A program made the position numbers and the translations under genes. This document shows positions 1 through 64,000 of a DNA stretch of 64,000 nucleotides, piece by piece (position 1 is the stretch's first letter; every line of letters begins with the position of its first letter). The stretch lies in NCBI GenBank assembly GCA_015709595.1, contig CP054178.1:2733205-2797204 (forward strand). The letters run 5' to 3'. The notes below the pieces were generated by a model, which did no database searches, was not told the origin of the DNA, and saw nothing but the letters and a program-made list of their open reading frames with translations. This DNA is from Phycisphaeraceae bacterium. GTDB lineage: Bacteria; Planctomycetota; Phycisphaerae; Phycisphaerales; SM1A02.

Positions 1-329
1 TGCCGCTGCATCATCAGCATGCGCTGATCGAGCTTGCGCGTGAGCACCATGGCGCGGTGGATGCGGAGCAACTCGGCCCTGGGCAGGTTGGGGTCGAGCG
101 CGGGGTCCGCCACGCCGTCTTCATTGAGGATGCGAAGATCCTCGATCGTGCCGAGGTCGATGGTCCTGATCTTCGTGTCCTTCGCGGGAGATGTGCTGGG
201 AGGAGTGGGGGGGGTTGGCATGGGTCGTGCGGGCGGCGATTGCGGATCGGCGGGGGCGTCGATGACCACGGGAGCGGACCGACGCTTGGCCCGCACGGAT
301 GATGGGGACGATGGAGTGCGGCTCGTCAT
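1..329 (-). CDS. pdhA: 2-oxoacid (pyruvate or branched-chain) dehydrogenase E1 alpha subunit, 3' end cut by window edge
   Basis: Only the first 109 residues are present and the frame is open to the left edge. Residues 1-50 are a Pro/Ser/Thr-rich, probably disordered leader. The rest carries the family's opening motif (HRAMVLTRKLDQRM, around residue 90), which precedes the thiamine-diphosphate domain of E1 alpha. The product should pair with E1 beta and decarboxylate a 2-oxoacid, handing the acyl group to E2 lipoyl domains. The start ATG has AGGA about 8 nt upstream. It lies 120 bp downstream of paaD on the same strand, so it may share that transcript. Pyruvate or branched-chain substrate cannot be told from this fragment. 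The long Pro-rich leader is unusual and corresponds to a G-rich tract on the plus strand. Confidence 0.8.
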   Translation of the reverse strand, partial: MTSRTPSSPSSVRAKRRSAPVVIDAPADPQSPPARPMPTPPTPPSTSPAKDTKIRTIDLGTIEDLRILNEDGVADPALDPNLPRAELLRIHRAMVLTRKLDQRMLMMQR

Positions 330-449
330 GGTCCGATCCTGAAGGGCGGAATCGATGCGGAGCCATCCTACGCCCCGGCGCGCGGCCGTGCCAGAGGGGG
401 CACTCCCTTTGCCGCACCCTGGCGGATGCCGCGGCGCCGCGGCGATTCA

Positions 450-1007
450 TCACACGCGCTTCAGGTGCTCGAACGAGTTGCGGCACGTCTCGCAGTAGTA
501 GATCATGCGGCAGCGCGTCGGCCCGAACGGGCTGTCAAGATGGGTGGACACCGAACCGCAGAAGGGGCAGGGCACGGGCGCCACGGTCGAACCCGCGGAA
601 ACCGTCATCGGCACGGGGCGCGGAATCGAGCCGCCGGGCGGATCAGTATGGCCGATGGCGCACTCCCCGCGCTCGGGCACCGTCACGCCGTGGGCTCGAA
701 GCGATGCCCGGCCCGCCTCGGTGATGCGGTCCACCGTCCAGCGGGGTTCATGCACGAAGCGGACCTGGACCTGTTCGACCCCCGGAAGCGCGCCGACCAC
801 CCGCCGCACATCCTCGCGGATCATGTCGAGGGCCGGGCACCCGACGAAGGTCGGCAGAAGCGTGATGGTGGCGACCGCGGAATCCGGGCGAACAGGCGAC
901 GGCTCGAGTTGCACCTGCTCCACCAGTCCCAGATCAACGATCGAAATCGGCATCTCCGGGTCAGGGATGGCGGCCAGCGCGGCCATGATGTCCTGGCGAC
1001 TCGTCAC
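450..1007 (-). CDS. paaD: 1,2-phenylacetyl-CoA epoxidase accessory subunit PaaD
   Basis: A protein of 185 residues, close to the usual 160-170 of PaaD. The N-terminal half is a DUF59/MIP18-like domain with DPEMP near residue 15, an IVDLG strand and GCPALDMI near residue 60. The C-terminus is a zinc ribbon: CPFCGS near residue 147, then CRMIYYCETC and a terminal FEHLK. PaaD is thought to help assemble the metal centres of the PaaABCDE epoxidase, which converts phenylacetyl-CoA to its ring epoxide. I chose the GTG start because the frame upstream runs into paaC and has no PaaD homology; this leaves a 41-nt gap after paaC. The next in-frame ATG is seven codons on. Confidence 0.88.
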   Translation of the reverse strand: MTSRQDIMAALAAIPDPEMPISIVDLGLVEQVQLEPSPVRPDSAVATITLLPTFVGCPALDMIREDVRRVVGALPGVEQVQVRFVHEPRWTVDRITEAGRASLRAHGVTVPERGECAIGHTDPPGGSIPRPVPMTVSAGSTVAPVPCPFCGSVSTHLDSPFGPTRCRMIYYCETCRNSFEHLKRV

Positions 1008-1048
1008 GGGTGATTGTTGGCGACCGGAAGCGGGTGCGGAGGCGCCCC

Positions 1049-1828
1049 TCACCACGCGGCATCCGGCTCGAGCCGGTAGACCTCGCACATCTCGTCGAGG
1101 ATGCCCTTCAGGTGCGGCGTGTGGACGCCGCGGCGGCCGCCGCGCACGCTCGGGTCGCGGGCGGGGATCGACGCCTTCAGCCCGGCCCGGTTCAGCACAT
1201 CCTGCACGCCCGCGAGCCACGACTGGAACATGGCGTTCTCATCGCCGGGGTACAGCCCGGCGGCGGCGAGTTGCTCCTGATTCTCCACCGGCTCGAACAG
1301 CCCGGGGGCGAGCGGGGCCAGCGCCGTCAGGGCCCTGGTCATGCGGGCGTTGGATTCGCTCGTTCCGCGGCCCAGCCGGATGACCCAGCCATCGGTGTGC
1401 TCGACGTGAACCCGTTCCTCATCGGCGATGCGGCGGGCCAGGTCGCGCAGGGGCGGCCACGCGGAGCAGGCCAGTCGATCAAGCCGCAGAGCATCGAACC
1501 GGTCGCAGAAAAGTTTGCGCGACAGAGCGGTCGCCCAGTCGAACTCATCCGGAACTTCGACGAGGGCGGCGCTGCGGAACTGCTGGGGCGTTCGACCGAA
1601 CGCGAGTTGATCAGGACCGCGGCCCGTCAGTCGGCCAGCCAGCTCGTAGATGGCCTGGGCGTGGGCGATTTCATCCTGGGCGAGGTGGGAAAAGGCGATG
1701 TCCTCCTCCAGGATCGGCGCCAGACCCGTCCAGTCGCTGTTGAGGTGGCCGAGCAGCAGTTTGTCGTCGGCCAGCGACAGCAGCAGGTCGGCGAGCGGCG
1801 GTTTGAGGTGATCGGGAACGGTCTGCAT
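1049..1828 (-). CDS. paaC: 1,2-phenylacetyl-CoA epoxidase structural subunit PaaC
   Basis: A 259-residue ferritin-like helical protein of the usual PaaC length. It opens with a helix containing LADDKLLLGHLNSDWTG, followed by EEDIAFSHLAQDEIAHA near residue 45 and DEERVHVEH near residue 140, the paired-helix E/D..H pattern of the family. In the known complex PaaC is the structural partner of the catalytic di-iron PaaA. It follows paaB by 83 nt and precedes paaD in the order of classical paa operons. The surprise is that no paaA lies next to it: upstream of paaB is an unrelated zinc-ribbon gene. Assignment to PaaC rather than another ferritin-like oxidase rests on the paaB and paaD neighbours as well as sequence. 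Confidence 0.88.
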   Translation of the reverse strand: MQTVPDHLKPPLADLLLSLADDKLLLGHLNSDWTGLAPILEEDIAFSHLAQDEIAHAQAIYELAGRLTGRGPDQLAFGRTPQQFRSAALVEVPDEFDWATALSRKLFCDRFDALRLDRLACSAWPPLRDLARRIADEERVHVEHTDGWVIRLGRGTSESNARMTRALTALAPLAPGLFEPVENQEQLAAAGLYPGDENAMFQSWLAGVQDVLNRAGLKASIPARDPSVRGGRRGVHTPHLKGILDEMCEVYRLEPDAAW

Positions 1829-1911
1829 CGGGTTCGTGCCTTCGGGTCAACAGTGTGCGCTGCGTGCGTCGTGCTACGGTTGAGAAGCGGGCTGGAGCTG
1901 AAGAAACGCGA

Positions 1912-2574
1912 TCAGAATGCTTCCTGCAGGTCGTCTTTCTCGTACTCGGCCAGTTGCTGTTCATCGCGGAAGGCGATCCACTTGGCGCGCACCACGCGGC
2001 CGTATCCGCGCGCCAGGCGATAGGACTGATCGGTGTGCCGCCAGACGAGGTCATCCGGTCCGGTGCGAATGAGATGATCGTCGCGGACGACCCAGACGAC
2101 GTGGGCCGTCTTGGCGGGGCGCACGTCGCGGCGCGCCTGGTCGAGGGCCTGGGCCGGGTTCGTCGCATCCACAGTCCCCACGTCGATCCACAGATCGCCC
2201 GGTTTCTTCTGGGTGAAGACGCGGAAGGTTGAGTTCCGGGTTCCGGGTTCCGAGTGATGCGCGTCGCGCCTCGTCGTCGGCTCGATGCCTCGATCCCGAG
2301 GTGCCTCGATGCCTTCGCCGTACAACCCATCGCTCGACGTGATGTGCTCGCGTGCGATGGCCATCACGTTGACGCATTCCTGATCCTGTCCGTAGTGCTC
2401 GCGGGCGAAGGCCAGGGCCATGTCGCCGTCGGCCGCCTCGAGCCAGCCGGCGTAGATGAACGGGCCGCTGTCACGCAGTTGCGTGAAGATGACGAAGGGC
2501 CGCAGGTCGCCGGTCGGCTCGACGGTCAGCGGCTCGGGCGGGGGCGCGGTGAACTGCTCGCGGATTCGGGACAT
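1912..2574 (-). CDS. paaB: PaaB-like protein with two PaaB domains in tandem
   Basis: At 220 residues this is about twice the usual 90-100 of PaaB, a small subunit of the phenylacetyl-CoA epoxidase. Two segments each look like a PaaB domain. Residues about 25-80 hold FVIFTQLRDSGPF, GWLEAADGDMALAFARE and a closing AIAREHI. Residues about 120-175 hold FRVFTQKKPGDLW, GTVDATNPAQALDQARRD and VVWVVRDDHL. The linker contains an in-frame copy of a heptanucleotide repeat (GGTTCCG)n. The last 45 residues carry a W.H.TDQ.YR-like tail that I do not recognise. No Shine-Dalgarno is visible; a TACACT hexamer ends 6 nt before the ATG, so the mRNA may be leaderless. Calling the two segments homologous is my reading by eye. 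Confidence 0.75.
   Translation of the reverse strand: MSRIREQFTAPPPEPLTVEPTGDLRPFVIFTQLRDSGPFIYAGWLEAADGDMALAFAREHYGQDQECVNVMAIAREHITSSDGLYGEGIEAPRDRGIEPTTRRDAHHSEPGTRNSTFRVFTQKKPGDLWIDVGTVDATNPAQALDQARRDVRPAKTAHVVWVVRDDHLIRTGPDDLVWRHTDQSYRLARGYGRVVRAKWIAFRDEQQLAEYEKDDLQEAF
2231..2254. repeat. Heptanucleotide repeat (GGTTCCG)n inside paaB
   Basis: Three degenerate 7-nt units GGTTCCG/GAGTTCC lie in the linker between the two PaaB domains. The same 24-nt string, with no mismatch, occurs at 35706-35729 inside putA. The unit length is not a multiple of three, so successive units are read in different frames, and all stay open. Confidence 0.75.
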
Positions 2575-2580
2575 GCTGAC

Positions 2581-2586
2581 AGTGTA
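2581..2586 (-). promoter_or_regulatory. Candidate -10 box (TACACT) of a leaderless paaB transcript
   Basis: TACACT ends 6 nt before the paaB ATG and no ribosome binding site lies between. With normal -10 to start-site spacing, transcription would begin at or next to the A of ATG. No convincing -35 is visible. Confidence 0.4.
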
Positions 2587-2661
2587 GAGGATGACCCGGC
2601 CCCGCGGGCGGCGGGGGCTGCGTCCGCCGGGCAGGGAGAAGTCCCCGATTGGGCGGTTGAC

Positions 2662-2988
2662 TCACCTGGCGGGCTGCATCGCCGCGCTGGCCAGCATGGC
2701 GATGGCGACGAGCATCATGAGCGAGAGGAAGATGAAGAGAAGCCACCGCTCGATCAGCCGGGCGGGTCGAGCGTGGGCGTCGTGGGTGCGTTCGTCGCGA
2801 TCGAGGTCGTGGTGGAGTGGTGAGCCGACCAGCCCCTCCATCTCGGCATAGGAGCGCGGCGGCCGTTCATCGAAGTCGCAGCCGCACTCCTCGCAGTGAG
2901 GGGCCGATGATTCGACGGGTGTGCCGCAGGCGACGCACCGCCGCGTGAACAGTTGCCGCAGGCGCAGGGTGGAAACCTTGCCGGCCAT
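2662..2988 (-). CDS. Small zinc-ribbon protein with one C-terminal membrane segment
   Basis: A protein of 108 residues. Near residue 20 is a CVACG ... CEECG zinc ribbon (C-x2-C, ten residues, C-x2-C). After an acidic/His-rich stretch (HHDLDRDERTHD) comes one hydrophobic helix, about residues 77-101, at the C-terminus. It would be a tail-anchored protein with its ribbon in the cytoplasm. I placed the start at the ATG giving MAGKVSTLR because the longer upstream extension is low-complexity and crosses the promoter region of the divergent gene. The function is not recognised; planctomycete genomes carry many short proteins of this design. It separates paaB from the divergent membrane-protein gene. 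Confidence 0.65.
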   Translation of the reverse strand: MAGKVSTLRLRQLFTRRCVACGTPVESSAPHCEECGCDFDERPPRSYAEMEGLVGSPLHHDLDRDERTHDAHARPARLIERWLLFIFLSLMMLVAIAMLASAAMQPAR

Positions 2989-3170
2989 TGGGACCAGCGT
3001 ACCACAGCGGAGCGAATTGCCAAGAGGGAAGAGAAGCGGCTGACGGGGGGCGGGCAGCGTGGAGAACCAAGCCCGTTTGTGGTAGCATCGGGCCGCTGGT
3101 TTGTCTCCCACGAGGTGCTCGGCACCGACTACTCGACACACCCACCCCATCCCTTCGTGGAGGAGCGGAC

Positions 3171-4715
3171 GTGAACGATCAGCCCCGTCAGCGGATCATC
3201 GTCGATGCAGTGGCCTTCGGCCAGATTTTCCAGTTTCACCGGATTCTCAAGTCGATCACGCAGGCCATGCAGCCGACCCGCCTGGTGGTGGCGCTGCTGA
3301 TGGTGCTGACCCTGGTCGCCGTGGGCAACCTGTGGGATCGGTGGTTCGAGGGTGAAGGCGTGTTCCCGCCCCAGGGCATACTGGTCGATCTGCCTCTCAC
3401 GTCGGACATTGAGGCGGACGCGGTGCTGCGACCCATCGCGGAGAAGTCGGAGTCGGTCAAGATCCTCTACGACCGGCCCACGGGCGTGGAGCTGGAGAAC
3501 TGGTCGCTGCCCGCGCGCCTGGACCCGCGCAAGGTGCGAGAGGGCATCGAACTGGACTTCAAGTTCAAGTATCGCAACGGCGCCGAATCGGGACTGGCCA
3601 AGGAAATTCTGGATGGCTGGACCCTCGACTTCCGGCGCGACCTGCTGGCGATCGACAGCATCATGCCGCGTCGTGCCTACGAGGCGACTGTGGAGCAGGT
3701 GGCCAGGAGCGTCGGCCAGATCGTGTGGGGCGTGTACACGCTCAGCCCGGTGACGATCTACGGGGCGTTCAACGACATGATCGTCCGCATGCCGGTGAAG
3801 CTGTGGAGGCAGCGCCCGTGGTTCGTGGTCGTCTACGGCTTTCTGACATTGCTCGTGCTCTCCGTGGGAGGCGGAGCAATCTGCCGCATGTCCGCCTGCG
3901 AGACGGCGGGGCAGGAGCGGCTGCGGGTCTCGGACGCATTCGACTTCGCGCTGTCATCGTGGCCGCGACTGCTGTTCGCCAACCTGCTGCCGCTGCTGAT
4001 CGCCGGCGGGCTGGCGCTGGTGCTGGTGGTGGCGGGGATCGTGCTGTTCGGCATTCCATATCTGGATGTGCTGGGAGGCATCGGGTACGGGCTGAACCTG
4101 CTGCTGGGCTTCCTCATCGCCTTCGTGCTGCTGGGCACGGCGGGCAGCTTCTTCCTGCTGCTGCCGGCGGTGGCCACGGAGAACTGTGCTCCCATTGACG
4201 CGCTGCAGCGCGCCATCGCCTACCTGATCGGGCGGCCGCTTCACCTGCTGGGCTACGCGATCACCGCGATCGTGGGGATGTCGCTGGGGTACTGGGTGGT
4301 GTCGCTGGTCGCGGTGACGGCGCTCAACGTCACCGGCGGAGCCACGGGCATGTTCACCAGCAACACCGCCGTCACCATCACCGGGGGGTACGGCCTGTTC
4401 TGGCTCAAGCAGGCGCCGGGGGCGCCGCACATGTACTGGCACAGTGAGTGGGCGGCGTTCTTCGTCGCCGCGTGGCAGGGCGTCATCGTGCTGCTGGTCG
4501 CCAGCTACGTCGTCTCCTATGCCTTCAGCAGCATCACCACGATCTACCTGCTGATGCGCAAGGCGGTGGACGACCAGGACATCTCCGAAATCTGGCGACC
4601 GGGCCTGATTCCCGGCACGCTGGCGCCCGAGCCGACATCGTCGTCCACCGGCGCCCCCGGCGAGACCGAGGCGGCGACAAACTCCAAGGCGGCCTCATCC
4701 TCCGGTGAAGGATGA
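3171..4715 (+). CDS. Multi-pass membrane protein of unknown function
   Basis: A protein of 514 residues. The N-terminal 40 residues are cytoplasmic, with one membrane segment near residue 45. A soluble domain of about 150 residues follows (PPQGILVDLPLTSDIEADAV onward). The C-terminal half has at least five more hydrophobic helices from about residue 220, with long Leu/Val/Ala stretches. The end is a Ser/Thr/Glu-rich tail. The GTG start is chosen for the GGAGGAG 6 nt upstream; a longer open frame before it has no protein-like character. I recognise no enzymatic motif. The loop CRMSACETAGQERL with nearby Arg residues resembles the cytosolic loop of DUF4013-like membrane proteins only in general style. 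It stands alone, with a small unknown gene convergent downstream. Confidence 0.7.
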   Translation: MNDQPRQRIIVDAVAFGQIFQFHRILKSITQAMQPTRLVVALLMVLTLVAVGNLWDRWFEGEGVFPPQGILVDLPLTSDIEADAVLRPIAEKSESVKILYDRPTGVELENWSLPARLDPRKVREGIELDFKFKYRNGAESGLAKEILDGWTLDFRRDLLAIDSIMPRRAYEATVEQVARSVGQIVWGVYTLSPVTIYGAFNDMIVRMPVKLWRQRPWFVVVYGFLTLLVLSVGGGAICRMSACETAGQERLRVSDAFDFALSSWPRLLFANLLPLLIAGGLALVLVVAGIVLFGIPYLDVLGGIGYGLNLLLGFLIAFVLLGTAGSFFLLLPAVATENCAPIDALQRAIAYLIGRPLHLLGYAITAIVGMSLGYWVVSLVAVTALNVTGGATGMFTSNTAVTITGGYGLFWLKQAPGAPHMYWHSEWAAFFVAAWQGVIVLLVASYVVSYAFSSITTIYLLMRKAVDDQDISEIWRPGLIPGTLAPEPTSSSTGAPGETEAATNSKAASSSGEG

Positions 4716-4783
4716 CAACCCGTCAACCGGAGGGCGTCATCCGTCACCCAGTCGTCAGGCGCACATGGGACGGGCTGACGCGC

Positions 4784-5353
4784 TCAGGAGTCCAGCTTCT
4801 TCACGGGCATGGCGAGTGATCGGAAGATCGTCTGCGTCCGCAGCACCAGCCCGCAGTCGCTGCGCAGGTGGTATGACTGGGCATGAATCTCATTGCGGAA
4901 TCGCTGCACGTCGATGAGCGACATGTTGTCCACGCCATTCGTGTCCTTCCACGTGGTCATCAGACTGTCGCCGGCACGGGCATGCTCGATCATCTCCTGG
5001 AAGGTGCCGTTGTAGAGGTGATCGGTGAGCGTCTCGGTCTGAACGCTGGTGACGTAGCCGATACGCTCGGCGACCTTGTCCTCATGATCGCGCTCCCCGG
5101 CGCAGGGGAACAGCACCACGCGGGCTCGATCGGGCAGACCATCAAGGCGGTCCGTTACGATCTCCGCGGCGCACAGGCCCTGAAAGTGAAAAAGGAACGT
5201 GTGTCCACCCCGGAAGATCCATCCCTCGAACTCGTAATCCCCATGCACCAGTCGTCGCCGTCCTTCGATCCCGAAGAACTCGGGGTGAACGGCCTTGCGG
5301 TAGAGGACAAGGTGATACGCCTGAAGACTCGACGTCCTTGAAACAAGACTCAT
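4784..5353 (-). CDS. Conserved-looking hypothetical protein
   Basis: A soluble protein of 189 residues that I cannot assign to a family. It reads as a compact alpha/beta domain: YHLVLYRKAVHPEFF near residue 15, YEFEGWIFRGGHTFLFHF near residue 42, then VLFPCAGERDHED near residue 83, and a C-terminal RTQTIFRSLAMPVKK. There is no signal peptide or membrane helix. The ATG is preceded by GGAG with good spacing. It shares an ATGA stop/start overlap with a possible short upstream frame. Codon use matches its neighbours, so it is probably real and native. Confidence 0.6.
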   Translation of the reverse strand: MSLVSRTSSLQAYHLVLYRKAVHPEFFGIEGRRRLVHGDYEFEGWIFRGGHTFLFHFQGLCAAEIVTDRLDGLPDRARVVLFPCAGERDHEDKVAERIGYVTSVQTETLTDHLYNGTFQEMIEHARAGDSLMTTWKDTNGVDNMSLIDVQRFRNEIHAQSYHLRSDCGLVLRTQTIFRSLAMPVKKLDS

Positions 5354-5574
5354 AGGGGCTCCACCCACACCTCGAGTGATTGCTGAGCGTCAATCGCCTC
5401 GGACCCGACCAAGGCGGGCGGCATTCTCGCACGAGCAGTGCGAAAGACAAACGAAAACTTTCGAGAATCTCCGCGAACACCGAGCACCGAGTGCATCAGC
5501 GGGATGGTGCGCACGCCGTCGGGTTGTGATAACGCTGCACGGACCTTGTGCGTTCTCGCTGATCGGTCGAACAC
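5350..5574 (-). CDS. Possible short gene coupled to the downstream hypothetical gene
   Basis: A 74-codon frame starting with GTG ends in an ATGA overlap with the next gene, the layout of translational coupling. Its last 50 residues (VRTIPLMHSVLGVRGDSRKF, later PALVGSEAIDAQQSLEVW) read like a small beta-rich protein. The first 20 codons are poorer in G/C at third position and the start has no clear Shine-Dalgarno. It could be a real small protein, the remnant of a longer gene, or chance. Otherwise the 360 bp between the HNH gene and the 189-residue gene hold nothing I can name. Confidence 0.3.
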   Translation of the reverse strand: MFDRSARTHKVRAALSQPDGVRTIPLMHSVLGVRGDSRKFSFVFRTARARMPPALVGSEAIDAQQSLEVWVEPL

Positions 5575-5717
5575 AACATGCGTTCGTCCATCGGGTTGCC
5601 TTCAGCACGCCATGAAACGACAGGCGGCTGCGCACCGGTAGCCCGCGCCTCGGGTGACCCGCGACTCGGAACCGCTCGCGAGCGCGGCGGTGCGACCGCG
5701 ACTGTGTGGACAAACTG

Positions 5718-6341
5718 TCAGCGCAGTTCGACGTGCCAGTAGGCGTCGTCGAGGAACGCCTTCCACGAGTGGTACTTCGGCTCGCCAAGCCGCAGCGTGA
5801 TGGTGGGGTTGCGCTTGGGCTTCACCGGGGGGCGGATCAGGCGCATCCCCGCCTGTTCGGGCGTGCGGCCTCCCTTGCGCATGTTGCACTTCACGCAGGC
5901 ACAGACGATGTTGTCCCACGAGTTCTCCCCGCCCTGCACGCGCGGCACCACGTGGTCCAGCGACAACTCGCTGGTGGGGAACACCTTGCCGCAGAACTGA
6001 CAGCGATTGCGGTCGCGCGCGAAGATGTTCCGACGCGTCAGCTTCACGTGACGCGCCGGAAGCCGGTCGTATCCCAGCAGGCGGATGATCTTGGGCACCG
6101 CGATCTCGATGGTGGGCGTGCGCACCCAGGTGTAGGCGTCCGGCTCGAACTGCTTCTGGAGCGCGGCGATCTCCGTCCACGACTCGAAGTCGTAGTTCAG
6201 ATACTTGCCGTTCTCCACCGCGATCACTTCCGCGCGGTCGCCCAGCAGCAGCGTGAAGGCGCGGCGCGCGCTGACGACGCGCACCGCCGCGTACAGGCGA
6301 TTGAGCACGAGCACCTTTTCGTCGAGCGCCAGCGCCGACAT
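5718..6341 (-). CDS. HNH endonuclease family protein
   Basis: A protein of 207 residues. The N-terminal 95 residues match the common bacterial HNH protein that opens with VLVLNRLYAAVRVVSARRAF. The HNH core follows: CQFCGK near residue 115, the catalytic-type LSLDHVVPRVQGG near residue 127, then a second zinc half (CACVKCNMRKGGRTPEQAG) whose Asn is the HNH asparagine. It should bind zinc and nick DNA. Stand-alone members are widespread and their job is usually unknown; restriction and repair are both possible. I chose the second ATG because GGAGG sits 6 nt before it; an ATG four codons upstream lacks a site. Confidence 0.8.
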   Translation of the reverse strand: MSALALDEKVLVLNRLYAAVRVVSARRAFTLLLGDRAEVIAVENGKYLNYDFESWTEIAALQKQFEPDAYTWVRTPTIEIAVPKIIRLLGYDRLPARHVKLTRRNIFARDRNRCQFCGKVFPTSELSLDHVVPRVQGGENSWDNIVCACVKCNMRKGGRTPEQAGMRLIRPPVKPKRNPTITLRLGEPKYHSWKAFLDDAYWHVELR

Positions 6342-6478
6342 GCGATCCTCCATCGAACGCCGGGCGCATGGCCCGGCCAAGGTTGGCGTGATGGTAGACG
6401 ATCTCTCCCCGCTGCGGCAAAGGGAATGCCAAGCGAGGGCTCGACTTGCGCGAAGATGGGCAACTCGCGGGTCGCTGC

Positions 6479-7129
6479 TCAGGCCGTGGCCGACCGGCTC
6501 ACGAAACGACGCCGTTCGACCTCGACCCGGTCGTGCCGTACACATCCCACCAGGTGGTCGTTGACCATCCCGACCGCCTGCATGAAGGCGTACATGGTTG
6601 TCGGGCCAACGAAGGTCCATCCCGCCTGGCGCAGCGCCTTGCTCAGCGCCTTCGATTCAGGCGTGCTGGGCGGAATGGTCTCGCCAGTCCGGTGCGGCGG
6701 GCGGCGGTCCATCGGCGGCGCGAATGACCACAGACGCCGGGCGAGTGAACCCTCCCGTTCGATGATCTCAATCGCCCGTCTGGCGTTGTTGATCGTCGAT
6801 TCAATCTTGCCGCGGTGGCGCACGATGCGACTGTCGTGCAGCAGGCGCGTCACGTCGCGTGACGACATGCGGGCGACGCGATGGGGATCGAACCCGTGAA
6901 AGACCTCGCGAAAGGCGGGACGTTTCCGCAGGATCGTGAGCCAAGACAGCCCCGCCTGAAACCCTTCCAGACAGAGCTTCTCGAACAGCCGGATGTCATC
7001 CGGCGCGTCCGGCAGGGTGGGTCGTCCCCACTCGTCATCGTGGTAGGCGACGTACAGGGGATCGGCGCCGCACCACCAGCAGCGATGTTCGCCGCGATCA
7101 CTCCGGATGAGCCATCGGTTCGACGACAT
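6479..7129 (-). CDS. tag: DNA-3-methyladenine glycosylase I
   Basis: This 216-residue protein (family about 190) excises 3-methyladenine from alkylated DNA in base excision repair. Visible features are RCWWCGADPLYVAYHDDEWG at the N-terminus, which contains the zinc Cys and His, the helix-rich core with GFQAGLSWLTILRKR and FREVF, then GWTFVGPTTMYAFMQAVG, and the second zinc pair in NDHLVGCVRH. All four zinc ligands known for TagI are present. The ATG giving MSSNRW was chosen; the longer frame runs back through the tRNA-Lys gene. It lies just downstream of that tRNA and its hairpin. Confidence 0.92.
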   Translation of the reverse strand: MSSNRWLIRSDRGEHRCWWCGADPLYVAYHDDEWGRPTLPDAPDDIRLFEKLCLEGFQAGLSWLTILRKRPAFREVFHGFDPHRVARMSSRDVTRLLHDSRIVRHRGKIESTINNARRAIEIIEREGSLARRLWSFAPPMDRRPPHRTGETIPPSTPESKALSKALRQAGWTFVGPTTMYAFMQAVGMVNDHLVGCVRHDRVEVERRRFVSRSATA

Positions 7130-7199
7130 GTGGCGGATCGCCTCGGCCCAGGTCGGGCGCTGATCCAAGCGTCGGCACGGCCGACGACCAAAGAACGCA

Positions 7200-7221
7200 G
7201 GCCCCGGAGCCATCCGGGGCC
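7200..7221 (-). terminator. Hairpin downstream of tRNA-Lys
   Basis: A perfect 9-bp inverted repeat (GGCCCCGGA / TCCGGGGCC) with a 4-nt loop starts 12 nt past the 3' end of tRNA-Lys on its strand and is followed by GCGTTCTTT. The T-run is weak, so termination may be inefficient and tag could be read through. Confidence 0.5.
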
Positions 7222-7233
7222 CGCACAACGGCA

Positions 7234-7306
<73 letters not shown>

Positions 7307-7394
7307 TTCGGCAGGGCCGAGAACGTGACTCTACCGCACCGGCGGGAGGGGTCAAGCAGTGCGGGGAGGCGAATCCGTCCATCGTCGTTCCGTC

Positions 7395-7423
7395 TTGACC
7401 GGAGGGAGCGTGTTCTCTACCCT
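7395..7423 (+). promoter_or_regulatory. Sigma-70-type promoter for rpmF-plsX-fabH
   Basis: TTGACC, a 17-nt spacer, then TACCCT. Predicted transcription starts about 118 nt before the rpmF ATG, leaving a long leader. The leader holds no structure I can identify. Confidence 0.55.
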
Positions 7424-7547
7424 TGCCGGTTCCCGTCTGAGCGGGAGAGAAGCCGGGTCCGGGGGTGCGGAGCCCGCCCCAAGTCGGCTGGCGTGTTCGG
7501 GCCTCGGGTTTCGTTCATCAGCCCCGGCGGCTTGCGAGGATTCTTCG

Positions 7548-7730
7548 ATGCAACCAACCCACAGGACATCCCCCGGCCGCAAGCGACGCCGCCGGGCCCA
7601 TCAGGCGCTTCGCGGCATCCACACGGTGGCGTGCCCCAACTGCGGCGCCGCCCGCACGCCTCACAGCGCCTGTCGCTCGTGCGGCTACGTGCGCCCCGGT
7701 CTCCAGGTGAAGGCCATCCAGGGCGAGTGA
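7548..7730 (+). CDS. rpmF: 50S ribosomal protein L32
   Basis: A 60-residue basic protein with the L32 zinc-finger layout: RKRRRRAHQAL at the N-terminus, then CPNCGAAR and CRSCGYVRPG. It binds 23S rRNA in the large subunit. GAGGA lies about 8 nt before the ATG; the frame is open further upstream, but that part is not L32. It is followed 4 nt later by plsX, the rpmF-plsX-fabH order found in many bacteria, which couples ribosome and membrane lipid synthesis. Confidence 0.95.
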   Translation: MQPTHRTSPGRKRRRRAHQALRGIHTVACPNCGAARTPHSACRSCGYVRPGLQVKAIQGE

Positions 7731-7734
7731 ACCC

Positions 7735-8751
7735 ATGCGGATCGGCCTCGACGTGATGGGCGGGGATTTCGCGCCGCAGGCCATCCTTGACGGCGTGCTG
7801 CTGGCCATTCCCTCACTGGCGCCGGAGGACGAGCTTCGCCTCTTCGGTGACGAGACCGTCATCCGCGCCCGGCTCCGCGAAGCGGGCATCGACGACCCCC
7901 GCCTGACCATCGTTCACACCACCGAGTCCATCGGCATGGATGAGCCGCCCGTCGAGGCGGTGCGCACCAAGAAGGACAGTTCGCTGGTGGTGATGGCGCA
8001 GCACGCCAGCCGCAAGCATGAGAACCCGCTGGACGGCATCATCTCCGCCGGCAACACCGGCGCGTGCGTGAGCGCGGCCCAGATGCACATGCGCCGTCTG
8101 CCCAACGTGCATCGTCCCGGCATCGCCGTGACCGTGCCCACGTTTTCCGGGCCCATCGTGCTCATCGACGTGGGGGCCAACATCGAGCCCAAGCCCCATC
8201 ACCTGGCGCAGTACGGCGTGATGGGCGACATCTTCGCCCGGCGCGTGGTGGGCATCGACCAGCCGCGCGTGGCCATCATGAACGTGGGCAGCGAGGAGCA
8301 GAAGGGCACCACCGACATGCAGCAGGCCCGCGACCTGCTGCGCCGCGACGAGCGCGTCAACTTCATCGGCTACGTCGAGGGGCGCGAGGTCTTCGAGGGC
8401 GCCGCCGACGTGGTCATCACCGACGGCGTGGTGGGCAATGTCATGATCAAGCTCGCCGAGGGGCTGTCGGCGGGCATCTTCAAGGCCATCGCCCGCGAGG
8501 TGGCGGCGGTCGATCCCGACCTGGCCAGGCGGCTCGGCCCCATCGTCAAGCGCATCTACGAGAAGCACGACTACCACGAGTACGGCGGCGCGCCGCTGCT
8601 GGGGGTCAATGGCGTGTGCCTCATCAGTCACGGGTCGAGCGTGGGGCGCACCATCCACGCCGCCGTGCGCACGACCAAGAATATCGCCGCCACGGGCGTG
8701 AACGAGGCGATCGCCGAGCGCCTGGGCGCGATGGAAGCCATGATCGAATGA
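7735..8751 (+). CDS. plsX: Phosphate acyltransferase PlsX
   Basis: A 338-residue enzyme of normal length that converts acyl-ACP to acyl-phosphate, the acyl donor for PlsY in phospholipid synthesis. Family marks are GLDVMGGDFAP at the N-terminus, ISAGNTGA near residue 105, DVGAN near residue 145, GYVEGREVFEGAADV near residue 208 and FLVDG-like ITDGVVGNVMIKLAEG. It begins 4 nt after rpmF and its stop overlaps the fabH start (ATGA), so the three genes are one transcription unit. Confidence 0.95.
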   Translation: MRIGLDVMGGDFAPQAILDGVLLAIPSLAPEDELRLFGDETVIRARLREAGIDDPRLTIVHTTESIGMDEPPVEAVRTKKDSSLVVMAQHASRKHENPLDGIISAGNTGACVSAAQMHMRRLPNVHRPGIAVTVPTFSGPIVLIDVGANIEPKPHHLAQYGVMGDIFARRVVGIDQPRVAIMNVGSEEQKGTTDMQQARDLLRRDERVNFIGYVEGREVFEGAADVVITDGVVGNVMIKLAEGLSAGIFKAIAREVAAVDPDLARRLGPIVKRIYEKHDYHEYGGAPLLGVNGVCLISHGSSVGRTIHAAVRTTKNIAATGVNEAIAERLGAMEAMIE

Positions 8752-9749
8752 GCGCCCCAGCACCTCTCGGCGTGCGGATCGCCGGAACCGGGTCCGCCGT
8801 TCCCGATCGCGTCGTCACCAACTTCGACCTGGCGCGGGAACTTGACACGTCGCACGAGTGGATCATCCAGCGCACCGGCATCGTGCAGCGTCACCGCTTC
8901 ACCGAGCCGGGCGATCACACCGTCGAACTGAGCATGCAGTCGCTTGAGCGAGCCCTCGACGCCGCGGGCATGAAGCCGGATGACCTGGACCTGCTCATCG
9001 TCGGCTGCTGCACGCAGGAAATGAACATCCCATCCACCTCCTGCCGCATCGCCGGAAGAATGGGCATCCGTCACGCCGGCGCGTTCGACCTGGTCGCCGG
9101 GTGCAGCGGCTTCGTGTACTCGCTCAACGTGGGGGACACCCTGGTCCGTTCCGGTCGCTACAAGGCCGTGGGCGTGGTGGGCTGCGACGTGCTCACCAAC
9201 ATCACAGACACCAGCGAGCGGACCGTGTCAATCCTGTTCGGCGACGCCGCCGGCGCGGTGATTCTGACGCCCGACCCCGACGCCTCGCGCGGGTGCCAGT
9301 ACCAGACCATGTCCGCCGACGGGGGCTCGTGGCAGACGCTCTACCAGCCCATGCGGGCGGATCAGGTGTTCGACTGGGACAGGGACAACCCCATCCGCCT
9401 CGGCTGCCTGCGCATGCAGGGGCGCGAGGTCTACAAGTTCGCCGTCACCAAGTTCCGCGAGGTGATCGAGGACGCCCTGCTCGCCACCGGGCTGTCGGTG
9501 GATGACGTGGCTCAGTTCATCTGTCACCAGTCCAACGCCCGGATCATCGAATCGGCCAAGGAGAAGATCGGGCTGCCTGACGACAAGGTGCTCATCAACA
9601 TCGATCGGTACGGCAATACCAGCGCCGGCTCGGTGGCGCTGTGCTTCGATGAACTGGTCCGCGCGGGCAGACTCAAGGCCGGGGACGTCGCCATCCTGGT
9701 GGCCTTCGGCGCGGGGCTGACCTGGGCCAGCAGCGTGTGGCGAATGTGA
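8748..9749 (+). CDS. fabH: Beta-ketoacyl-ACP synthase III
   Basis: A 333-residue condensing enzyme that joins acetyl-CoA (or a related primer) to malonyl-ACP to start fatty acid synthesis. The catalytic triad is visible: Cys in VAGCSGF near residue 118, His in ICHQSNARII near residue 260 and Asn in GNTSAGS near residue 290. TSHEWIIQRTGI near residue 35 is the usual substrate-loop motif. The start was set at the ATG overlapping the plsX stop, which gives a normal N-terminus (VRIAGTGSAVPDR). Primer specificity (straight or branched) cannot be read from this. Confidence 0.95.
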   Translation: MSAPAPLGVRIAGTGSAVPDRVVTNFDLARELDTSHEWIIQRTGIVQRHRFTEPGDHTVELSMQSLERALDAAGMKPDDLDLLIVGCCTQEMNIPSTSCRIAGRMGIRHAGAFDLVAGCSGFVYSLNVGDTLVRSGRYKAVGVVGCDVLTNITDTSERTVSILFGDAAGAVILTPDPDASRGCQYQTMSADGGSWQTLYQPMRADQVFDWDRDNPIRLGCLRMQGREVYKFAVTKFREVIEDALLATGLSVDDVAQFICHQSNARIIESAKEKIGLPDDKVLINIDRYGNTSAGSVALCFDELVRAGRLKAGDVAILVAFGAGLTWASSVWRM

Positions 9750-9758
9750 GAGGCGGGA

Positions 9759-11411
9759 TCATTCCGCCCGGCTCGGCTCGCGGTGCCTGAGCACCTCGCG
9801 CCAGGTCTCGATGGGCGCCTCCTCGCCCGTCCATCCCTCGAACTGCAGCGCCGCCTGTCGCACGAACAGGTCCACTCCGAGCACCACGCGGGCGCCGCGC
9901 GATTCCGCCTCCTCGATCAGCGGGGTGCGCGAGGGCGTGTACACCGTGTCAAAGACCGTCACCGAGTCGTCCAGCTCCACCGCCCCGCCTCGCAACACCT
10001 CCAGCGGAGAAAGATCGGGCGACGGACCGCCCGCCATCCCCACGGGTGTGCAGTTGATGAACACGTCGAACTCATCCGCCCGAAGCCCCTCCGGCGAACC
10101 GATCGACAACCGCGTCTGCACGTTGACGGTCCTGGCCCGCTCGCGCAGGTCGGCGATCAACTGCTCGGCGCGCTCGCGGGAGCGGTTGAAGACCACCGCC
10201 CCCGCCCCGTGCTTGCTCAGGCCCGCGAGCGCGGCGCGGGCCACGCCTCCCGCGCCCAGCACGGCGAAGCGGTGCTCCGCCAGGCGCGGGGGATCGACGT
10301 TGAGCGCGTCGCACAGGCAATCGACGATGGCTGGTGCATCGGTGTTGCGGCAGGCGATGGCGCCGGTCGCGCCCACCAGCAGCGTGTTGGCCGCTCCGGC
10401 GAGGCGGGCGAAGGCGTCCACGCGACCGCCGCGCTCATCCACGAAGCGCAGCAGGTTCTCCTTGTGCGGGATGGTTACGCTCGCGCCGCGGAAGTGCAGC
10501 CGCGGATGATCGACCAGTTCGCCCACCGTGGCCTTGAAGTGCTCGTACTCGCTGGAATCTCCCGGGATCGGCAGCGGCAGATAGACGCCGTCGTGCCCCG
10601 CGGCTTCGAAGCCCGCGTTGTGGATCACCGGCCCCAGCGAGTGGTCCACGGGCCAGCCGATCACGCCGTACACCTTCGTCTCCGCGCCCACGTGGTCAAA
10701 CCGGTACAGCGCCTTGAGCTGCTCGATGGTGGGCTGGCCCGGCGCGGTTTCAAGCCCCGGCGCGTCCGCCGCGAAGGTGATGAACCCGCCGAACTTGGGG
10801 GCGAGCACGCGGCTCATCAGTCCGAACGGCCCCATGCACAATGCGATCATCGGCTTGCCTCGCTCCGTCAGCAGGTCGAAGCACTGCAGGTTGTCTCGCA
10901 GCGATCGCGCATGCCAGGCCACCTTGATCACGTTGGCCGAGCGGTCGTGCGTCAGCGCTTCCACCACGCGCAGCAGATCGGCGGGCCGCCCCTGCGTGTC
11001 GTGCGCCGACAGAATGATCGACATCTCCACCGAGCCGGGCTGCGGGTGGTCGCCGCCCATGAGCGCCGCCAGCCACGCGGCGGGCTCGCGGGAGAAACGG
11101 GCGTGCTCGATGTCCACGTATCGCGGCAGGTGCCCCGACCGGGCCAGGTGCTCCAGCAGGGCGCGGCGGTGGTCGTCCGCGCCGGTGAACGCGCCCCCTT
11201 CCGACGCGATGCGGCAGGTGACGATGCAGGGCAGGGGCGATTCCTTCACCAGGCGCACCAGTACGTCCGGGGCCTCGGGCTCGGATGCCAGGGGGTCGAT
11301 GCGCCACTCCACCAGGGCGGCGCCCTGCCTGGCGGCCCGGCCCGCCCGTTCCAGGCACGTCGCCACGTCGCCGGGCGAGTCCACGGTGATGGGCACGGCG
11401 ATGAAGGTCAT
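9759..11411 (-). CDS. aroDE: Fused 3-dehydroquinate dehydratase (type I) and shikimate dehydrogenase
   Basis: A 550-residue bifunctional enzyme for steps 3 and 4 of the shikimate pathway. Residues 1 to about 225 are a type I dehydroquinase, with VEWRID (catalytic-site Glu and Arg), SAHD and the Schiff-base Lys in VIKVAWH. From about 262 on is shikimate dehydrogenase: YGVIGWPVDHSLGP, then SVTIPHKE with the catalytic Lys, AANTLLV, RNTDAP with the catalytic Asp, and the NADP loop GAGGVARAAL. The same domain order is known from plants. The chosen ATG has an AGAAAGG-type site; the longer frame adds only an unlike 18-residue lead. It is convergent with fabH. Confidence 0.92.
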   Translation of the reverse strand: MTFIAVPITVDSPGDVATCLERAGRAARQGAALVEWRIDPLASEPEAPDVLVRLVKESPLPCIVTCRIASEGGAFTGADDHRRALLEHLARSGHLPRYVDIEHARFSREPAAWLAALMGGDHPQPGSVEMSIILSAHDTQGRPADLLRVVEALTHDRSANVIKVAWHARSLRDNLQCFDLLTERGKPMIALCMGPFGLMSRVLAPKFGGFITFAADAPGLETAPGQPTIEQLKALYRFDHVGAETKVYGVIGWPVDHSLGPVIHNAGFEAAGHDGVYLPLPIPGDSSEYEHFKATVGELVDHPRLHFRGASVTIPHKENLLRFVDERGGRVDAFARLAGAANTLLVGATGAIACRNTDAPAIVDCLCDALNVDPPRLAEHRFAVLGAGGVARAALAGLSKHGAGAVVFNRSRERAEQLIADLRERARTVNVQTRLSIGSPEGLRADEFDVFINCTPVGMAGGPSPDLSPLEVLRGGAVELDDSVTVFDTVYTPSRTPLIEEAESRGARVVLGVDLFVRQAALQFEGWTGEEAPIETWREVLRHREPSRAE

Positions 11412-11552
11412 GACGCCTTTCTCCCGACGAACGCTCCACCCCGCCGAACCATCATCGGCAGACACCGGGGACGGCGATCGGATTCCGCGCCCGGTGCGTG
11501 AGTCCGTTCCCGGCGATTGTCCCTCCTATGGTACGTCCCCGTGGAGCGAACC

Positions 11553-12170
11553 ATGCTGGAAGGGATCATCGACCGCGCCCGCGCCCACCTGCGCGCCCAC
11601 CACTCGGGCGAGTTGCAGTTCGATGAGCACCTGCGCCCCCTGCGGTTCATCATCGCGCCGGACGGACGCCTGGTGGCGCCGGTGATGGTCGCCATGATCG
11701 AGGCCGCCGAGACGGTGCTCTTCATCCCCCACGCCGACGATGACGCCATGCAGATGCAGGTGACGCTTGAACCCTTCCGCGAGCAGGGTCAGTGGGGGGC
11801 GCTGGCCGACCGCTGGCGCATTCACCATGGCGAGGAGCCGGATGTCAACTGGGCCTTCCTCAACATTGATGCGGCCCGGTTCGAAGACGCCGTCATCGAT
11901 GGGCTGGCCCTCACCGTGCCCAACCCGCTGGCGGCGGACGAGCCGCGCCTCTGCCGCGCGGTGAACGAAGGGCTGCGCGACGCCCTGCGGGCCGTGCTCA
12001 GGCACCGGCTGAGCATCGACGTGCAGGAGCCGCTCATGGTCGCCGTCGACCCGGGCGGCGTGGACATTCGCGGTTCGTTCGAGGTCTTTCGGCTGACGTT
12101 CGACACGCCCGCGCCGACCGCCGCCGCCGCTGAGACGAAGATTCGCGCGATGCTCGGCGGCGCAGCGTGA
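11553..12170 (+). CDS. Hypothetical protein, possible split-barrel or DUF2470-like domain
   Basis: A 205-residue soluble protein. The N-terminal half (FIIAPDGRLVAPVMVAMIE, VLFIPHADDDAMQMQV) has the alternating strand pattern and the H-A-D motif seen in DUF2470 and pyridoxamine-oxidase-like proteins, but I cannot confirm the family. The C-terminal half (WAFLNIDAARFED, EPRLCRAVNEGL) is followed by a beta-rich end. The ATG used has GGAG 7 nt upstream; an earlier in-frame start lacks a site. It is divergent from aroDE. A ligand cannot be named. Confidence 0.6.
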   Translation: MLEGIIDRARAHLRAHHSGELQFDEHLRPLRFIIAPDGRLVAPVMVAMIEAAETVLFIPHADDDAMQMQVTLEPFREQGQWGALADRWRIHHGEEPDVNWAFLNIDAARFEDAVIDGLALTVPNPLAADEPRLCRAVNEGLRDALRAVLRHRLSIDVQEPLMVAVDPGGVDIRGSFEVFRLTFDTPAPTAAAAETKIRAMLGGAA

Positions 12171-12270
12171 TCGAGGCCACGTTCAACGTCTGGCGACCAT
12201 GCTGAACATCCCTGTCCCGCCTTGACACAATCTTCACATGCCGTTCGGTTCGGCGGGCAGGGGCGCACCG

Positions 12271-12276
12271 TATAAT
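12271..12276 (+). promoter_or_regulatory. Perfect -10 box (TATAAT) before the CHAD-ppx operon
   Basis: TATAAT within GTATAATGC lies about 86 nt before the CHAD gene start. The -35 position carries only a weak GTTCGG. A TTGACA 43 nt further up is too far away to be its partner. Confidence 0.4.
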
Positions 12277-12362
12277 GCACCGCTGCGTGCCGGGGGTCGC
12301 CGCGGGTGCGGGCGGCGGACGGGCGGGTCATTCCGATCGAGTTGTTCGTACGCCCTATCGTC

Positions 12363-13544
12363 ATGGCTGAAGGTCATCGTCCCATTTCGCCCGACACCCC
12401 GCTGCGAAAGGCGGCCCGGCGGCTGCTGCGCGACCGGCTGAAGGCCGTCGGACGTCGCGTGGGCAAGGCCCGCAAGCACGACCAGCCGTCGCCCGAGATC
12501 ATCCACGAGGTCCGCATCGCCACCCGTCGGGCGGGGGCGGCGGTTCGCGTCTTCCGAAACCTGATCCGCAGGCGCGACCGAAAGCGGGTCAGCCGGTGGC
12601 TGCGCGAGTTGCGCCAGGCGGCGGCGGACACACGCCGCGCCGACGTGCAGACCCGGCTTCTGGCGGCTGCAAAGTTGGATGATCCTTCGCTGGCTCAGGC
12701 CGCCGATGAGGCCATCGCACGCCTCGAGTGCGGTCGGGCGGCGGCGCTTCAGGTCTTCCACGAAGCCGCCCGGCGACGTTCGCCCAGGCAGTGGCGGCGG
12801 TTGCGCAAGCGATTGACGCGCCGATTGCGCGACCCCGCTCAGACGGACGACGCGGCGCCATCGACCACGTTCTCTCGGGGCGCGGCCGCCGCGCTGTCGG
12901 CGCTGGCCGGCGAACTGCGCGAGATCACGGACGCCGCGCCGAGCGCCGACCTGCAATCGCTTCATCGCATCCGGCTGGACATCAAGCGGCTGCGCTATTC
13001 AATCGAGATCTTCCGTCCCGTGCTGGCGGATCGTGCGGCGGAGACGCTCGACCTGTTGCGAGAGGTCCAGACCGCCCTGGGCGAGATCAACGACCTCGAT
13101 GAACTGAGGAAGACGCTCGCCGCCCCGGACGCTCTGACCGGCGCGACTGGCGAATCCTCCGTCTCAGCCGCCCTGAGCGGTCTGATCGCGTGGGTCGAAG
13201 CGCGGCTGGCCGAGCGACGGGAGGCGTTTGAGGCGTCGTGGTCTCCCGCGCACTGGGCGGCGTTGTGCGAGGCGATCATCGCGCTGCCGGACGACTCACG
13301 GCCCGCGACGGTTTCACAGCCGCCTTCGACGCACGCGGTCGATGCGTACCCGCCGCCCTCGGCCAACGGTCACGCTCATGCGGCCCCATGCACGTCGCAC
13401 GATCCTGACGACTCGGCGAACGCTGGCGATACGCCGGCCCGTGACGGCGGAGCGTGCGTCATTGAGACCTATCACGCCTGTCCTCCGCCGCCTCGGTCCG
13501 CTGATTCATCGCGGCATGCCCGATCCAGCGGAGACACGCCATGA
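12363..13544 (+). CDS. CHAD domain protein
   Basis: A 393-residue protein. Residues about 10-285 form a CHAD domain, a helical bundle rich in conserved His and basic residues: IIHEVRIATRRAGAAVRVF near residue 48 and LHRIRLDIKRLRYSIEIF near residue 200 are its two hallmark half-repeats. CHAD domains bind polyphosphate and often sit beside polyphosphate-metabolism genes. Its stop overlaps the start of a Ppx/GppA gene by 4 nt, which fits. The last 90 residues are low-complexity and probably disordered. The start is the second of two in-frame candidates and follows no strong Shine-Dalgarno, so it is uncertain by about 19 codons. Confidence 0.85.
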   Translation: MAEGHRPISPDTPLRKAARRLLRDRLKAVGRRVGKARKHDQPSPEIIHEVRIATRRAGAAVRVFRNLIRRRDRKRVSRWLRELRQAAADTRRADVQTRLLAAAKLDDPSLAQAADEAIARLECGRAAALQVFHEAARRRSPRQWRRLRKRLTRRLRDPAQTDDAAPSTTFSRGAAAALSALAGELREITDAAPSADLQSLHRIRLDIKRLRYSIEIFRPVLADRAAETLDLLREVQTALGEINDLDELRKTLAAPDALTGATGESSVSAALSGLIAWVEARLAERREAFEASWSPAHWAALCEAIIALPDDSRPATVSQPPSTHAVDAYPPPSANGHAHAAPCTSHDPDDSANAGDTPARDGGACVIETYHACPPPPRSADSSRHARSSGDTP

Positions 13545-15259
13545 GCAGCGGGGCGGGAAGCCAACCCCATCGGCTCCGCGTGGCGGCGATCGACGTGGGC
13601 ACCAACTCCATCCGCCTGGTGGTGGCGGAGGTCGCGCCCGATCGGTCCTTCCGCCTCATGGATGATGAGAAGGTGGTCGCCCGGCTGGGGCGCAACCTGG
13701 CGAAGACGGGACGCCTGAGTGAGGAGGCCATCGAGGCCGCGCTGCTCGCCATCGAGCGGATGAAGACCATCGCCGAGGGGTATGGCGTCGCCCGGCTGCG
13801 CCTCGCCGGCACCAGCGCGGTGCGCGAGGCGGAGAATCGAGACGACCTGCTCGCCCGCGTGCGGGAGCGGACCGGCCTGGAACTGGAGGTCATCTCCGCG
13901 CGCGAGGAGGCCCGGCTGGCGTTTCTCAGCGTGTCCAACGCCTTCGATCTGGCCGGTCAGACGGTGGGCGTGATGGACGTGGGCGGCGGCAGCACCGAGA
14001 TTGTCCTGTCCAGCGGGCACATCATCGAGCGCATCTTCACGCTCAAGCTGGGCGCGGTGCGTCTGACCGATCAGTTCAACGGCGTGAGAACGGCCCGCGA
14101 CTTCCGCCGCATGGTCGAGGCGATCGACGAGCGGCTGGAGGAGCGCGTGGGCAGGCCGCCGTTCGCGCCGCCGCTGCTGATCGGTACGGGCGGCACATTC
14201 ACCACTCTGGCGGCGATGTCGATGCAGCGCGGCCAGGAAGCCGCCCGCACGGGCATCCTGCCCTTCCCCGTGCGCGGCTACGAGATGCAGCGCTCCGAGG
14301 TCAGCCACCTGCTCGACATGCTTCGCCGAATGGAGGTGCGCGAGCGCGCCCGCGTCTCCGGACTCGGGGCGGATCGGGCGGACATCATCGTCGCCGGGCT
14401 GGCGATCGTGGATCGCGTGCTGCGGCACCTCGGCGCCAACCGGCTGCGCGTGCATGATCAGGGCATCCGCGAGGGGCTTCTGCACGAGATGGTGGCGGGG
14501 ATGTTTCCTCCCGCCGAGCCCGTCGCGCCCACCGCGCACGATCGGCTGCGCAGCGTGCGTCAGTTCGCCCTCACCTGTCATTACGAGAAGGAGCATGCCG
14601 AGCACGTGGCGACCCTGGCGCTGCGGCTCTTCGATCAGCTGCCGTCGCTGCTGGATGCGTCGCACCGCGACTGGGCCGGCCCCGGCGAGCGATTGCTGCT
14701 CGAGGCCGCCGCCCTGCTGCACGACGTGGGCTACTTCGTCAACTACTCCAGTCATCACAAGCACAGTTACCATCTGATTCTGCACAGCAACCTTGCGGGG
14801 TTCAGCACGCGCGAACTGGAGCTGCTGGCCAACATCGCCCGCTACCACCGCGGCGCGATGCCTCGCAAGAAGCACGACAACTTCGCACGACTGAAGAAGG
14901 CCGAGCGAGAAGCCGTGCGCCGTCTGGCTGCGATCCTCCGGCTGGCCGTGGGGCTGGATCGCTCCCACACGCAGCGCGTGCGCGATCTGACGCTGCGGCG
15001 GGTGGAGAATGCGATCGTGATCGAGGTCGCCGCCGCGCAGGATGTCTCGGTGGACCTGTGGGGCGCGGAGCGCAAGGCGGACCTGTTCGAGAGGGCGTTC
15101 GGCGTGGCCGTGCGGCTGGAGCAGCGACCGAGCAGCGCTGGAGCGCCGCTCGGTGCGGCCGTGACACCGGCTTCCCGCGTCTCCATCGAACCGAAGACGA
15201 CGCGCCCCGCGATGCCCGAGGTGCCGCCGCACAAGGCCCGAATCAGCCACGACCGATGA
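13541..15259 (+). CDS. ppx: Ppx/GppA phosphatase with C-terminal HD domain
   Basis: A 572-residue exopolyphosphatase/guanosine pentaphosphate phosphatase family member. The ASKHA-fold N-terminal part (residues about 14-310) shows AAIDVGTNSIRLVV, the phosphate loop GTSAVREAEN and MDVGGGSTEIVL. The C-terminal part (about 330-520) is HD-like: AEHVATLALRLF, AALLHDVGYFVN and NIARYHRG. Members hydrolyse polyphosphate or (p)ppGpp; which one cannot be read from sequence, but the coupled CHAD gene favours polyphosphate. The start is the ATG in the 4-nt overlap. The last 50 residues are low-complexity. Confidence 0.9.
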   Translation: MSSGAGSQPHRLRVAAIDVGTNSIRLVVAEVAPDRSFRLMDDEKVVARLGRNLAKTGRLSEEAIEAALLAIERMKTIAEGYGVARLRLAGTSAVREAENRDDLLARVRERTGLELEVISAREEARLAFLSVSNAFDLAGQTVGVMDVGGGSTEIVLSSGHIIERIFTLKLGAVRLTDQFNGVRTARDFRRMVEAIDERLEERVGRPPFAPPLLIGTGGTFTTLAAMSMQRGQEAARTGILPFPVRGYEMQRSEVSHLLDMLRRMEVRERARVSGLGADRADIIVAGLAIVDRVLRHLGANRLRVHDQGIREGLLHEMVAGMFPPAEPVAPTAHDRLRSVRQFALTCHYEKEHAEHVATLALRLFDQLPSLLDASHRDWAGPGERLLLEAAALLHDVGYFVNYSSHHKHSYHLILHSNLAGFSTRELELLANIARYHRGAMPRKKHDNFARLKKAEREAVRRLAAILRLAVGLDRSHTQRVRDLTLRRVENAIVIEVAAAQDVSVDLWGAERKADLFERAFGVAVRLEQRPSSAGAPLGAAVTPASRVSIEPKTTRPAMPEVPPHKARISHDR

Positions 15260-15267
15260 CCGATTGC

Positions 15268-15807
15268 TCACCGTGGATTGGGAGGCGAGAGAATCGACAG
15301 ATACTGCTCCCACGGCCCCACCGCCTCGCGGTACTGGTGCGCCGTCGCCTTGCAGGCCTGCGCGATGTGGTTGAGGTCATGCACGACCCACGTCGCCAGC
15401 AGGTTGCCCAGCGTCACGGCGCCCAGTGCGGGGTGTCGGCCTCGCCGCTCGAAGTCCGCAGGGCCGAGGTTCAGTCCGCGCAGGGTCGCCAGGCCATCCG
15501 CCCGTTCGCGCTCGAACAGGTCCAGCAGTTGTCCCAGCGTGTTCGAGGCAAGCAGGTCCGCGTGCCCGGTGCGGTCAAAGGGCTCGAAGGGCTTCTCGTC
15601 GCCGTGTTCGAGAATGATCTGCAGCCGGGGGATCCAGTCCGTGCGCTCGCCGTACACCAGGTGCGCCAAGACTTCCTTCGCGCTCCATGTATTCGGGCCG
15701 TAGGGCCGCTCGGTCCAATCGGCGGGCAAGCCGGCCAGCAGGGTGCGCAGCACGCCGGGCGTGCGGGAAAGAACGTCGAGGGCGTGGTTCAGTTCAAACT
15801 GCATCAT
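15268..15807 (-). CDS. DinB-family protein
   Basis: A 179-residue four-helix-bundle protein. It has the DinB metal site: His in AKEVLAHLVYGERTDW near residue 48 and the paired His of TWVVHDLNHIAQ near residue 145. DinB proteins include thiol-dependent transferases and damage-induced proteins of unknown substrate. The closest general type is the DUF664/DinB_2 group. The first of two adjacent ATGs is used. It is convergent with ppx, 8 bp apart. Confidence 0.82.
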   Translation of the reverse strand: MMQFELNHALDVLSRTPGVLRTLLAGLPADWTERPYGPNTWSAKEVLAHLVYGERTDWIPRLQIILEHGDEKPFEPFDRTGHADLLASNTLGQLLDLFERERADGLATLRGLNLGPADFERRGRHPALGAVTLGNLLATWVVHDLNHIAQACKATAHQYREAVGPWEQYLSILSPPNPR

Positions 15808-16242
15808 GCGACCCGTTCGACCTTGCAATGAATCATCGCGGCGATCGACCGCCAGGAGCCGGATGTTTCGAGGCGGCATCGTAAGCAGCATCTGGTGTCC
15901 GGGAACGCCATGCCCGAGATGAGCGAACTGCCGGGGAATCCATCGGGTACCGCCCGACCGTGAACGGCATGCGATCGGCATCAGGGGGAAAACCCGGCTC
16001 GTTGCGTCGTCGGTTCCCATACCCCCAGTCGGCGCCCACGCCCGCATCCATCGCCTTGCGCTTCGATGGAATGTGTCCGACGGCGCGATGCGGTCGTCTC
16101 GCTCATGCGGTAGGATGACCGTCCGGACCGGTTTCAGCCGGAAGGACGCTGATTCGCGGTGGGTCTTTCCCTTCGGGTGCGTGGTTGCGCCCGCGCTGCC
16201 CGGGTTCGCCCAGGAGTTCTGACGACGAAAGGACCATCCATC
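15808..16242. other. 435-bp intergenic region without a recognisable gene
   Basis: The region separates the divergent DinB gene and the Gly-rich anchored protein. Reading frames here have neither a start context nor protein-like composition. A short inverted repeat near 16120-16155 (CCGGAC...GTTTCAGCCGG) is the only structure I see. Promoters for both flanking genes should lie here but none is convincing. Confidence 0.5.
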
Positions 16243-16821
16243 ATGTGTGCGCTGCAGAGTCAGTCCGAAGAGGTTCGCCTTGGTTCAGTCACGTCCGATG
16301 TCGGCGTCGAAGCCCGGTTGTCGGCCTTGGAGCGATCCAGCCGTCGGTGGCGACTCATCGCCGTGGCGGGGATGCTGGGGCTTGGCGGCTCGTGGCTGGG
16401 GGGTTGGATGGCAGCGGAGCAGGGGGCGGCGGGTCAGGGAGGGGGGAATCCGCGCAGCATTCAGACGCAGCAGCTCATCATCACGGGCTCGGACAATCAG
16501 CCGCGAATCATGATGACGGGAACGGCTGATGGGTCGTCGCTGTTCCTCTACGGCACCGACGCCTACAAGGGGCGGGGCGGCGGGCAGGGCGGCGGTGGGG
16601 GAGCAGGTGGGGGAGCAGGTGGGGGGGCAGGTGGGGGGGGTGGGATGGGGGGAGTGGTGTCGCTCTCGCCGCGCATCCGGCTGATGGCGGACAAGGAGGG
16701 ACCACGGATCGAAGTGCTCGACGGCGATGGTCGCCGCCGGGTGCTGATCCACGTGGGTGAGGAAGGCCCGACGATCGAGCGGCTGGACGCGGAGGGCAAG
16801 GTGATTGATCAGGAGGGCTGA
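16243..16821 (+). CDS. Membrane-anchored protein with a poly-Gly tract
   Basis: A 192-residue protein of unknown function. Residues about 30-52 form a single hydrophobic anchor (WRLIAVAGMLGLGGSWLGGW) after a charged N-terminus, so the rest is probably outside the cytoplasm. Two similar beta-strand modules flank a Gly tract: IQTQQLIITGSDNQPRIMM with LFLYG before it, and RIRLMADKEGPRIEVLDGDG with VLIHVGEEGPTIERL after it. The repeated phrase pattern (strand, GxxxP, strand) suggests a small repeat domain. The tract of about 30 residues is almost only Gly with a few Ala and comes from a 12-nt repeat. AAAGGA lies about 8 nt before the ATG. Confidence 0.65.
   Translation: MCALQSQSEEVRLGSVTSDVGVEARLSALERSSRRWRLIAVAGMLGLGGSWLGGWMAAEQGAAGQGGGNPRSIQTQQLIITGSDNQPRIMMTGTADGSSLFLYGTDAYKGRGGGQGGGGGAGGGAGGGAGGGGGMGGVVSLSPRIRLMADKEGPRIEVLDGDGRRRVLIHVGEEGPTIERLDAEGKVIDQEG
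16590..16650. repeat. G-rich 12-nt tandem repeat coding for poly-Gly
   Basis: Units close to GGTGGGGGAGCA repeat about four times and then decay into G-runs. Such tracts are prone to slippage; unit changes keep the frame because the period is a multiple of three. The G-runs could form quadruplexes. Confidence 0.75.
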
Positions 16822-17057
16822 GGGGCGTCCGGCACGTCGTGGTGGTTGCGGTCGTCAAGGAGGAGCAGTTCCTCCAGCCGACGGGCGGCGGCGAGGGGTT
16901 CCGGCTCGCGCGCCACGAGGAGGCGGCCGTTGACCCGTCGTGCGGTCATCTGGACGAGGATGGCGCCGTCCTCCATTTCCGCCCGTGACACCGTGATGCG
17001 GGCGCTGTAGGTCACCCGGATGCGGGCGACGATCTGCATGGCGGCTTCCACGGACAT
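16809..17057 (-). CDS. Small hypothetical protein
   Basis: An 82-residue protein with an amphipathic strand-rich core (IVARIRVTYSARITVSRAEM, AILVQMTARRVNGRLLVARE) and a C-terminal helix (LAAARRLEELLLL). The pattern is regular enough to be a real small domain. The family is not recognised. Its 3' end overlaps the end of the convergent Gly-rich gene by 13 nt. No strong Shine-Dalgarno precedes the ATG. Confidence 0.5.
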   Translation of the reverse strand: MSVEAAMQIVARIRVTYSARITVSRAEMEDGAILVQMTARRVNGRLLVAREPEPLAAARRLEELLLLDDRNHHDVPDAPQPS

Positions 17058-17179
17058 GTCGGATGGTAGTCCTGTCGCATATGGCCGGGAGAATCCGGCC
17101 CTGCCGGAGTGGATCGATGGCGGCCACGCTCGGGGGAGGAGGTTTGGCTCTGCGGGTCTAGAATCGCGGTCGAGAGTCC

Positions 17180-17253
17180 GGGCGCTTAGCTCAGCTGGCT
17201 AGAGCATCGCTTTTACACAGCGGAGGTCGGGGGTTCGAGCCCCTCAGCGCCCA
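17180..17253 (+). tRNA. tRNA-Val (anticodon TAC)
   Basis: A 74-nt cloverleaf with acceptor stem GGGCGCT/AGCGCCC and discriminator A, no encoded CCA. The D arm contains TTAGCTCAGCTGGCTAGAGC. The anticodon stem TCGCT/AGCGG (one G-U pair) encloses loop TTTACAC. The T arm is GGGGGTTCGAGCCCC. It reads GUN codons, chiefly GUA and GUG. Confidence 0.95.
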
Positions 17254-17337
17254 TTGCCGCGGGGAAGATCATTGTGTCGCGGGGGCTGGTGCGGTACGCT
17301 GTCCAGTGGCAACGCCCACCCCTGCTCGGAAGTACGC

Positions 17338-19269
17338 ATGCCTCCTCATTCACCGCGTCTGACGTTTTCAGGTTGGCTTCCTCGGACAGGCCTGGTGCTC
17401 CTGGCTTTCGGGCTGGGCGCGCTGTCGGCGTGCAGCGGCGTGGAAAAGGCGCCGCCGCAACCGCGCTCCGCCAATACCAAGGCCACGATTCCGCTGGACG
17501 TGCCGGAGATCATGAAGGGCACGGTGGCTTCCCTGGGCGTGCTGGACGGGCATGAAGACATCGTGGTGCATGGCTGGGGGTTCGTGGTGGGGCTTCGGGG
17601 CACGGGGTCGCGCATCATGCCCGACCCGGTGCGGGCGCACATGCTGGCGGAGATGGCCCGGATGGGGGTGGGACAGGTGAGCATGGGCTCTTCGCTGTCG
17701 CCGGAGGCGCTGCTGGATTCGCCGGATACCGCGGTGGTGATTGTCGAGGGGATCATTCCAGGCGGGTCGCCGCAGGGAACCCGGTTCGACGTGCGCGTAT
17801 CGATTCCGCCGGGGACTGACGCCACCAGTCTGGAAGGCGGGCGTCTGTGGACGACCGATCTGCGGCCGATGCTGAATCCCGGTCCGCCCCCGGTGGGCAG
17901 CCGCCAGGCGAGGGCGATCGCCAAGGCGAGCGGCGACATCTTCACCAATCCCTTCGTCACGCCGGGTGGCGACGAAACCGCCGAGCTTGCCACGGGCACC
18001 AACGTGAACCGCATGTCGGGCCACATCCTGGGCGGCGGGGCGACCTCGCGCGACCTGCCGCTCAAACTGCGCATCGCGTCGCCGAGCCACACGACCGCCA
18101 GCACGCTGCAACAGGTGATCAACTCGTACTTTCCGCAGGAGCCGGGTCAGCGCAGCAAGACGGCGCGGGGCGAGGGGGACGCATCGATCGAGATCACCGT
18201 GCCGCCGTCGTACTACGGTCGCGTGAGCGAGTTCACCTATCTCCTGCAGCACACCACGCTGCTGACGGGGGCGACCCCGTACGCCGTGCAGTTCATCAAT
18301 CGCGAGCTCAAGCGTGCTCCCGGCGAGTTCGAGCACGCGACCTGGCGATGGCAGGCGCTGGGGGTGCAGGTGCTGCCGGGCATCCGCGAGTTCTACACCT
18401 ACCCGGAGGAGAAGCCCCGGTACGCCGCCCTGCGGGCGGGGGCGCGTCTCAACGACGCGCACGTCGAGCCGCACCTGCTGGATCTGGCGAAGACCGGTTC
18501 GCCCGTGGTTCGCAAGGACGCGATTCGTCTGCTGGGCGACATGTCGCCGCAGCCGGGCACGATCTTCGCGCTCCGCGAGCTGCTGGACGACGCCGATCCG
18601 GATGTGCGCATCGCCGCGTACGAGGCGCTGGCCAAGGCGAACACGCGGTTCATCCGCACCATTCAGGTCGATCGCAAGTTCATGGTGGATTACGTGGAGT
18701 CGGCGCGTCCGATGATCTACGTGACCCTGCTCGAGTTCCCGCGCATCGTGGTCTTCGGGCTGAACAACGAGATCAGCCGACCCATCACGCTGCAGACGTG
18801 GGGGAGCCGCTTCATCATCCGCGGCGGCGCGGACAGCGACCTGATTGATGTGCTGTATCGCGATGAAGAGGGGAACGCCTCGCCTCACCGCATCTCGCCT
18901 CGCCTGACGGAGTTCATTCCGTTCCTCGGCCATACCACGACAATCGAGCGTCCGATGCCGGGGCTGGGGCTGACCTACACCGAGACCATCGGCATCCTGC
19001 ACGCGATTCACGCCGCGCAGCATCTTCCGGGCGTTCAGTTCCGCACCGAGCAGGACCGGATTCTGCTGGCGATCCAGGAGCGCATGGCGGAGCGCCGCGA
19101 CTACCAGGAGCGGCCTGAGTTCATCGAGTTCGAAGAGTTGCCCCCGGCGCCTTCGCCGACGCCGGGGGATCAGGGCGGCTCCGCGATCGACGGCGGCGGG
19201 GTGCTGGCCCCCATCCGGCGGGATCAGGGGCCGGCAAGCGGAGGTTCCGATGCACCCCCTGGCCGGTGA
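17338..19269 (+). CDS. FlgI-like lipoprotein with HEAT-like repeats
   Basis: A 643-residue protein. The signal peptide ends in a lipobox (LGALSAC, Cys near residue 33). Residues about 55-330 resemble FlgI, the flagellar P-ring protein: [40 protein letters not shown] and [10 protein letters not shown] line up with FlgI's GLVxGLxGTG and SLxGGxL segments. Residues about 375-440 carry HEAT-like helices ([25 protein letters not shown]). The end is Pro/Gly-rich. No flagellar gene lies nearby and FlgI is normally a periplasmic protein without lipid anchor. It may be a structural paralogue rather than a flagellar part. It starts 84 bp after tRNA-Val. Confidence 0.7.
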
Positions 19270-19393
19270 GGGTGGGCGCGGCATCGGATGTCACGACGCC
19301 TTGTGCAGTTTTCCGGTGAGCCGATCCGATAGGAACCAGACACCTGGCCGCCCACGGAAGGGCGGCCTGCCGTTGACAGGAGGTCAGCGCCGC

Positions 19394-22300
19394 ATGCGGC
19401 TGGCGAAGCTCACCATTTCGGGTTTCAAGTCGTTCGCCGATGTCACCGAGTTCCGGTTCGACGCCCCCATCACGGGGATCGTCGGTCCCAACGGGTGCGG
19501 CAAGTCCAACGTGGTGGACAGCATCAAGTGGGTGCTGGGAGAGCGATCGGCCAAGTCGCTGCGCGGCTCGGAGATGCTGGACGTCATCTTCGCCGGTTCC
19601 GCCGCCCGCAAACCGATGGGGGCGGCGAGCGTCACGCTGACCTTTGACAACCCTGTCGAAAACCCGGAGGCGACCGACCTGCGCGACCGCCGCGCTCTGC
19701 CCGTGGACACCGACGTGGTGGAGGTCACGCGTCGCCTCTACCGCGATGGGCGCAGCGAGTACCTCATCAACGGCGACAAGGCCCGCCTGCGCGACATCAA
19801 GGAGCTCTTCCTCGACACCGGCATCGGCACCGACGCCTACTCGATCATCGAGCAGGGCAAGGTGGACGCCATGCTGGTCGCCAACGCCTTCGATCGTCGG
19901 GCCATCTTCGAGGAGGCCGCGGGCGTGGCGAAGTTCAAGGCGCGCCGCATCGAGGCCCAGCGCAAACTGGAGTCGTCCGAACGCCACCTCGTCGTGGTGC
20001 GCGAGGAACTGGCCTCGACCGAGCGGCGTCTGCGCATTGTCAAATCGCAGGCGGAGAAGGCCCGCCGCTTCAAGGAACTCGACGAGCGACACCGCTTCCT
20101 CCGCACGGAACTGGCCTTCGAGGATTACCACGATCTGTGCGATCGTCTGCATGGTCTGACCAGCCGTCTGACCGATCTCGAAGCCCAGCGGACCGAATTG
20201 GCTGGACTGATCGTCGCCGCCGAGGACGAGAAGCAGCAGGCGGAGATTGCGCGGCATGAGGTCGAGCGCCGTCAGCGCGACATGGAGCAGCAGCGGCTGG
20301 AGCATGTAGCCAACCGGCGCAACGCCGAACAGCGCCGCGACCTGACCCGGCGCAATCTCGAAGAGGCGAAGGCCCACGTTCACGATGACGATGCCGCCCG
20401 CGAGGAACTGTCGCGGCGGGTCGAGTCGCTGTCCGCTGATCTGGCTGACCTGCGGGACTCGCTGGCGGTGCTGGTCGAGCAGGCCGCCGCGGCGGAGCGC
20501 GAAGCCGAATCCGCCGCGAAGGATCACGCCGTCGCCCAGCACGCCGTGATCGCCTCCCGCCAGGCACATGATCTGGCTCGCGACACCGTCGCGCGGATCG
20601 AGCGTGAGCAGGCGCAACTGACGGCGCGGCTGCAGTCAACGGAAGCGAGGCGATCTTCCCTCGACGAGCAGGTCGCCCGCGTGCGCGCCAAGCAGGAGGA
20701 AGTGGCCTCGGAACTCGAGTCCATCCGGTCCCAGCGGCAGGATGCGATCCAGTCGGCGGCCGCCGCGAACGAGCAGGCCGAGGAACTGGCCGCCGTTGTT
20801 CAGCGGGCGGAAGCGGCGCTCGGCTCGCTGGGGGATCGACAGGCGGAACTGGCTGCCGCTCTGGCTGAGCTGCGGCATGACCGCGCCGGTCTGGAATCCC
20901 GTCGTCACCTGCTCGCCGAGATGCAGGCGGCGCACGAGGGACTGGGGGACGCGGCCAAGCAGGTGCTCGATAACCCGCGGCGATTCCCGGGCGTCATCGG
21001 CCTGCTGGCGGACTTCCTCGACACCACGCGCCAGCACGCGGCCATCGTCGAGGCGGCGCTTGGTCCCGATCTGGAACTCATCGTCATCGACCGGCTCGGT
21101 TCGTCCGACGCCTTCGCCAGCGAAGCCCGATCGCTCCGCGGTCCGGTCCGGTTCGCGGCGCGGCTTTCAGGCGACGCGGCGGGTGGGGCTCCGTTGGAAC
21201 TGCCGGCCGGTGTCTCGCGGGTGCTCGACCTGGTTCGCGTGAAGCCCGAAGCGGGCGACATCGCGCAGCGCCTGCTGGGCCGCACGCTGGTTGTCGGCTC
21301 GCTGGACGCCGCCCTGCTGCTTGGCGCGGGGCCGCTGCGCGGCTGCCGCTTCGTCACGCCCGAAGGCGACGTGCTGGAGCCGGACGGCCGCGTCATCACG
21401 CGCGGCGCGGCCGGGGCCGCGGCGGTGGATGGGCTTCTCACCCGGCGTGTCGAACTGCAGCTGCTCACGGAGCAGATCGGCTCGCTCGACGCACGGATCG
21501 CCGAGCGTGCGGCGTCGCTGGAGGCGATCTCCTCCCAGGCCAGGGAGGCGGAGGCGTCGCTCTCGGCGGCTTCGGCGTCGCTGGCGCAGCGCCAGCGCGA
21601 CGTGGTCGATTGCACCTACCAGATTCAGCGGCTGGACCATGAGCTGGAGCGGCAGAATCGCGTCATCGCGTCGCTTGCCAAGGAGGTCGCGGACTTCTCA
21701 TCGCAGGGCGAGGCGCTTGCCCGCGAGTGCGCCGAGTTGAGCGAACGCATCGCCTCGCTTGACCGGCTGCGGGAGGAGCAGGCCGCCGCGCTCGCCGACG
21801 CGATTGATCGCATGCGTCAGGCCGAATCCGCCGCGGGTGTTTCGCAGGAGCGCCTGTCGCAGGCCCGCGTGACGCTGGGTCAGACGACGGAGAAGCTCGA
21901 GGCCTCGCGGCGGGAGGATCGCCGTCTGCGGGCCATGGTCGAGGAATCGCAGCGACGACTGGGCGTGCTGGAGGATCAGCGCCTGCGCCGACAGCAGCAG
22001 ATCGAGCGATTCGAGGAAATCATCGCCGAGGCCCAGCAGTCGGTCGAAGAGAGCGACGCCCGGCTCCGCGACGTGACCGAGTCGATCGCGGCGGTGGTGG
22101 ACGAACTGCGCCAGGCACAGGAGGTTCTCAACCAGCGGGCCGAACGGCTGAATCTTGCCCGCACGCGGGGCCAGCAGCTGGACCGCGACTACCACGCCCT
22201 CGAGATGAGCCGGCGCGAGATTGAGATCAAGCGAGAGAACCTCGAGGAGCGCACGCTCGCGGAACTGGAGCTCGACCTGCGCGCCGCCGCGGCGGAGCAC

Positions 22301-23200
22301 CGTGCCGCCCGCCAGGCCGACGCCGATGCCGCCGCCATCGACCGCCCGGCATGGGAAGCCGAAGCGGAGGAACTGCGGCTGGCCATCAAGGCGCTGGGCA
22401 ACGTCAACCTTGACGCCATCGAGGAGGAGACGCAGCTTGCCGAGCGCAACACCGACCTGATCCGCCAGGTGGCGGACATTGACGACGCCTGCAAGCGCCT
22501 CACCACGCTCATCTCGCAGCTCGAAGCGGTCAGCCGCGAGCGCTTCGAGGCCACGTTCAACACCGTGCGCGAGCACTTCGCCGGACAGGACGGCATGTTC
22601 CGCCGCCTCTTCGGGGGCGGTCAGGCGGACATCGTGCTGCTGCCCACGGAAAGCGGCGAGGTTGACTGGCTCGAGTCCGGCATCGAGATCCGCGCCAAGC
22701 CCCCCGGCAAGCAGCCGCGCGTGCTCAATCAACTCTCCGGCGGTGAGAAGACCCTGACCGCCGTGGCCCTGCTGCTCTCCATCTTCCAGTCCAAGCCATC
22801 CCCATTCTGCATTCTCGACGAAGTGGATGCGGCGCTCGATGACGCCAACGTGGAGCGGTTCTGCGGCTCGCTTCAGCCGTTCCTCGATCACAGCCACTTC
22901 ATCGTCATCACCCACCACAAGCGCACCATGCAGCATTGCGACCAGCTCTACGGCGTGACGATGCAGGAGCGCGGCGTGTCCAAGCGCGTCAACGTGCGTT
23001 TCGAGCACGTGGGGCACGATGGGCACATCGCGCGCGAGGCGATCGAGAGATCTGAGGGCGTTGAGGCGTCTGATCGCTCCGACCTGTCGCCGGCGGAAAC
23101 GCGCGCTGATCCGCCTCTCATCGACGTCAAGCCGGACTCCGCGCTCCGCGCGACCCTGGCCCGCGCCTGGGAGCCGGAGGAGTCCGTCGCCTCGGAGTGA
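19394..23200 (+). CDS. smc: Chromosome segregation protein SMC
   Basis: A 1268-residue SMC ATPase of normal bacterial size (about 1190) that condenses and segregates DNA as a dimer with ScpAB. The N-terminal head has FKSFAD and Walker [10 protein letters not shown] near residue 35. Two long coiled coils flank a hinge near residues 515-665 ([11 protein letters not shown] ... [16 protein letters not shown]). The C-terminal head has the signature [10 protein letters not shown] and Walker [18 protein letters not shown] lies 9-14 nt before the ATG; the longer open frame upstream overlaps the FlgI-like gene and is not SMC-like. scpA and scpB are not adjacent. The last 50 residues are an acidic tail beyond the usual end. 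Confidence 0.97.
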
Positions 23201-23272
23201 TTGATTCAGTCGGTTACGCCCGAGCGCGAACGACCCGCTTCAGGGCCGGGGGTTCGCTACCATGTCCCCCGC

Positions 23273-24385
23273 ATGATCTGGCCCGTCCTGTCCCTCATCC
23301 TCGTGGGGTTCGCCATCGCCTGCCCGATGACGGCGGTGATGCGAGCGGTCGGGCTGCGGCTGCGGGCCCTTGATTCCCCGGGAGCCAAGGGGCATGTGAA
23401 GGTGCTGCGGCCCATTCCCAACACGGGCGGCGTGGCCATCTTCCTTGCCGTGGCGGCGCCCATGCTGGGAGGCATCGCGGCGGTGATCCTCGTTCCGGGC
23501 GAACAATGGGGGGCGTGGCTGCCGCCATTGGAGCAGCACCTGCCCCGTCTGGGCGAGACGCTGCCCACGGCCATCGCCTTGCTGGCGTGCCTGCTGGCGC
23601 TGCACCTGACCGGCGTGGTCGATGACCGTCGTTCGCTGGGGCCGTTCATCAAGCTGGGCGTGCAGGTCGCCGCGGCGGCGGTGATGACGATCTGGTTCGA
23701 GGTGCGCCTGCTGGAACTGCTCGGGCCGGCGCCCAGCGTGCTCATCACCATCGCGTGGATCGTGGTCATCACCAACGCCATCAACTTTCTCGACAACATG
23801 GACGGGCTGGCCGGGGGCGTGAGCGCCATCGCGGCGTCGTTCCTGCTGGCCGCCACGTTGCTCAACCAGCAGTGGTTCATCGCGGCGGTGCTGGCCCTGC
23901 TGGTAGGCGGGCTGATCGGCTTTCTGGTGTTCAACTTCCCGCCGGCCAAGATCTTCATGGGCGACGGCGGGTCGCTGGTGATCGGTTTTCTGCTGGCGGT
24001 GCTGACGGCGCGCACAACCTTCCTGCACGAGGGGCTGGGCGGCGGGTGGTACGGCGTGTTCATGCCCGTCGTGGTGCTGGCGATCCCGCTCTACGACTTC
24101 ACCAGCGTCACATTGATCCGGCTGAGGCAGGGAAAGAGTCCGTTCGTGGGCGACCAGCAGCACTTCTCCCATCGACTGGTGGAGCGCGGGTTGAGCAAGC
24201 GCGGCGCTGTCATCCTGATCTGGGCCTTGACCGCGGTGACGGGCGTGGGCGGCGTCTCGCTGGGTCGGTTGGAAGCGTGGCAGGCGGGGCTGGTCTTCGG
24301 CCAGACGGGACTGGTGATTCTGGCCATCGTCATCCTGGAGCACGCCAGCCGGCACGCCAAGGGGCGGAGCGGCGCCAGCGCGTAG
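23273..24385 (+). CDS. Undecaprenyl-phosphate glycosyl-1-phosphate transferase, WecA/TagO family
   Basis: A 370-residue polytopic membrane enzyme of the MraY/WecA superfamily. It moves a sugar-1-phosphate from a UDP-sugar to undecaprenyl phosphate to begin a surface polysaccharide. Motifs in order: the Asp pair in GVVDDRRSLGPF near residue 120, NAINFLDNMDGLAGG near residue 170, KIFMGDGGSLVIGF near residue 225 and the His loop in GDQQHFSHRL near residue 293. About ten membrane helices. The His loop points to WecA/TagO rather than MraY. The ATG giving MIWPVL starts the first helix; the short lead before it is unlike a protein. The next gene, an O-antigen-ligase-like protein, fits a polysaccharide role. 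Confidence 0.88.
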   Translation: MIWPVLSLILVGFAIACPMTAVMRAVGLRLRALDSPGAKGHVKVLRPIPNTGGVAIFLAVAAPMLGGIAAVILVPGEQWGAWLPPLEQHLPRLGETLPTAIALLACLLALHLTGVVDDRRSLGPFIKLGVQVAAAAVMTIWFEVRLLELLGPAPSVLITIAWIVVITNAINFLDNMDGLAGGVSAIAASFLLAATLLNQQWFIAAVLALLVGGLIGFLVFNFPPAKIFMGDGGSLVIGFLLAVLTARTTFLHEGLGGGWYGVFMPVVVLAIPLYDFTSVTLIRLRQGKSPFVGDQQHFSHRLVERGLSKRGAVILIWALTAVTGVGGVSLGRLEAWQAGLVFGQTGLVILAIVILEHASRHAKGRSGASA

Positions 24386-24451
24386 AACGCATACAGACGC
24401 ATGTCCGCGATCTGATCACCGACCTCGGAGAACCTGCTCCCCCGCCCTTCC

Positions 24452-24457
24452 TACGCT
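24452..24457 (+). promoter_or_regulatory. Candidate -10 box (TACGCT) of a leaderless transcript
   Basis: TACGCT ends 5 nt before the ATG of the O-antigen-ligase-like gene, which has no Shine-Dalgarno. The gene may also be reached by readthrough from the transferase 77 nt upstream. Confidence 0.35.
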
Positions 24458-24462
24458 GTCGC

Positions 24463-26712
24463 ATGGCTCGACCGGCCGATTCATCGCGCGAGACGTTCAA
24501 CCTTGTGACGGCGACCTTCATCGTCGCGATGATTGTCATGCGGTGCCTTGTGGTGCTGTCACCGCACTTGGCGTTCGGCACTGACCCGCTTCTGGATCCG
24601 ACCGCTGGTCCCGACATCACGCCGCTTGGCATGATGCTGTGGGACGCGGCGGTGCTGCTGGCATGCGCGGTCGCACTGCTGCACGAGCGAAGGGTGGGCC
24701 GAAGCATCGACTGGCGGTTGATGGGGTTGGCGCTGGCGCCCCTGCCGGTGCTGGCGTGGCACGCGTCACAGTCCTTCGATGACCTGTGGCGAGGCGCCGG
24801 GTGGTTCAGCGCGGTCATCAGCGCGGCCACGCTGGCGCATCTGGCGCGGGATCGGGGGGTTCGCGCCTCCGCCGCTGCGGTGCTGGTCGCCGTCATCGCG
24901 CCGCTGGTCATCCGAGGTGCGTCGCAGGTGTTCATCGAACACGCGGAGACGTTGCGCTACTACCGCGAGCACCGGCTGGATGTGCTGGCTGCCCAGGGCA
25001 TCGAGCCGGGGTCGAACGCGGCGGCCATCTTTGAGCGCCGGCTCATGCAGCCGGAGGCCACGGGCTGGTTTCCGCTGGCCAACGTGTTCGGATCGTTCAT
25101 GGTGGCGGGCGTGGTGGTGATGCTGGGGCTGCTGGTCGCTGCGGTGCGGGCCCGCACGCCCAGCGGCTGGTGGGGCGTGCTGGCGCTGGGATTGGCGGGG
25201 GCGATCGTCGGGCTGATCCTGTGCGGATCGAAAGGCGCGTACGCCGCCGCGGGGCTGGGCGTGGGCGTGCTGGGGATGCTGTGGTTGAATGCTCGCATCA
25301 ACGTCCGTCGAGCCGGCATGACTGGCGGCGGGCTGGTCATGGCGGCGGTGATCGCAGCGATGCTGGGCGTCATCGTGCGCGGCGCGGTGCTTCCAGAGGG
25401 CTTCGCGGGAGAGAAGAGCGTGCTCTTCCGCTGGCATTACGCGGTGGCCAGCGCGCGGATCGTCGCCGACCACCTGCTGACGGGCGCGGGGCCGGACGGC
25501 TACCAGCCCGCCTACGTGCTGCACCGATTGCCCAACGCGCCGGAGGAAGTGGCCAGCGCGCACTCGGTGTTTCTCGACTGGCTGGCGTCGCTGGGCGTGT
25601 GGGGGCTGGCGTGGATCGTGCTGGCGATGCTGCTGGTGTGGCGCGCGGGCGTGCGTTCGGTGACGCCCGATGAGCCAGCGGATCAATCCGCGTCCAGCGT
25701 CCGGGGAGCGCTCAGTCTCGCCATGCTCACGTTGGCGATGGCGGCCGCGCTCATCGTGCAGGAGATGCGGGTGCTGGATGGCGCCTCGCTTGTGCCGCGG
25801 ATCGTCGGGTTTGCGGCACTGATCGCTCTGGCGCTGGTCCTGCGTCGCGTGCTGCTGGCCTTGCCGGGTCAAGCGATTGCGATGTCGCTCGCCGCCGGGG
25901 CCGCCGCGCTGCTGGCGCACGGGCAGATTGAACTGACGTTCACGCAACCCGGGGCGGCGGGGTGGGCGCTGGCGCTGCTGGGTGTGGCGGGTGCGGGCGG
26001 TGGCGGCAATGCCAGAGATGGCCGACCTGGGGGCGGTGACGATGCGGCGCGCGCGACACGCGGCCCGAGCAGGATCGCCTGGCTCGCGCCGGGTGTGGTA
26101 GCGGCGTACACGGTGCTGCTGATTACCGGCGGCGCGGTTCCAGCGTGGCGGGCGAAGTCCGTGGCGGATGAAGCGGCGCGAGGTCTCGCGTCGCTGGGCT
26201 CCGCGGCGCGCACTGACCCGGCGCGGCATCGTGAGACACGGAAGCGTGCGTCGGACCTGTTGCTTGAAGCCCACGAGCGCCTGCCGGGCGACTGGCGGCT
26301 GCTGCTGGCGGCGGCGGAGCAGCGGATGATCGCGGGTCAGCTGACCCAGCCCGCAAACGCGGAGGACATGATGCAAGCCCTGTCGCTGGCGGAGCGCGCG
26401 ATGGCGATTCGTCGCATCCCGCGCACGGTCGCCGCCGCGGCGGGAATGGCGGAGTCAATTGCTCGCGTCACCGGCCACGCGGCGGACTGGGACCATGCCA
26501 TCGCCCTGCGGCGCGAGGCGGCGGGTCTGGACCCGCACGGCTTGACGCCCCGTCTGGCGCTCGCCGATGTGCTGTGGGAGTCGGGCCGGCATGACGAAGC
26601 CCGCGAGCAGTACCGCCGCGTCCTGGCGATCGACGAGGCGTGGCGCCTCGATGAACTCAAGCGACTTTCGGAGAGTGATCGCACGCGCGTGCACGAGCGA
26701 ACGATGAAGTGA
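24463..26712 (+). CDS. O-antigen-ligase-like polytopic membrane protein with C-terminal TPR region
   Basis: A 749-residue protein. Residues about 15-550 contain about twelve hydrophobic helices. A periplasmic-type loop near residues 315-375 (FRWHYAVASARIVADH, LLTGAGPDGYQPAYV, SAHSVFLDWLASLGVWG) matches the Wzy_C/O-antigen ligase signature, where the conserved Arg and His act. The C-terminal 180 residues are soluble helices with TPR-like spacing (LSLAERAMAIRR, DHAIALRREAAGL, DEAREQYRRVLAIDE). Such proteins ligate or polymerise surface glycans. The transferase gene upstream supports this. No Shine-Dalgarno precedes the ATG. Confidence 0.8.
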   Translation: MARPADSSRETFNLVTATFIVAMIVMRCLVVLSPHLAFGTDPLLDPTAGPDITPLGMMLWDAAVLLACAVALLHERRVGRSIDWRLMGLALAPLPVLAWHASQSFDDLWRGAGWFSAVISAATLAHLARDRGVRASAAAVLVAVIAPLVIRGASQVFIEHAETLRYYREHRLDVLAAQGIEPGSNAAAIFERRLMQPEATGWFPLANVFGSFMVAGVVVMLGLLVAAVRARTPSGWWGVLALGLAGAIVGLILCGSKGAYAAAGLGVGVLGMLWLNARINVRRAGMTGGGLVMAAVIAAMLGVIVRGAVLPEGFAGEKSVLFRWHYAVASARIVADHLLTGAGPDGYQPAYVLHRLPNAPEEVASAHSVFLDWLASLGVWGLAWIVLAMLLVWRAGVRSVTPDEPADQSASSVRGALSLAMLTLAMAAALIVQEMRVLDGASLVPRIVGFAALIALALVLRRVLLALPGQAIAMSLAAGAAALLAHGQIELTFTQPGAAGWALALLGVAGAGGGGNARDGRPGGGDDAARATRGPSRIAWLAPGVVAAYTVLLITGGAVPAWRAKSVADEAARGLASLGSAARTDPARHRETRKRASDLLLEAHERLPGDWRLLLAAAEQRMIAGQLTQPANAEDMMQALSLAERAMAIRRIPRTVAAAAGMAESIARVTGHAADWDHAIALRREAAGLDPHGLTPRLALADVLWESGRHDEAREQYRRVLAIDEAWRLDELKRLSESDRTRVHERTMK

Positions 26713-26761
26713 GCGCCCCGATCCACACGCATTCGTCAGCTCGGAGCGCCGGACACCACCT

Positions 26762-27337
26762 TCATGCCTTTCCCAGATACTCACCCGTCTGCGGACTGAC
26801 ACGGACCACCTGCCCCTGCTCGATGAAGGCCGGCACGCGCACCCTTGCGCCCGTCTCCAGCACGGCGTCCTTGGACTGGTTGGTCACGGTGGCGCCGCGC
26901 GGCTGGGGCGTCGTTTCAGCGACGCGCAGCTCCACCGACGCCGGCAGCTCCACGCTGAGAATCCGACCCTCGAACGAGGTCACCATGGCCTCCAGCCCCT
27001 CGATCAGGTACTGGCTCTGCTCGCGCGGAAGGATGTCCGAGGGTATCTCTGTCTGCTCGAACGATTCCTGATCCATGAAGACGAACGGTCCCACGCCGTG
27101 ACCCGAGCCGTCATAGAGGTACTGCATCTTCCGACGCTCCACCTCCACATCTTCCACTTTGTCTGAAGAGTTGATTCGGTTGGTGCGGATGGTGCCGGTT
27201 TCGATGTTCTTCATCTTCGCCTGCACGTAGGCGGGCCCCTTGCCGGGCTTGACGTGCTCGGTGTCGAGCACCAGGTGCAACTGTCCGTCGTGCAGGACCA
27301 TGACACCGGCTTTCAGTTCGGTGGCCTTGATGGGCAT
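26762..27337 (-). CDS. efp: Elongation factor P
   Basis: A 191-residue translation factor that rescues ribosomes stalled on polyproline. KOW-like domain I ends in the loop KPGKGPA (modifiable-type Lys near residue 34). Domains II and III follow, with DQESFEQTEIP near residue 95 and the C-terminal signature VRVSPQTGEYLGKA. A Lys at the loop tip excludes the rhamnosylated-Arg type. No epmA-like gene is nearby. The ATG giving MPIKATELKAG is the standard EF-P start. A TATGAT box about 30 nt upstream may be its -10. Confidence 0.95.
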   Translation of the reverse strand: MPIKATELKAGVMVLHDGQLHLVLDTEHVKPGKGPAYVQAKMKNIETGTIRTNRINSSDKVEDVEVERRKMQYLYDGSGHGVGPFVFMDQESFEQTEIPSDILPREQSQYLIEGLEAMVTSFEGRILSVELPASVELRVAETTPQPRGATVTNQSKDAVLETGARVRVPAFIEQGQVVRVSPQTGEYLGKA

Positions 27338-27570
27338 GGAATGCGTCGCTCCGATCGGGGAAGGCCGATCATAGTGCATGTATCGAAAGGGCTTCTTGAC
27401 GCGGTCCGGACGAGCGGATCAGGAGCGCCGGTCGCCGGCTGACGGCTGGGGCGGAGTTCTGGCCGTCGGCTCCTGTGGCCGACCGATGATCCCGGGCCCG
27501 TGACCTCTTCGCTTCGCACCGCGTTGAATGGGTTGTGAGTGATTGCTGACCGTGGATGACTCCCATCGGT

Positions 27571-29025
27571 TCACGCCTTCAACTCCCGCCGCATGATCTT
27601 GCCGGTAGCGTTGCGGGGCAGTTTGTCGATGAGCCGGATGTCGCGCGGCACCTTGAACTGGGCCAGGTGCTCGCGGCAGAAGCTCCGCAGGCCTTTCTCA
27701 TCGAACATGGCCCCTTCCTTGAGCTCCACGAAGGCGATCGCCACTTCGCCGCGCGATTCATCCATCTGCCCGATGACGGCGGAGGCGTTGACCGACGGAT
27801 GCCGGTTGAGCACCTCCTCGATCTCGCGCGGGAAGACGTTCTCACCGCCGATGATGAGCATTTCCTTGATGCGCCCGGTGATGTACAGGTGGCCATCCTC
27901 GTCGAAACGGCCCATGTCGCCGGTGTGGAAGTATCCCTGAGCGTCGAACACCCGGGCGGTTTCGTCCGGCAGTTTGTAGTACCCCTTCATCACGTTGGGG
28001 CCCTTGATGCACACCTCGCCGTCGGTGTTGGGCGGCAGCCGGTTGCCCTGCGGGTCGAGGATGATCTCGTCCACGCGCGGCAAGGGCTTGCCCACGCTCT
28101 TGCGCTTGTGGTCCTGCGGGCGGCACCAGTTGGTGACGGGGCTGGTTTCGGTCAGCCCGTATCCCTCGTTGATGATGACGTTGAAGCGCTCGCGGTAGCC
28201 GTCGAAGACCGCCTGCGGCAGCGGTTCGCCGCCCGACACGACATACTTGAAACTGGAGAAGTGGTCGGCGGTGGCGCTCTTGGCGTTGAGCAGAGCGGCA
28301 TGCATCGACGGAATGGCGATGAACATCGTGGGCCGGTGCTCCTCCATCAGGTCCAGCAGCCGCTTGGGCATGAAGCGAGCCGTGTAGATGGCCTTCAGCC
28401 CCGCCGCCAGTGGCAGCACTGTCAGCACCGTCAGCCCGAAGGAGTGGAACTGCGGCAGCACGCCCAGCAGCACATCATCAGGCGTGAAGTGAACCCACTC
28501 CCGGCACTGCTGAATGTTGGCGGCGATGTTGCCAGCCGTCAGCATCACCCCCTTGGGCTTGCCGCTCGTGCCGCTGGTATAGAGCAGCACCGCCAGGTGA
28601 TCGTCCGGTACGCGCTTCATGCGGCGGATGGGCGGGAACCCCTTGAACGACTGCTGGTCGAGCTTGATCGGCTTCACCCCCGCGGGCAACTCGCCGAACA
28701 TCTCCAGCATGGGCGTCACCGTGACCACCGCGTCCAGTTCGGCGTCGCCGATCACGTACGCCAGCTCTTCCGGCTTGAGCAGGTAGTTCAGCGGCACCGC
28801 CGTGCGCCCCAGGAGCCACGTGGCGATGAGCGCCATGGGGAACAGCCCGGAAGTCGGGAGCATGATGCCCACGTGGGGCCGATCCGTCTCGCGCTCGATG
28901 ATCCGCGCCAGGTGGTATGCGCCCATCAGCAGGTGAAAGCCCTTCCACGTGCGCTGGTCATCCACGATGACCTCGCGGAAAGGGTGGAACATCAGGTTGC
29001 GGAGGATGGGTCGAAGCGGCAGCAT
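27571..29025 (-). CDS. AMP-dependent acyl-CoA (or acyl-ACP) synthetase
   Basis: A 484-residue adenylate-forming enzyme that activates a carboxylic acid with ATP and CoA. The motifs are complete: P-loop-like LLYTSGTSGKPKGVML near residue 150, NEGYGLTETSP near residue 280, HTGDMGRFDEDGHLYITGR near residue 375 and the catalytic Lys in NATGKIMRREL at the C-terminus. It is shorter than most long-chain acyl-CoA synthetases (about 550), being compact at the N-terminus. The substrate is most likely a medium or long fatty acid but is not determinable here. It is divergent from the TPR-SPOR lipoprotein gene. Confidence 0.88.
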   Translation of the reverse strand: MLPLRPILRNLMFHPFREVIVDDQRTWKGFHLLMGAYHLARIIERETDRPHVGIMLPTSGLFPMALIATWLLGRTAVPLNYLLKPEELAYVIGDAELDAVVTVTPMLEMFGELPAGVKPIKLDQQSFKGFPPIRRMKRVPDDHLAVLLYTSGTSGKPKGVMLTAGNIAANIQQCREWVHFTPDDVLLGVLPQFHSFGLTVLTVLPLAAGLKAIYTARFMPKRLLDLMEEHRPTMFIAIPSMHAALLNAKSATADHFSSFKYVVSGGEPLPQAVFDGYRERFNVIINEGYGLTETSPVTNWCRPQDHKRKSVGKPLPRVDEIILDPQGNRLPPNTDGEVCIKGPNVMKGYYKLPDETARVFDAQGYFHTGDMGRFDEDGHLYITGRIKEMLIIGGENVFPREIEEVLNRHPSVNASAVIGQMDESRGEVAIAFVELKEGAMFDEKGLRSFCREHLAQFKVPRDIRLIDKLPRNATGKIMRRELKA

Positions 29026-29162
29026 GGGTGGCTCGGCAGGAAACGGGAGGCCAGACGCCGGGAAAAGTGCGGGACAGCGCGGGCGACTGTACGATAAGTG
29101 GAGCGTGCGCCTGCGCCAATCCGGCGCGGCGGATGTCTCGTGACAGGAATGAGGTCACTTCC

Positions 29163-30023
29163 ATGCCCCGACTGCTGGGTCTGCCGTGGGTTGTCGCGGC
29201 GCTGCTGATGGCGATGGCCGGGTGCGAGAGCACGCCCAAGGCCAGCGCGGGATTGGCCGGCGCGCTGTCGGAGTACGACGCCGGCCGCTACGACGCCGCC
29301 CACACCAAGGCCGTGGCCGCCATGCAGGGCGCGACGGGCGCGGACCGTGAGCAGGCCGCCTACGTGGCCGGGCTGAGCGCCTATCGCAAGCGCGACTACA
29401 TCGAGGCGGAGCACCGGCTCACCACCGCCGCCGCGTCGAGCGACCGCACCGTCTCCGGTCGCGCCAAGGCCGCTCTCGGACTGGTGTGCCTGGCGCAGAA
29501 CCGGCCCGCGACTGGCGCCGTGCATCTGGCCGAGGCCGCCCGCGTGCTCGACGGGCCGGACGCCTCTGAAGCCGCCTTCCGCGCCGGGGTGGCGTACCAG
29601 CTCGCGGGAGATGAGTCCGCCGCCCAGCGGCAGTTCGCCTACGCACGGTCCGTGGAATCATCCTCGGGCGTTTCCGGCGGCCGCGCGAGCACGGGTGGCG
29701 GGGGCGGAAGCGGGGGAACGAGTGGGGGAACGAGTGGGGGGGCAACGGGAGGGAGCTGGGCCAATCCGCCCTCGGGACTGTTCGCCATCCAGGTTGGCGC
29801 CTTCTCCGACATGACCAATGCCCGAAGTGCGGCGGATCAGGCCCGGCGTTTCGCCGATCGACACGGCCTGGGCGAGGTCCGCATCATCCCCAAGTCCGAT
29901 GCCCGCCAGCGCACGCTCTACGTGGTGCAGTTCGGGCGCTTCACGTCGCGCACCAGCGCCGAGGCCGCCCTGAGACAGCTCGCCGAGCCACGATACATCA
30001 TCGCGCCCCTGATGGCGGGGTAG
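29163..30023 (+). CDS. TPR-SPOR lipoprotein
   Basis: A 286-residue lipoprotein: signal peptide with lipobox MAMAGC (Cys near residue 21), three or four TPR-like helix pairs (residues about 30-165, e.g. EYDAGRYDAAHTKAVAAM, KRDYIEAEHRLTTAA), a Gly/Ser/Thr linker of about 35 residues from a 12-nt repeat, and a SPOR domain at about 205-285 (FAIQVGAFSDMTNARSAADQ, LYVVQFGRFTSRTSAEAAL). SPOR domains bind denuded glycan strands at division septa, so this is likely an outer-membrane or periplasmic wall-binding protein. GAGGT lies about 8 nt before the ATG. Confidence 0.85.
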   Translation: MPRLLGLPWVVAALLMAMAGCESTPKASAGLAGALSEYDAGRYDAAHTKAVAAMQGATGADREQAAYVAGLSAYRKRDYIEAEHRLTTAAASSDRTVSGRAKAALGLVCLAQNRPATGAVHLAEAARVLDGPDASEAAFRAGVAYQLAGDESAAQRQFAYARSVESSSGVSGGRASTGGGGGSGGTSGGTSGGATGGSWANPPSGLFAIQVGAFSDMTNARSAADQARRFADRHGLGEVRIIPKSDARQRTLYVVQFGRFTSRTSAEAALRQLAEPRYIIAPLMAG

Positions 30024-30453
30024 TTCCCGAGCCGTCGGCCAGGACTTGTTCAGGTCGGAGGGTTCCTCGAACAATCCCCTCTCCTTCCGGAAGAGGGTCG
30101 AGTGCGGGCACGTTCGATTCTGTCCCTGATCCAGACCCCTCTCCCTCGAGGCGAGGGCTTCCGGGATCGGAGTCGATACCCGGAACGGGGCGTGATTGAT
30201 CCGAGTGACGGGTTGTCTGAGGAATGTCGCTTCAGAGCCGGACGCGGTGCTGGCGGCTCACCTGATGAAGCGGCCAGGAATACAGCAGTTGGGGACACCG
30301 CAGGGGACACCGTCACCGGACGCGACGTGCCTTGAATCGTCAGCACGTGGCACGACGGCGCAAGCGCTGAATGTCGATGGAAACCTCGTTTCCGCAAGCG
30401 ATAGACGCCATGCGGCAGTGCATGGCGCACACTGGCCTGTGCCCGGTGTGGAA
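30024..30453. other. 430-bp spacer with two CCCTCTCC palindromes
   Basis: No convincing gene. Two REP-like imperfect palindromes, CCCTCTCC..GGAAGAGGG near 30076-30097 and CCCTCTCC..GGCGAGGG near 30136-30157, lie after the SPOR gene and might act as its terminator. The rest, up to the 3' end of the tmRNA gene, has broken reading frames with poor coding bias. Confidence 0.5.
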
Positions 30454-30798
30454 TGGAGCCGGGGGGAATCGAACCCCCGTGCCGAAACAGTCAGCCGGTC
30501 GCCTCTACGCGCGTAGTCGTCGTGTGTTCTCGGCCCGGGAATCGCCGACGACGGCGGTTCTCCGGGACATGACAGCCGAGTGTCTCGCTCCTCCGGCGGC
30601 TGTCAGCCCTTCGGAGCCAGCCCGATGTCTACGATCGCCGCCCCATCGGGCGTCGGACGGCGATCGTGCTGCTCAGTTAGGCAGCAAGAGCGTACTGCGG
30701 TTCAGCAGTTGTGTGTTTGCATCCTTTTTACGTGGCCAGGATGCTCCACGGCGCGCCACGGCCGGCCTTCCCTGTCCGGTCGATGCCTGGTCGGCCCC
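30454..30798 (-). ncRNA. ssrA: Transfer-messenger RNA (one-piece tmRNA)
   Basis: The 345-nt gene has a tRNA-like end: 5' GGGGCCGACCAGGCATCGAC (compare the usual GGGGcugauucuGGauUCGAC) pairs with 3' CGGCTCC plus A, preceded by a T arm GGGGGTTCGATTCCCCC. CCA is not encoded. The tag reading frame ends in TAEPQYALAA followed by TAA near 30679, a classic SsrA degradation tag. The upstream part CGTAAAAAGG fits the pre-tag region. The expected resume codon GCA (in TGCAAACAC) is out of frame with that tag by two bases. tmRNA with SmpB frees ribosomes from broken mRNA. A TAGAAT box about 40 nt upstream may drive a precursor. Confidence 0.93.
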
Positions 30799-31035
30799 AG
30801 ATGTCAAAGAGCGGTGCGAGTCATCCTCGCCGGTGATTCTACGCCTCCCGGCGGCGACGGTTCGAGCGCACCAGTGCGCGGCGCGTGCGGCGACCCCGGA
30901 TGCTCCGATCGTCCGGGAAGTTCGGGAGCCGGCGACTCGGTCGGCGAGGCAAGTGAACGCGCACGATGCGGACCAGCGCACCACGGTACGAGGCCGCTCA
31001 TGAATCACCGCACCTCGCGCGCGGCGGCGGGCCGA

Positions 31036-31041
31036 TATCAT
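31036..31041 (+). promoter_or_regulatory. Candidate -10 box (TATCAT) of a leaderless transcript
   Basis: TATCAT ends 5 nt before the ATG of the ferredoxin-type membrane protein; no Shine-Dalgarno is present. Confidence 0.35.
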
Positions 31042-31046
31042 CCCGC

Positions 31047-32825
31047 ATGACTCCCCGCGCGGCCGCGCCCGCTGATGCCGGACCGACCCGATCGAGCGCC
31101 GCCTCCCGCTGCGGCGGGGGCGACGCCGCCATCTCGCTGCCCGTCCTGAAGGATCAACGGTCCGCCAAGCCCGCCATCCGCCCTTCGCGCAACGGCGTGC
31201 GGCGGGCCTGGGTGCTTGGCGTCATCCAGGCGCTCATCCTCCTGCACATCGGGCTGTGGCTGCTGGGGAAACAGTTCGGCTGGTTCGGCGGCTCAGGGCG
31301 CACGCTCTCGCCCGTCGAGCCCAGCGAGACCATGTACACGCTCGAACTGGGGCAGATCAACGCCGGCTTCATCTTCTTCGCCGCCGCGCTGCTCTCCACG
31401 CTCATCTTCGGCCGCTGGGTGTGCGGCTGGGCGTGCCACGTCGTGCTGCTGCAGGATCTCTGCTCGTGGATCATGAAGAAACTGGGCGTGCGTCCCAAGC
31501 CCTTCCGCTCGCGGCTGCTGGTCTGGGCGCCCTTCGTGCTCGCCCTGTACATGTTCATCTGGCCCTCGTTCAAGCGGCTGGCGCTCTTTCCGATCCTGGA
31601 GGCGGCCTGGCCCGCCGCGGCCACGTGGCTCAAGCCCGTGGCGCCGTGGACGGGTTTTTCCAACCACCTCGTCACCGAGAGCTTCTGGGCCACCTTTCCC
31701 GTCATCATGGCGGCGCCCACGCTGCTCATCGTCGGGTTCGCGGCGGTGTACTTCCTCGGCTCCAAGGGGTTCTGCACCTACGGCTGCCCCTACGGCGGGT
31801 TCTTCGCGCCGCTGGACGAGTTCGCCCCCGGACGCATCCGCGTCGATCACGACAAGTGCCACCAGTGCGGCCACTGCACCGCCACCTGCACCAGCAACGT
31901 GCGCGTCCACGAGGAAGTCCGCGAGTACGGCATGGTCATCGACCCCGGCTGCATGAAGTGCCTCGACTGCGTGAGCGTCTGCCCCAACGAGGCCCTTTCC
32001 TTCGGCTTCGGCCCGCCGGCCTTCCGCAAGCCCGCCGCCAGGAACGCCCCGCCCAGGCGGCAGTACGACCTCTCCCTGCGCGAGGAGCTCGCCGTCGCCG
32101 CCATCTTCCTCCTCGCCGTGCTCGGCTTCCGCGGGCTGTATCTCGGCGAGGGCGTGCCGCTGCTCATGGCCATGGGGCTGGGGGGCATCGTGGCCTTCGC
32201 CGCCTTCAAGACATGGCGACTGTTCAGCTCCGCCGACGTGGTGCGGCTTCAGAACATCCACCTGAAGTGGCGTCGCCGCATCACCCCCGCGGGATGGGCT
32301 CTGGCGGGCGTCACGCTGCTGCTGCTGGTGCTGGCCTCGCTCAACGGCGCGGGCAACATCGCCGCCTGGCGGGCCGACATCCTGGAGCGCCGCCTGATGG
32401 CCGCCATGCCGCCTGATGTGCAGCAGGCGCTCTTCTCACCCTTCAACGGCGAGATGGTGCCCCAGCAGGTGAAGGACGACGCCGCCCGCATCATCGCCCA
32501 CCGGCGGCTGGCGCTCGGCTTCACGGAAGGCGGCCTGGCTCTCATGTCCCCGCCGGATGAGTGGCTGCGTCTCTCCTGGCTCCACGTCATCCGCGGCGAG
32601 TGGCGCGACGCCGAAACGCTCCTGCGAGCGTACATCGACCACGCCGGACCCGCCGAGCACCTCGGCGCGGACCTCATCAAGCTGCTGCTCCTGCAGCGCC
32701 GGGACCGCGAGGCCCTCGACTACGGCCGCTCGCTCCTCGCCGAGCATCCGCACTGGACGGGCGTCGCCCAGCTGGTCGAGATCGTGGAGCAGAACGTCCT
32801 GCCTCGGCCGCCCGGCGCCCGGTGA
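31047..32825 (+). CDS. Polytopic 4Fe-4S ferredoxin protein (CcoG/NosR/NapH-like) with C-terminal TPR-like region
   Basis: A 592-residue protein. Five or more membrane helices lie in the first 250 residues. FGRWVCGWACHVVLLQDLC near residue 125 and FCTYGCPYGG near residue 245 are the paired Cys loops of NapH/NosR/CcoG-type proteins. Two 4Fe-4S clusters follow: CHQCGHCTATC near residue 270 and CMKCLDCVSVCPNEAL near residue 305. Two more membrane helices come next, then a soluble helical end (about 455-592) with TPR-like spacing. It should pass electrons across or along the membrane, perhaps in copper-enzyme maturation. No nos, nap or cco genes flank it, so the partner is unknown. Confidence 0.82.
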   Translation: MTPRAAAPADAGPTRSSAASRCGGGDAAISLPVLKDQRSAKPAIRPSRNGVRRAWVLGVIQALILLHIGLWLLGKQFGWFGGSGRTLSPVEPSETMYTLELGQINAGFIFFAAALLSTLIFGRWVCGWACHVVLLQDLCSWIMKKLGVRPKPFRSRLLVWAPFVLALYMFIWPSFKRLALFPILEAAWPAAATWLKPVAPWTGFSNHLVTESFWATFPVIMAAPTLLIVGFAAVYFLGSKGFCTYGCPYGGFFAPLDEFAPGRIRVDHDKCHQCGHCTATCTSNVRVHEEVREYGMVIDPGCMKCLDCVSVCPNEALSFGFGPPAFRKPAARNAPPRRQYDLSLREELAVAAIFLLAVLGFRGLYLGEGVPLLMAMGLGGIVAFAAFKTWRLFSSADVVRLQNIHLKWRRRITPAGWALAGVTLLLLVLASLNGAGNIAAWRADILERRLMAAMPPDVQQALFSPFNGEMVPQQVKDDAARIIAHRRLALGFTEGGLALMSPPDEWLRLSWLHVIRGEWRDAETLLRAYIDHAGPAEHLGADLIKLLLLQRRDREALDYGRSLLAEHPHWTGVAQLVEIVEQNVLPRPPGAR

Positions 32826-32878
32826 ACGCGGCCGCTCTGGCGCGCCCCGCGCGCACCCGCCGGCGCCGAGCCCGTGGC

Positions 32879-33919
32879 TCACCCGTTGATCAGCCGGTCC
32901 ATGATCGCCTTCTGCACATGCAGGCGATTCTCGGCCTCGTCGATGATCATCGAGTAGGGGGCGTCCGCCACCGCATCGGTGGCCTTGATGTTCCGCCGCA
33001 TCGGCAGGCAGTGGCTGAACAGCCCGCTCACGCGCCCGCCCCCCGGCGCCTCCCGCCCCGTCAGGGCCATCTTCGCCTCATCCACCATGAAGTGCCGGTG
33101 GGCGTCGCGGATGGGCTTCTCCTCCTCCCATCTTCCAAAGTACGGCAGCGCGCCCCAGCTCTTGGCGTAGACCACATCCGCCCCGCGGTAGGCGCTCTCG
33201 ATGTCGTGCGACACCGTGATCGACCCGCCCTGCTCGGCGGCGTTGTTCCGCGCGCTGGCCATGAACCGCTCATCCAGCACGTACTCGGGCGTGGGGCAGA
33301 GCAGCGTCACATCAAACCCGAACTTGCTGGCGATCAGCAGCGCCGAGTTGGCCACCGCCGTGTTGAGCGGCCGGGGATGGTACGTCCACGTGAGCACGAA
33401 CTTGCGCCCCCGGAAGTCCCGCCCCAGCCGCTCCTCGATCGCCAGCATCAGCGCCAGCTCCTGGCACGGATGCACGATCGTCTCCATGTTGATCACCGGC
33501 GCCGTGGCGTACCTAGCGAAGGCCCGGATCACGCGGTCCTCGCGGTCGATCGACCAGTCGATGAACCTGGGAAACGCCCGCACCGCGATCAGGTCGCAGA
33601 ACCGGCTGAGCACGCGGGCGGCCTCCTTCACGTGCTCCTCAGTCTCGCCCGCCATGGTGACGCCATCCTCGAACTCGATGGGCCACGATCCCTTGCCCGG
33701 TTCGAGCGTGACGGCGTGGCCGCCCATCTGGTAGATGCCCACATCGAAGCTCGTCCGCGTGCGCAGCGAGGGGTTGAAGAAGACCAGCGCGATGGTGCGG
33801 CCCTTCAGCCGCTGGTTGAACGCCGCTCCCGGACGCTTGAACGCCGCCGCCTGGTCGAGGATCGACTGCAGTTCTTCGCGTGACCAATCTTCGGTGGTGA
33901 GGAAGTGTCGGATCATCAT
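32879..33919 (-). CDS. argF': N-acetylornithine carbamoyltransferase
   Basis: A 346-residue transcarbamylase that makes N-acetylcitrulline from N-acetylornithine and carbamoyl phosphate. FFNPSLRTRTSFDVG is the carbamoyl-phosphate loop; ordinary ornithine enzymes have STRTR here. GSWPIEFEDG carries the Glu that selects the acetylated substrate in the Xanthomonas enzyme (Pro in the succinylornithine enzyme). HPCQEL, TWTYHPRPLNTAVANSAL and SHCLPMRRNIKATDA complete the family pattern, and the agreement with the Xanthomonas type is very close by memory. Arginine synthesis would then deacetylate at acetylcitrulline. No other arg gene is in the window. The ATG has no Shine-Dalgarno but a TACCCT ends 6 nt before it. 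Confidence 0.92.
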   Translation of the reverse strand: MMIRHFLTTEDWSREELQSILDQAAAFKRPGAAFNQRLKGRTIALVFFNPSLRTRTSFDVGIYQMGGHAVTLEPGKGSWPIEFEDGVTMAGETEEHVKEAARVLSRFCDLIAVRAFPRFIDWSIDREDRVIRAFARYATAPVINMETIVHPCQELALMLAIEERLGRDFRGRKFVLTWTYHPRPLNTAVANSALLIASKFGFDVTLLCPTPEYVLDERFMASARNNAAEQGGSITVSHDIESAYRGADVVYAKSWGALPYFGRWEEEKPIRDAHRHFMVDEAKMALTGREAPGGGRVSGLFSHCLPMRRNIKATDAVADAPYSMIIDEAENRLHVQKAIMDRLING

Positions 33920-33925
33920 CGGGAG

Positions 33926-33931
33926 AGGGTA
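33926..33931 (-). promoter_or_regulatory. Candidate -10 box (TACCCT) of a leaderless argF' transcript
   Basis: TACCCT is separated from the first ATG of argF' by 6 nt, with no ribosome binding site between. Confidence 0.35.
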
Positions 33932-34064
33932 GGGGGGTCGGGCGGGTTCCGGGCGTGATCCGAGGGCGGCTGCGACCTGCGCGGCAACGCCCCCGGACGG
34001 ACGGGCTGCCCCGAAGGCGGGGGGCGCGAGGACCGGGGGGGCGGGAGGAGTGGGGGGGGCGGCT

Positions 34065-34175
34065 TCACGAAAGAGAGGAGCGGCATAACGAAAGGGAGGG
34101 ATTCCGTTCTGCCGGGCAGGGATTTCGTTATGCCAGGCAGGGATTCCGTTATGCCAGGCAGGGATTTCGTGATGC
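34065..34175. repeat. 21-nt tandem repeat inside a nested palindrome
   Basis: Three copies of GGGATTYCGTTATGCCAGGCA and one partial copy run from 34098. On the left are inverted partners: GGCATAACGAAA (34082-34093) pairs with TTTCGTTATGCC (34123-34134), and outside it TCACGAAA (34065-34072) pairs with TTTCGTGA (34165-34172). The order is nested, so the whole could fold as one long imperfect hairpin. Confidence 0.75.
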
Positions 34176-34289
34176 GGGAGTGCGTTTTCGGGCCGCTGTG
34201 AAGGGTTTTGCAGGTATTCGGACGGAGCGCTTCAGTCGCGGCGGGGCGGCGCCGATATCAGTCGCATGGCCGGGAGGAATCCGCCACCC

Positions 34290-34593
34290 ATGTCGAACAC
34301 GGAGCGACAGCGGCTGTTCCGCGAGCGTCACCCCGGCTATTACCAGCGCCTGCACGCGAAGCGGCGGGCGGCGACGAAGGCGGCGATGCCCGCGCTCATG
34401 GCGAAGATCGAGATGGAAGTGGCCGCCAAACTGCAGGCGTGGCGAGAGGCGATCGTGCCCGCGGTGCGCACGACCCACCTGCTCCCCGCGGCGGATGAGC
34501 ATCTCTCGATCAGCCAGTTCCTCACCGTGCGGCCTCGCGAGGTTGAGATGGCGGTGCTGGGGGACCGGTTGGGGGGGGTCGGACCGGGCGTGA
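34290..34593 (+). pseudogene. Small basic protein gene, frame interrupted at a G8 run
   Basis: About 100 codons. The first 90 read as a basic helical protein: TERQRLFRERHPGYYQRLHA at the N-terminus, then KRRAATKAAMPALMAKIEME and LLPAADEHLSISQFLTV. As given, the frame runs on into the antisense of putA for nearly 600 nt more. If the eight-G run at 34571-34578 had seven, translation would stop at the TGA at 34591, giving an end in GGSDRA. So either the sequence has one extra G, or the gene is a natural frameshift or slippage variant. GGGAGG lies 13 nt before the ATG. The family is not named, but the R..FR.RHP.YY pattern recurs in short bacterial proteins. Confidence 0.4.
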
Positions 34594-34637
34594 CGGCCGA
34601 GCAGTCGCGCGGTGAACGTGCGTCAGTCTCGGGTTCG

Positions 34638-34655
34638 CACGGCTGGACAGCCGTG
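34638..34655. repeat. Small palindrome CACGGCT-GGAC-AGCCGTG
   Basis: Seven-base-pair stem, GGAC loop, followed by GCAC. A sister with different stem but the same design lies at 47594-47611. Both are in spacers. Just after this one, spacer 34675-34768 has further low-complexity sequence of the kind repeated in planctomycete genomes (ATCCGCGTTCATCCGTGTCC). Confidence 0.55.
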
Positions 34656-34769
34656 GCACACGGGCGCCTGGCTCACCTCATCCGCGTTCATCCGTGTCCA
34701 TGCGTGGACTCAATCAGAACACCAACTCGTTCTTCCCTCCGCGCCTCTGCGGTGAATCCTCCCGCACGT

Positions 34770-37700
34770 TCACAACTCCGGCGCGAAACCCCGCCGCATC
34801 GTGTTCTCGCAGATGGCGCGCGGCTCGACGAAGTGGAGCAGGTAGTCCTTGCCGCCCGCCTTGGAGCCGACGCCGGACATGCCGAAGCCGCCGAAGGGCT
34901 GGCGGCCGACCAGCGCGCCGGTGATGCCGCGGTTGAGGTAGAGGTTGCCCACGCGGAACTCGCGGCGGGCGCGCTCCAGGTGCGAGGGCTTGCGCGAGAA
35001 CACGCCGCCCGTGAGCTTGTACGGCGTGCCGTTGGCCACCGCGAGGGCTTCATCGAAGTCCTTCACCTTGATGACGGCGAGGACGGGGCCGAAGATCTCC
35101 TCCTGCGCCAGCCGGTGTTCGGGCCGGATGCCGGAGAAGATGTGCGGGCCGACGAAGGAGTGCTGACGGCTGATGGCTGATGGCTGATGGCTTCCGTCTC
35201 CCCCATACTCCATCGCCAGTTCGAGCTTCCCTTCCCGCCGGCCGATCTCGATGTACGAGCGGATCTTCCGCGCGGCTTCTTCATCGATGACGGGGCCGAT
35301 GTCGGTGCCGGGGTCGCGCGGGTCGCCGATGACCAGGGCGCGGGTGGACTCGACCAGCCGGTGCAGGAACGTGTCGTGGGCGGACTCGACCACGATGACG
35401 CGCGAGCAGGCGGAGCACTTCTGCCCCTGGAAGCCGAAGGCCGACTGCCGCACGCCGAGCACGGCTTCATCCAGGTCGGCGGAGGCGTCGATGATGATGG
35501 CGTTCTTGCCGCCCATCTCGCAGACGACCTTCTTGACGTGGAGTTGCTCGTCGGGGGTGACGCCGGCGGCCTGGATGATGTCGAGCCCGACGGCCTTGGA
35601 GCCGGTGAAGGCGATGAGGGCGACCCCCGGATGGCGCACGAGGGCGGCGCCGACGGTTTCGCCCTGGCCGGGAAGGAAGTGGAGGATGTCGTGGGGTGAA
35701 GTTCCGAGTTCCGGGTTCCGGGTTCCGAGGGCCTGCCAGAGAATCTCGCAGAGAATCTTGGCGATGCCGGGCGTCTGCTCGGCGGGCTTCACGATGACGG
35801 TGTTGCCCGTGACGAGGGCGGCGACGGTCATGCCGGCGCAGATCGCCAGCGGGAAGTTCCAGGGTGAGATGACCACGGCCACGCCGCGCGGCTGGTGGAA
35901 GGTCTGGTCGAGTTCGCCCACGAAGCGGCCCAGGCGTTCGGCGTCGAAGAGCGAGGGCGCAAGGCGGGCGTAGTACTCGCAGAAGTCGATGGCCTCGCAG
36001 ACATCCGCATCCGCCTCGCGCCAGGTCTTGCCCGATTCCTTGATGATGATGCCGGCCAGTTCATCGCGGCGGGAGCGCATGAGCTGCGCGGCGCGGATGA
36101 GGACATCGGCGCGAAGTCGGGGGTCGGCGTCCCGCCAGGCGGGAAAGGCGGACTGGGCCCGGGCGACGGCGGCCTTGGCCTGCTCAATGGTGGAGTCGTT
36201 CTTGACAACGGGCACAGAGGCCCGCTCCACGGCCTCGCGGAAGCGGGCGCGGCTGGTTTCCTTCGAGAAGTCGCGCAGGGGCTCGGTGAAGAACGGCCGC
36301 TCGTCGCCCACGCCCCTGGCGGCGGGGGAGAGGGCGTGACGCTCGGGGGCGCGCTCGATGCGCTCGATGCCGGGGTCGCTGGCGAAGCGGCGGTGGGGCG
36401 AGGCGAGCAGCGTCTCGGGCGAGGCCTGATCCATGAAGCCGGCCTTGAGCCACGATTCGTTGCTGGTGTTCTCCAGCAGGCGGCGGACGAGATACGCCAT
36501 GCCGGGGATCATCTCGCCCACGGGCACGTACTCGCGCACGCGCAGGGAGCGTCCGGCGAAGTCGAGGGCGGCCAGCTTCAACTGGTCCGCCATGCCGTGC
36601 AGCATCTGCAGTTCAATGGCGCTGTCGGGCAGACCCTGTTTTTCCACCATCGCCAGCGTGGCCGCGATGGAGCGCGCGTTATGCGAGCCGAGCGCGAGTT
36701 TGACGCCGCCTTCGCCCCTGGTGCGCGGCGTGGAGGCGACGAAGAGCGACGCCATGCGCTCGAAGCAGGCGTCGGTGTCGATCTTGCGGCTCCACACGGG
36801 GACGGGCCAGCCCTGCTGCTCGGCGTGGATGGTTTCGTAGTCCCAGTACGCGCCCTTCACCAGCCGCACGGTCACCTGGCGTCCGGTGCGCTTGGACCAG
36901 TCGATGATGCGGCGGGCGTCGTCCTCGCCGCTGCGCAGGTACGCCTGCATGGCGAGGCCGGCCTGGAAGTCGACCTTCTCGCAGCATCGCATGAAGAGTT
37001 CGAGCGTCAGGTCCTTGAGGGCGAACTGCTCCATGTCGAAGTTGATGAAGACGTGGTTCTTCCTCGCCGCTTCGAGCACGGGGACGAGCGTGTCCATCAG
37101 TCCGCGGATGGAGCCCTCGAAGGCGATGGGGTCGGTGCGGGCGTAGAGCGAGGAAATCTTGATGGAGACGTTGACGCGCGGGATGGGGCCGAGGTGGTCG
37201 GTCTCCAGCCGGGGGTTGGCGGGCCACTCGGCCACGGTGGCGGGCAGATTGCCGATCAGGTCGAGGTACTTGTCGCGGTAGGCGAGGGCCTCTTCATCGC
37301 TGACGCACGCCTCGCCCAGCAGGTCCACGGAGAAGGCGATGCCGTCCTTCCAGAGCTTCTTCAGTTGCGGCAGGGCGCTGGCGGCGTCGGTGCCGGCGAT
37401 GAAGCGCTCCGCCATGCCGGTGATCTGACTGGAGACCGTCTTGGTCATCAGCCCCTTGGCCAGCCCGCCGACCTTGAGTCCTGTGGCCAGGAATGGCGGC
37501 GGCGTGACGCCGGGCTGCGTGAGGTAATCGACCAGGTGATCGTGAACCTGCTCCGGCGTGCGCAGGGCGGGGAAGGCGTCCACGAAGCGGAACAACTGGA
37601 TCTTGAAGTTCCGGTCCTTCATGGCCCAGTCCATGAGTTTGTCGGACCAGAAGGCCGCGGAGAAGAAGCCGGAGCGGTTGTCCCGCGCCGCTTCGAGCAG

Positions 37701-37847
37701 TTGCGTGCCGATGGCGATGGCGCGCTGTTCCAGGGCCGGATCGGCGGGTGGGATGGGCGAGCCGGCGTCGCCCTCGGCGGGGGGGGATTCCACCTGGCGT
37801 TTGACCTCGGTGGCGGCCGGGGACTTCGACTTGAAGAACAGAGCCAT
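34770..37847 (-). CDS. putA: Bifunctional proline dehydrogenase / glutamate-semialdehyde dehydrogenase
   Basis: A 1025-residue enzyme that oxidises proline to glutamate in two steps. The FAD-dependent barrel covers about residues 80-470 (NVSIKISSLYAR, NFDMEQFALKDL, TVRLVKGAYWDYE, HGMADQL, REYVPVGEMIPGMAYLVRR). The NAD-dependent aldehyde dehydrogenase covers about 510-1010 (VVISPWNFPLAI, catalytic Glu in CEMGGKNA, catalytic Cys in GQKCSACSR, EEIFGPVLAV). There is no N-terminal DNA-binding domain, so it should not repress its own gene. Two short insertions at loops of the dehydrogenase come from heptanucleotide repeats. A TATACT box lies about 45 nt before the ATG. Confidence 0.95.
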   Translation of the reverse strand: MALFFKSKSPAATEVKRQVESPPAEGDAGSPIPPADPALEQRAIAIGTQLLEAARDNRSGFFSAAFWSDKLMDWAMKDRNFKIQLFRFVDAFPALRTPEQVHDHLVDYLTQPGVTPPPFLATGLKVGGLAKGLMTKTVSSQITGMAERFIAGTDAASALPQLKKLWKDGIAFSVDLLGEACVSDEEALAYRDKYLDLIGNLPATVAEWPANPRLETDHLGPIPRVNVSIKISSLYARTDPIAFEGSIRGLMDTLVPVLEAARKNHVFINFDMEQFALKDLTLELFMRCCEKVDFQAGLAMQAYLRSGEDDARRIIDWSKRTGRQVTVRLVKGAYWDYETIHAEQQGWPVPVWSRKIDTDACFERMASLFVASTPRTRGEGGVKLALGSHNARSIAATLAMVEKQGLPDSAIELQMLHGMADQLKLAALDFAGRSLRVREYVPVGEMIPGMAYLVRRLLENTSNESWLKAGFMDQASPETLLASPHRRFASDPGIERIERAPERHALSPAARGVGDERPFFTEPLRDFSKETSRARFREAVERASVPVVKNDSTIEQAKAAVARAQSAFPAWRDADPRLRADVLIRAAQLMRSRRDELAGIIIKESGKTWREADADVCEAIDFCEYYARLAPSLFDAERLGRFVGELDQTFHQPRGVAVVISPWNFPLAICAGMTVAALVTGNTVIVKPAEQTPGIAKILCEILWQALGTRNPELGTSPHDILHFLPGQGETVGAALVRHPGVALIAFTGSKAVGLDIIQAAGVTPDEQLHVKKVVCEMGGKNAIIIDASADLDEAVLGVRQSAFGFQGQKCSACSRVIVVESAHDTFLHRLVESTRALVIGDPRDPGTDIGPVIDEEAARKIRSYIEIGRREGKLELAMEYGGDGSHQPSAISRQHSFVGPHIFSGIRPEHRLAQEEIFGPVLAVIKVKDFDEALAVANGTPYKLTGGVFSRKPSHLERARREFRVGNLYLNRGITGALVGRQPFGGFGMSGVGSKAGGKDYLLHFVEPRAICENTMRRGFAPEL
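35161..35190. repeat. Heptanucleotide repeat (GGCTGAT)n inside putA
   Basis: Three to four copies of GGCTGAT lie in frame within the dehydrogenase domain and code the insertion SHQPSAISRQHS on the minus strand, just before the FVGPHIF strand. Homologues have no such insert there by my recollection of the family. Confidence 0.7.
35706..35729. repeat. Heptanucleotide repeat (GGTTCCG)n inside putA
   Basis: Same 24-nt string as in paaB at 2231-2254. On the minus strand it codes GTRNPELGTS, inserted between a helix (ILCEILWQAL) and the next strand (DILHFLPGQG) of the aldehyde dehydrogenase domain. Confidence 0.75.
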
Positions 37848-38060
37848 GCGGCGTCGGAACCTTCCCTGGGAGGCGAGGGGACGATGGGCCGGAAGTATAG
37901 ACGGCTCTCAAGGCGATTCGGACCGTGCGACGACCGTGATTCGGGCCAGCCGCGGCGCTGACGATTGTCCCGGGACGGCGTGACGCGGCGACGCAGCCGA
38001 CACTATGATGCCCGCGTCGAGTTCGTTCCGTTCTTCACGCGTTGCCGATGGGAACCGCCC

Positions 38061-39614
38061 ATGACGATGACCGCCGCCCCCTCCACGCTCGCCGCATCGA
38101 CCCATGCCGCCTATGGCGAACTGCTCTCGCTTGTTCGTGAGGCGAAACTGCTGGCCTCCACCGCCCAGCTGCTGGGATGGGACCAGGAGACCATGATGCC
38201 CGAGGGCGGCGTGGAGTTCCGATCCCGGCAGCTGGCCCAGCTGGCCCGCATGGCGCACGATCTGGCGGTCAACCCCCGCATCGGCGAACTGCTGGCCGAA
38301 TGCGAGGCGGATGACGACCTGACCGGCGATCCTGACTCGGACACCGCCGCCAACCTGCGGGAGATCCGGCGCGACTACGACCGGGAGACCAAGCTGCCCG
38401 CCTCGCTGGTGGAGGAGATCGCGCGAACCGCCAGCGTGGCCCAGCACGAGTGGGCCGAGGCCCGCAAGCGGTCGGAGTTCGGCCGCTTCCGCCCCTGGCT
38501 GGAGAAAATCACCGGGCTGATGCGTCAGAAGGCCGAGTGCCTGGGCTGGGCCAAGGGCGGGGAGCCGTGGGACGCGCTGGCGGACGAGTACGAGCCGGGC
38601 ATGACCGGCGCGGGCATCGAGAAGCTGTTCGCCCCGCTGCGGACGCGGCTGACCAACCTGCTGGATCAGATTCTCGGTTCGAAGCGCCCGCCCTCGAACG
38701 CCTTCAACGAGTTCCGGCTTCCCATCGACCAGCAGATGCGCTTCTGCCGCTTCGTGGCTGATTCGATCGGCTTCGACTTTCACCGCGGGCGGCTGGACAC
38801 GTCCACGCATCCCTTCTGCTCGGGCACGCACTGCAACGACATCCGGCTGACCACGCGCTTCAACGAAACGTGCGTCAACGACGCCCTCGGCTCCAGCATG
38901 CACGAGTGCGGGCACGGCATCTACGAGCAGGGGCTGATGTTCGAGCACGTGGGCACGCCGCTGGGCGAGTCGGTGTCGCTGGGCATTCACGAAAGCCAGA
39001 GCCGCATGTGGGAGAACCAGGTGGGTCGCAGCCGGGCGTTCTGGTCGTGGGTCAGGCCCTTTCTGCCGGCGTTCTTCGGCGAGGGCGTGCGTCGATTCTC
39101 GCTGGATGAACTCTACGGGGCGGCCAATATCGTCGAGCCCGGCTTCATCCGCGTCGAGGCCGACGAGGCCACGTACAACATGCACATCATGATCCGCTTC
39201 GAGATCGAACGGGCTCTGCTCAAGGGATCGCTGGCCGTGGCGGACATTCCGGGCGTGTGGAACGCGAAGTACAAGGAATATCTGCGGCTGGATGTGCCGG
39301 ACGACCGCCGCGGCTGCCTGCAGGACATCCACTGGTCGATGGCCTCGATGGGCTACTTCCCCACATACACGCTGGGCAACCTGTACGCGGCGCAGCTGTT
39401 CGAGAAGGCGCTGCAGGACATGCCGGACCTGTCGAAGCAGTTCGAGCGGGGCGAGTTCGGCGGACTGAAGACGTGGCTCAATGAGAAGATTCACCGGCAT
39501 GGACGCCGGTATCTGCCGGGACGACTGTGCGAGGTGGTGACGGGCAGGCCGCTGAGCGCCGACCCGCTGCTTCGGCACCTGGAGGGGAAGCTCAAGCCGA
39601 TCTACGGGCTGTGA
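38061..39614 (+). CDS. Metallocarboxypeptidase Taq (peptidase family M32)
   Basis: A 517-residue zinc carboxypeptidase of the usual length (about 500). The zinc motif is HECGH in SSMHECGHGIYEQG near residue 278. HPFCSGTHCNDIRLTTRF lies before it, and HESQSRMWENQVGRS near residue 312 supplies the third ligand region. The N-terminal helices include AQLLGWDQETMMP. It removes C-terminal residues from peptides in the cytoplasm. There is no signal peptide. The ATG at MTMTAAPS was chosen since the 32 upstream codons are unlike a protein and include a TATGAT box 50 nt upstream. It is divergent from putA. Confidence 0.92.
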   Translation: MTMTAAPSTLAASTHAAYGELLSLVREAKLLASTAQLLGWDQETMMPEGGVEFRSRQLAQLARMAHDLAVNPRIGELLAECEADDDLTGDPDSDTAANLREIRRDYDRETKLPASLVEEIARTASVAQHEWAEARKRSEFGRFRPWLEKITGLMRQKAECLGWAKGGEPWDALADEYEPGMTGAGIEKLFAPLRTRLTNLLDQILGSKRPPSNAFNEFRLPIDQQMRFCRFVADSIGFDFHRGRLDTSTHPFCSGTHCNDIRLTTRFNETCVNDALGSSMHECGHGIYEQGLMFEHVGTPLGESVSLGIHESQSRMWENQVGRSRAFWSWVRPFLPAFFGEGVRRFSLDELYGAANIVEPGFIRVEADEATYNMHIMIRFEIERALLKGSLAVADIPGVWNAKYKEYLRLDVPDDRRGCLQDIHWSMASMGYFPTYTLGNLYAAQLFEKALQDMPDLSKQFERGEFGGLKTWLNEKIHRHGRRYLPGRLCEVVTGRPLSADPLLRHLEGKLKPIYGL

Positions 39615-39656
39615 GCGCGGCGCAACCGTGACATGTGGTTCGGCTCGACGTTCGCG

Positions 39657-40709
39657 TCACCTGGTCTGGATCAGGCGGGCGCGAGTCCACTTCACAATCG
39701 CCTCCATGATCTCATTCGTCACGGGGCCGGTGAAGCCGGGTGAATCCATAGTTTCGGCCGGCTTGAGGTTGTGGCTCGTTCTGGGTGCGATGACCAGCTC
39801 CACGGGCCAGCCGCCTTCACGTTTCTCCAGGGCTTCCTTCAGCCGCGGCGCATCGCGCTCGGCGGAAATCTGCGCGTCGTGCTCGCCGTTGATGACGATC
39901 GCCGGGCCGCGAACCCTGGCGGAGAGGGTCAGCGGATCAACCGTGAAGTAGGCATGCAGCAGTTTCACCGTGGAGGGGTTGAAGAGCGTTCGCAGCGTCG
40001 GGGGCACGCTGGCGGTGAGCTCCCCCTTGTCGCGCACCTCGGCGATGGCCTCCTCCAGCGCGCCGAGGTACTTCGACCTGGCTTCGTCGCTGATGCCCGA
40101 TCGATCGACTTGGCGGCTGATCTGTTCGCGCAGCACGATGTCGAGCGTTCGCCCCGCCGTGCCGCACAGGATCAGTCCGGCGGGCGGGTTGGGTTCATCG
40201 GCCAGGTCATACGCGACGTTGAGGGCGAGCAGGCCGCCCTCGCTGTGGCCGAGAATTGCAACGCGGGCGGCATCGGTGGCCTCGTGGTCGCGCAGGTAGA
40301 CGAACGCCGCGGAGGCGTCGCCCACGAATGGAGGCCAGGCGAAGTAGTCGGCGATGGCGGCCATGTCCTTGGGCCAGTGCGCGGCGTAGCGCAGCACCGC
40401 CCGCTTGTCGAAGCGCAGCGAGGCGACGCCTTCCTTCGCCAGGCGCTCCGCGATCTGCCTGAGCAGGTCCGTGATGATCGCCGGTCGCTGGTTGCCGTCG
40501 CGGTCCGTCGGGCCGGAGCCGGGCAGGAGCAGCACCGCCGGTGCCGGGTGCTCGGCGCTCGCGCCGGGCGGCAGCAGCAGCGTGCCGTGCAGCACCAGGT
40601 CGCCGTGACCCTTGAACGTCACATCGCTGGCGACCGGCTCATCGGCGCGGGCGGCGCCGGTCAACGCCAGCGCGGCAATGAGGACGTGAAAGGAATGAAT
40701 CGCTCGCAT
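39657..40709 (-). CDS. Exported alpha/beta hydrolase
   Basis: A 350-residue hydrolase with a cleavable signal peptide (residues 1-22, LIAALALTGAARA). The fold is the esterase/dipeptidyl-hydrolase-like type: AVLLLPGSGPTDRDGN forms the oxyanion region, ILGHSEGG near residue 153 is the nucleophile elbow, VINGEHDAQI near residue 275 holds the Asp and ATSHN-like RTSHNLKP near residue 315 the His. The triad is complete. The substrate is unknown; related proteins are annotated as acyl-CoA thioesterases or esterases. It is convergent with the M32 peptidase and downstream of nothing obvious. Confidence 0.85.
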   Translation of the reverse strand: MRAIHSFHVLIAALALTGAARADEPVASDVTFKGHGDLVLHGTLLLPPGASAEHPAPAVLLLPGSGPTDRDGNQRPAIITDLLRQIAERLAKEGVASLRFDKRAVLRYAAHWPKDMAAIADYFAWPPFVGDASAAFVYLRDHEATDAARVAILGHSEGGLLALNVAYDLADEPNPPAGLILCGTAGRTLDIVLREQISRQVDRSGISDEARSKYLGALEEAIAEVRDKGELTASVPPTLRTLFNPSTVKLLHAYFTVDPLTLSARVRGPAIVINGEHDAQISAERDAPRLKEALEKREGGWPVELVIAPRTSHNLKPAETMDSPGFTGPVTNEIMEAIVKWTRARLIQTR

Positions 40710-40796
40710 GGCGACTGGTTCCGATTCGGCGTGGGGGTCTTTCGCGCCTCGCGCCGACCCGACCGCGCGGGACGGCGTCAGGCATGTTCGTGACGA

Positions 40797-43553
<2,757 letters not shown>

Positions 43554-43576
43554 TCAGCCGCCGCCCCAGCGTGAGG

Positions 43577-44326
43577 ATGTCGTCCGTGCCCAGGTCTACG
43601 CCGCACCCTGAAAACGTGTCATTGCTGGACGCCGCGCTGCTGGGCCGCCGGAGTTTTCTGCTGCTGGGGCTGGCCACGGTGGCGGCGGGCTGCTCGCAGA
43701 ACCGGGTGACCAGCGCGCTGCCGGGCATTCCCTGGCCGGAGCACCGACCCCAGCCGCTGCCGTCCCCGGCGGCCACCGGCGGTCCGGCTCCCTCGACCGG
43801 GGCGCCCGTGGCTCCATCCATGCCGGGGGTGCTGGCGCGGTCCGCCTGGGCCAAGGGTGCGCCGGACGCTCGCAATCTCAACCCCATGGCCCCGGTGCGA
43901 TACATCACCATCCACCACGATGGCATGAGCGTGTTCAGCGCCACCAGTCAGGAAGCCGCCGCCCAGCGCATTGAACTGATCCGTCAGTCGCACCGCAACA
44001 AGCGATGGGGCGACATCGGGTACCACTTCGTGGTGGATCGCGCCGGTCGCGTGTGGGAAGCCAGGCCGCTCACCTATCAGGGCGCGCATGTTAGCGGGCA
44101 CAACGAGGGCAACATCGGCGTGCTGGCTCTGGGCAACTTCGACCAGCAGTCGCCCACCGATGCCCAGGTGGGGGGGGTTCACGCCCACGTCAGCGTACTG
44201 ATGCGCCAGTTCGGCGTGCCCGCCTCGCGCGTGCGCACCCATCAGGAATGGGCCGCCACCGCCTGTCCGGGACGGGCGATGCAGGCCCAGGTCGCACGTC
44301 TGCGCCACAACGGCCTGCTGGCGTGA
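43577..44326 (+). CDS. Peptidoglycan-recognition-type amidase, probable lipoprotein
   Basis: A 249-residue protein. The N-terminus has LGRRSFLLLGLATVAAGC, a twin-Arg-like signal with lipobox (Cys near residue 38), so it is probably a membrane-anchored lipoprotein. A Pro-rich linker of about 45 residues follows. The amidase_2/PGRP domain covers about 95-249: ITIHHDGM with the first zinc His, GYHFVVDRAGRVWEARP, HNEGNIGVLALGNF and TACPGRAMQ at the end. It should cut the N-acetylmuramoyl-L-alanine bond in peptidoglycan. Start uncertain; an in-frame GTG lies two codons earlier and no clear Shine-Dalgarno is present. Confidence 0.85.
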   Translation: MSSVPRSTPHPENVSLLDAALLGRRSFLLLGLATVAAGCSQNRVTSALPGIPWPEHRPQPLPSPAATGGPAPSTGAPVAPSMPGVLARSAWAKGAPDARNLNPMAPVRYITIHHDGMSVFSATSQEAAAQRIELIRQSHRNKRWGDIGYHFVVDRAGRVWEARPLTYQGAHVSGHNEGNIGVLALGNFDQQSPTDAQVGGVHAHVSVLMRQFGVPASRVRTHQEWAATACPGRAMQAQVARLRHNGLLA

Positions 44327-44521
44327 GCGACGCATGACGCCCCGCTCCTTCGGGAGGTGCCGGGGTGAGTCCTGGCTCGTACTCGCAGGTGAGCGGGCGC
44401 CGCCGGGTTCCGGTGTTCGGTTTTGATTCCGCTCGAGTCGGAACCATGCGCCAGGCGTGGGTCGGAATGCGCCGTCAGCTGGATTGATCGCGTCGGCCCG
44501 GCGCGCGAAGGTGCGTGGGCT

Positions 44522-44549
44522 TTGACCTTTTGGCCCCTTCCGCTACCTT
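44522..44549 (+). promoter_or_regulatory. Sigma-70-type promoter for pheT
   Basis: TTGACC, a 16-nt spacer and TACCTT, the latter ending 9 nt before the pheT ATG. The 5' leader would be only 2-4 nt and lacks a Shine-Dalgarno. There is no room for an attenuator or T-box. Confidence 0.5.
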
Positions 44550-44558
44550 TCTCGTTCC

Positions 44559-46631
44559 ATGCTCGCCAGTTGCCGCTGGATCAATGATGCTCTCGACCGG
44601 CCCGTCGCGCCCGACGAGCAGGCCGAGCGTCTCACGATGTCAGGGTTCCCCATCGAGGCGCGGCACGACTTCGTCCATGACGACGGCTTCAAGGATGTGG
44701 TGCTGGATGTCGAACTGACCTCCAACCGGGGAGACTGTCTGTGTCATCTGGGGCTGGCGCGCGAGATCGCGGCGTCGGCGGGTCGCACCCTGAAGCCGCC
44801 GGCGCCGGTCAACAAAGCGACGGGGCCCGCGGCGTCAACGATCATCCGCGTGACCAATCAGGAGAAGTCGCGCTGTCCGCTCTACACCGCCCGCATCATC
44901 CGCGGCGTGAAGGTCGGTCCCTCGCCGGCATGGCTGGCGTCCCGGCTGCGGGCCATCGGCCAGATTCCGCGCAACAACATCGTCGATGCCACCAACTTCG
45001 TCCTCTTCGAACTGGGGCAGCCCACGCATGTCTTCGACCTGTCGAAGATTCGCGGCGGCGAGATCATCATCCGCATGGCGCGGAAGGACGAGTCCTTCCT
45101 GCCGATCGGCGAGGGAGAGAAAGAGCTGCGGCTCAAGGGCAATGAACTGGCCATCGCCGACGTCCAAGGCGTGGTCGCGCTGGGCGGCGTGAAGGGCGGG
45201 GCACTGAGCGCGGTGACCAGCGCGACGACGGACCTGCTCATCGAAGCCGCCACCTTCGACCCCGGCGCGGTGCGTCTGGCCAATCGCCAGTGGCGCGTCG
45301 AAAGCGCCTCGGCGTATCGCTACGAGCGAGGCGTGCATCCCGCGCAGGTCAACCCCGCCGCTGATCGGTTGGTGCAACTTATCCTGGAACTGGCGGGCGG
45401 CACGCTGTGCGAGGGCGTGGTGAGCGACGGGGCGCCGCTTCCCACGTCGGAGCCGATTCCCATCCGGCCCGATCGCGCCCGCGCGGTGCTGGGCATTCCG
45501 GTGGATGACGCGACGATCGAATCCGCGCTGCAACGGCTGGGATTCTCGCCCGTGAAGCATGGCGATCGGTTCCTCTGCGCCGCGCCGCCGCATCGCACGG
45601 ACATCGAGCGTGAGGCGGACCTGATCGAGGAAGTGCTGCGGATGGTGGGGACTGATCGCATTCCCGTGGCGGACACGATGCCGATCCGCGTGACGCCTCC
45701 CCAGCCGCGCGAGGCGGGGCGGCGGGCGCTGTGCAACGAACTGGCGGCGCTGGGATTCGTCGAGACGGTGACGCACTCGCTGATCGACGACAAGTCGGCC
45801 CGGGCGTTCCTTTCGCCGGGCGAGTTGGAGCTGCGGGTGGATGACGAGCGGGCGCGGGCCGAGCCGATCCTGCGTCCGTCCATTGTGCCGTCGCTGCTGC
45901 GCGTGCGGGCGATCAATCAGGATCGCGGTGTGCGTTCGCTTCGGCTGTTCGAACTGGCGGCAACGTTCGCGGCGTCGTCCGGGGTCGGCCCATCGCACCG
46001 CGAGACCCGCCGTCTGGGCCTGCTGGCGGACGTGGATGACCTGTCGCTGGGGCTGCGTCCCCTGCGCGGGGCGATCGAGCGGCTGGCGCACCTGCTGGCG
46101 GGGCGGCATGCGCGGCTGGAGGTGCGGCCCTGCGACGCGGGCGGCGCGACGCCGTCATGGCTCCAGCCGGGGGCGGCGGCCGCGCTGGCGCTCGACGGCG
46201 CACCCCTGGGATGGTTCGGCGTCCTGACGCCGGTCGTGACCCGGCACGTCGGACTCGAAGGCACGTTCGCCGCGGCGGAACTTGACGTGAGCGCGCTGCT
46301 CGATCGCTATCCGCCCCAGGCGCGCGTGGAGCCCATGCCGGCGTTTCCCGCCATCGAGCGCGACGTTTCCGCCATTGTGTCCGAAGCCACGACCTGGGAC
46401 GCCATTCGGGCGCAGGTCGAGGGACTCGCCCTCTCCATGCTGGAGGGCGTGGAGTTCATCACGGCCTTCCGGGGCAAGCCGATCGAGAAGGGGCGCAAGT
46501 CAGTCACGCTGCGGCTGCGTTTTCGCGCGGCGGATCGCACGCTGAAGCACGAGGAAGTCGATCCGCAGGTGGAGGCGACGGTCGCCGCGCTGTGTGATGG
46601 GCTTGGGGCGGTCATTCGGGCGGGGTCGTAA
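44559..46631 (+). CDS. pheT: Phenylalanyl-tRNA synthetase beta subunit lacking the N-terminal tRNA-binding domain
   Basis: A 690-residue subunit, about 100 shorter than most bacterial PheT. Residues 1-48 are the usual N-terminus, but then the sequence goes straight to VVLDVELTSNRGDCLCHLGLAREIA; the EMAP-II-like tRNA-binding (B2) module that normally lies between is absent. The B3/B4 region (RNNIVDATNFVLFELGQPTH, FDLSKI), B5 (RPDRARAVLGIPVD, PPHRTDIEREADLIEEVLR), the catalytic-like core and the C-terminal anticodon-binding fold (PAFPAIERDVSAIVSE) are present. pheS is not adjacent. The next gene begins inside its stop codon (TAATG). Confidence 0.9.
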   Translation: MLASCRWINDALDRPVAPDEQAERLTMSGFPIEARHDFVHDDGFKDVVLDVELTSNRGDCLCHLGLAREIAASAGRTLKPPAPVNKATGPAASTIIRVTNQEKSRCPLYTARIIRGVKVGPSPAWLASRLRAIGQIPRNNIVDATNFVLFELGQPTHVFDLSKIRGGEIIIRMARKDESFLPIGEGEKELRLKGNELAIADVQGVVALGGVKGGALSAVTSATTDLLIEAATFDPGAVRLANRQWRVESASAYRYERGVHPAQVNPAADRLVQLILELAGGTLCEGVVSDGAPLPTSEPIPIRPDRARAVLGIPVDDATIESALQRLGFSPVKHGDRFLCAAPPHRTDIEREADLIEEVLRMVGTDRIPVADTMPIRVTPPQPREAGRRALCNELAALGFVETVTHSLIDDKSARAFLSPGELELRVDDERARAEPILRPSIVPSLLRVRAINQDRGVRSLRLFELAATFAASSGVGPSHRETRRLGLLADVDDLSLGLRPLRGAIERLAHLLAGRHARLEVRPCDAGGATPSWLQPGAAAALALDGAPLGWFGVLTPVVTRHVGLEGTFAAAELDVSALLDRYPPQARVEPMPAFPAIERDVSAIVSEATTWDAIRAQVEGLALSMLEGVEFITAFRGKPIEKGRKSVTLRLRFRAADRTLKHEEVDPQVEATVAALCDGLGAVIRAGS

Positions 46632-47233
46632 TGCTGGCCAGTGAGCGGCTCTCGGACATTCTGCAGTCGCTGGCGTCCAGGTCGCCCACGCCCGGCGGCG
46701 GCGCCGTGGCGGCCGTCACGCTCGGACTGGCGGCGGGACTGGCGTCGATGGTCGTCGAGTACTCGCGCGGCAAGAAGAAACTTGCCGAATACGCTCCGCT
46801 CCATGATGAGGCGCTGGCGGCGCTGACCGAGACGCGGCAGTTGTCGCTGACGCTCGCCGACAGGGATGCCGCCGCGTACCACGAACTGAACGCCTTGCAG
46901 AAGCTGCCGGAGGACGATCCGACCCGCGTCGCCGCGTGGCACGGCGCGGTGGACCGGGCCATCGACGTTCCCAGCCGCGTTCTTGTCAGGTCGCTGGACG
47001 TGCTGGACTGGTGCGACCGCCTGGTCGGGAAGTCCAACGAGTACCTGCGAAGCGATCTGGCCATCGCGGCGGTGCTGGCGGAAGCGGCGGCGGCCTCGGC
47101 GGCGTGGAATGTGCGCATCAATCTGCCCCTCCTCAGCGACGGGACGCGACGATCGCTGCTGGAGCAATCGCTGGACGCGCAACTCCCCGCCGCCCGCGCG
47201 CTGCGCGACCGCATCGAGCAGGCGTGCCGCTGA
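46631..47233 (+). CDS. Cyclodeaminase/cyclohydrolase family protein (FchA-like)
   Basis: A 200-residue helical protein of the formiminotransferase-cyclodeaminase fold. SPTPGGGAVAAVTLGLAAGL at the N-terminus is the family's folate-binding signature, and DRDAAAYHELNAL near residue 77 and VDRAIDVPSRVLV near residue 105 fit. Members deaminate 5-formimino-tetrahydrofolate or act as methenyl-tetrahydrofolate cyclohydrolase. The gene overlaps pheT by one base. No formiminotransferase domain or glutamate fermentation genes are present, so a cyclohydrolase role in one-carbon metabolism is the better guess. Confidence 0.85.
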   Translation: MLASERLSDILQSLASRSPTPGGGAVAAVTLGLAAGLASMVVEYSRGKKKLAEYAPLHDEALAALTETRQLSLTLADRDAAAYHELNALQKLPEDDPTRVAAWHGAVDRAIDVPSRVLVRSLDVLDWCDRLVGKSNEYLRSDLAIAAVLAEAAAASAAWNVRINLPLLSDGTRRSLLEQSLDAQLPAARALRDRIEQACR

Positions 47234-47254
47234 AGCGGCGGCGGCCGACGCGTC

Positions 47255-47260
47255 GATAAT
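47255..47260 (+). promoter_or_regulatory. Candidate -10 box (GATAAT) of a leaderless transcript
   Basis: GATAAT ends 6 nt before the GTG start of the small cysteine protein; no Shine-Dalgarno is present. Confidence 0.4.
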
Positions 47261-47266
47261 CCACGC

Positions 47267-47530
47267 GTGCGCGATCCCGAGGACATCGTGGAAATCGAGG
47301 GTGTGTCGTCGCCTGGTTCCCGCGCGGGCGAGCGTTCGGTCCGCGCTCCGGGCTCACGATCGCGCCGCCCGTGGCTCTCCATCTGGTTTCAGTGCTGCCA
47401 CGTCTACGGTCGCATCTACCGCAACGACGCCGCCACGGCATACGAGGGCCGCTGCCCCAGATGCGCCGCCGCGGTGCGGGCCAGGATCGGGCCGGATGGC
47501 ACGAATCAGCGGCTGTTTCGGGCGATGTGA
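47267..47530 (+). CDS. Small conserved cysteine protein (planctomycete type)
   Basis: An 87-residue protein. The C-terminal half reads SIWFQCCHVYGRIYRN, then TAYEGRCPRCAAAVRARIG and PDGTNQRLFRAM. I recognise this pattern as a conserved planctomycete hypothetical, but its function is unknown. Four Cys (CCH...CPRC) could bind zinc. The N-terminal 40 residues are low-complexity. The GTG start fits the leaderless pattern seen in several other genes here. Confidence 0.75.
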   Translation: MRDPEDIVEIEGVSSPGSRAGERSVRAPGSRSRRPWLSIWFQCCHVYGRIYRNDAATAYEGRCPRCAAAVRARIGPDGTNQRLFRAM

Positions 47531-47593
47531 GGTCGAAGCGGTCGGGTTGTGAGAGGCATCGATCCTCGCGCCGTTGAGGCGGGTCGAGTGAAC

Positions 47594-47611
47594 GCAGGCG
47601 CGGACGCCTGC
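47594..47611. repeat. Small palindrome GCAGGCG-CGGA-CGCCTGC
   Basis: Seven-base-pair stem with a 4-nt loop, followed by GCCAC. It is of the same design as the palindrome at 34638-34655 but with another stem. A degenerate further copy (GGGGACGTCTGCACCAT) follows directly. Confidence 0.55.
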
Positions 47612-47657
47612 GCCACCTGCTGCGGGCGGGGACGTCTGCACCATGGGTCCGATCGTT

Positions 47658-48545
47658 TCAAATCAGCCGCTTCAGCGGCTCGCCGGGCGAGACCTGGCGG
47701 ATGGACCGTCCTGGCGCGGGTTCGTCATTCCTGGTGATGGTGGACTGGAGCGCCCCGGCGGTGCGTCCGCCGCCCACCAGACTGCCCGGCTTGATCTTGG
47801 CGACTTCCTTCTCGAGCTGCGGGTCGAGCCGGAAGTTCTCGCGTGGCAGGAGCCCTTCCTCCACGCCGGCGCGGAAGCGCAGCCCGATGGCCGTGATGCC
47901 GGCCATTCCCGCCACCGGCAGGATCAGGTAGCGACCATAGAACAAGATGCCTCCGCCGGTAGGTTCGGCTTCGCCGCCCAGGGTGATGCCACGCGCCGCC
48001 TCCACCTCGCTCGTCAGCGTGGCGTAGGAGACGAACAGCCCGTCGAAGGGCAGGGCCTCGAAGACCAGCCCCCACGGCAGCGTGATCATCACCAGCACCA
48101 CCGCCCAGACGAACGCCCCGGCGGCGCGGTCCACGCCCCTGGTGGCGGACCCGGCGGCCAGCACCACGCCCAACCCCAGAAGCGGCAGCAGCGCGAGAGT
48201 TCCCATGGTGCCCGCGGCGCCGGCCACGCCCACGGCCAGTCCGAGGATGCGATCCTGGCTGGAGTACTGCCGGTTCACATCGGCGGGTTCGACGTCGGGA
48301 TCGGCTTCCACCGACGCGGCCTCGCGGATCGACTGGCGGCGCCGCTCCTCCGGCGTCACGATGGTCGTGGCGTGCTCGTCGGCGCGTTCCACGATCCGCG
48401 TGTATCGCATGTCCGTGTACGTCAGCAGCGACCACGCCACCACCTGCACCGCCAGCGCCAGGCCCAGCAGCCAGCAGCACCAGGTGACCGCGGAGCGAAG
48501 CTCCTTCAGGGCGATGGCGAAGTGTCGATTGACGGCGGTTTCCAC
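47658..48545 (-). CDS. Membrane protein of unknown function
   Basis: A 295-residue protein with six hydrophobic helices: one near residue 20 (AVTWCCWLLGLALAVQVVAW), then a soluble segment with a coiled, charged region (RIVERADEHATTIV), then helices near residues 105, 130, 150 and 215. The layout (helix, soluble part, block of helices) recalls ABC-2-type permease subunits of planctomycetes, but there is no ATPase gene beside it and no motif confirms this. The GTG start has AAGGAAG 5 nt upstream. Confidence 0.6.
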   Translation of the reverse strand: METAVNRHFAIALKELRSAVTWCCWLLGLALAVQVVAWSLLTYTDMRYTRIVERADEHATTIVTPEERRRQSIREAASVEADPDVEPADVNRQYSSQDRILGLAVGVAGAAGTMGTLALLPLLGLGVVLAAGSATRGVDRAAGAFVWAVVLVMITLPWGLVFEALPFDGLFVSYATLTSEVEAARGITLGGEAEPTGGGILFYGRYLILPVAGMAGITAIGLRFRAGVEEGLLPRENFRLDPQLEKEVAKIKPGSLVGGGRTAGALQSTITRNDEPAPGRSIRQVSPGEPLKRLI

Positions 48546-48758
48546 GGCATCTTCCTTTCGTGGGCGCGGAACGGCTCCGCGCGATCATCGACCGGTAACG
48601 CGCTCCGGTTCAGCGAATCCGACGGAATCGCCCGCGATCACGCACGCCAAAGCCGCACGGACGACCTGGCGCGAATATCGGGCCTGAAGGGACGCTCCGG
48701 TTGACGGACTTCCCGGCGGCGGCTACCAAGGCGTCCTGAACGAACCTGGAGGAACCAC

Positions 48759-50120
48759 GTGGCCCATATCCCCCAGCTCCGACCCGATGTGCCCGGTCGG
48801 CCGATCGACGTGCTGATGTCCCCGATCCACGGGTTCCTGCGCGTCGAGGCGGCTGCGGGCGTGCTGCTGCTGGTCTGCACCATGTTCGCCGTGGTCTGGG
48901 CCAACTCGCCGTGGAGCGAGTCGTACCACCACTTCTGGCACACCGATGTGAGCGTGGAGTTCGGCGATCACGCGCTCACGCTCTCGCTGGCGCACTTCGT
49001 CAACGACGCGCTGATGGCCGTGTTCTTCTTCGTTGTGGGGCTGGAGATCAAGCGCGAGCTGCTGGTGGGCGAGCTGGCCTCGCCGCGTAAGGCCATGCTG
49101 TCGATCGTCGCCGCGCTTGGCGCCATGGCCGCTCCGGCGCTGATTTTCGTGCTGTGCAACACGGGCACCGAGAACGTGCGCGGCTGGGCCATTCCCACCG
49201 CCACCGACATCGCCTTCGCCGTGGGTGTGATGGCCATGCTGGGCAGGCGCATCCCGCTGTCGCTCAAGGTGTTTCTCACGGCGCTGGCCATCGTGGACGA
49301 CATCGCCGCCGTCATCGTCATCGCGCTGTTCTACACCAGCGAGATTTCGATGTTCTCCTTCCTGGTCGCCAACGGCTTCCTGGTGGCCTCGATCATCGCC
49401 AACCGGCTGGGCGTCCGCACGCCCATCTGCTATGCCGTCATCGGCGTGTTGATGTGGGTCTTTCTGCTCCAGTCAGGCGTCCACGCCACCATCGGCGGTG
49501 TGCTGATGGCCCTGACCATTCCCGCCAGCATGCGCATCAACGGCGAGGCCTTCACCATCTTCGCCCGCCGCGCCATCAAGGAGTTCGAGGACGCCGGGGG
49601 CGACCGCGACAACATCATGACCAACGAGCGTCGTCAGGGCGCGGTGCGCGGCCTGCAGGTGGCGTGCGAGTACGTGCAGACGCCGCTCAACCGGCTCGAG
49701 CACGGCATCCACCCCTGGGTGGCCTACCTCATCATGCCCGTCTTCGCACTGGCCAACGCGGGCGTCACCATCGGCGACGGCGCCGTCGGCGCCATCACCA
49801 GCGGTGCGGGGCTGGGCATCGTGCTCGGGCTGGTGGTCGGCAAGCCGCTGGGGCTGATTCTCACGGTCTGGCTGGCAGTCAAGAGCGGGCTGTGCAAGCT
49901 GCCCGAAGGCGCCGCCTGGCGGCACATCGTGGGCACGGGCTTCCTCGCCGGCATCGGCTTCACCATGTCGCTCTTCATCGCCAACCTGGCCTTCCGCGAC
50001 CACGACACGCTCGACGCCGCCAAGATGGGCATCCTCGCCGGGTCGCTGGTCTCGGGCGTGACCGGGTTCCTGCTGCTTCGCGCGGGCGGCGGCGCGGTCA
50101 GGGACGACGCGCACGCATGA
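48759..50120 (+). CDS. nhaA: Na+/H+ antiporter NhaA
   Basis: A 453-residue antiporter of the usual length (390-440). It exchanges Na+ or Li+ for H+ to set cytoplasmic pH and salt. FFFVVGLEIKREL near residue 90, the transport Asp in AIPTATDIAFAVG near residue 148 and the Asp pair in ALAIVDDIAAVIVIALFY near residue 180 are present, as is GKPLGL near residue 363. Twelve membrane helices are expected. The GTG start has GGAGGA 5 nt upstream. Confidence 0.95.
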   Translation: MAHIPQLRPDVPGRPIDVLMSPIHGFLRVEAAAGVLLLVCTMFAVVWANSPWSESYHHFWHTDVSVEFGDHALTLSLAHFVNDALMAVFFFVVGLEIKRELLVGELASPRKAMLSIVAALGAMAAPALIFVLCNTGTENVRGWAIPTATDIAFAVGVMAMLGRRIPLSLKVFLTALAIVDDIAAVIVIALFYTSEISMFSFLVANGFLVASIIANRLGVRTPICYAVIGVLMWVFLLQSGVHATIGGVLMALTIPASMRINGEAFTIFARRAIKEFEDAGGDRDNIMTNERRQGAVRGLQVACEYVQTPLNRLEHGIHPWVAYLIMPVFALANAGVTIGDGAVGAITSGAGLGIVLGLVVGKPLGLILTVWLAVKSGLCKLPEGAAWRHIVGTGFLAGIGFTMSLFIANLAFRDHDTLDAAKMGILAGSLVSGVTGFLLLRAGGGAVRDDAHA

Positions 50121-50175
50121 CGGCGATGTCCGTTGATGCGCATCCCTCTCGTCCCCGATCGTCGCGCAGCCACCA

Positions 50176-50181
50176 TACACT
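50176..50181 (+). promoter_or_regulatory. Candidate -10 box (TACACT) of a leaderless transcript
   Basis: TACACT ends 5 nt before a GTG that begins the Rossmann motif of the YhiN-like gene. It decides that start over an ATG 51 nt further up, which has no site and adds an unlike lead. Confidence 0.4.
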
Positions 50182-50186
50182 CCGAC

Positions 50187-51422
50187 GTGCGTGAACGGGC
50201 CGACATCGTGATCGTGGGCGCCGGGGCGGCGGGGCTGATGACGGCCATCTGGGCGGGGCGAACCAACCCGGCTCGCAGGATTGTTCTGCTGGACGGGGCG
50301 AAGGTGATCGGCGCCAAGATTCTCGTGGCAGGCGGCGGGCGCTGCAACGTGACCCACGATGAAGTGGACGAGCGGGCGTATGCGGGCTCGACTCGCCCGG
50401 CGATCGCCAAGGTGCTGCGTCGCTTCGACGTGCCGCGCACGGCGGCTTTCTTCCGCGAATTGGGGGTCGAACTGAAGCGCGAGGAGACGGGCAAACTGTT
50501 TCCCGTGACGGACGATGCGCACACCGTGCTGGAAGCGCTGCTGCGTGAGGTCGAGCGCGTGGGCGCGTCCCTGCGACATCCCCGTCGCGTCACGGGCGTG
50601 GAGCGGACGGACGACGGCTTTATCGTGCGAGGCGACTGGGGGTCGCTGGCGTGCGCCTCGCTCGTGCTGGCGACGGGCGGCAAAGCGCTGCCCAAGTCCG
50701 GTTCGGACGGCACGGGGTATGTGTTGGCGCAGGCGCTCGGGCACACGGTGACGCCGCGGATCTTTCCGGCGCTTGTGCCGCTGGTGCTGGAGTCCGGTCA
50801 CTTTCTGCGCGAGTTGTCCGGCGTGTCCTTTCCCGCGACGCTGGAGGTGCGGTCATCGCGGGGAACGCGACTGGCTTCGTTCACCAACAGCACACTGTGT
50901 ACGCACTTCGGGCTGTCCGGCCCGACGGTGCTGGATGTCAGTCGCTACTTCACCGAGGCCAAGGCGGGTGACCCGGGCGCGACGCTCGTGATGAACCTGC
51001 TGCCGGGAGAGACCGAGCACTCGCTTGACCATCTGCTGCTGGCGAATCCGAGTCAGAACGTCGGGCGGGTGCTGGCCGGGCGTCTGCCGGAGCGCGTGCT
51101 GAAGGCGGCGGTCAGTCATGCGAACGTGGATTCGGGAGCGGTGATCTCGACCATCCGGCGCGACGTGCGACGACACCTGGTGCAAACACTCGTCTCGCTG
51201 GTGCTGCCCGTGACGGGCGATCGTGGGTTCACGCACGCGGAGGTGACGGCGGGGGGCGTGCCGCTCTCGGAGATTCGGCTCGAGTCGATGGAGTCACGCC
51301 GTCACCCCGGTCTGTACCTGGTCGGCGAGATCTGCGACGTGGACGGACGAATCGGTGGGTTCAACTTCCAGTGGGCGTGGGCGAGCGGATATGTGGCCGG
51401 TGCTTCGATCGGCGGGACATGA
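50187..51422 (+). CDS. FAD-dependent oxidoreductase, HI0933/YhiN family
   Basis: A 411-residue flavoprotein. ADIVIVGAGAAGLMTAIWAG is the dinucleotide fold at the N-terminus; GAKILVAGGGRCNVTH near residue 45 is the family signature. VLATGGKALPKSGSDGTGY near residue 165 and GFTHAEVTAGGVPL with DVDGRIGGFNFQWAWASG at the C-terminus complete it. Members are common and their substrate is unclear. The GTG start gives the shortest lead before the FAD motif. It follows nhaA by 66 nt on the same strand but probably has its own promoter. Confidence 0.9.
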   Translation: MRERADIVIVGAGAAGLMTAIWAGRTNPARRIVLLDGAKVIGAKILVAGGGRCNVTHDEVDERAYAGSTRPAIAKVLRRFDVPRTAAFFRELGVELKREETGKLFPVTDDAHTVLEALLREVERVGASLRHPRRVTGVERTDDGFIVRGDWGSLACASLVLATGGKALPKSGSDGTGYVLAQALGHTVTPRIFPALVPLVLESGHFLRELSGVSFPATLEVRSSRGTRLASFTNSTLCTHFGLSGPTVLDVSRYFTEAKAGDPGATLVMNLLPGETEHSLDHLLLANPSQNVGRVLAGRLPERVLKAAVSHANVDSGAVISTIRRDVRRHLVQTLVSLVLPVTGDRGFTHAEVTAGGVPLSEIRLESMESRRHPGLYLVGEICDVDGRIGGFNFQWAWASGYVAGASIGGT

Positions 51423-51474
51423 GCCACGTTGCGAGTTCCGTCGGGAACCGTACGATGGCCCGTACCCCCACATG

Positions 51475-51548
51475 GGGCCGGTAGCTCAGCGGTCCAGAGC
51501 AGCCGACTCATAATCGGTCAGACCCCGGTTCGAATCCGGGCCGGCCCA
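51475..51548 (+). tRNA. tRNA-Ile2 (CAT anticodon, lysidine type)
   Basis: A 74-nt cloverleaf: acceptor GGGCCGG/CCGGCCC plus A, D arm TAGCTCAGCGG, anticodon loop CTCATAA in stem GCCGA/TCGGT, T arm CGGTTCGAATCCG. The acceptor has C4-G69 and C5-G68, and the anticodon stem begins with a G27-U43 wobble. These are the marks by which TilS tells tRNA-Ile2 from elongator tRNA-Met. So it probably reads AUA after lysidine modification. CCA is not encoded. Confidence 0.8.
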
Positions 51549-51634
51549 TTGGCGTGAGCGCGAGGTCACGGTGATCCCGTCCAAGAGGTCGAACATCCAA
51601 ATTGCCGGTGATCGCCAAAAACTTGCGCTGCCCG

Positions 51635-51664
51635 TTGATCGCGGGCCATATTTTCCGGTATGAT
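51635..51664 (+). promoter_or_regulatory. Promoter upstream of leader ORF and XRE gene
   Basis: TTGATC, an 18-nt spacer and TATGAT. The start point near 51671 leaves a 10-nt leader holding GGAGGAG before a short ORF. Confidence 0.5.
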
Positions 51665-51680
51665 CGCATAGAGGAGGAGA

Positions 51681-51728
51681 ATGACGCGACCGGGGTGTCG
51701 GGTTCAACGGACATCATGTCGTGTGTGA
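51681..51728 (+). CDS. Possible 15-codon leader peptide before the XRE regulator
   Basis: The frame MTRPGCRVQRTSCRV has the strongest Shine-Dalgarno in the window (GAGGAGGAG, 2-10 nt before the ATG) and directly follows a good promoter. It stops 46 nt before the regulator's start. It may be a regulatory leader, or simply sequence whose site is not used. Two Cys and four Arg give no clear attenuation logic. Confidence 0.35.
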   Translation: MTRPGCRVQRTSCRV

Positions 51729-51774
51729 GGGGACCGTGGGATCACGGGTTCCGGGTGCCTGCCGAGGATTGGCC

Positions 51775-52476
51775 ATGAATGCACCTCCCATCGCCCCATC
51801 ATTCGGGGATCGCCTCCGACTCCTTCGAGAACAACGCGGCCTGACGCAGACCGATCTGTCGCGGGAATCGGGCATCTCGCAGTCCACGGTCAGCGCGCTG
51901 GAGACCGGACGCCAGAGGCCCTGGCCGAGCACGCGAAGGGCGCTGGCTCGTGCGTTTGGCCTGTCGCTGGAGGAGTTCGACCGGGCCGTGATGTCCGATC
52001 ATCCGGGGGTGGTGCTGGATCGTCCGGTGTCAATCGATCTCGATGCGGAGCCAGGACAGGTCAACCTGCACCGCACGGTCACACAGCTGGTTGATCAGCT
52101 CCGGCTCACGGAGTTTCGGCTGCGTCGATCGGATCAGCAACTGGGGCTGATCCGCCGCCTGATTGATGAGATGCCTGTGCTGTGCTGGGAGACGGACGCC
52201 GAACTGCGAGTCATGACTGCCTCAGGATGGGCGGCCAAGCGACACGAAGTGTGGGGGGATCTGGTGGGCCGGACGCTCGAAGAGTTCCATGCCCGGACCG
52301 GCGGCGAGGTGCCGCTGCCGCCCATCGAACCGCATCGGAGGGTGCTTGCCGGACTGCCGGTGTCGCTGTTGATCCCTTGGGGGCCGGATGTGTGGATTGT
52401 CGCGCTGGAGCCGCTTGTTGCCATGAACACGGGGGTGTCAGGCGTGATCGGTTTGGCGGTGCGTCGGTCGCCGTGA
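51775..52476 (+). CDS. XRE-family transcriptional regulator with a PAS-like C-terminal domain
   Basis: A 233-residue protein. The helix-turn-helix lies at about residues 10-65 (FGDRLRLLREQRGLTQTDLS, GISQSTVSALETGRQRPWP). After a linker helix (residues about 105-140, VTQLVDQLRLTEFRLRRSDQ) comes a PAS-like domain: MPVLCWETDAELRVMTASGW, then LVGRTLEEFH and a terminal strand pair. PAS domains after such a helix usually sense a ligand or redox state. GAGGA lies 7 nt before the ATG. It is upstream of a sigma-54-like promoter and PEP-CTERM gene on the same strand but is not an obvious sigma-54 activator. Confidence 0.82.
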   Translation: MNAPPIAPSFGDRLRLLREQRGLTQTDLSRESGISQSTVSALETGRQRPWPSTRRALARAFGLSLEEFDRAVMSDHPGVVLDRPVSIDLDAEPGQVNLHRTVTQLVDQLRLTEFRLRRSDQQLGLIRRLIDEMPVLCWETDAELRVMTASGWAAKRHEVWGDLVGRTLEEFHARTGGEVPLPPIEPHRRVLAGLPVSLLIPWGPDVWIVALEPLVAMNTGVSGVIGLAVRRSP

Positions 52477-52895
52477 GAGGGTGAGACCGCCATTCACCGG
52501 CCAGATACGCTCCAAGTCTTCTATTTTCAGGCACTTGGATAGTTGGCGATGAATCGGATATGGACGAAAGGCCAAGGTATAGTTCGACTCATGGGTTGGG
52601 CCTCTGGGCAAGTGATTATCGGACAATATCGACGCGAAACCTAGGGCCTCATGTGGCGGAGCATCGTTGGATGGGTGGTCGAACCTGTGGGAATCGGTAA
52701 ATACCCGATTCGCAGAAAAAACACGAAGAATCCACTTGTACGACAGGCGGATGTCGGATACTCTGTTGGCACTGAGGTCGCTCGGTGCGCCCAAGGCGCA
52801 TCGTTCGGTCTTGGGCCACACGCACCTTGGGGGGCAACTCCGGGGCGTGGGTGGTGGGAAGAAGAACAGACCTGAAAGGGAGAACGGAGAAGCAC
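52477..52895. other. 419-bp regulatory region upstream of the PEP-CTERM gene
   Basis: It is visibly richer in A/T than its surroundings and holds no gene. It contains the sigma-54-like promoter at 52766. In the predicted 5' leader a CCCAAG...CTTGGG inverted repeat (near 52789-52814) could fold. No clear upstream activator palindrome was found. Confidence 0.55.
52766..52782 (+). promoter_or_regulatory. Sigma-54-type promoter
   Basis: TTGGCACTGAGGTCGCT matches the -24/-12 consensus TTGGCACG-N4-TTGCW with the invariant GG and GC exactly 10 nt apart. Two mismatches. The start point would give a leader of about 100 nt to the PEP-CTERM gene. In several EPS-producing bacteria PEP-CTERM genes are under PrsK/PrsR-sigma-54 control. 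Confidence 0.6.
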
Positions 52896-53585
52896 ATGAT
52901 CAAGAGATGGGCAACGAAACTTGCTGCGGGCGCGCTGGTAGCGACCGCGGCGCTGGGCGCTGGTTCGGCGCAGGCCGCGACCACGCTGCAGTTCGACGTG
53001 AACAACGCCAGGGGTGCGGCGACGCCCGGTGGGTTCTCAACGACCTACACGGGCAACCTGAAGCTGTCCCTGGACGGCAACACCATCCTCCTTGGGTTGT
53101 TCATCGACGGCAACTACAACCCGCTGGGTGCTGGCTGGGCGATCTCCGCGATCGACGTCAGCATCGACTTCCTCGGCGGCAACATCGTCGGCGGCAGCTA
53201 CAAGCTGTCCGTGAGCAATGGTCTCGACACTGACACGTTCGAGGCCGTGCTGATCGACGGCAACGGCGCTGCCGGCAACATCGGCCTCGTCGGTTCGAAC
53301 TACACCATCTTTGGTGGCGTTCAACTTGGCACGTTCACCTCGGTGACGGTGCCGGGTGAGTTCGGCGGCGTCAACGTGGCAGACTTCATCGCTGCTCAGC
53401 CGCTGCGTGGTCGGTTCGACGAGTTCTTCTTCGCCCCCAACTCGGCTGGCGTGGACAATGACACGGACATCGACCTGTTCGTGATCATCCCCGCTCCGCC
53501 GGCGGTTCTCTGGGGCCTCGCGGGTCTGGCTGGGCTGGCCATCGGCCGCAAGCGCCTGCGTTCGCTCGGGCTCTCGAAGCGCTGA
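52896..53585 (+). CDS. PEP-CTERM-type exported protein
   Basis: A 229-residue secreted protein. The signal peptide is residues 1-27 (LAAGALVATAALGAGSAQA). The mature part is a Gly/Asn/Asp-rich beta protein with no Cys (STTYTGNLKLSLDGNTIL, GGNIVGGSYKLS). The C-terminus is a sorting signal: IIPAPPAVLWGLAGLAGLAI then GRKRLR, the PEP-type motif, membrane helix and basic tail cut by an exosortase. It should end up on the cell surface or in the matrix. GGAGA lies about 7 nt before the ATG. A strong terminator follows. No exosortase gene is in the window. Confidence 0.88.
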   Translation: MIKRWATKLAAGALVATAALGAGSAQAATTLQFDVNNARGAATPGGFSTTYTGNLKLSLDGNTILLGLFIDGNYNPLGAGWAISAIDVSIDFLGGNIVGGSYKLSVSNGLDTDTFEAVLIDGNGAAGNIGLVGSNYTIFGGVQLGTFTSVTVPGEFGGVNVADFIAAQPLRGRFDEFFFAPNSAGVDNDTDIDLFVIIPAPPAVLWGLAGLAGLAIGRKRLRSLGLSKR

Positions 53586-53640
53586 ACGCGCCACGCAACC
53601 TATCGACCACGATCGTCGATCCGTTCCTCTCAACACGTTC

Positions 53641-53680
53641 AGGGCCGACTGCTCAGCAGTCGGCCCTGTTCATTTGGTTT
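53641..53680 (+). terminator. Intrinsic terminator after the PEP-CTERM gene
   Basis: A 13-bp perfect stem (AGGGCCGACTGCT / AGCAGTCGGCCCT) with a single-base loop is followed by the T-rich GTTCATTTGGTTTT. It may also stop transcription of the convergent dihydrolipoyl dehydrogenase gene. Confidence 0.8.
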
Positions 53681-53722
53681 TCGACTCGGACCACCGATGA
53701 CGCGGGTCAGGCATCCGCTTTT

Positions 53723-55150
53723 TCAGACCCCCCGCGCCGCGTCCGCCAGCAGTTCGCTCGTCGTCGGGTGAGGATGCAGCGTGAGGGCTAGGTCGTCGAG
53801 CGTCGCGCCCATCTCGATCGCCAGCGCCGCCTCGCCGATCATTTCGCATGTGCCTGGCCCGGCCAGCCCTACGCCCTGCACCTCGCGCGTGCCGGGGTCA
53901 AAGATGATCTTGGTCAGCCCGTCCATCCGGTTCATACCTGCCGCCCGGCCGGACAGCCCCCACGGGGCCTTGGCGATGGCGTACGGCTGGCCCTGCCGCT
54001 TCGCCTGCTTCTCTGTCAGCCCGACCCAGGCGATGTTGGGATCAGTGAACACGGCGTGAGGGATCGCGCGGACATCCAACGCGCTGGGCTGTCCCGCGAT
54101 GACCTCCGCCGCCACGCGGCCCTGGGCGAGCGCCGCGTTGGCAAGCAGCGGCCCGCCCGTCACGTCACCCGCGGCGAAGTGCCTGGCGCTGCTGGTCTTC
54201 ATGGCGGCATCGACGCGGATGAACCCGCGCTCATCGAGAGTGACGCCCGCCCTGTCGAGATCGAGCGACTCCACGTTGGCTCGCCGCCCCAGCGAGACGA
54301 CCACGCGGTCGAACTTCGCCGCGGCCGTCGCATCGATGGTCGCGCCGAGCAGGATCTCCGCCAGCGACGCTTCAAGCGACTTGCGCAGAGGGCGCATCAG
54401 GTCGTCATCCGCCTCCGGCAGCAGCACGGCTTCGGGCGAAGCCAGCGTGACCCTGCTGCCCAGCGAGGCGTAGATGGAGGCGATCTCCACCGCCATGTAG
54501 TCCGACCCGATGACAAGCAGTGTTCGAGGAATGAGGGATTCTCCGCGACCGGAGTCGCCGCCGGCAGTGACGGCGATGGCGTTCGAGGCGCCGCCCTCCC
54601 GCGCACGGGATGCCGCCGCCGCCAACGTCCCAAGGCGCACCGCCTGTTCCGGCGTCCAGGTGCGCTCGCCATCAAACGACAGGTCCGGATGCTCCACCGG
54701 CCGCGTGCCCGTGGCGATGACCGCCTTGCGGAACTTGACGCGAGGGATGGAGCCGCCAGTGACGGCGACATGTTTGGCGTCCTCGAAGCGGGCCTCGCCG
54801 ACGAGGCGCGTGATCTTGAGCTGCTTCGCCCGCGCCGCCAACCCCTTGGCGAGTCGTTCGACCGTAGTGTCAACCCACACCCCGACCTTGGAGGCGTCGA
54901 TCGCGGGAGGGGAGAAGGCCGCGCCCATCGCGGCCGCTCCCGACGCGGCCCGGATTGTCGCGCTCAGGTCGCACAGCGTCTTGGACGGCACGCACCCCGC
55001 GTGCAGACAGATTCCGCCCAAATCAGGCCGGGGATCGACGATCGCGGTCTCCACCCCCAGTTCGGCGGCCCGGAACGCGGCGGCGTAACCGGCGGGGCCG
55101 CCGCCGATGACGAGTAGAGTGGTTTCCTGGGTGAACTCGCCGACGACCAT
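53723..55150 (-). CDS. lpd: Dihydrolipoyl dehydrogenase (E3) with an altered NAD motif
   Basis: A 475-residue flavoprotein that reoxidises lipoyl groups of 2-oxoacid dehydrogenases. The FAD fold is LLVIGGGPAGYAAAFRA, the redox pair GGICLHAGCVPSKTL (Cys-x4-Cys) and the C-terminal His-Pro-His of LHPHPTTSEL; all are intact. Two things are odd. A Gly/Ala/Ser-rich insert of about 25 residues precedes the NAD domain, and there the usual GxGxxG reads VIGSDYMAVE (second and third Gly replaced). It may use another acceptor or bind NAD differently. It could serve the E1 gene at the left edge. Overlaps nothing; asd follows upstream on the same strand. Confidence 0.88.
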   Translation of the reverse strand: MVVGEFTQETTLLVIGGGPAGYAAAFRAAELGVETAIVDPRPDLGGICLHAGCVPSKTLCDLSATIRAASGAAAMGAAFSPPAIDASKVGVWVDTTVERLAKGLAARAKQLKITRLVGEARFEDAKHVAVTGGSIPRVKFRKAVIATGTRPVEHPDLSFDGERTWTPEQAVRLGTLAAAASRAREGGASNAIAVTAGGDSGRGESLIPRTLLVIGSDYMAVEIASIYASLGSRVTLASPEAVLLPEADDDLMRPLRKSLEASLAEILLGATIDATAAAKFDRVVVSLGRRANVESLDLDRAGVTLDERGFIRVDAAMKTSSARHFAAGDVTGGPLLANAALAQGRVAAEVIAGQPSALDVRAIPHAVFTDPNIAWVGLTEKQAKRQGQPYAIAKAPWGLSGRAAGMNRMDGLTKIIFDPGTREVQGVGLAGPGTCEMIGEAALAIEMGATLDDLALTLHPHPTTSELLADAARGV

Positions 55151-55178
55151 GACGGGGCCTCCGTGTCCAACCCTGGAC

Positions 55179-56270
55179 TCATCTCCCCGCCATGGCGCGC
55201 GGGCGGACCATGCCCAGGACGATCAGCCGCTCTGCGATCTGCACTGCGTTGAGCGCTGCGCCCTTGCGGAGCTGGTCGCCGCAGACGAAAAGGTCCAGCC
55301 CCATGCCGGGGTCCTGACTCGGGTCAGCGCGGATGCGGCCCACGAGGACATTGTTCTGGCCGCTGGCGTGAATGGGTTCGGGAAAGCGGTTGTTCGCACG
55401 GTCATCAACCAGCGTGACGCCGGGGGCGTTCTGAAGAATCTCGCGGGCCTGATCTTCGGAAAGCGGCTTCTCGAAGGTGATGTTGATGGACTCGCTGTGG
55501 GCGCGCAGCACGGGCACGCGGATGCAGGTGGCGGTGATGCGCACGCGGTCATCACGCCAGATCTTGCGCGTCTCGTGAAGCATCTTCAGTTCCTCTTCGT
55601 TGCAGCCGTTGGGGTGCATCCTGGAGTTGTGGCTGAAGAGGTTGAAGAGGTACTGGCGGCCGAAGATGGGGGCAACGAGTGGGCGGCCGGCGGCCCAGTC
55701 GCGGGCCTGCTGCTCCAATTCGGCCATGGCGGCGGCGCCAGCCCCGCTGGCGGCCTGGTAGGTGCTGATGACCATGCGCTTCACGCCCGCCGCGCGGTGC
55801 AGGGGGGTGGCGGCCATCAGGGCGATGATTGTGGAGCAGTTGGGGTTGGCGATGAGCGTGGGGCGGCTGATGCGGACCAGTTCATCGCCATTGATCTCGG
55901 GCACGATGAGGGGCGTGTGCGGGTCCATGCGGAACGCGCTGGAGTTGTCGACGACGAAGCAGCCCTCGGCCACGGCGCGCGGTCCCCACTCGATCGAGAT
56001 CGACTTGCCCGCCGAGAAGATGGCCAGGTCGATGCCCTCGAAGCAGCCGGGCGCGAGGGTTTCGACTTCGATCTCGCCGCCCATGTAGGCGAGGCGCTTG
56101 CCGGCGGAGCGCGGCGAGGCGAACAGCCGCAAATGCGAGCGTGGGTGGCCGCGCTCGGCGAGGATGGAGAGCGTCTCGACGCCGACCGCGCCGGTGGCGC
56201 CGACGATGGCGAGGGTGGGGGGGTTGGGAGAGGTGTTGGACGATGTGGACATGGCGGGGGTGGTCGTCAT
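55179..56270 (-). CDS. asd: Aspartate-semialdehyde dehydrogenase
   Basis: A 363-residue enzyme making aspartate-4-semialdehyde for lysine, threonine, methionine and diaminopimelate. PTLAIVGATGAVGVETLSIL is the NADP fold, NPNCSTIIAL near residue 155 holds the catalytic Cys, and TYQAASGAGAAAM with SHNSRMHPNG is typical of the Gram-positive/planctomycete-type enzyme. The start is uncertain: ATGs six codons apart (56270 and 56252) both lack a Shine-Dalgarno and the long lead before them is low-complexity. Same strand as lpd. Confidence 0.93.
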   Translation of the reverse strand: MTTTPAMSTSSNTSPNPPTLAIVGATGAVGVETLSILAERGHPRSHLRLFASPRSAGKRLAYMGGEIEVETLAPGCFEGIDLAIFSAGKSISIEWGPRAVAEGCFVVDNSSAFRMDPHTPLIVPEINGDELVRISRPTLIANPNCSTIIALMAATPLHRAAGVKRMVISTYQAASGAGAAAMAELEQQARDWAAGRPLVAPIFGRQYLFNLFSHNSRMHPNGCNEEELKMLHETRKIWRDDRVRITATCIRVPVLRAHSESINITFEKPLSEDQAREILQNAPGVTLVDDRANNRFPEPIHASGQNNVLVGRIRADPSQDPGMGLDLFVCGDQLRKGAALNAVQIAERLIVLGMVRPRAMAGR

Positions 56271-56343
56271 TCTGCAAGGTGGAGAGGCGTGCGGCGTCCG
56301 GCGCGGTGGATCGCGTCGATGGTAGTCCACGAGGGGCGTGGTG

Positions 56344-57990
56344 TCAGACCTGCAGCACGCCGGTGCGGAACTCGCCTTCGATGGGGAAGGTGGCGCACAC
56401 CCGCAGGGCGGTGATGAGTTCATCTCGCGTGTGCTCGGGCTCGATGAGTCGATCGACCCACCCGCGGGCCGCGCCGTAGCGGATGTCCTGCTGTTCGTTG
56501 TACGAGGCCTTGATGGCGTCCAGCAGCTGCTTCTGCTCCTCGGGGCTGACCTTGTGCCCCTGCCGCTCCTCGGCGGCGATGCGCACCTGCAGCAGGGTGT
56601 TGGCGGCCTGGGCCGCGCCCATCACGCTGCACTTCGATCCGGGCCAGGCGAGTGAGAGAAGCGGGTCGAAGGCGCGGCCGCACATGGCGTAGTTGCCCGC
56701 GCCGTAGGAGCCGCCCACGATGAGGGCGATCTTGGGCACGATGCAGTTGCTCATGGCGTTGACCATCTTGGCGCCGGAGCGGATGATGCCCGCCTGCTCG
56801 GAATCGCGCCCCACCATGAAGCCGGTGGTGTCGTGGATGAAGAGAATCGGCAGGCGCTTCTGGTTGCAGTCCATGATGAAGCGCGCCGCCTTGTCGGCCG
56901 AGTCGTCATAGATGACGGCGGGCATGTTCATCGACTTGCTGGGGCCAGCCTTGCCCCCGGGCATCTTGCGCTCGGTCAGCTTCCGCTGGTTGGCGACGAT
57001 GCCGCACGGCCAGCCGCCGATGCGGGCGTAGGCGCAGATGAGCGAGCGGCCGTACTCCTGCTTGTACTCGTTGAAGGACTCATCATCGACGATGCAGCCC
57101 AGCAGTTCGACCATGTCGTACTGCTGCGTGGATTCGGTGCGGAAGATGTCGTAGACCTCCTCGGGCCTGCGGCGGGAGGCGACCGCAGGGAAGGGCGGCT
57201 CGGTCATGGTGGGCGTCTTCATGTCCGCCAGCACGATGGAGCGCAGCCGCTTGAGGCAGGATTCATCATCCTTCTCGCGGAAGTCGATGGTGCCGGAGAT
57301 TTCGGCGTGCATGGCCGCGCCGCCCAGGTCCTCGCTGGTCACATCCTGGCCGATCGCGGCCTTCACCAGCGCCGGGCCGGCGAGATACAGCCCGGAGCCC
57401 TCGGTCATCAGCAGCGTGTCGCACAGGACGGGCAGGTAGCCGCCCCCCGCCACGCAGTTGCCCATGATGGCGGCGAACTGGGGAATGCCCTTGGCGGAGA
57501 TGACGGCATTGTTGCGGAAGATGCGGCCGAAGTCGTCAGTGTCGGGGAAGACATCTTCCTGCAGGGGCAGAAAGACGCCGGCGGAATCGACGAGGTAGAT
57601 GAGCGGCAGTCGGGCGCGCTCGGCGATCATCTGGGCGCGGATGATCTTCTTGCACGTCATGGGAAAGAACGCGCCGGCCTTCACGGTGGCGTCGTTGGCG
57701 ATGACCATGCACAGACGCCCGCCCACGGGGGCGATGGCGGTGACCACGCCGGCGGCGGGCGCGCCGCCGTACTCGGTGTACATGTTCCACGCGGCGAGCA
57801 GGCCGCACTCGAAGATCGAGCCGCCCTTGTCCACCAGACGGTCGAGCCGCTCGCGGGCGGTGAGACGGCCGAGTTTGTGCTGGCGCTCGGCGCCGCGCTG
57901 GCCGCCGCCCTGCGCGATCTGGGCGGCGAGGGCGCGGTACGCATCCGTGGCGGAGCGAAGCGGAGACGGTGCGGCGGTGGCGGTGGTCAT
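56344..57990 (-). CDS. Acyl-CoA carboxylase carboxyltransferase subunit
   Basis: A 548-residue crotonase-fold subunit that moves CO2 from biotin to an acyl-CoA. Two halves are visible: GKLTARER-like LGRLTARERLDRLVD at the N-terminus, AGVFLPLQEDVFPD and GNCVAGGGYLPVLCDTLLMT near residue 185, and later GFMVGRDSEQAGIIRSGAKM and GGSYGAGNYAMCGRAF. The pattern resembles methylcrotonoyl-CoA/propionyl-CoA types (MccB, PccB); the substrate is unproven. No biotin carboxylase or BCCP gene is next to it. The last base of the stop leaves 3 bp to the PIN gene upstream. Confidence 0.88.
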   Translation of the reverse strand: MTTATAAPSPLRSATDAYRALAAQIAQGGGQRGAERQHKLGRLTARERLDRLVDKGGSIFECGLLAAWNMYTEYGGAPAAGVVTAIAPVGGRLCMVIANDATVKAGAFFPMTCKKIIRAQMIAERARLPLIYLVDSAGVFLPLQEDVFPDTDDFGRIFRNNAVISAKGIPQFAAIMGNCVAGGGYLPVLCDTLLMTEGSGLYLAGPALVKAAIGQDVTSEDLGGAAMHAEISGTIDFREKDDESCLKRLRSIVLADMKTPTMTEPPFPAVASRRRPEEVYDIFRTESTQQYDMVELLGCIVDDESFNEYKQEYGRSLICAYARIGGWPCGIVANQRKLTERKMPGGKAGPSKSMNMPAVIYDDSADKAARFIMDCNQKRLPILFIHDTTGFMVGRDSEQAGIIRSGAKMVNAMSNCIVPKIALIVGGSYGAGNYAMCGRAFDPLLSLAWPGSKCSVMGAAQAANTLLQVRIAAEERQGHKVSPEEQKQLLDAIKASYNEQQDIRYGAARGWVDRLIEPEHTRDELITALRVCATFPIEGEFRTGVLQV

Positions 57991-57992
57991 GG

Positions 57993-58400
57993 TTATTCGC
58001 GAAATGGATTGATGATTCGCAAGCCATCAATAGTGGGAGTGCCGCCAAGATCCTCGGTCAGCAACGATTCCACGCCATGGTCAAGACAGTTGGCCACGAT
58101 CATTGCATCCCAGAACGACAAACTGAAACGACGGGTGAGATCCATTGCTCTGTCCAGTGCAGACCACCTCGGTTGGAGGCATGCCCAGATGGATCGCAGG
58201 CCCACGAGCGTTTCTTCCGCTTTCGCAAGACTGAACCCGAACGGCTCCAGCTTCCGTGCTGCCGCGAGGTACTCGCAAGCGACCTGCCACAACAAGACAC
58301 CTTCTGACAGGGTGCGCACGCACTCCAAAGCACGCTGCTGTTTCCGGAGATCTCGTGGATCATGAGCGTAGAGAAGCACGTTGGTATCAACGGCGTTCAT
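57993..58400 (-). CDS. PIN-domain ribonuclease toxin (VapC-like)
   Basis: A 135-residue PIN domain. The acidic site is visible: Asp in MNAVDTNVLLYAHDP, Glu in VACEYLAAARK near residue 44 and Asp in FWDAMIVANCLDHG near residue 97. Such toxins cut tRNA or mRNA when their antitoxin is lost. It overlaps the upstream small gene by 14 nt, which fits a toxin-antitoxin pair. Base composition is less GC-rich than in its neighbours, a sign of transfer. Only 3 bp separate its stop from the carboxylase gene start. Confidence 0.85.
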   Translation of the reverse strand: MNAVDTNVLLYAHDPRDLRKQQRALECVRTLSEGVLLWQVACEYLAAARKLEPFGFSLAKAEETLVGLRSIWACLQPRWSALDRAMDLTRRFSLSFWDAMIVANCLDHGVESLLTEDLGGTPTIDGLRIINPFRE

Positions 58401-58626
58401 GCAGATCCTCGCGCTTCAGTTGGGGCGCTCCGGCGGGAATGGGGTTCGATTGGATGCTTGCGAGAACTCGACCAATCGACGCCTGCGTATGCACACGCGT
58501 GTCGGCCCCCTCCGTTTCGAGCAGACTTCGGACCTCGAGATCGACCTGTGAATCCTCGGGAAAGACACAGCGGTCCTGGGGCACAAAAACGCCGCGTCGA
58601 AAGATGGCTCGGATTCGTTGGATCAT
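58387..58626 (-). CDS. DUF104/AF2212-like antitoxin
   Basis: A 79-residue protein. The N-terminus IQRIRAIFRRGVFVPQDR and PEDSQVDLEVRS match the AF2212-like (DUF104) antitoxin fold, a small beta-barrel found upstream of PIN toxins. The C-terminal part is the likely toxin-binding segment. GAGGCAGCC precedes the ATG. The overlap with the toxin suggests tight coupling. The pair lies between the carboxylase gene and pilT. Confidence 0.75.
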   Translation of the reverse strand: MIQRIRAIFRRGVFVPQDRCVFPEDSQVDLEVRSLLETEGADTRVHTQASIGRVLASIQSNPIPAGAPQLKREDLHERR

Positions 58627-58791
58627 GGCTGCCTCGTGTCGATTCTATCCGGCTCCGGTTGACTGCCGGAGGCGTGAGTCCCCTATCACGTGATTCGTCG
58701 AACTTTCCCCTTGACATCCCACCCCCGATCGCTGACGCTACAGCATCCTTGGGCAGGGGAGTGCCGTCGTGAACTCCGGAAAGGGGGCGAC

Positions 58792-59904
58792 ATGCTCGGC
58801 GCGTTGACCATTCAGCGGCTGCTTCTGAAGATGCGGGAGGTGGAGGCCTCGGACCTGCATATCAAGGTCCACGCCCCACCGGTGCTGCGCATCGGCGGGC
58901 ACCTGCACGCGGTGGATGCTCCGGCGCTGGACGCCAACGACACCCAGCAGCTGCTGGACAAGATTATTCCCGATCACCTGCGCGACGCCCTGCGGGACAA
59001 GGGCGGCATCGACTTCGCCCACCATGAGGGTGAGGGCGCCCGGTTCCGCTGCAGCGTCTTCCACGCCGGGAACGGATTGCACGCCGCCATCCGGCGCGTG
59101 AACCCGAAGATCCCATCCTTCGAGCAGCTTCACCTGCCCCCGATCTATCACAAGGTCGCCGACACCACTCACGAGGGACTGATCGTCATCTGCGGCGTCA
59201 CGGGATGCGGCAAGTCCACCACGCTGGCGGCGATGATCGACCATATCAACGAGACCCGCTCGGAAAACATCATCACCATCGAAGACCCCGTCGAGTACGC
59301 CTTTCAGCGCAAGAAGTCGTACATCAGCCAGCGCGAGGTGGGGCTGGACGTGCCGGACTTCCCCACCGCGCTGCGCGCCGCGGTGCGGCAGGATCCTGAC
59401 GTCATCATGATCGGTGAACTGCGCGACCGCGTCACCATGCTGGCGGGCATTCAGGCGGCGGAAACGGGGCACCTGGTCTTCTGCACGCTGCACACCGCGG
59501 ACACCATGCAGTCCTTCGCCCGAATCCTCGAGTTCTTTCCACAGAATGAACACGGGTTCCTCCGCTCATCCCTCGCGGCCGGCCTGCGCGCGGTCATGGC
59601 CCAGCGGCTGGTGCCCTCGGTGAAGAAAGGCGCGCCGCGCGTGCCGGCCACCGAGGTGCTGCTCAATACGCCCATCACGTCCGACCGCATCCGCGACGGG
59701 CGGGATGAAGACCTGCCGGCCATCATCCACGGCTCGGAAGGTGAGGGCATGCACGACTTCACCTCGTCGCTGGCGGACCTGGTGAAGAAGGATTGGGTGG
59801 ACCTGCGCACCGCGGAGATCTACGCCCCCAACCGCGACGCCCTGCGCAGCAAGGTGCGCGGCATCGAGATGCAGGCGGAGCGCCTCATCTCGCGCGTGCG
59901 GTAG
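58792..59904 (+). CDS. pilT: Type IV pilus retraction ATPase PilT/PilU family
   Basis: A 370-residue hexameric ATPase. The N-terminal PAS-like domain (LLLKMREVEASDLHIKVHAP) is followed by Walker A GVTGCGKSTTLA near residue 133, the Asp box TIEDPVEYAF, ISQREVGLD and Walker B PDVIMIGELRD, where the family usually has GEMRD. His box FCTLHTAD is present. It depolymerises pili for twitching or DNA uptake. No other pil gene lies beside it. The ATG has GGGGG 5 nt upstream. A TTGACA at 58711 has no matching -10. Confidence 0.93.
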   Translation: MLGALTIQRLLLKMREVEASDLHIKVHAPPVLRIGGHLHAVDAPALDANDTQQLLDKIIPDHLRDALRDKGGIDFAHHEGEGARFRCSVFHAGNGLHAAIRRVNPKIPSFEQLHLPPIYHKVADTTHEGLIVICGVTGCGKSTTLAAMIDHINETRSENIITIEDPVEYAFQRKKSYISQREVGLDVPDFPTALRAAVRQDPDVIMIGELRDRVTMLAGIQAAETGHLVFCTLHTADTMQSFARILEFFPQNEHGFLRSSLAAGLRAVMAQRLVPSVKKGAPRVPATEVLLNTPITSDRIRDGRDEDLPAIIHGSEGEGMHDFTSSLADLVKKDWVDLRTAEIYAPNRDALRSKVRGIEMQAERLISRVR

Positions 59905-59943
59905 AGACCCGCGCCGCGCGGTCGCGATGTCGTCGCGTCGCCG

Positions 59944-59949
59944 TAGAAT
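59944..59949 (+). promoter_or_regulatory. Candidate -10 box (TAGAAT) of a leaderless transcript
   Basis: TAGAAT ends 6 nt before the MBL gene's ATG with no Shine-Dalgarno between; the spacing is the same as at paaB and the small cysteine protein. Confidence 0.45.
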
Positions 59950-59955
59950 CGGCGG

Positions 59956-60882
59956 ATGTCGCGCCTGCACACCATCGACCTTCGCTTCCGGGGCATTCCC
60001 GAGGCGGTGGCTTCATACATTATCGAGACGAAGGCCGGTCCGGTGGTCCTCGAGACGGGACCGGAAAGCACGTTCCCCGCGCTGGAGTCGGGACTGGCTG
60101 GACTTGGCTATACCCCTCGTGATGTGCGGCATGTGCTCGTCACGCACATTCACCTTGACCATGCCGGAGCCGCCTGGCGCCTGGCCCGCGAGGGAGCGGT
60201 CATCCACGTGCATGAGTTCGGCGCGAAGCACCTGATCGACCCGTCGCGTCTCCTCGACAGCGCGCGGCGAATCTACCGTGAGCGAATGGAGCCGTTGTGG
60301 GGTCGCGTCGAGCCCATCGACGCCGCCCGCGTGAACCCATTGGCGGACGGTGATCGGCTTGACCTCGACGGGTTGGCGATCGATGTGCTCGAAACGCCGG
60401 GACATGCGCGTCATCATCACGCGTTCGTCGTGACGAACGATGCTCGTCGAGCCGTCTTCACCGGCGACGCGGCAGCGTGCTTCATTCGCAGTGCGCCGAC
60501 ATACATCTCACTGCCGACCCCGCCGCCGGAGTTCGATCGTGACGCCTGGCTGACAACACTGGGTCGCTTGCAGGCCTTGGGCGCCGATCGGCTTTATCCG
60601 ACGCACTTCGGCGAAGTGGCCGACCCGTCCGGGCATCTCGATCGGGTTCGACACGCGATCGTCGAACACGTCGAGCGGGTTCGCACGCTGCGGACGGCTG
60701 GCCTGGACCGGGCCGCGATGCTCGTTCGCTACCAGGACTGGATGATCGAGGAGTCGCGGCGAGCAGGCGTGCCCGACCGACTGGGCGAGTTCTACGTGAA
60801 GAGTTCACTCGCGGACATGAACCTGACAGGCATTCTTCGCTGGATGGATCAGCGGGAATCGCCCACACCCACCCGGACCTGA
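59956..60882 (+). CDS. Metallo-beta-lactamase-fold hydrolase
   Basis: A 308-residue enzyme. The metal motif THIHLDHAG near residue 60 gives the HxHxDH ligands; ETPGHARHHH near residue 152 and the Asp in AVFTGDAAACF near residue 172 complete the binuclear site, with a last His in LYPTHFGE near residue 216. It resembles the glyoxalase II/quinolone-signal-type and other MBL hydrolases. The C-terminal 90 residues are helical. The substrate is unknown. It lies between pilT and nth on the same strand. Confidence 0.88.
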   Translation: MSRLHTIDLRFRGIPEAVASYIIETKAGPVVLETGPESTFPALESGLAGLGYTPRDVRHVLVTHIHLDHAGAAWRLAREGAVIHVHEFGAKHLIDPSRLLDSARRIYRERMEPLWGRVEPIDAARVNPLADGDRLDLDGLAIDVLETPGHARHHHAFVVTNDARRAVFTGDAAACFIRSAPTYISLPTPPPEFDRDAWLTTLGRLQALGADRLYPTHFGEVADPSGHLDRVRHAIVEHVERVRTLRTAGLDRAAMLVRYQDWMIEESRRAGVPDRLGEFYVKSSLADMNLTGILRWMDQRESPTPTRT

Positions 60883-60936
60883 TGACCACTGGCCTTTCCG
60901 ATGGCCGCGAAGCGCTTTGCAAGGAGGTTCTCGATC

Positions 60937-61638
60937 ATGCCTGCTCGCCGCCAGACCGTTCGCAGGAATGTCCGCCGCGGGGCGGACGAACTGCCGCGCA
61001 AGACCGCGGCGCAGAAGGCCCGCGCTCGGCGGCTGTTCGAGGCGCTTCGGCAGCGCTACCCCGAGGCGCACTGCGAACTCACCTACTCGAATCCTCACGA
61101 GCTGCTCATCGCCACCATCCTCTCCGCCCAGAGCACCGACGTGGGTGTGAACAAGGCGACACCGGCGCTCTTCGCTCGGTTCCCCACGCCGGCCGACTAC
61201 GCGCGGGCCACACCCGCGGACATCGAGCCCTATCTGCGCACTCTGAACTTCTGGCGCAACAAGGCCAGGGCCGTTCACGCCGCGATGACCACCATCGTGG
61301 AGCGCTTTGGCGGACGCGTGCCGAACTCGATGGGCGACCTGCTCACCCTGCGCGGCGTGGCCCGCAAGACCGCCAACGTGGTGCTGGGCAACGCCTTCGG
61401 CATCAACGAGGGGGTGGTGGTGGATACGCACGTTGCCCGACTGGCGGGTCGGATGGGTCTCTCCCGGCACACCGATCCCGCCGACATCGAGCGCGACCTG
61501 ATGGCCCTCTTCCCCCGACAGGATTGGTGCCTGCTGAGCCACCTGCTGATTTTTCACGGTCGGCGTGTGTGCAAGGCGCGGGGCGGAGGGTGCGCCGAGG
61601 ACGCCATCTGCCGCAAGTTCTGCGTCAACGCACGTTAG
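60937..61638 (+). CDS. nth: Endonuclease III with an atypical Fe-S loop
   Basis: A 233-residue DNA glycosylase/AP lyase. The helix-hairpin-helix is LRGVARKTANVVLGNAFG with the catalytic Lys, followed by VVVDTHVARLAGRMGL with the catalytic Asp. ILSAQSTDVGVNKATP near residue 70 is standard. The C-terminal Cys spacing is C-x6-C-x5-C-x3-C (CKARGGGCAEDAICRKFC), where the usual 4Fe-4S loop is C-x6-C-x2-C-x5-C. The start ATG is chosen for AAGGAGG about 10 nt upstream. It removes oxidised pyrimidines in base excision repair. Confidence 0.93.
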   Translation: MPARRQTVRRNVRRGADELPRKTAAQKARARRLFEALRQRYPEAHCELTYSNPHELLIATILSAQSTDVGVNKATPALFARFPTPADYARATPADIEPYLRTLNFWRNKARAVHAAMTTIVERFGGRVPNSMGDLLTLRGVARKTANVVLGNAFGINEGVVVDTHVARLAGRMGLSRHTDPADIERDLMALFPRQDWCLLSHLLIFHGRRVCKARGGGCAEDAICRKFCVNAR

Positions 61639-61781
61639 ACGTCGGCGGGTACCCGTCCGAGGCGCCGAGCCGAACCCGGCGGTCCGTCCAGCCGTATGCG
61701 GGGAAGGGGGCGGCGAAAGGTGTCGTGATCCGACTGGTTGCCCGAATCGTGGGCGCGGATATGATCGGTTCACCAAGCCGG

Positions 61782-61867
61782 GCGGATGTGGCGAAATTGG
61801 CAGACGCGCCAGATTCAGGTTCTGGTGGGAGTAAAATCCCTTGGAGGTTCAAGTCCTCTCATCCGCA
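61782..61867 (+). tRNA. tRNA-Leu (anticodon CAG)
   Basis: An 86-nt class II tRNA: acceptor GCGGATG/CATCCGC plus A, anticodon loop TTCAGGT in stem CCAGA/TCTGG, long variable arm GGGAGTAAAATCCC and T arm AGGTTCAAGTCCT. Reads CUG. CCA is not encoded. Confidence 0.95.
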
Positions 61868-61885
61868 TTCGTCAAGCCGATGTCT

Positions 61886-61917
61886 CCCGCCCCGCTCGTC
61901 GGGGCGGGCGTGCTTTT
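61886..61917 (+). terminator. Intrinsic terminator after tRNA-Leu
   Basis: A 9-bp stem CCCGCCCCG/CGGGGCGGG with a 5-nt loop is followed by CGTGCTTTT, 18 nt after the tRNA. The remaining 200 bp up to the peptidase gene hold no gene; they include a CATCCACGTGCATCCACG repeat-like string near 62060. Confidence 0.75.
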
Positions 61918-62119
61918 GGGGGGCGACGACTGGGGGTCTCCGGTGTGCTCCGGGAGTCCATCAGGTCACTCACTTCAACGGGTGCTTGACCGGGAACACG
62001 TCAATCAGTGTCGGACGATGGTGATGATCCGCTGAGCGTGGAACGCTTGACCGGGCTGTCCATCCACGTGCATCCACGTTCGTCAGCGCGTGACCTGCTG
62101 GCTCGTTCCGCGAGGAAAC

Positions 62120-64000
<1,881 letters not shown>

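Follow-up and report, generated by a model that had tools for sequence, protein, structure and literature searches.

With the PEP-CTERM/exosortase system (EpsH, TIGR02595/TIGR02602; Haft et al., 2006), the gene described here shares a product with a signal peptide and a C-terminal proline motif, helix, and arginine cluster, as well as an arrangement in which the client forms a single-gene unit with a long upstream region and the exosortase is located in an exopolysaccharide (EPS) cluster. In the part of that study available to us, a sigma-54 site and an activator motif, the latter ending in TTTACA and located approximately 63 nucleotides before the sigma-54 site, were common only to proteobacterial PEP-CTERM genes (PMC1569441). 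A VPLP-like motif relates the tail of our protein to the VPLPA-CTERM/XrtD pair (TIGR03370, TIGR04152), and XDD/XDP surface proteins (NF045504, NF041927) are likewise exported exosortase clients. Finally, the thioester-domain adhesins (TED, PF08341), such as Cpa, SfbI, and BaTIE, rely on an LPXTG sortase signal rather than on an exosortase-type tag, and their covalent adhesion chemistry is described, in the available part of the source, from Gram-positive bacteria (PMC6194298).

Here, we analyzed a window of 64 kb (the whole stretch of DNA under study, positions 2733205 to 2797204 of a single-contig genome of 3.84 Mb), for which a preliminary description had proposed a PEP-CTERM gene controlled by a PrsK/PrsR-sigma-54 switch. 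We consider it likely that this gene encodes an exported, singly transcribed, and unlinked client of a Phycisphaerales pair formed by an exosortase, here called type 2, and a VPLP-type tag. In the open-licence PMC literature on exosortases, Planctomycetes, and thioester domains, we found no description of such a pairing.

The window gene and its product

The gene (window positions 52896 to 53585, plus strand) is preceded by a ribosome-binding site, GGAG (52886 to 52889), six bases 5' of its ATG (52896), and encodes a surface protein of 229 amino acids, a predicted type 2 exosortase client. Judged by eye, its N terminus (MIKRWATKLAAGALVATAALGAGSAQA) is Sec-signal-like, with a predicted signal peptide of approximately 27 residues (52896 to 52976), and its C terminus (IIPAPPAVLWGLAGLAGLAIGRKRLR) consists of a proline motif, a hydrophobic stretch, and a basic end. 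This C terminus contains a VPLP-type sorting tag (class B; 53484 to 53582), directly 5' of which an aspartate-rich motif is encoded (D187, D189, D191, D193, and F195; 53454 to 53480), as recognized by alignment with homologues. Downstream of the gene, a terminator-like intrinsic hairpin of 13 pairs with a loop of 3 nucleotides was found (53640 to 53668, plus strand); the stretch from 53630 to 53690 folds with a z score of −5.1. The earlier view of a stand-alone unit, with an exported protein and a 13-bp terminator, was therefore confirmed, as was its placement in an A/T-richer island, with a G+C content of 58 to 59% upstream of the gene and of 65 to 70% on either side. The predicted structure of the protein (pLDDT, 38.7) was too poor for use.

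An XRE-type regulator gene (Pfam HTH) ends 419 bp upstream of the window gene and is itself immediately preceded by a tRNA-Met gene (51475 to 51548), while the opposite-strand neighbor is, by eye, dihydrolipoamide dehydrogenase-like. The other RNA genes of the window encode tRNA-Lys (7234), tRNA-Val (17180), tmRNA (30454), and tRNA-Leu (61782), and in the protein encoded from 17395 to 19269, HEAT repeats come after a flagellar P-ring (FlgI) domain. Upstream of the window gene, an imperfect inverted repeat (52688 to 52714), a possible operator, contains the perfect core GAATCGG-N7-CCGATTC (52691 to 52711); it is located 54 bp upstream of the −24/−12-like element discussed below and, among 110 loci, occurs only in the window gene's own locus. 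The 5' untranslated region (52783 to 52895) folds better than shuffled versions (z score, −2.9), and within it two copies of CTTGGG are alternative potential partners of CCCAAG. We also considered, and rejected, the presence of a known RNA element in this 5' region, Rfam returning only two matches, both far under the gathering scores.

Two classes of C-terminal tails in one genome

Class A comprises 26 proteins of the genome with [IV]P-x-P-[GS]...RRRR tails, nearly all of them PAPGALALLG-like. For this set, a TIGR02595 search yielded 26 rows above the cutoff; three rows (two of them above the cutoff) were dropped, and two real ones below the cutoff were kept. The dropped rows were L054, which falls within the frame of a membrane protein, and two frames of only 29 and 34 codons (L064 and L067, respectively). 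The tail encoded by L064 (genome positions 1493556 to 1493618) is nearly identical to that of L047, approximately 4 kb away, and the 29-codon frame may be a broken copy.

Class B tails follow the pattern [IV]P[LVA]P[PA]...GLAGL-G...RRR and occur in at least six proteins of the genome (the window protein, L038, L141, L142, L143, and a protein encoded at 653638), as well as in many proteins of relatives. Scored with a class B model that was built without five rows from the genome itself, the window tail reached 46.3 bits, versus 2.2 bits with the class A model, and the L038 tail reached 55.5 bits, versus −1.4. For the remaining four, the class B model gave 28.8 to 49.8 bits and the class A model no more than 17.6, the tail at 653638 to 653730 reaching 34.2 and 3.5 bits, respectively. 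Among the class A frames, 25 of 26 scored higher as class A; the exception, L061, does not end in a tail. Its open frame (at approximately 557816 in the genome) continues for some 56 residues past a PEP-CTERM-type tail.

The window tail had no match in NCBIfam at an E value of ≤1, with TIGR02595 and the VPLPA-CTERM model TIGR03370 among the models covered, and is absent from the genome's TIGR02595 list (E value, ≤10). Thus, of the suggestion that the gene encodes a PEP-CTERM protein with an exosortase signal, the resemblance to an exosortase client stands, whereas the assignment to PEP-CTERM proper (TIGR02595) does not. The ten class B proteins that were scanned with the VPLPA-CTERM model scored at most 21.5, versus a tail cutoff of 25.35. 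Finally, L143 is a member of NCBIfam XDD4 (176.9 bits; cutoff, 40), whereas the window protein matches none of the XDD/XDP models.

Two exosortases and their surroundings

The search for an exosortase that followed from the preliminary description turned up two, each beside its own sugar-transferase and EPS genes. The type 1 exosortase (613 amino acids) has a fused EpsI-like part and is nearest to XrtD/XrtW, below the cutoffs of both. The type 2 exosortase (273 amino acids; genome positions 3474922 to 3475740, in locus L093) passes only the generic models PF09721 (154.5; cutoff, 25.7) and TIGR02602 (108.6; cutoff, 105.55) and remains below the cutoff of every named subfamily listed. For both enzymes, the best NCBIfam match is the VPLPA-specific XrtD, below its cutoff; unlike XrtD, type 2 lacks the fused EpsI part, scoring 114.6 against a cutoff of 400, with a match to the first half only. 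In ten type 2 exosortases, C172, R217, and H237 are invariant. The named relatives of the enzyme are mostly encoded in Phycisphaerales or Phycisphaerae metagenome-assembled genomes, with a few others, e.g., in Hydrogenedentes, so the genome under study is probably that of a Phycisphaerales planctomycete.

The window gene is located approximately 0.69 Mb from the type 2 gene, and the L038 gene is located 12.7 kb from it, in the same EPS cluster. The WecA-type gene (23273 to 24385) and the O-antigen-ligase-type gene (24463 to 26712) of the window, previously suggested as possible glycan makers, are real, but both exosortases are located elsewhere, with EPS genes of their own.

Class B tails track the type 2 exosortase

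In family f1, a strong type 1 match (E value, ≤1e-66) was present in 94 of 101 genomes (98 of 101 when any match at an E value of ≤0.001 is counted, weak cross-hits included), so this near-universal enzyme offers no explanation for the patchy occurrence of class B tails. The type 2 exosortase (E value, <1e-45), found in 27 of the 101 genomes, does follow that pattern: a class B tail (E value, ≤1e-5) was present in 16 of 27 type 2 genomes versus 4 of 74 others, in a test that uses the best E value per genome, which class A tails can inflate (the tails of 30 loci were also classed by eye), and that ignores shared ancestry. When the four genomes from which the tail model was built were excluded, the counts were 12 of 23 versus 4 of 74, and a genus-level test with the same exclusion (18 and 26 genera) gave a P value of 1.4e-4. 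Families f2 to f6 added 147 genomes outside the f1 set. In f2, which was not used for the models, class B tails (E value, ≤1e-8) were found in 21 of 31 type 2 genomes versus 3 of 36 others (rank test, P = 2.5e-9; shared ancestry again ignored). In f6 (31 and 20 genomes), class B tails showed no association with type 2 (P = 0.13), and f3 to f5 were too small for this test. The correspondence has exceptions in both directions: high-scoring tails without a type 2 match were seen in three genomes of f2 and in four of f1 (in one of the latter, G070, the tail is class A-like), and 11 of the 27 type 2 genomes of f1 had no tail at an E value of ≤1e-5.

The two are also linked on the chromosome, class B genes often being located approximately 10 kb from a type 2 exosortase gene. 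An open reading frame with a class B tail was present within 10 kb of 25 of 62 named type 2 genes (21 of 37 full-length loci), versus 2 of 62 for class A, and no class B tail was found around 18 other exosortases (8 full-length loci). For all 14 minus-strand type 2 genes of f2, we also inspected the downstream sequence over at most 20 kb: 10 of these stretches contain class B and 1 contains class A. Of the four stretches without class B, three are cut by a contig end and measure 2.9, 10.3, and 13.6 kb. These two counts (25 of 62 and 10 of 14) are less biased than an additional linkage count over 26 genomes, which is based on hand-picked rows in which a single contig carries both genes.

Homologues of the window protein

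Three full-length homologues of the window protein were identified (33 to 36% identity; E values of 1e-29, 5e-28, and 6.5e-19), two of them in genome G139 and one in Phycisphaerales bacterium OFTM8 (loci L263 and L233, respectively). All three genes are located in type 2 clusters, 9 to 12 kb from the exosortase gene, a uniformity that is partly due to ascertainment, since the loci searched had been fetched mainly for an exosortase or a tail. In the window protein and the three homologues, the sequence D-x-D-x-D-x-D-x-F before the tag is invariant. Going by position and size, the homologues are preceded by genes for EpsI, a chain-length-like protein, a sugar transferase, and a large TPR protein, in that order; the genome under study has the same order from the type 2 gene to the TPR gene, followed by three sugar-nucleotide-like genes and then L038. 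The homologues tie the family of the window protein directly to the type 2 cluster, with the window gene as an unlinked member. Searched against the 101 genomes of f1, the window protein gave only tail matches and one weak full-length relative (L036; 30% identity; E value, 4e-5), and a scan of a separate set of genome contigs gave no homologue.

Predicted thioester-like clients of type 2 clusters

In the commonest class B tail linked to a type 2 cluster, VPLP is preceded by a QD motif (by eye, in 17 of 25 loci), and L038 (L093:6205-6957, approximately 3462204 to 3462956 in the genome) is predicted, on the basis of its motifs and model, to be a thioester-domain adhesin with an exosortase-type tag. 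In 25 aligned rows of L038 relatives, which were picked by hand (three of them for their QD tails, with one relative that was left out, L166, lacking the first glutamine, Gln149), residues Cys85, Gln149, Gln219, and Asp220 are invariant. A pattern of [YFL]C followed by Q-x-x-hydrophobic-W was present in 44 of 47 distinct QD-tail proteins, two of the three misses being cut by locus ends, and these cysteine and glutamine/tryptophan patterns fit the thioester-domain motifs as described in the available part of the literature source (PMC6194298). From its spacing and position, we infer that Gln219 would be the bond partner.

The predicted fold of L038 (pLDDT, 85) is consistent with such an assignment. 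Upon realignment of the model to solved structures, a procedure that ranks only what Foldseek offers, 11 entries for thioester proteins scored Z values of 12.0 to 8.2, the next entry scoring 3.1; Foldseek alone gave no match at an E value of <0.1, with a thioester protein ranked third (E value, 0.22). The Pfam TED model matched 16 of the 25 rows at an E value of ≤0.1 (best, 3e-4), with the three scores that were seen below the cutoff, and did not match L038 itself at that E value. Many cluster-linked clients look like thioester proteins. The window protein contains no cysteine and is not a thioester protein.

The −24/−12-like element and sigma-54

The near-consensus −24/−12 element reported earlier is real: TTGGCAC-TGAGG-TCGCT (52766 to 52782, plus strand) differs from TGGCAC-N5-TTGCW by one mismatch (TCG for TTG) and ends 113 nucleotides before the start codon; no other site in the 64-kb window comes within one mismatch. 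By shuffling, a site as good as this one has a probability of approximately 0.003 in the gene's 250-bp upstream stretch, and among 81 genes of the window and of both exosortase regions that were scored alike, the window gene was the only one with a site of ≥12 bits. The motif per se is not overrepresented in the window, with 15 sites of at most two mismatches versus 26.6 expected, or in the genome, with 49 sites of at most one mismatch versus 146 for a reversed control pattern. At genome positions 467133 to 467241 (L012:1501-1609), a tandem array holds four copies of TGGCACGNGGATCGCA at 31-bp steps, which inflates counts of −24/−12-like sites.

As to the regulators that the proposed switch involves, rpoN is present, and matches to sigma-54 activators (enhancer-binding proteins) include five strong ones and five weak ones (E values of 5e-7 to 7e-4). 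None of them exceeds the cutoff for PrsR (TIGR02915; best match, 389.2 bits; cutoff, 502.6). In locus L088 (1204 to 3315), a gene for an AtoC/NtrC-like response regulator lies directly downstream of a class A PEP-CTERM gene, on the same strand.

Of the 49 genomic sites with at most one mismatch, 12 are positioned as promoters (13 with L061, a gene missed by the gene caller), versus approximately 5 to 6 expected by chance from the site density and an assumed 3300 genes. Two HSP20 genes are preceded by such sites, one perfect and one with one mismatch (L005:1501-1516 and L032:1501-1516), which suggests that small heat shock proteins are sigma-54 driven. Further sites were found in the interval that separates an enhancer-binding protein gene from an S30AE/hibernation-factor gene (L089:1838-2481), before a gene that is flgB-like by eye and adjoins an activator gene (L091:2038-2066), and before an flgE/F/G-type operon (L007:1501-1516). 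Given these positions, sigma-54 looks active in stress and motility.

Enrichment of the element before tagged genes, on which the preliminary description had made its reading depend, was not seen at the strict threshold. We scored 28 tagged genes (26 of class A, L038, and the window gene), with strict and loose thresholds at the 99th and 95th percentiles of shuffles; start codons were picked by script, and the upstream stretches may therefore be off for some genes. A strict site was present in 2 of the 28 (the window gene and L061), i.e., in 1 of the 27 others versus 1 of 79 other local genes, and the score distributions of these two groups did not differ (P = 0.17). At the loose threshold, there was a weak hint of an excess (4 of 27 versus 2 of 79; P = 0.036), or, with the window gene included, 5 of 28 versus 1.4 expected. 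Among 22 class B genes of this and other genomes (L142, without a start codon, was left out), the window gene was the only one with a strong site. A second class B count, in which some loci contain genes already present in the first, covered 28 loci, 24 of which were scored; a single site, at L169, exceeded the 99th percentile, and it lacks the GG of the −24 box. Neither the three homologues nor the class B gene at 653638 to 653730 are preceded by a sigma-54 site. We rejected a genome-wide sigma-54 PEP-CTERM regulon on the basis of the strict count (1 of 27), the class B count (1 of 22), and the similar distributions, although the loose excess speaks against this rejection. A sigma-54 regulon shared by the tagged genes is not supported, and the element of the window gene may be a gene-specific promoter or a chance occurrence.

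Discussion

In the scheme that we favor, the window protein would be exported by Sec through its N-terminal signal and would be kept in the inner membrane by its tail. The type 2 exosortase, with its conserved cysteine, arginine, and histidine, would then recognize and cleave the VPLP-type tag, a pairing supported by comparative genomics, with a presumed chemistry, and would pass the protein to the surface, probably with the polysaccharide of the enzyme's own EPS cluster. The nearly universal type 1 exosortase would serve the 26 PAPGALALLG-type proteins. On a broader level, Phycisphaerales might possess a separate sorting channel, in which a so far unnamed subfamily of exosortases, paired with a VPLP-type tag of its own, mostly displays single-domain thioester adhesins, with the candidate bond-forming glutamine in the QD motif directly before the tag, plus a client family with an aspartate-rich motif before the tag that includes the window protein; we regard this wider proposal as evenly poised.

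The tail could also be a divergent PEP-CTERM signal, in which case the window protein would be a client of the type 1 (XrtD/XrtW-like, EpsI-fused) exosortase. That enzyme has a strong match in 94 of the 101 family genomes, and XrtD, specific for VPLPA, is the best NCBIfam match of both exosortases, albeit below the cutoff; however, class B tails track type 2, and the window tail scores just 2.2 bits in the class A model, which makes assignment to type 1 unlikely.

Two further explanations concern the control of the gene rather than its sorting. Membership in a PrsK/PrsR-sigma-54 PEP-CTERM regulon linked to EPS would fit the presence of rpoN and an element one mismatch off the consensus with a score reached by 1 of 81 local genes; moreover, the distance of 113 nucleotides to the start codon is within the range given in the available part of Haft et al. 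(PMC1569441), the inverted repeat 54 bp upstream of the element could bind an activator, and loose sites were in excess before tagged genes. Against this, no PrsR exceeds the cutoff, strict sites before other tagged genes (1 of 27) are at the local background (1 of 79), with L061, the one gene counted, having a frame that overruns its tag by approximately 56 residues, and the site is absent before the three homologues and 21 of 22 class B genes. Furthermore, in the part of PMC1569441 available to us, only Proteobacteria have the Prs site, and no TTTACA motif was seen by eye between 52640 and 52766 upstream of the window gene, a comparison made with the end of the motif as given there. The alternative is a gene-specific sigma-54 promoter, with an enhancer-binding protein driving the window gene and perhaps a few others, as the sites before the two HSP20 genes, the hibernation-factor gene, flgB, and the flgE/F/G-type operon, and the surplus of promoter-positioned sites, would allow; its −12 box, however, reads TCGCT rather than TTGC, it is not conserved in the homologues, and we found no shared activator site. 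Since the site is strong on its own and shows no clear enrichment at tagged genes or homologues, we consider a gene-specific promoter a tentative possibility and the Prs regulon highly improbable.

A client of the type 2 exosortase thus remains our preferred reading of the window protein. When a genome encodes many exosortase clients, it is tempting to regard them as one PEP-CTERM pool; here, two exosortases appear with separate tags, and the specificity of tag recognition can therefore be tested inside one organism. As for regulation, our results correct an overextension of the original claim: evidence is needed before the Prs-sigma-54 control of Proteobacteria is assumed for planctomycetes. 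If the proposed sorting channel is true, it would mean that diderm bacteria display covalent-capture adhesins via an exosortase.
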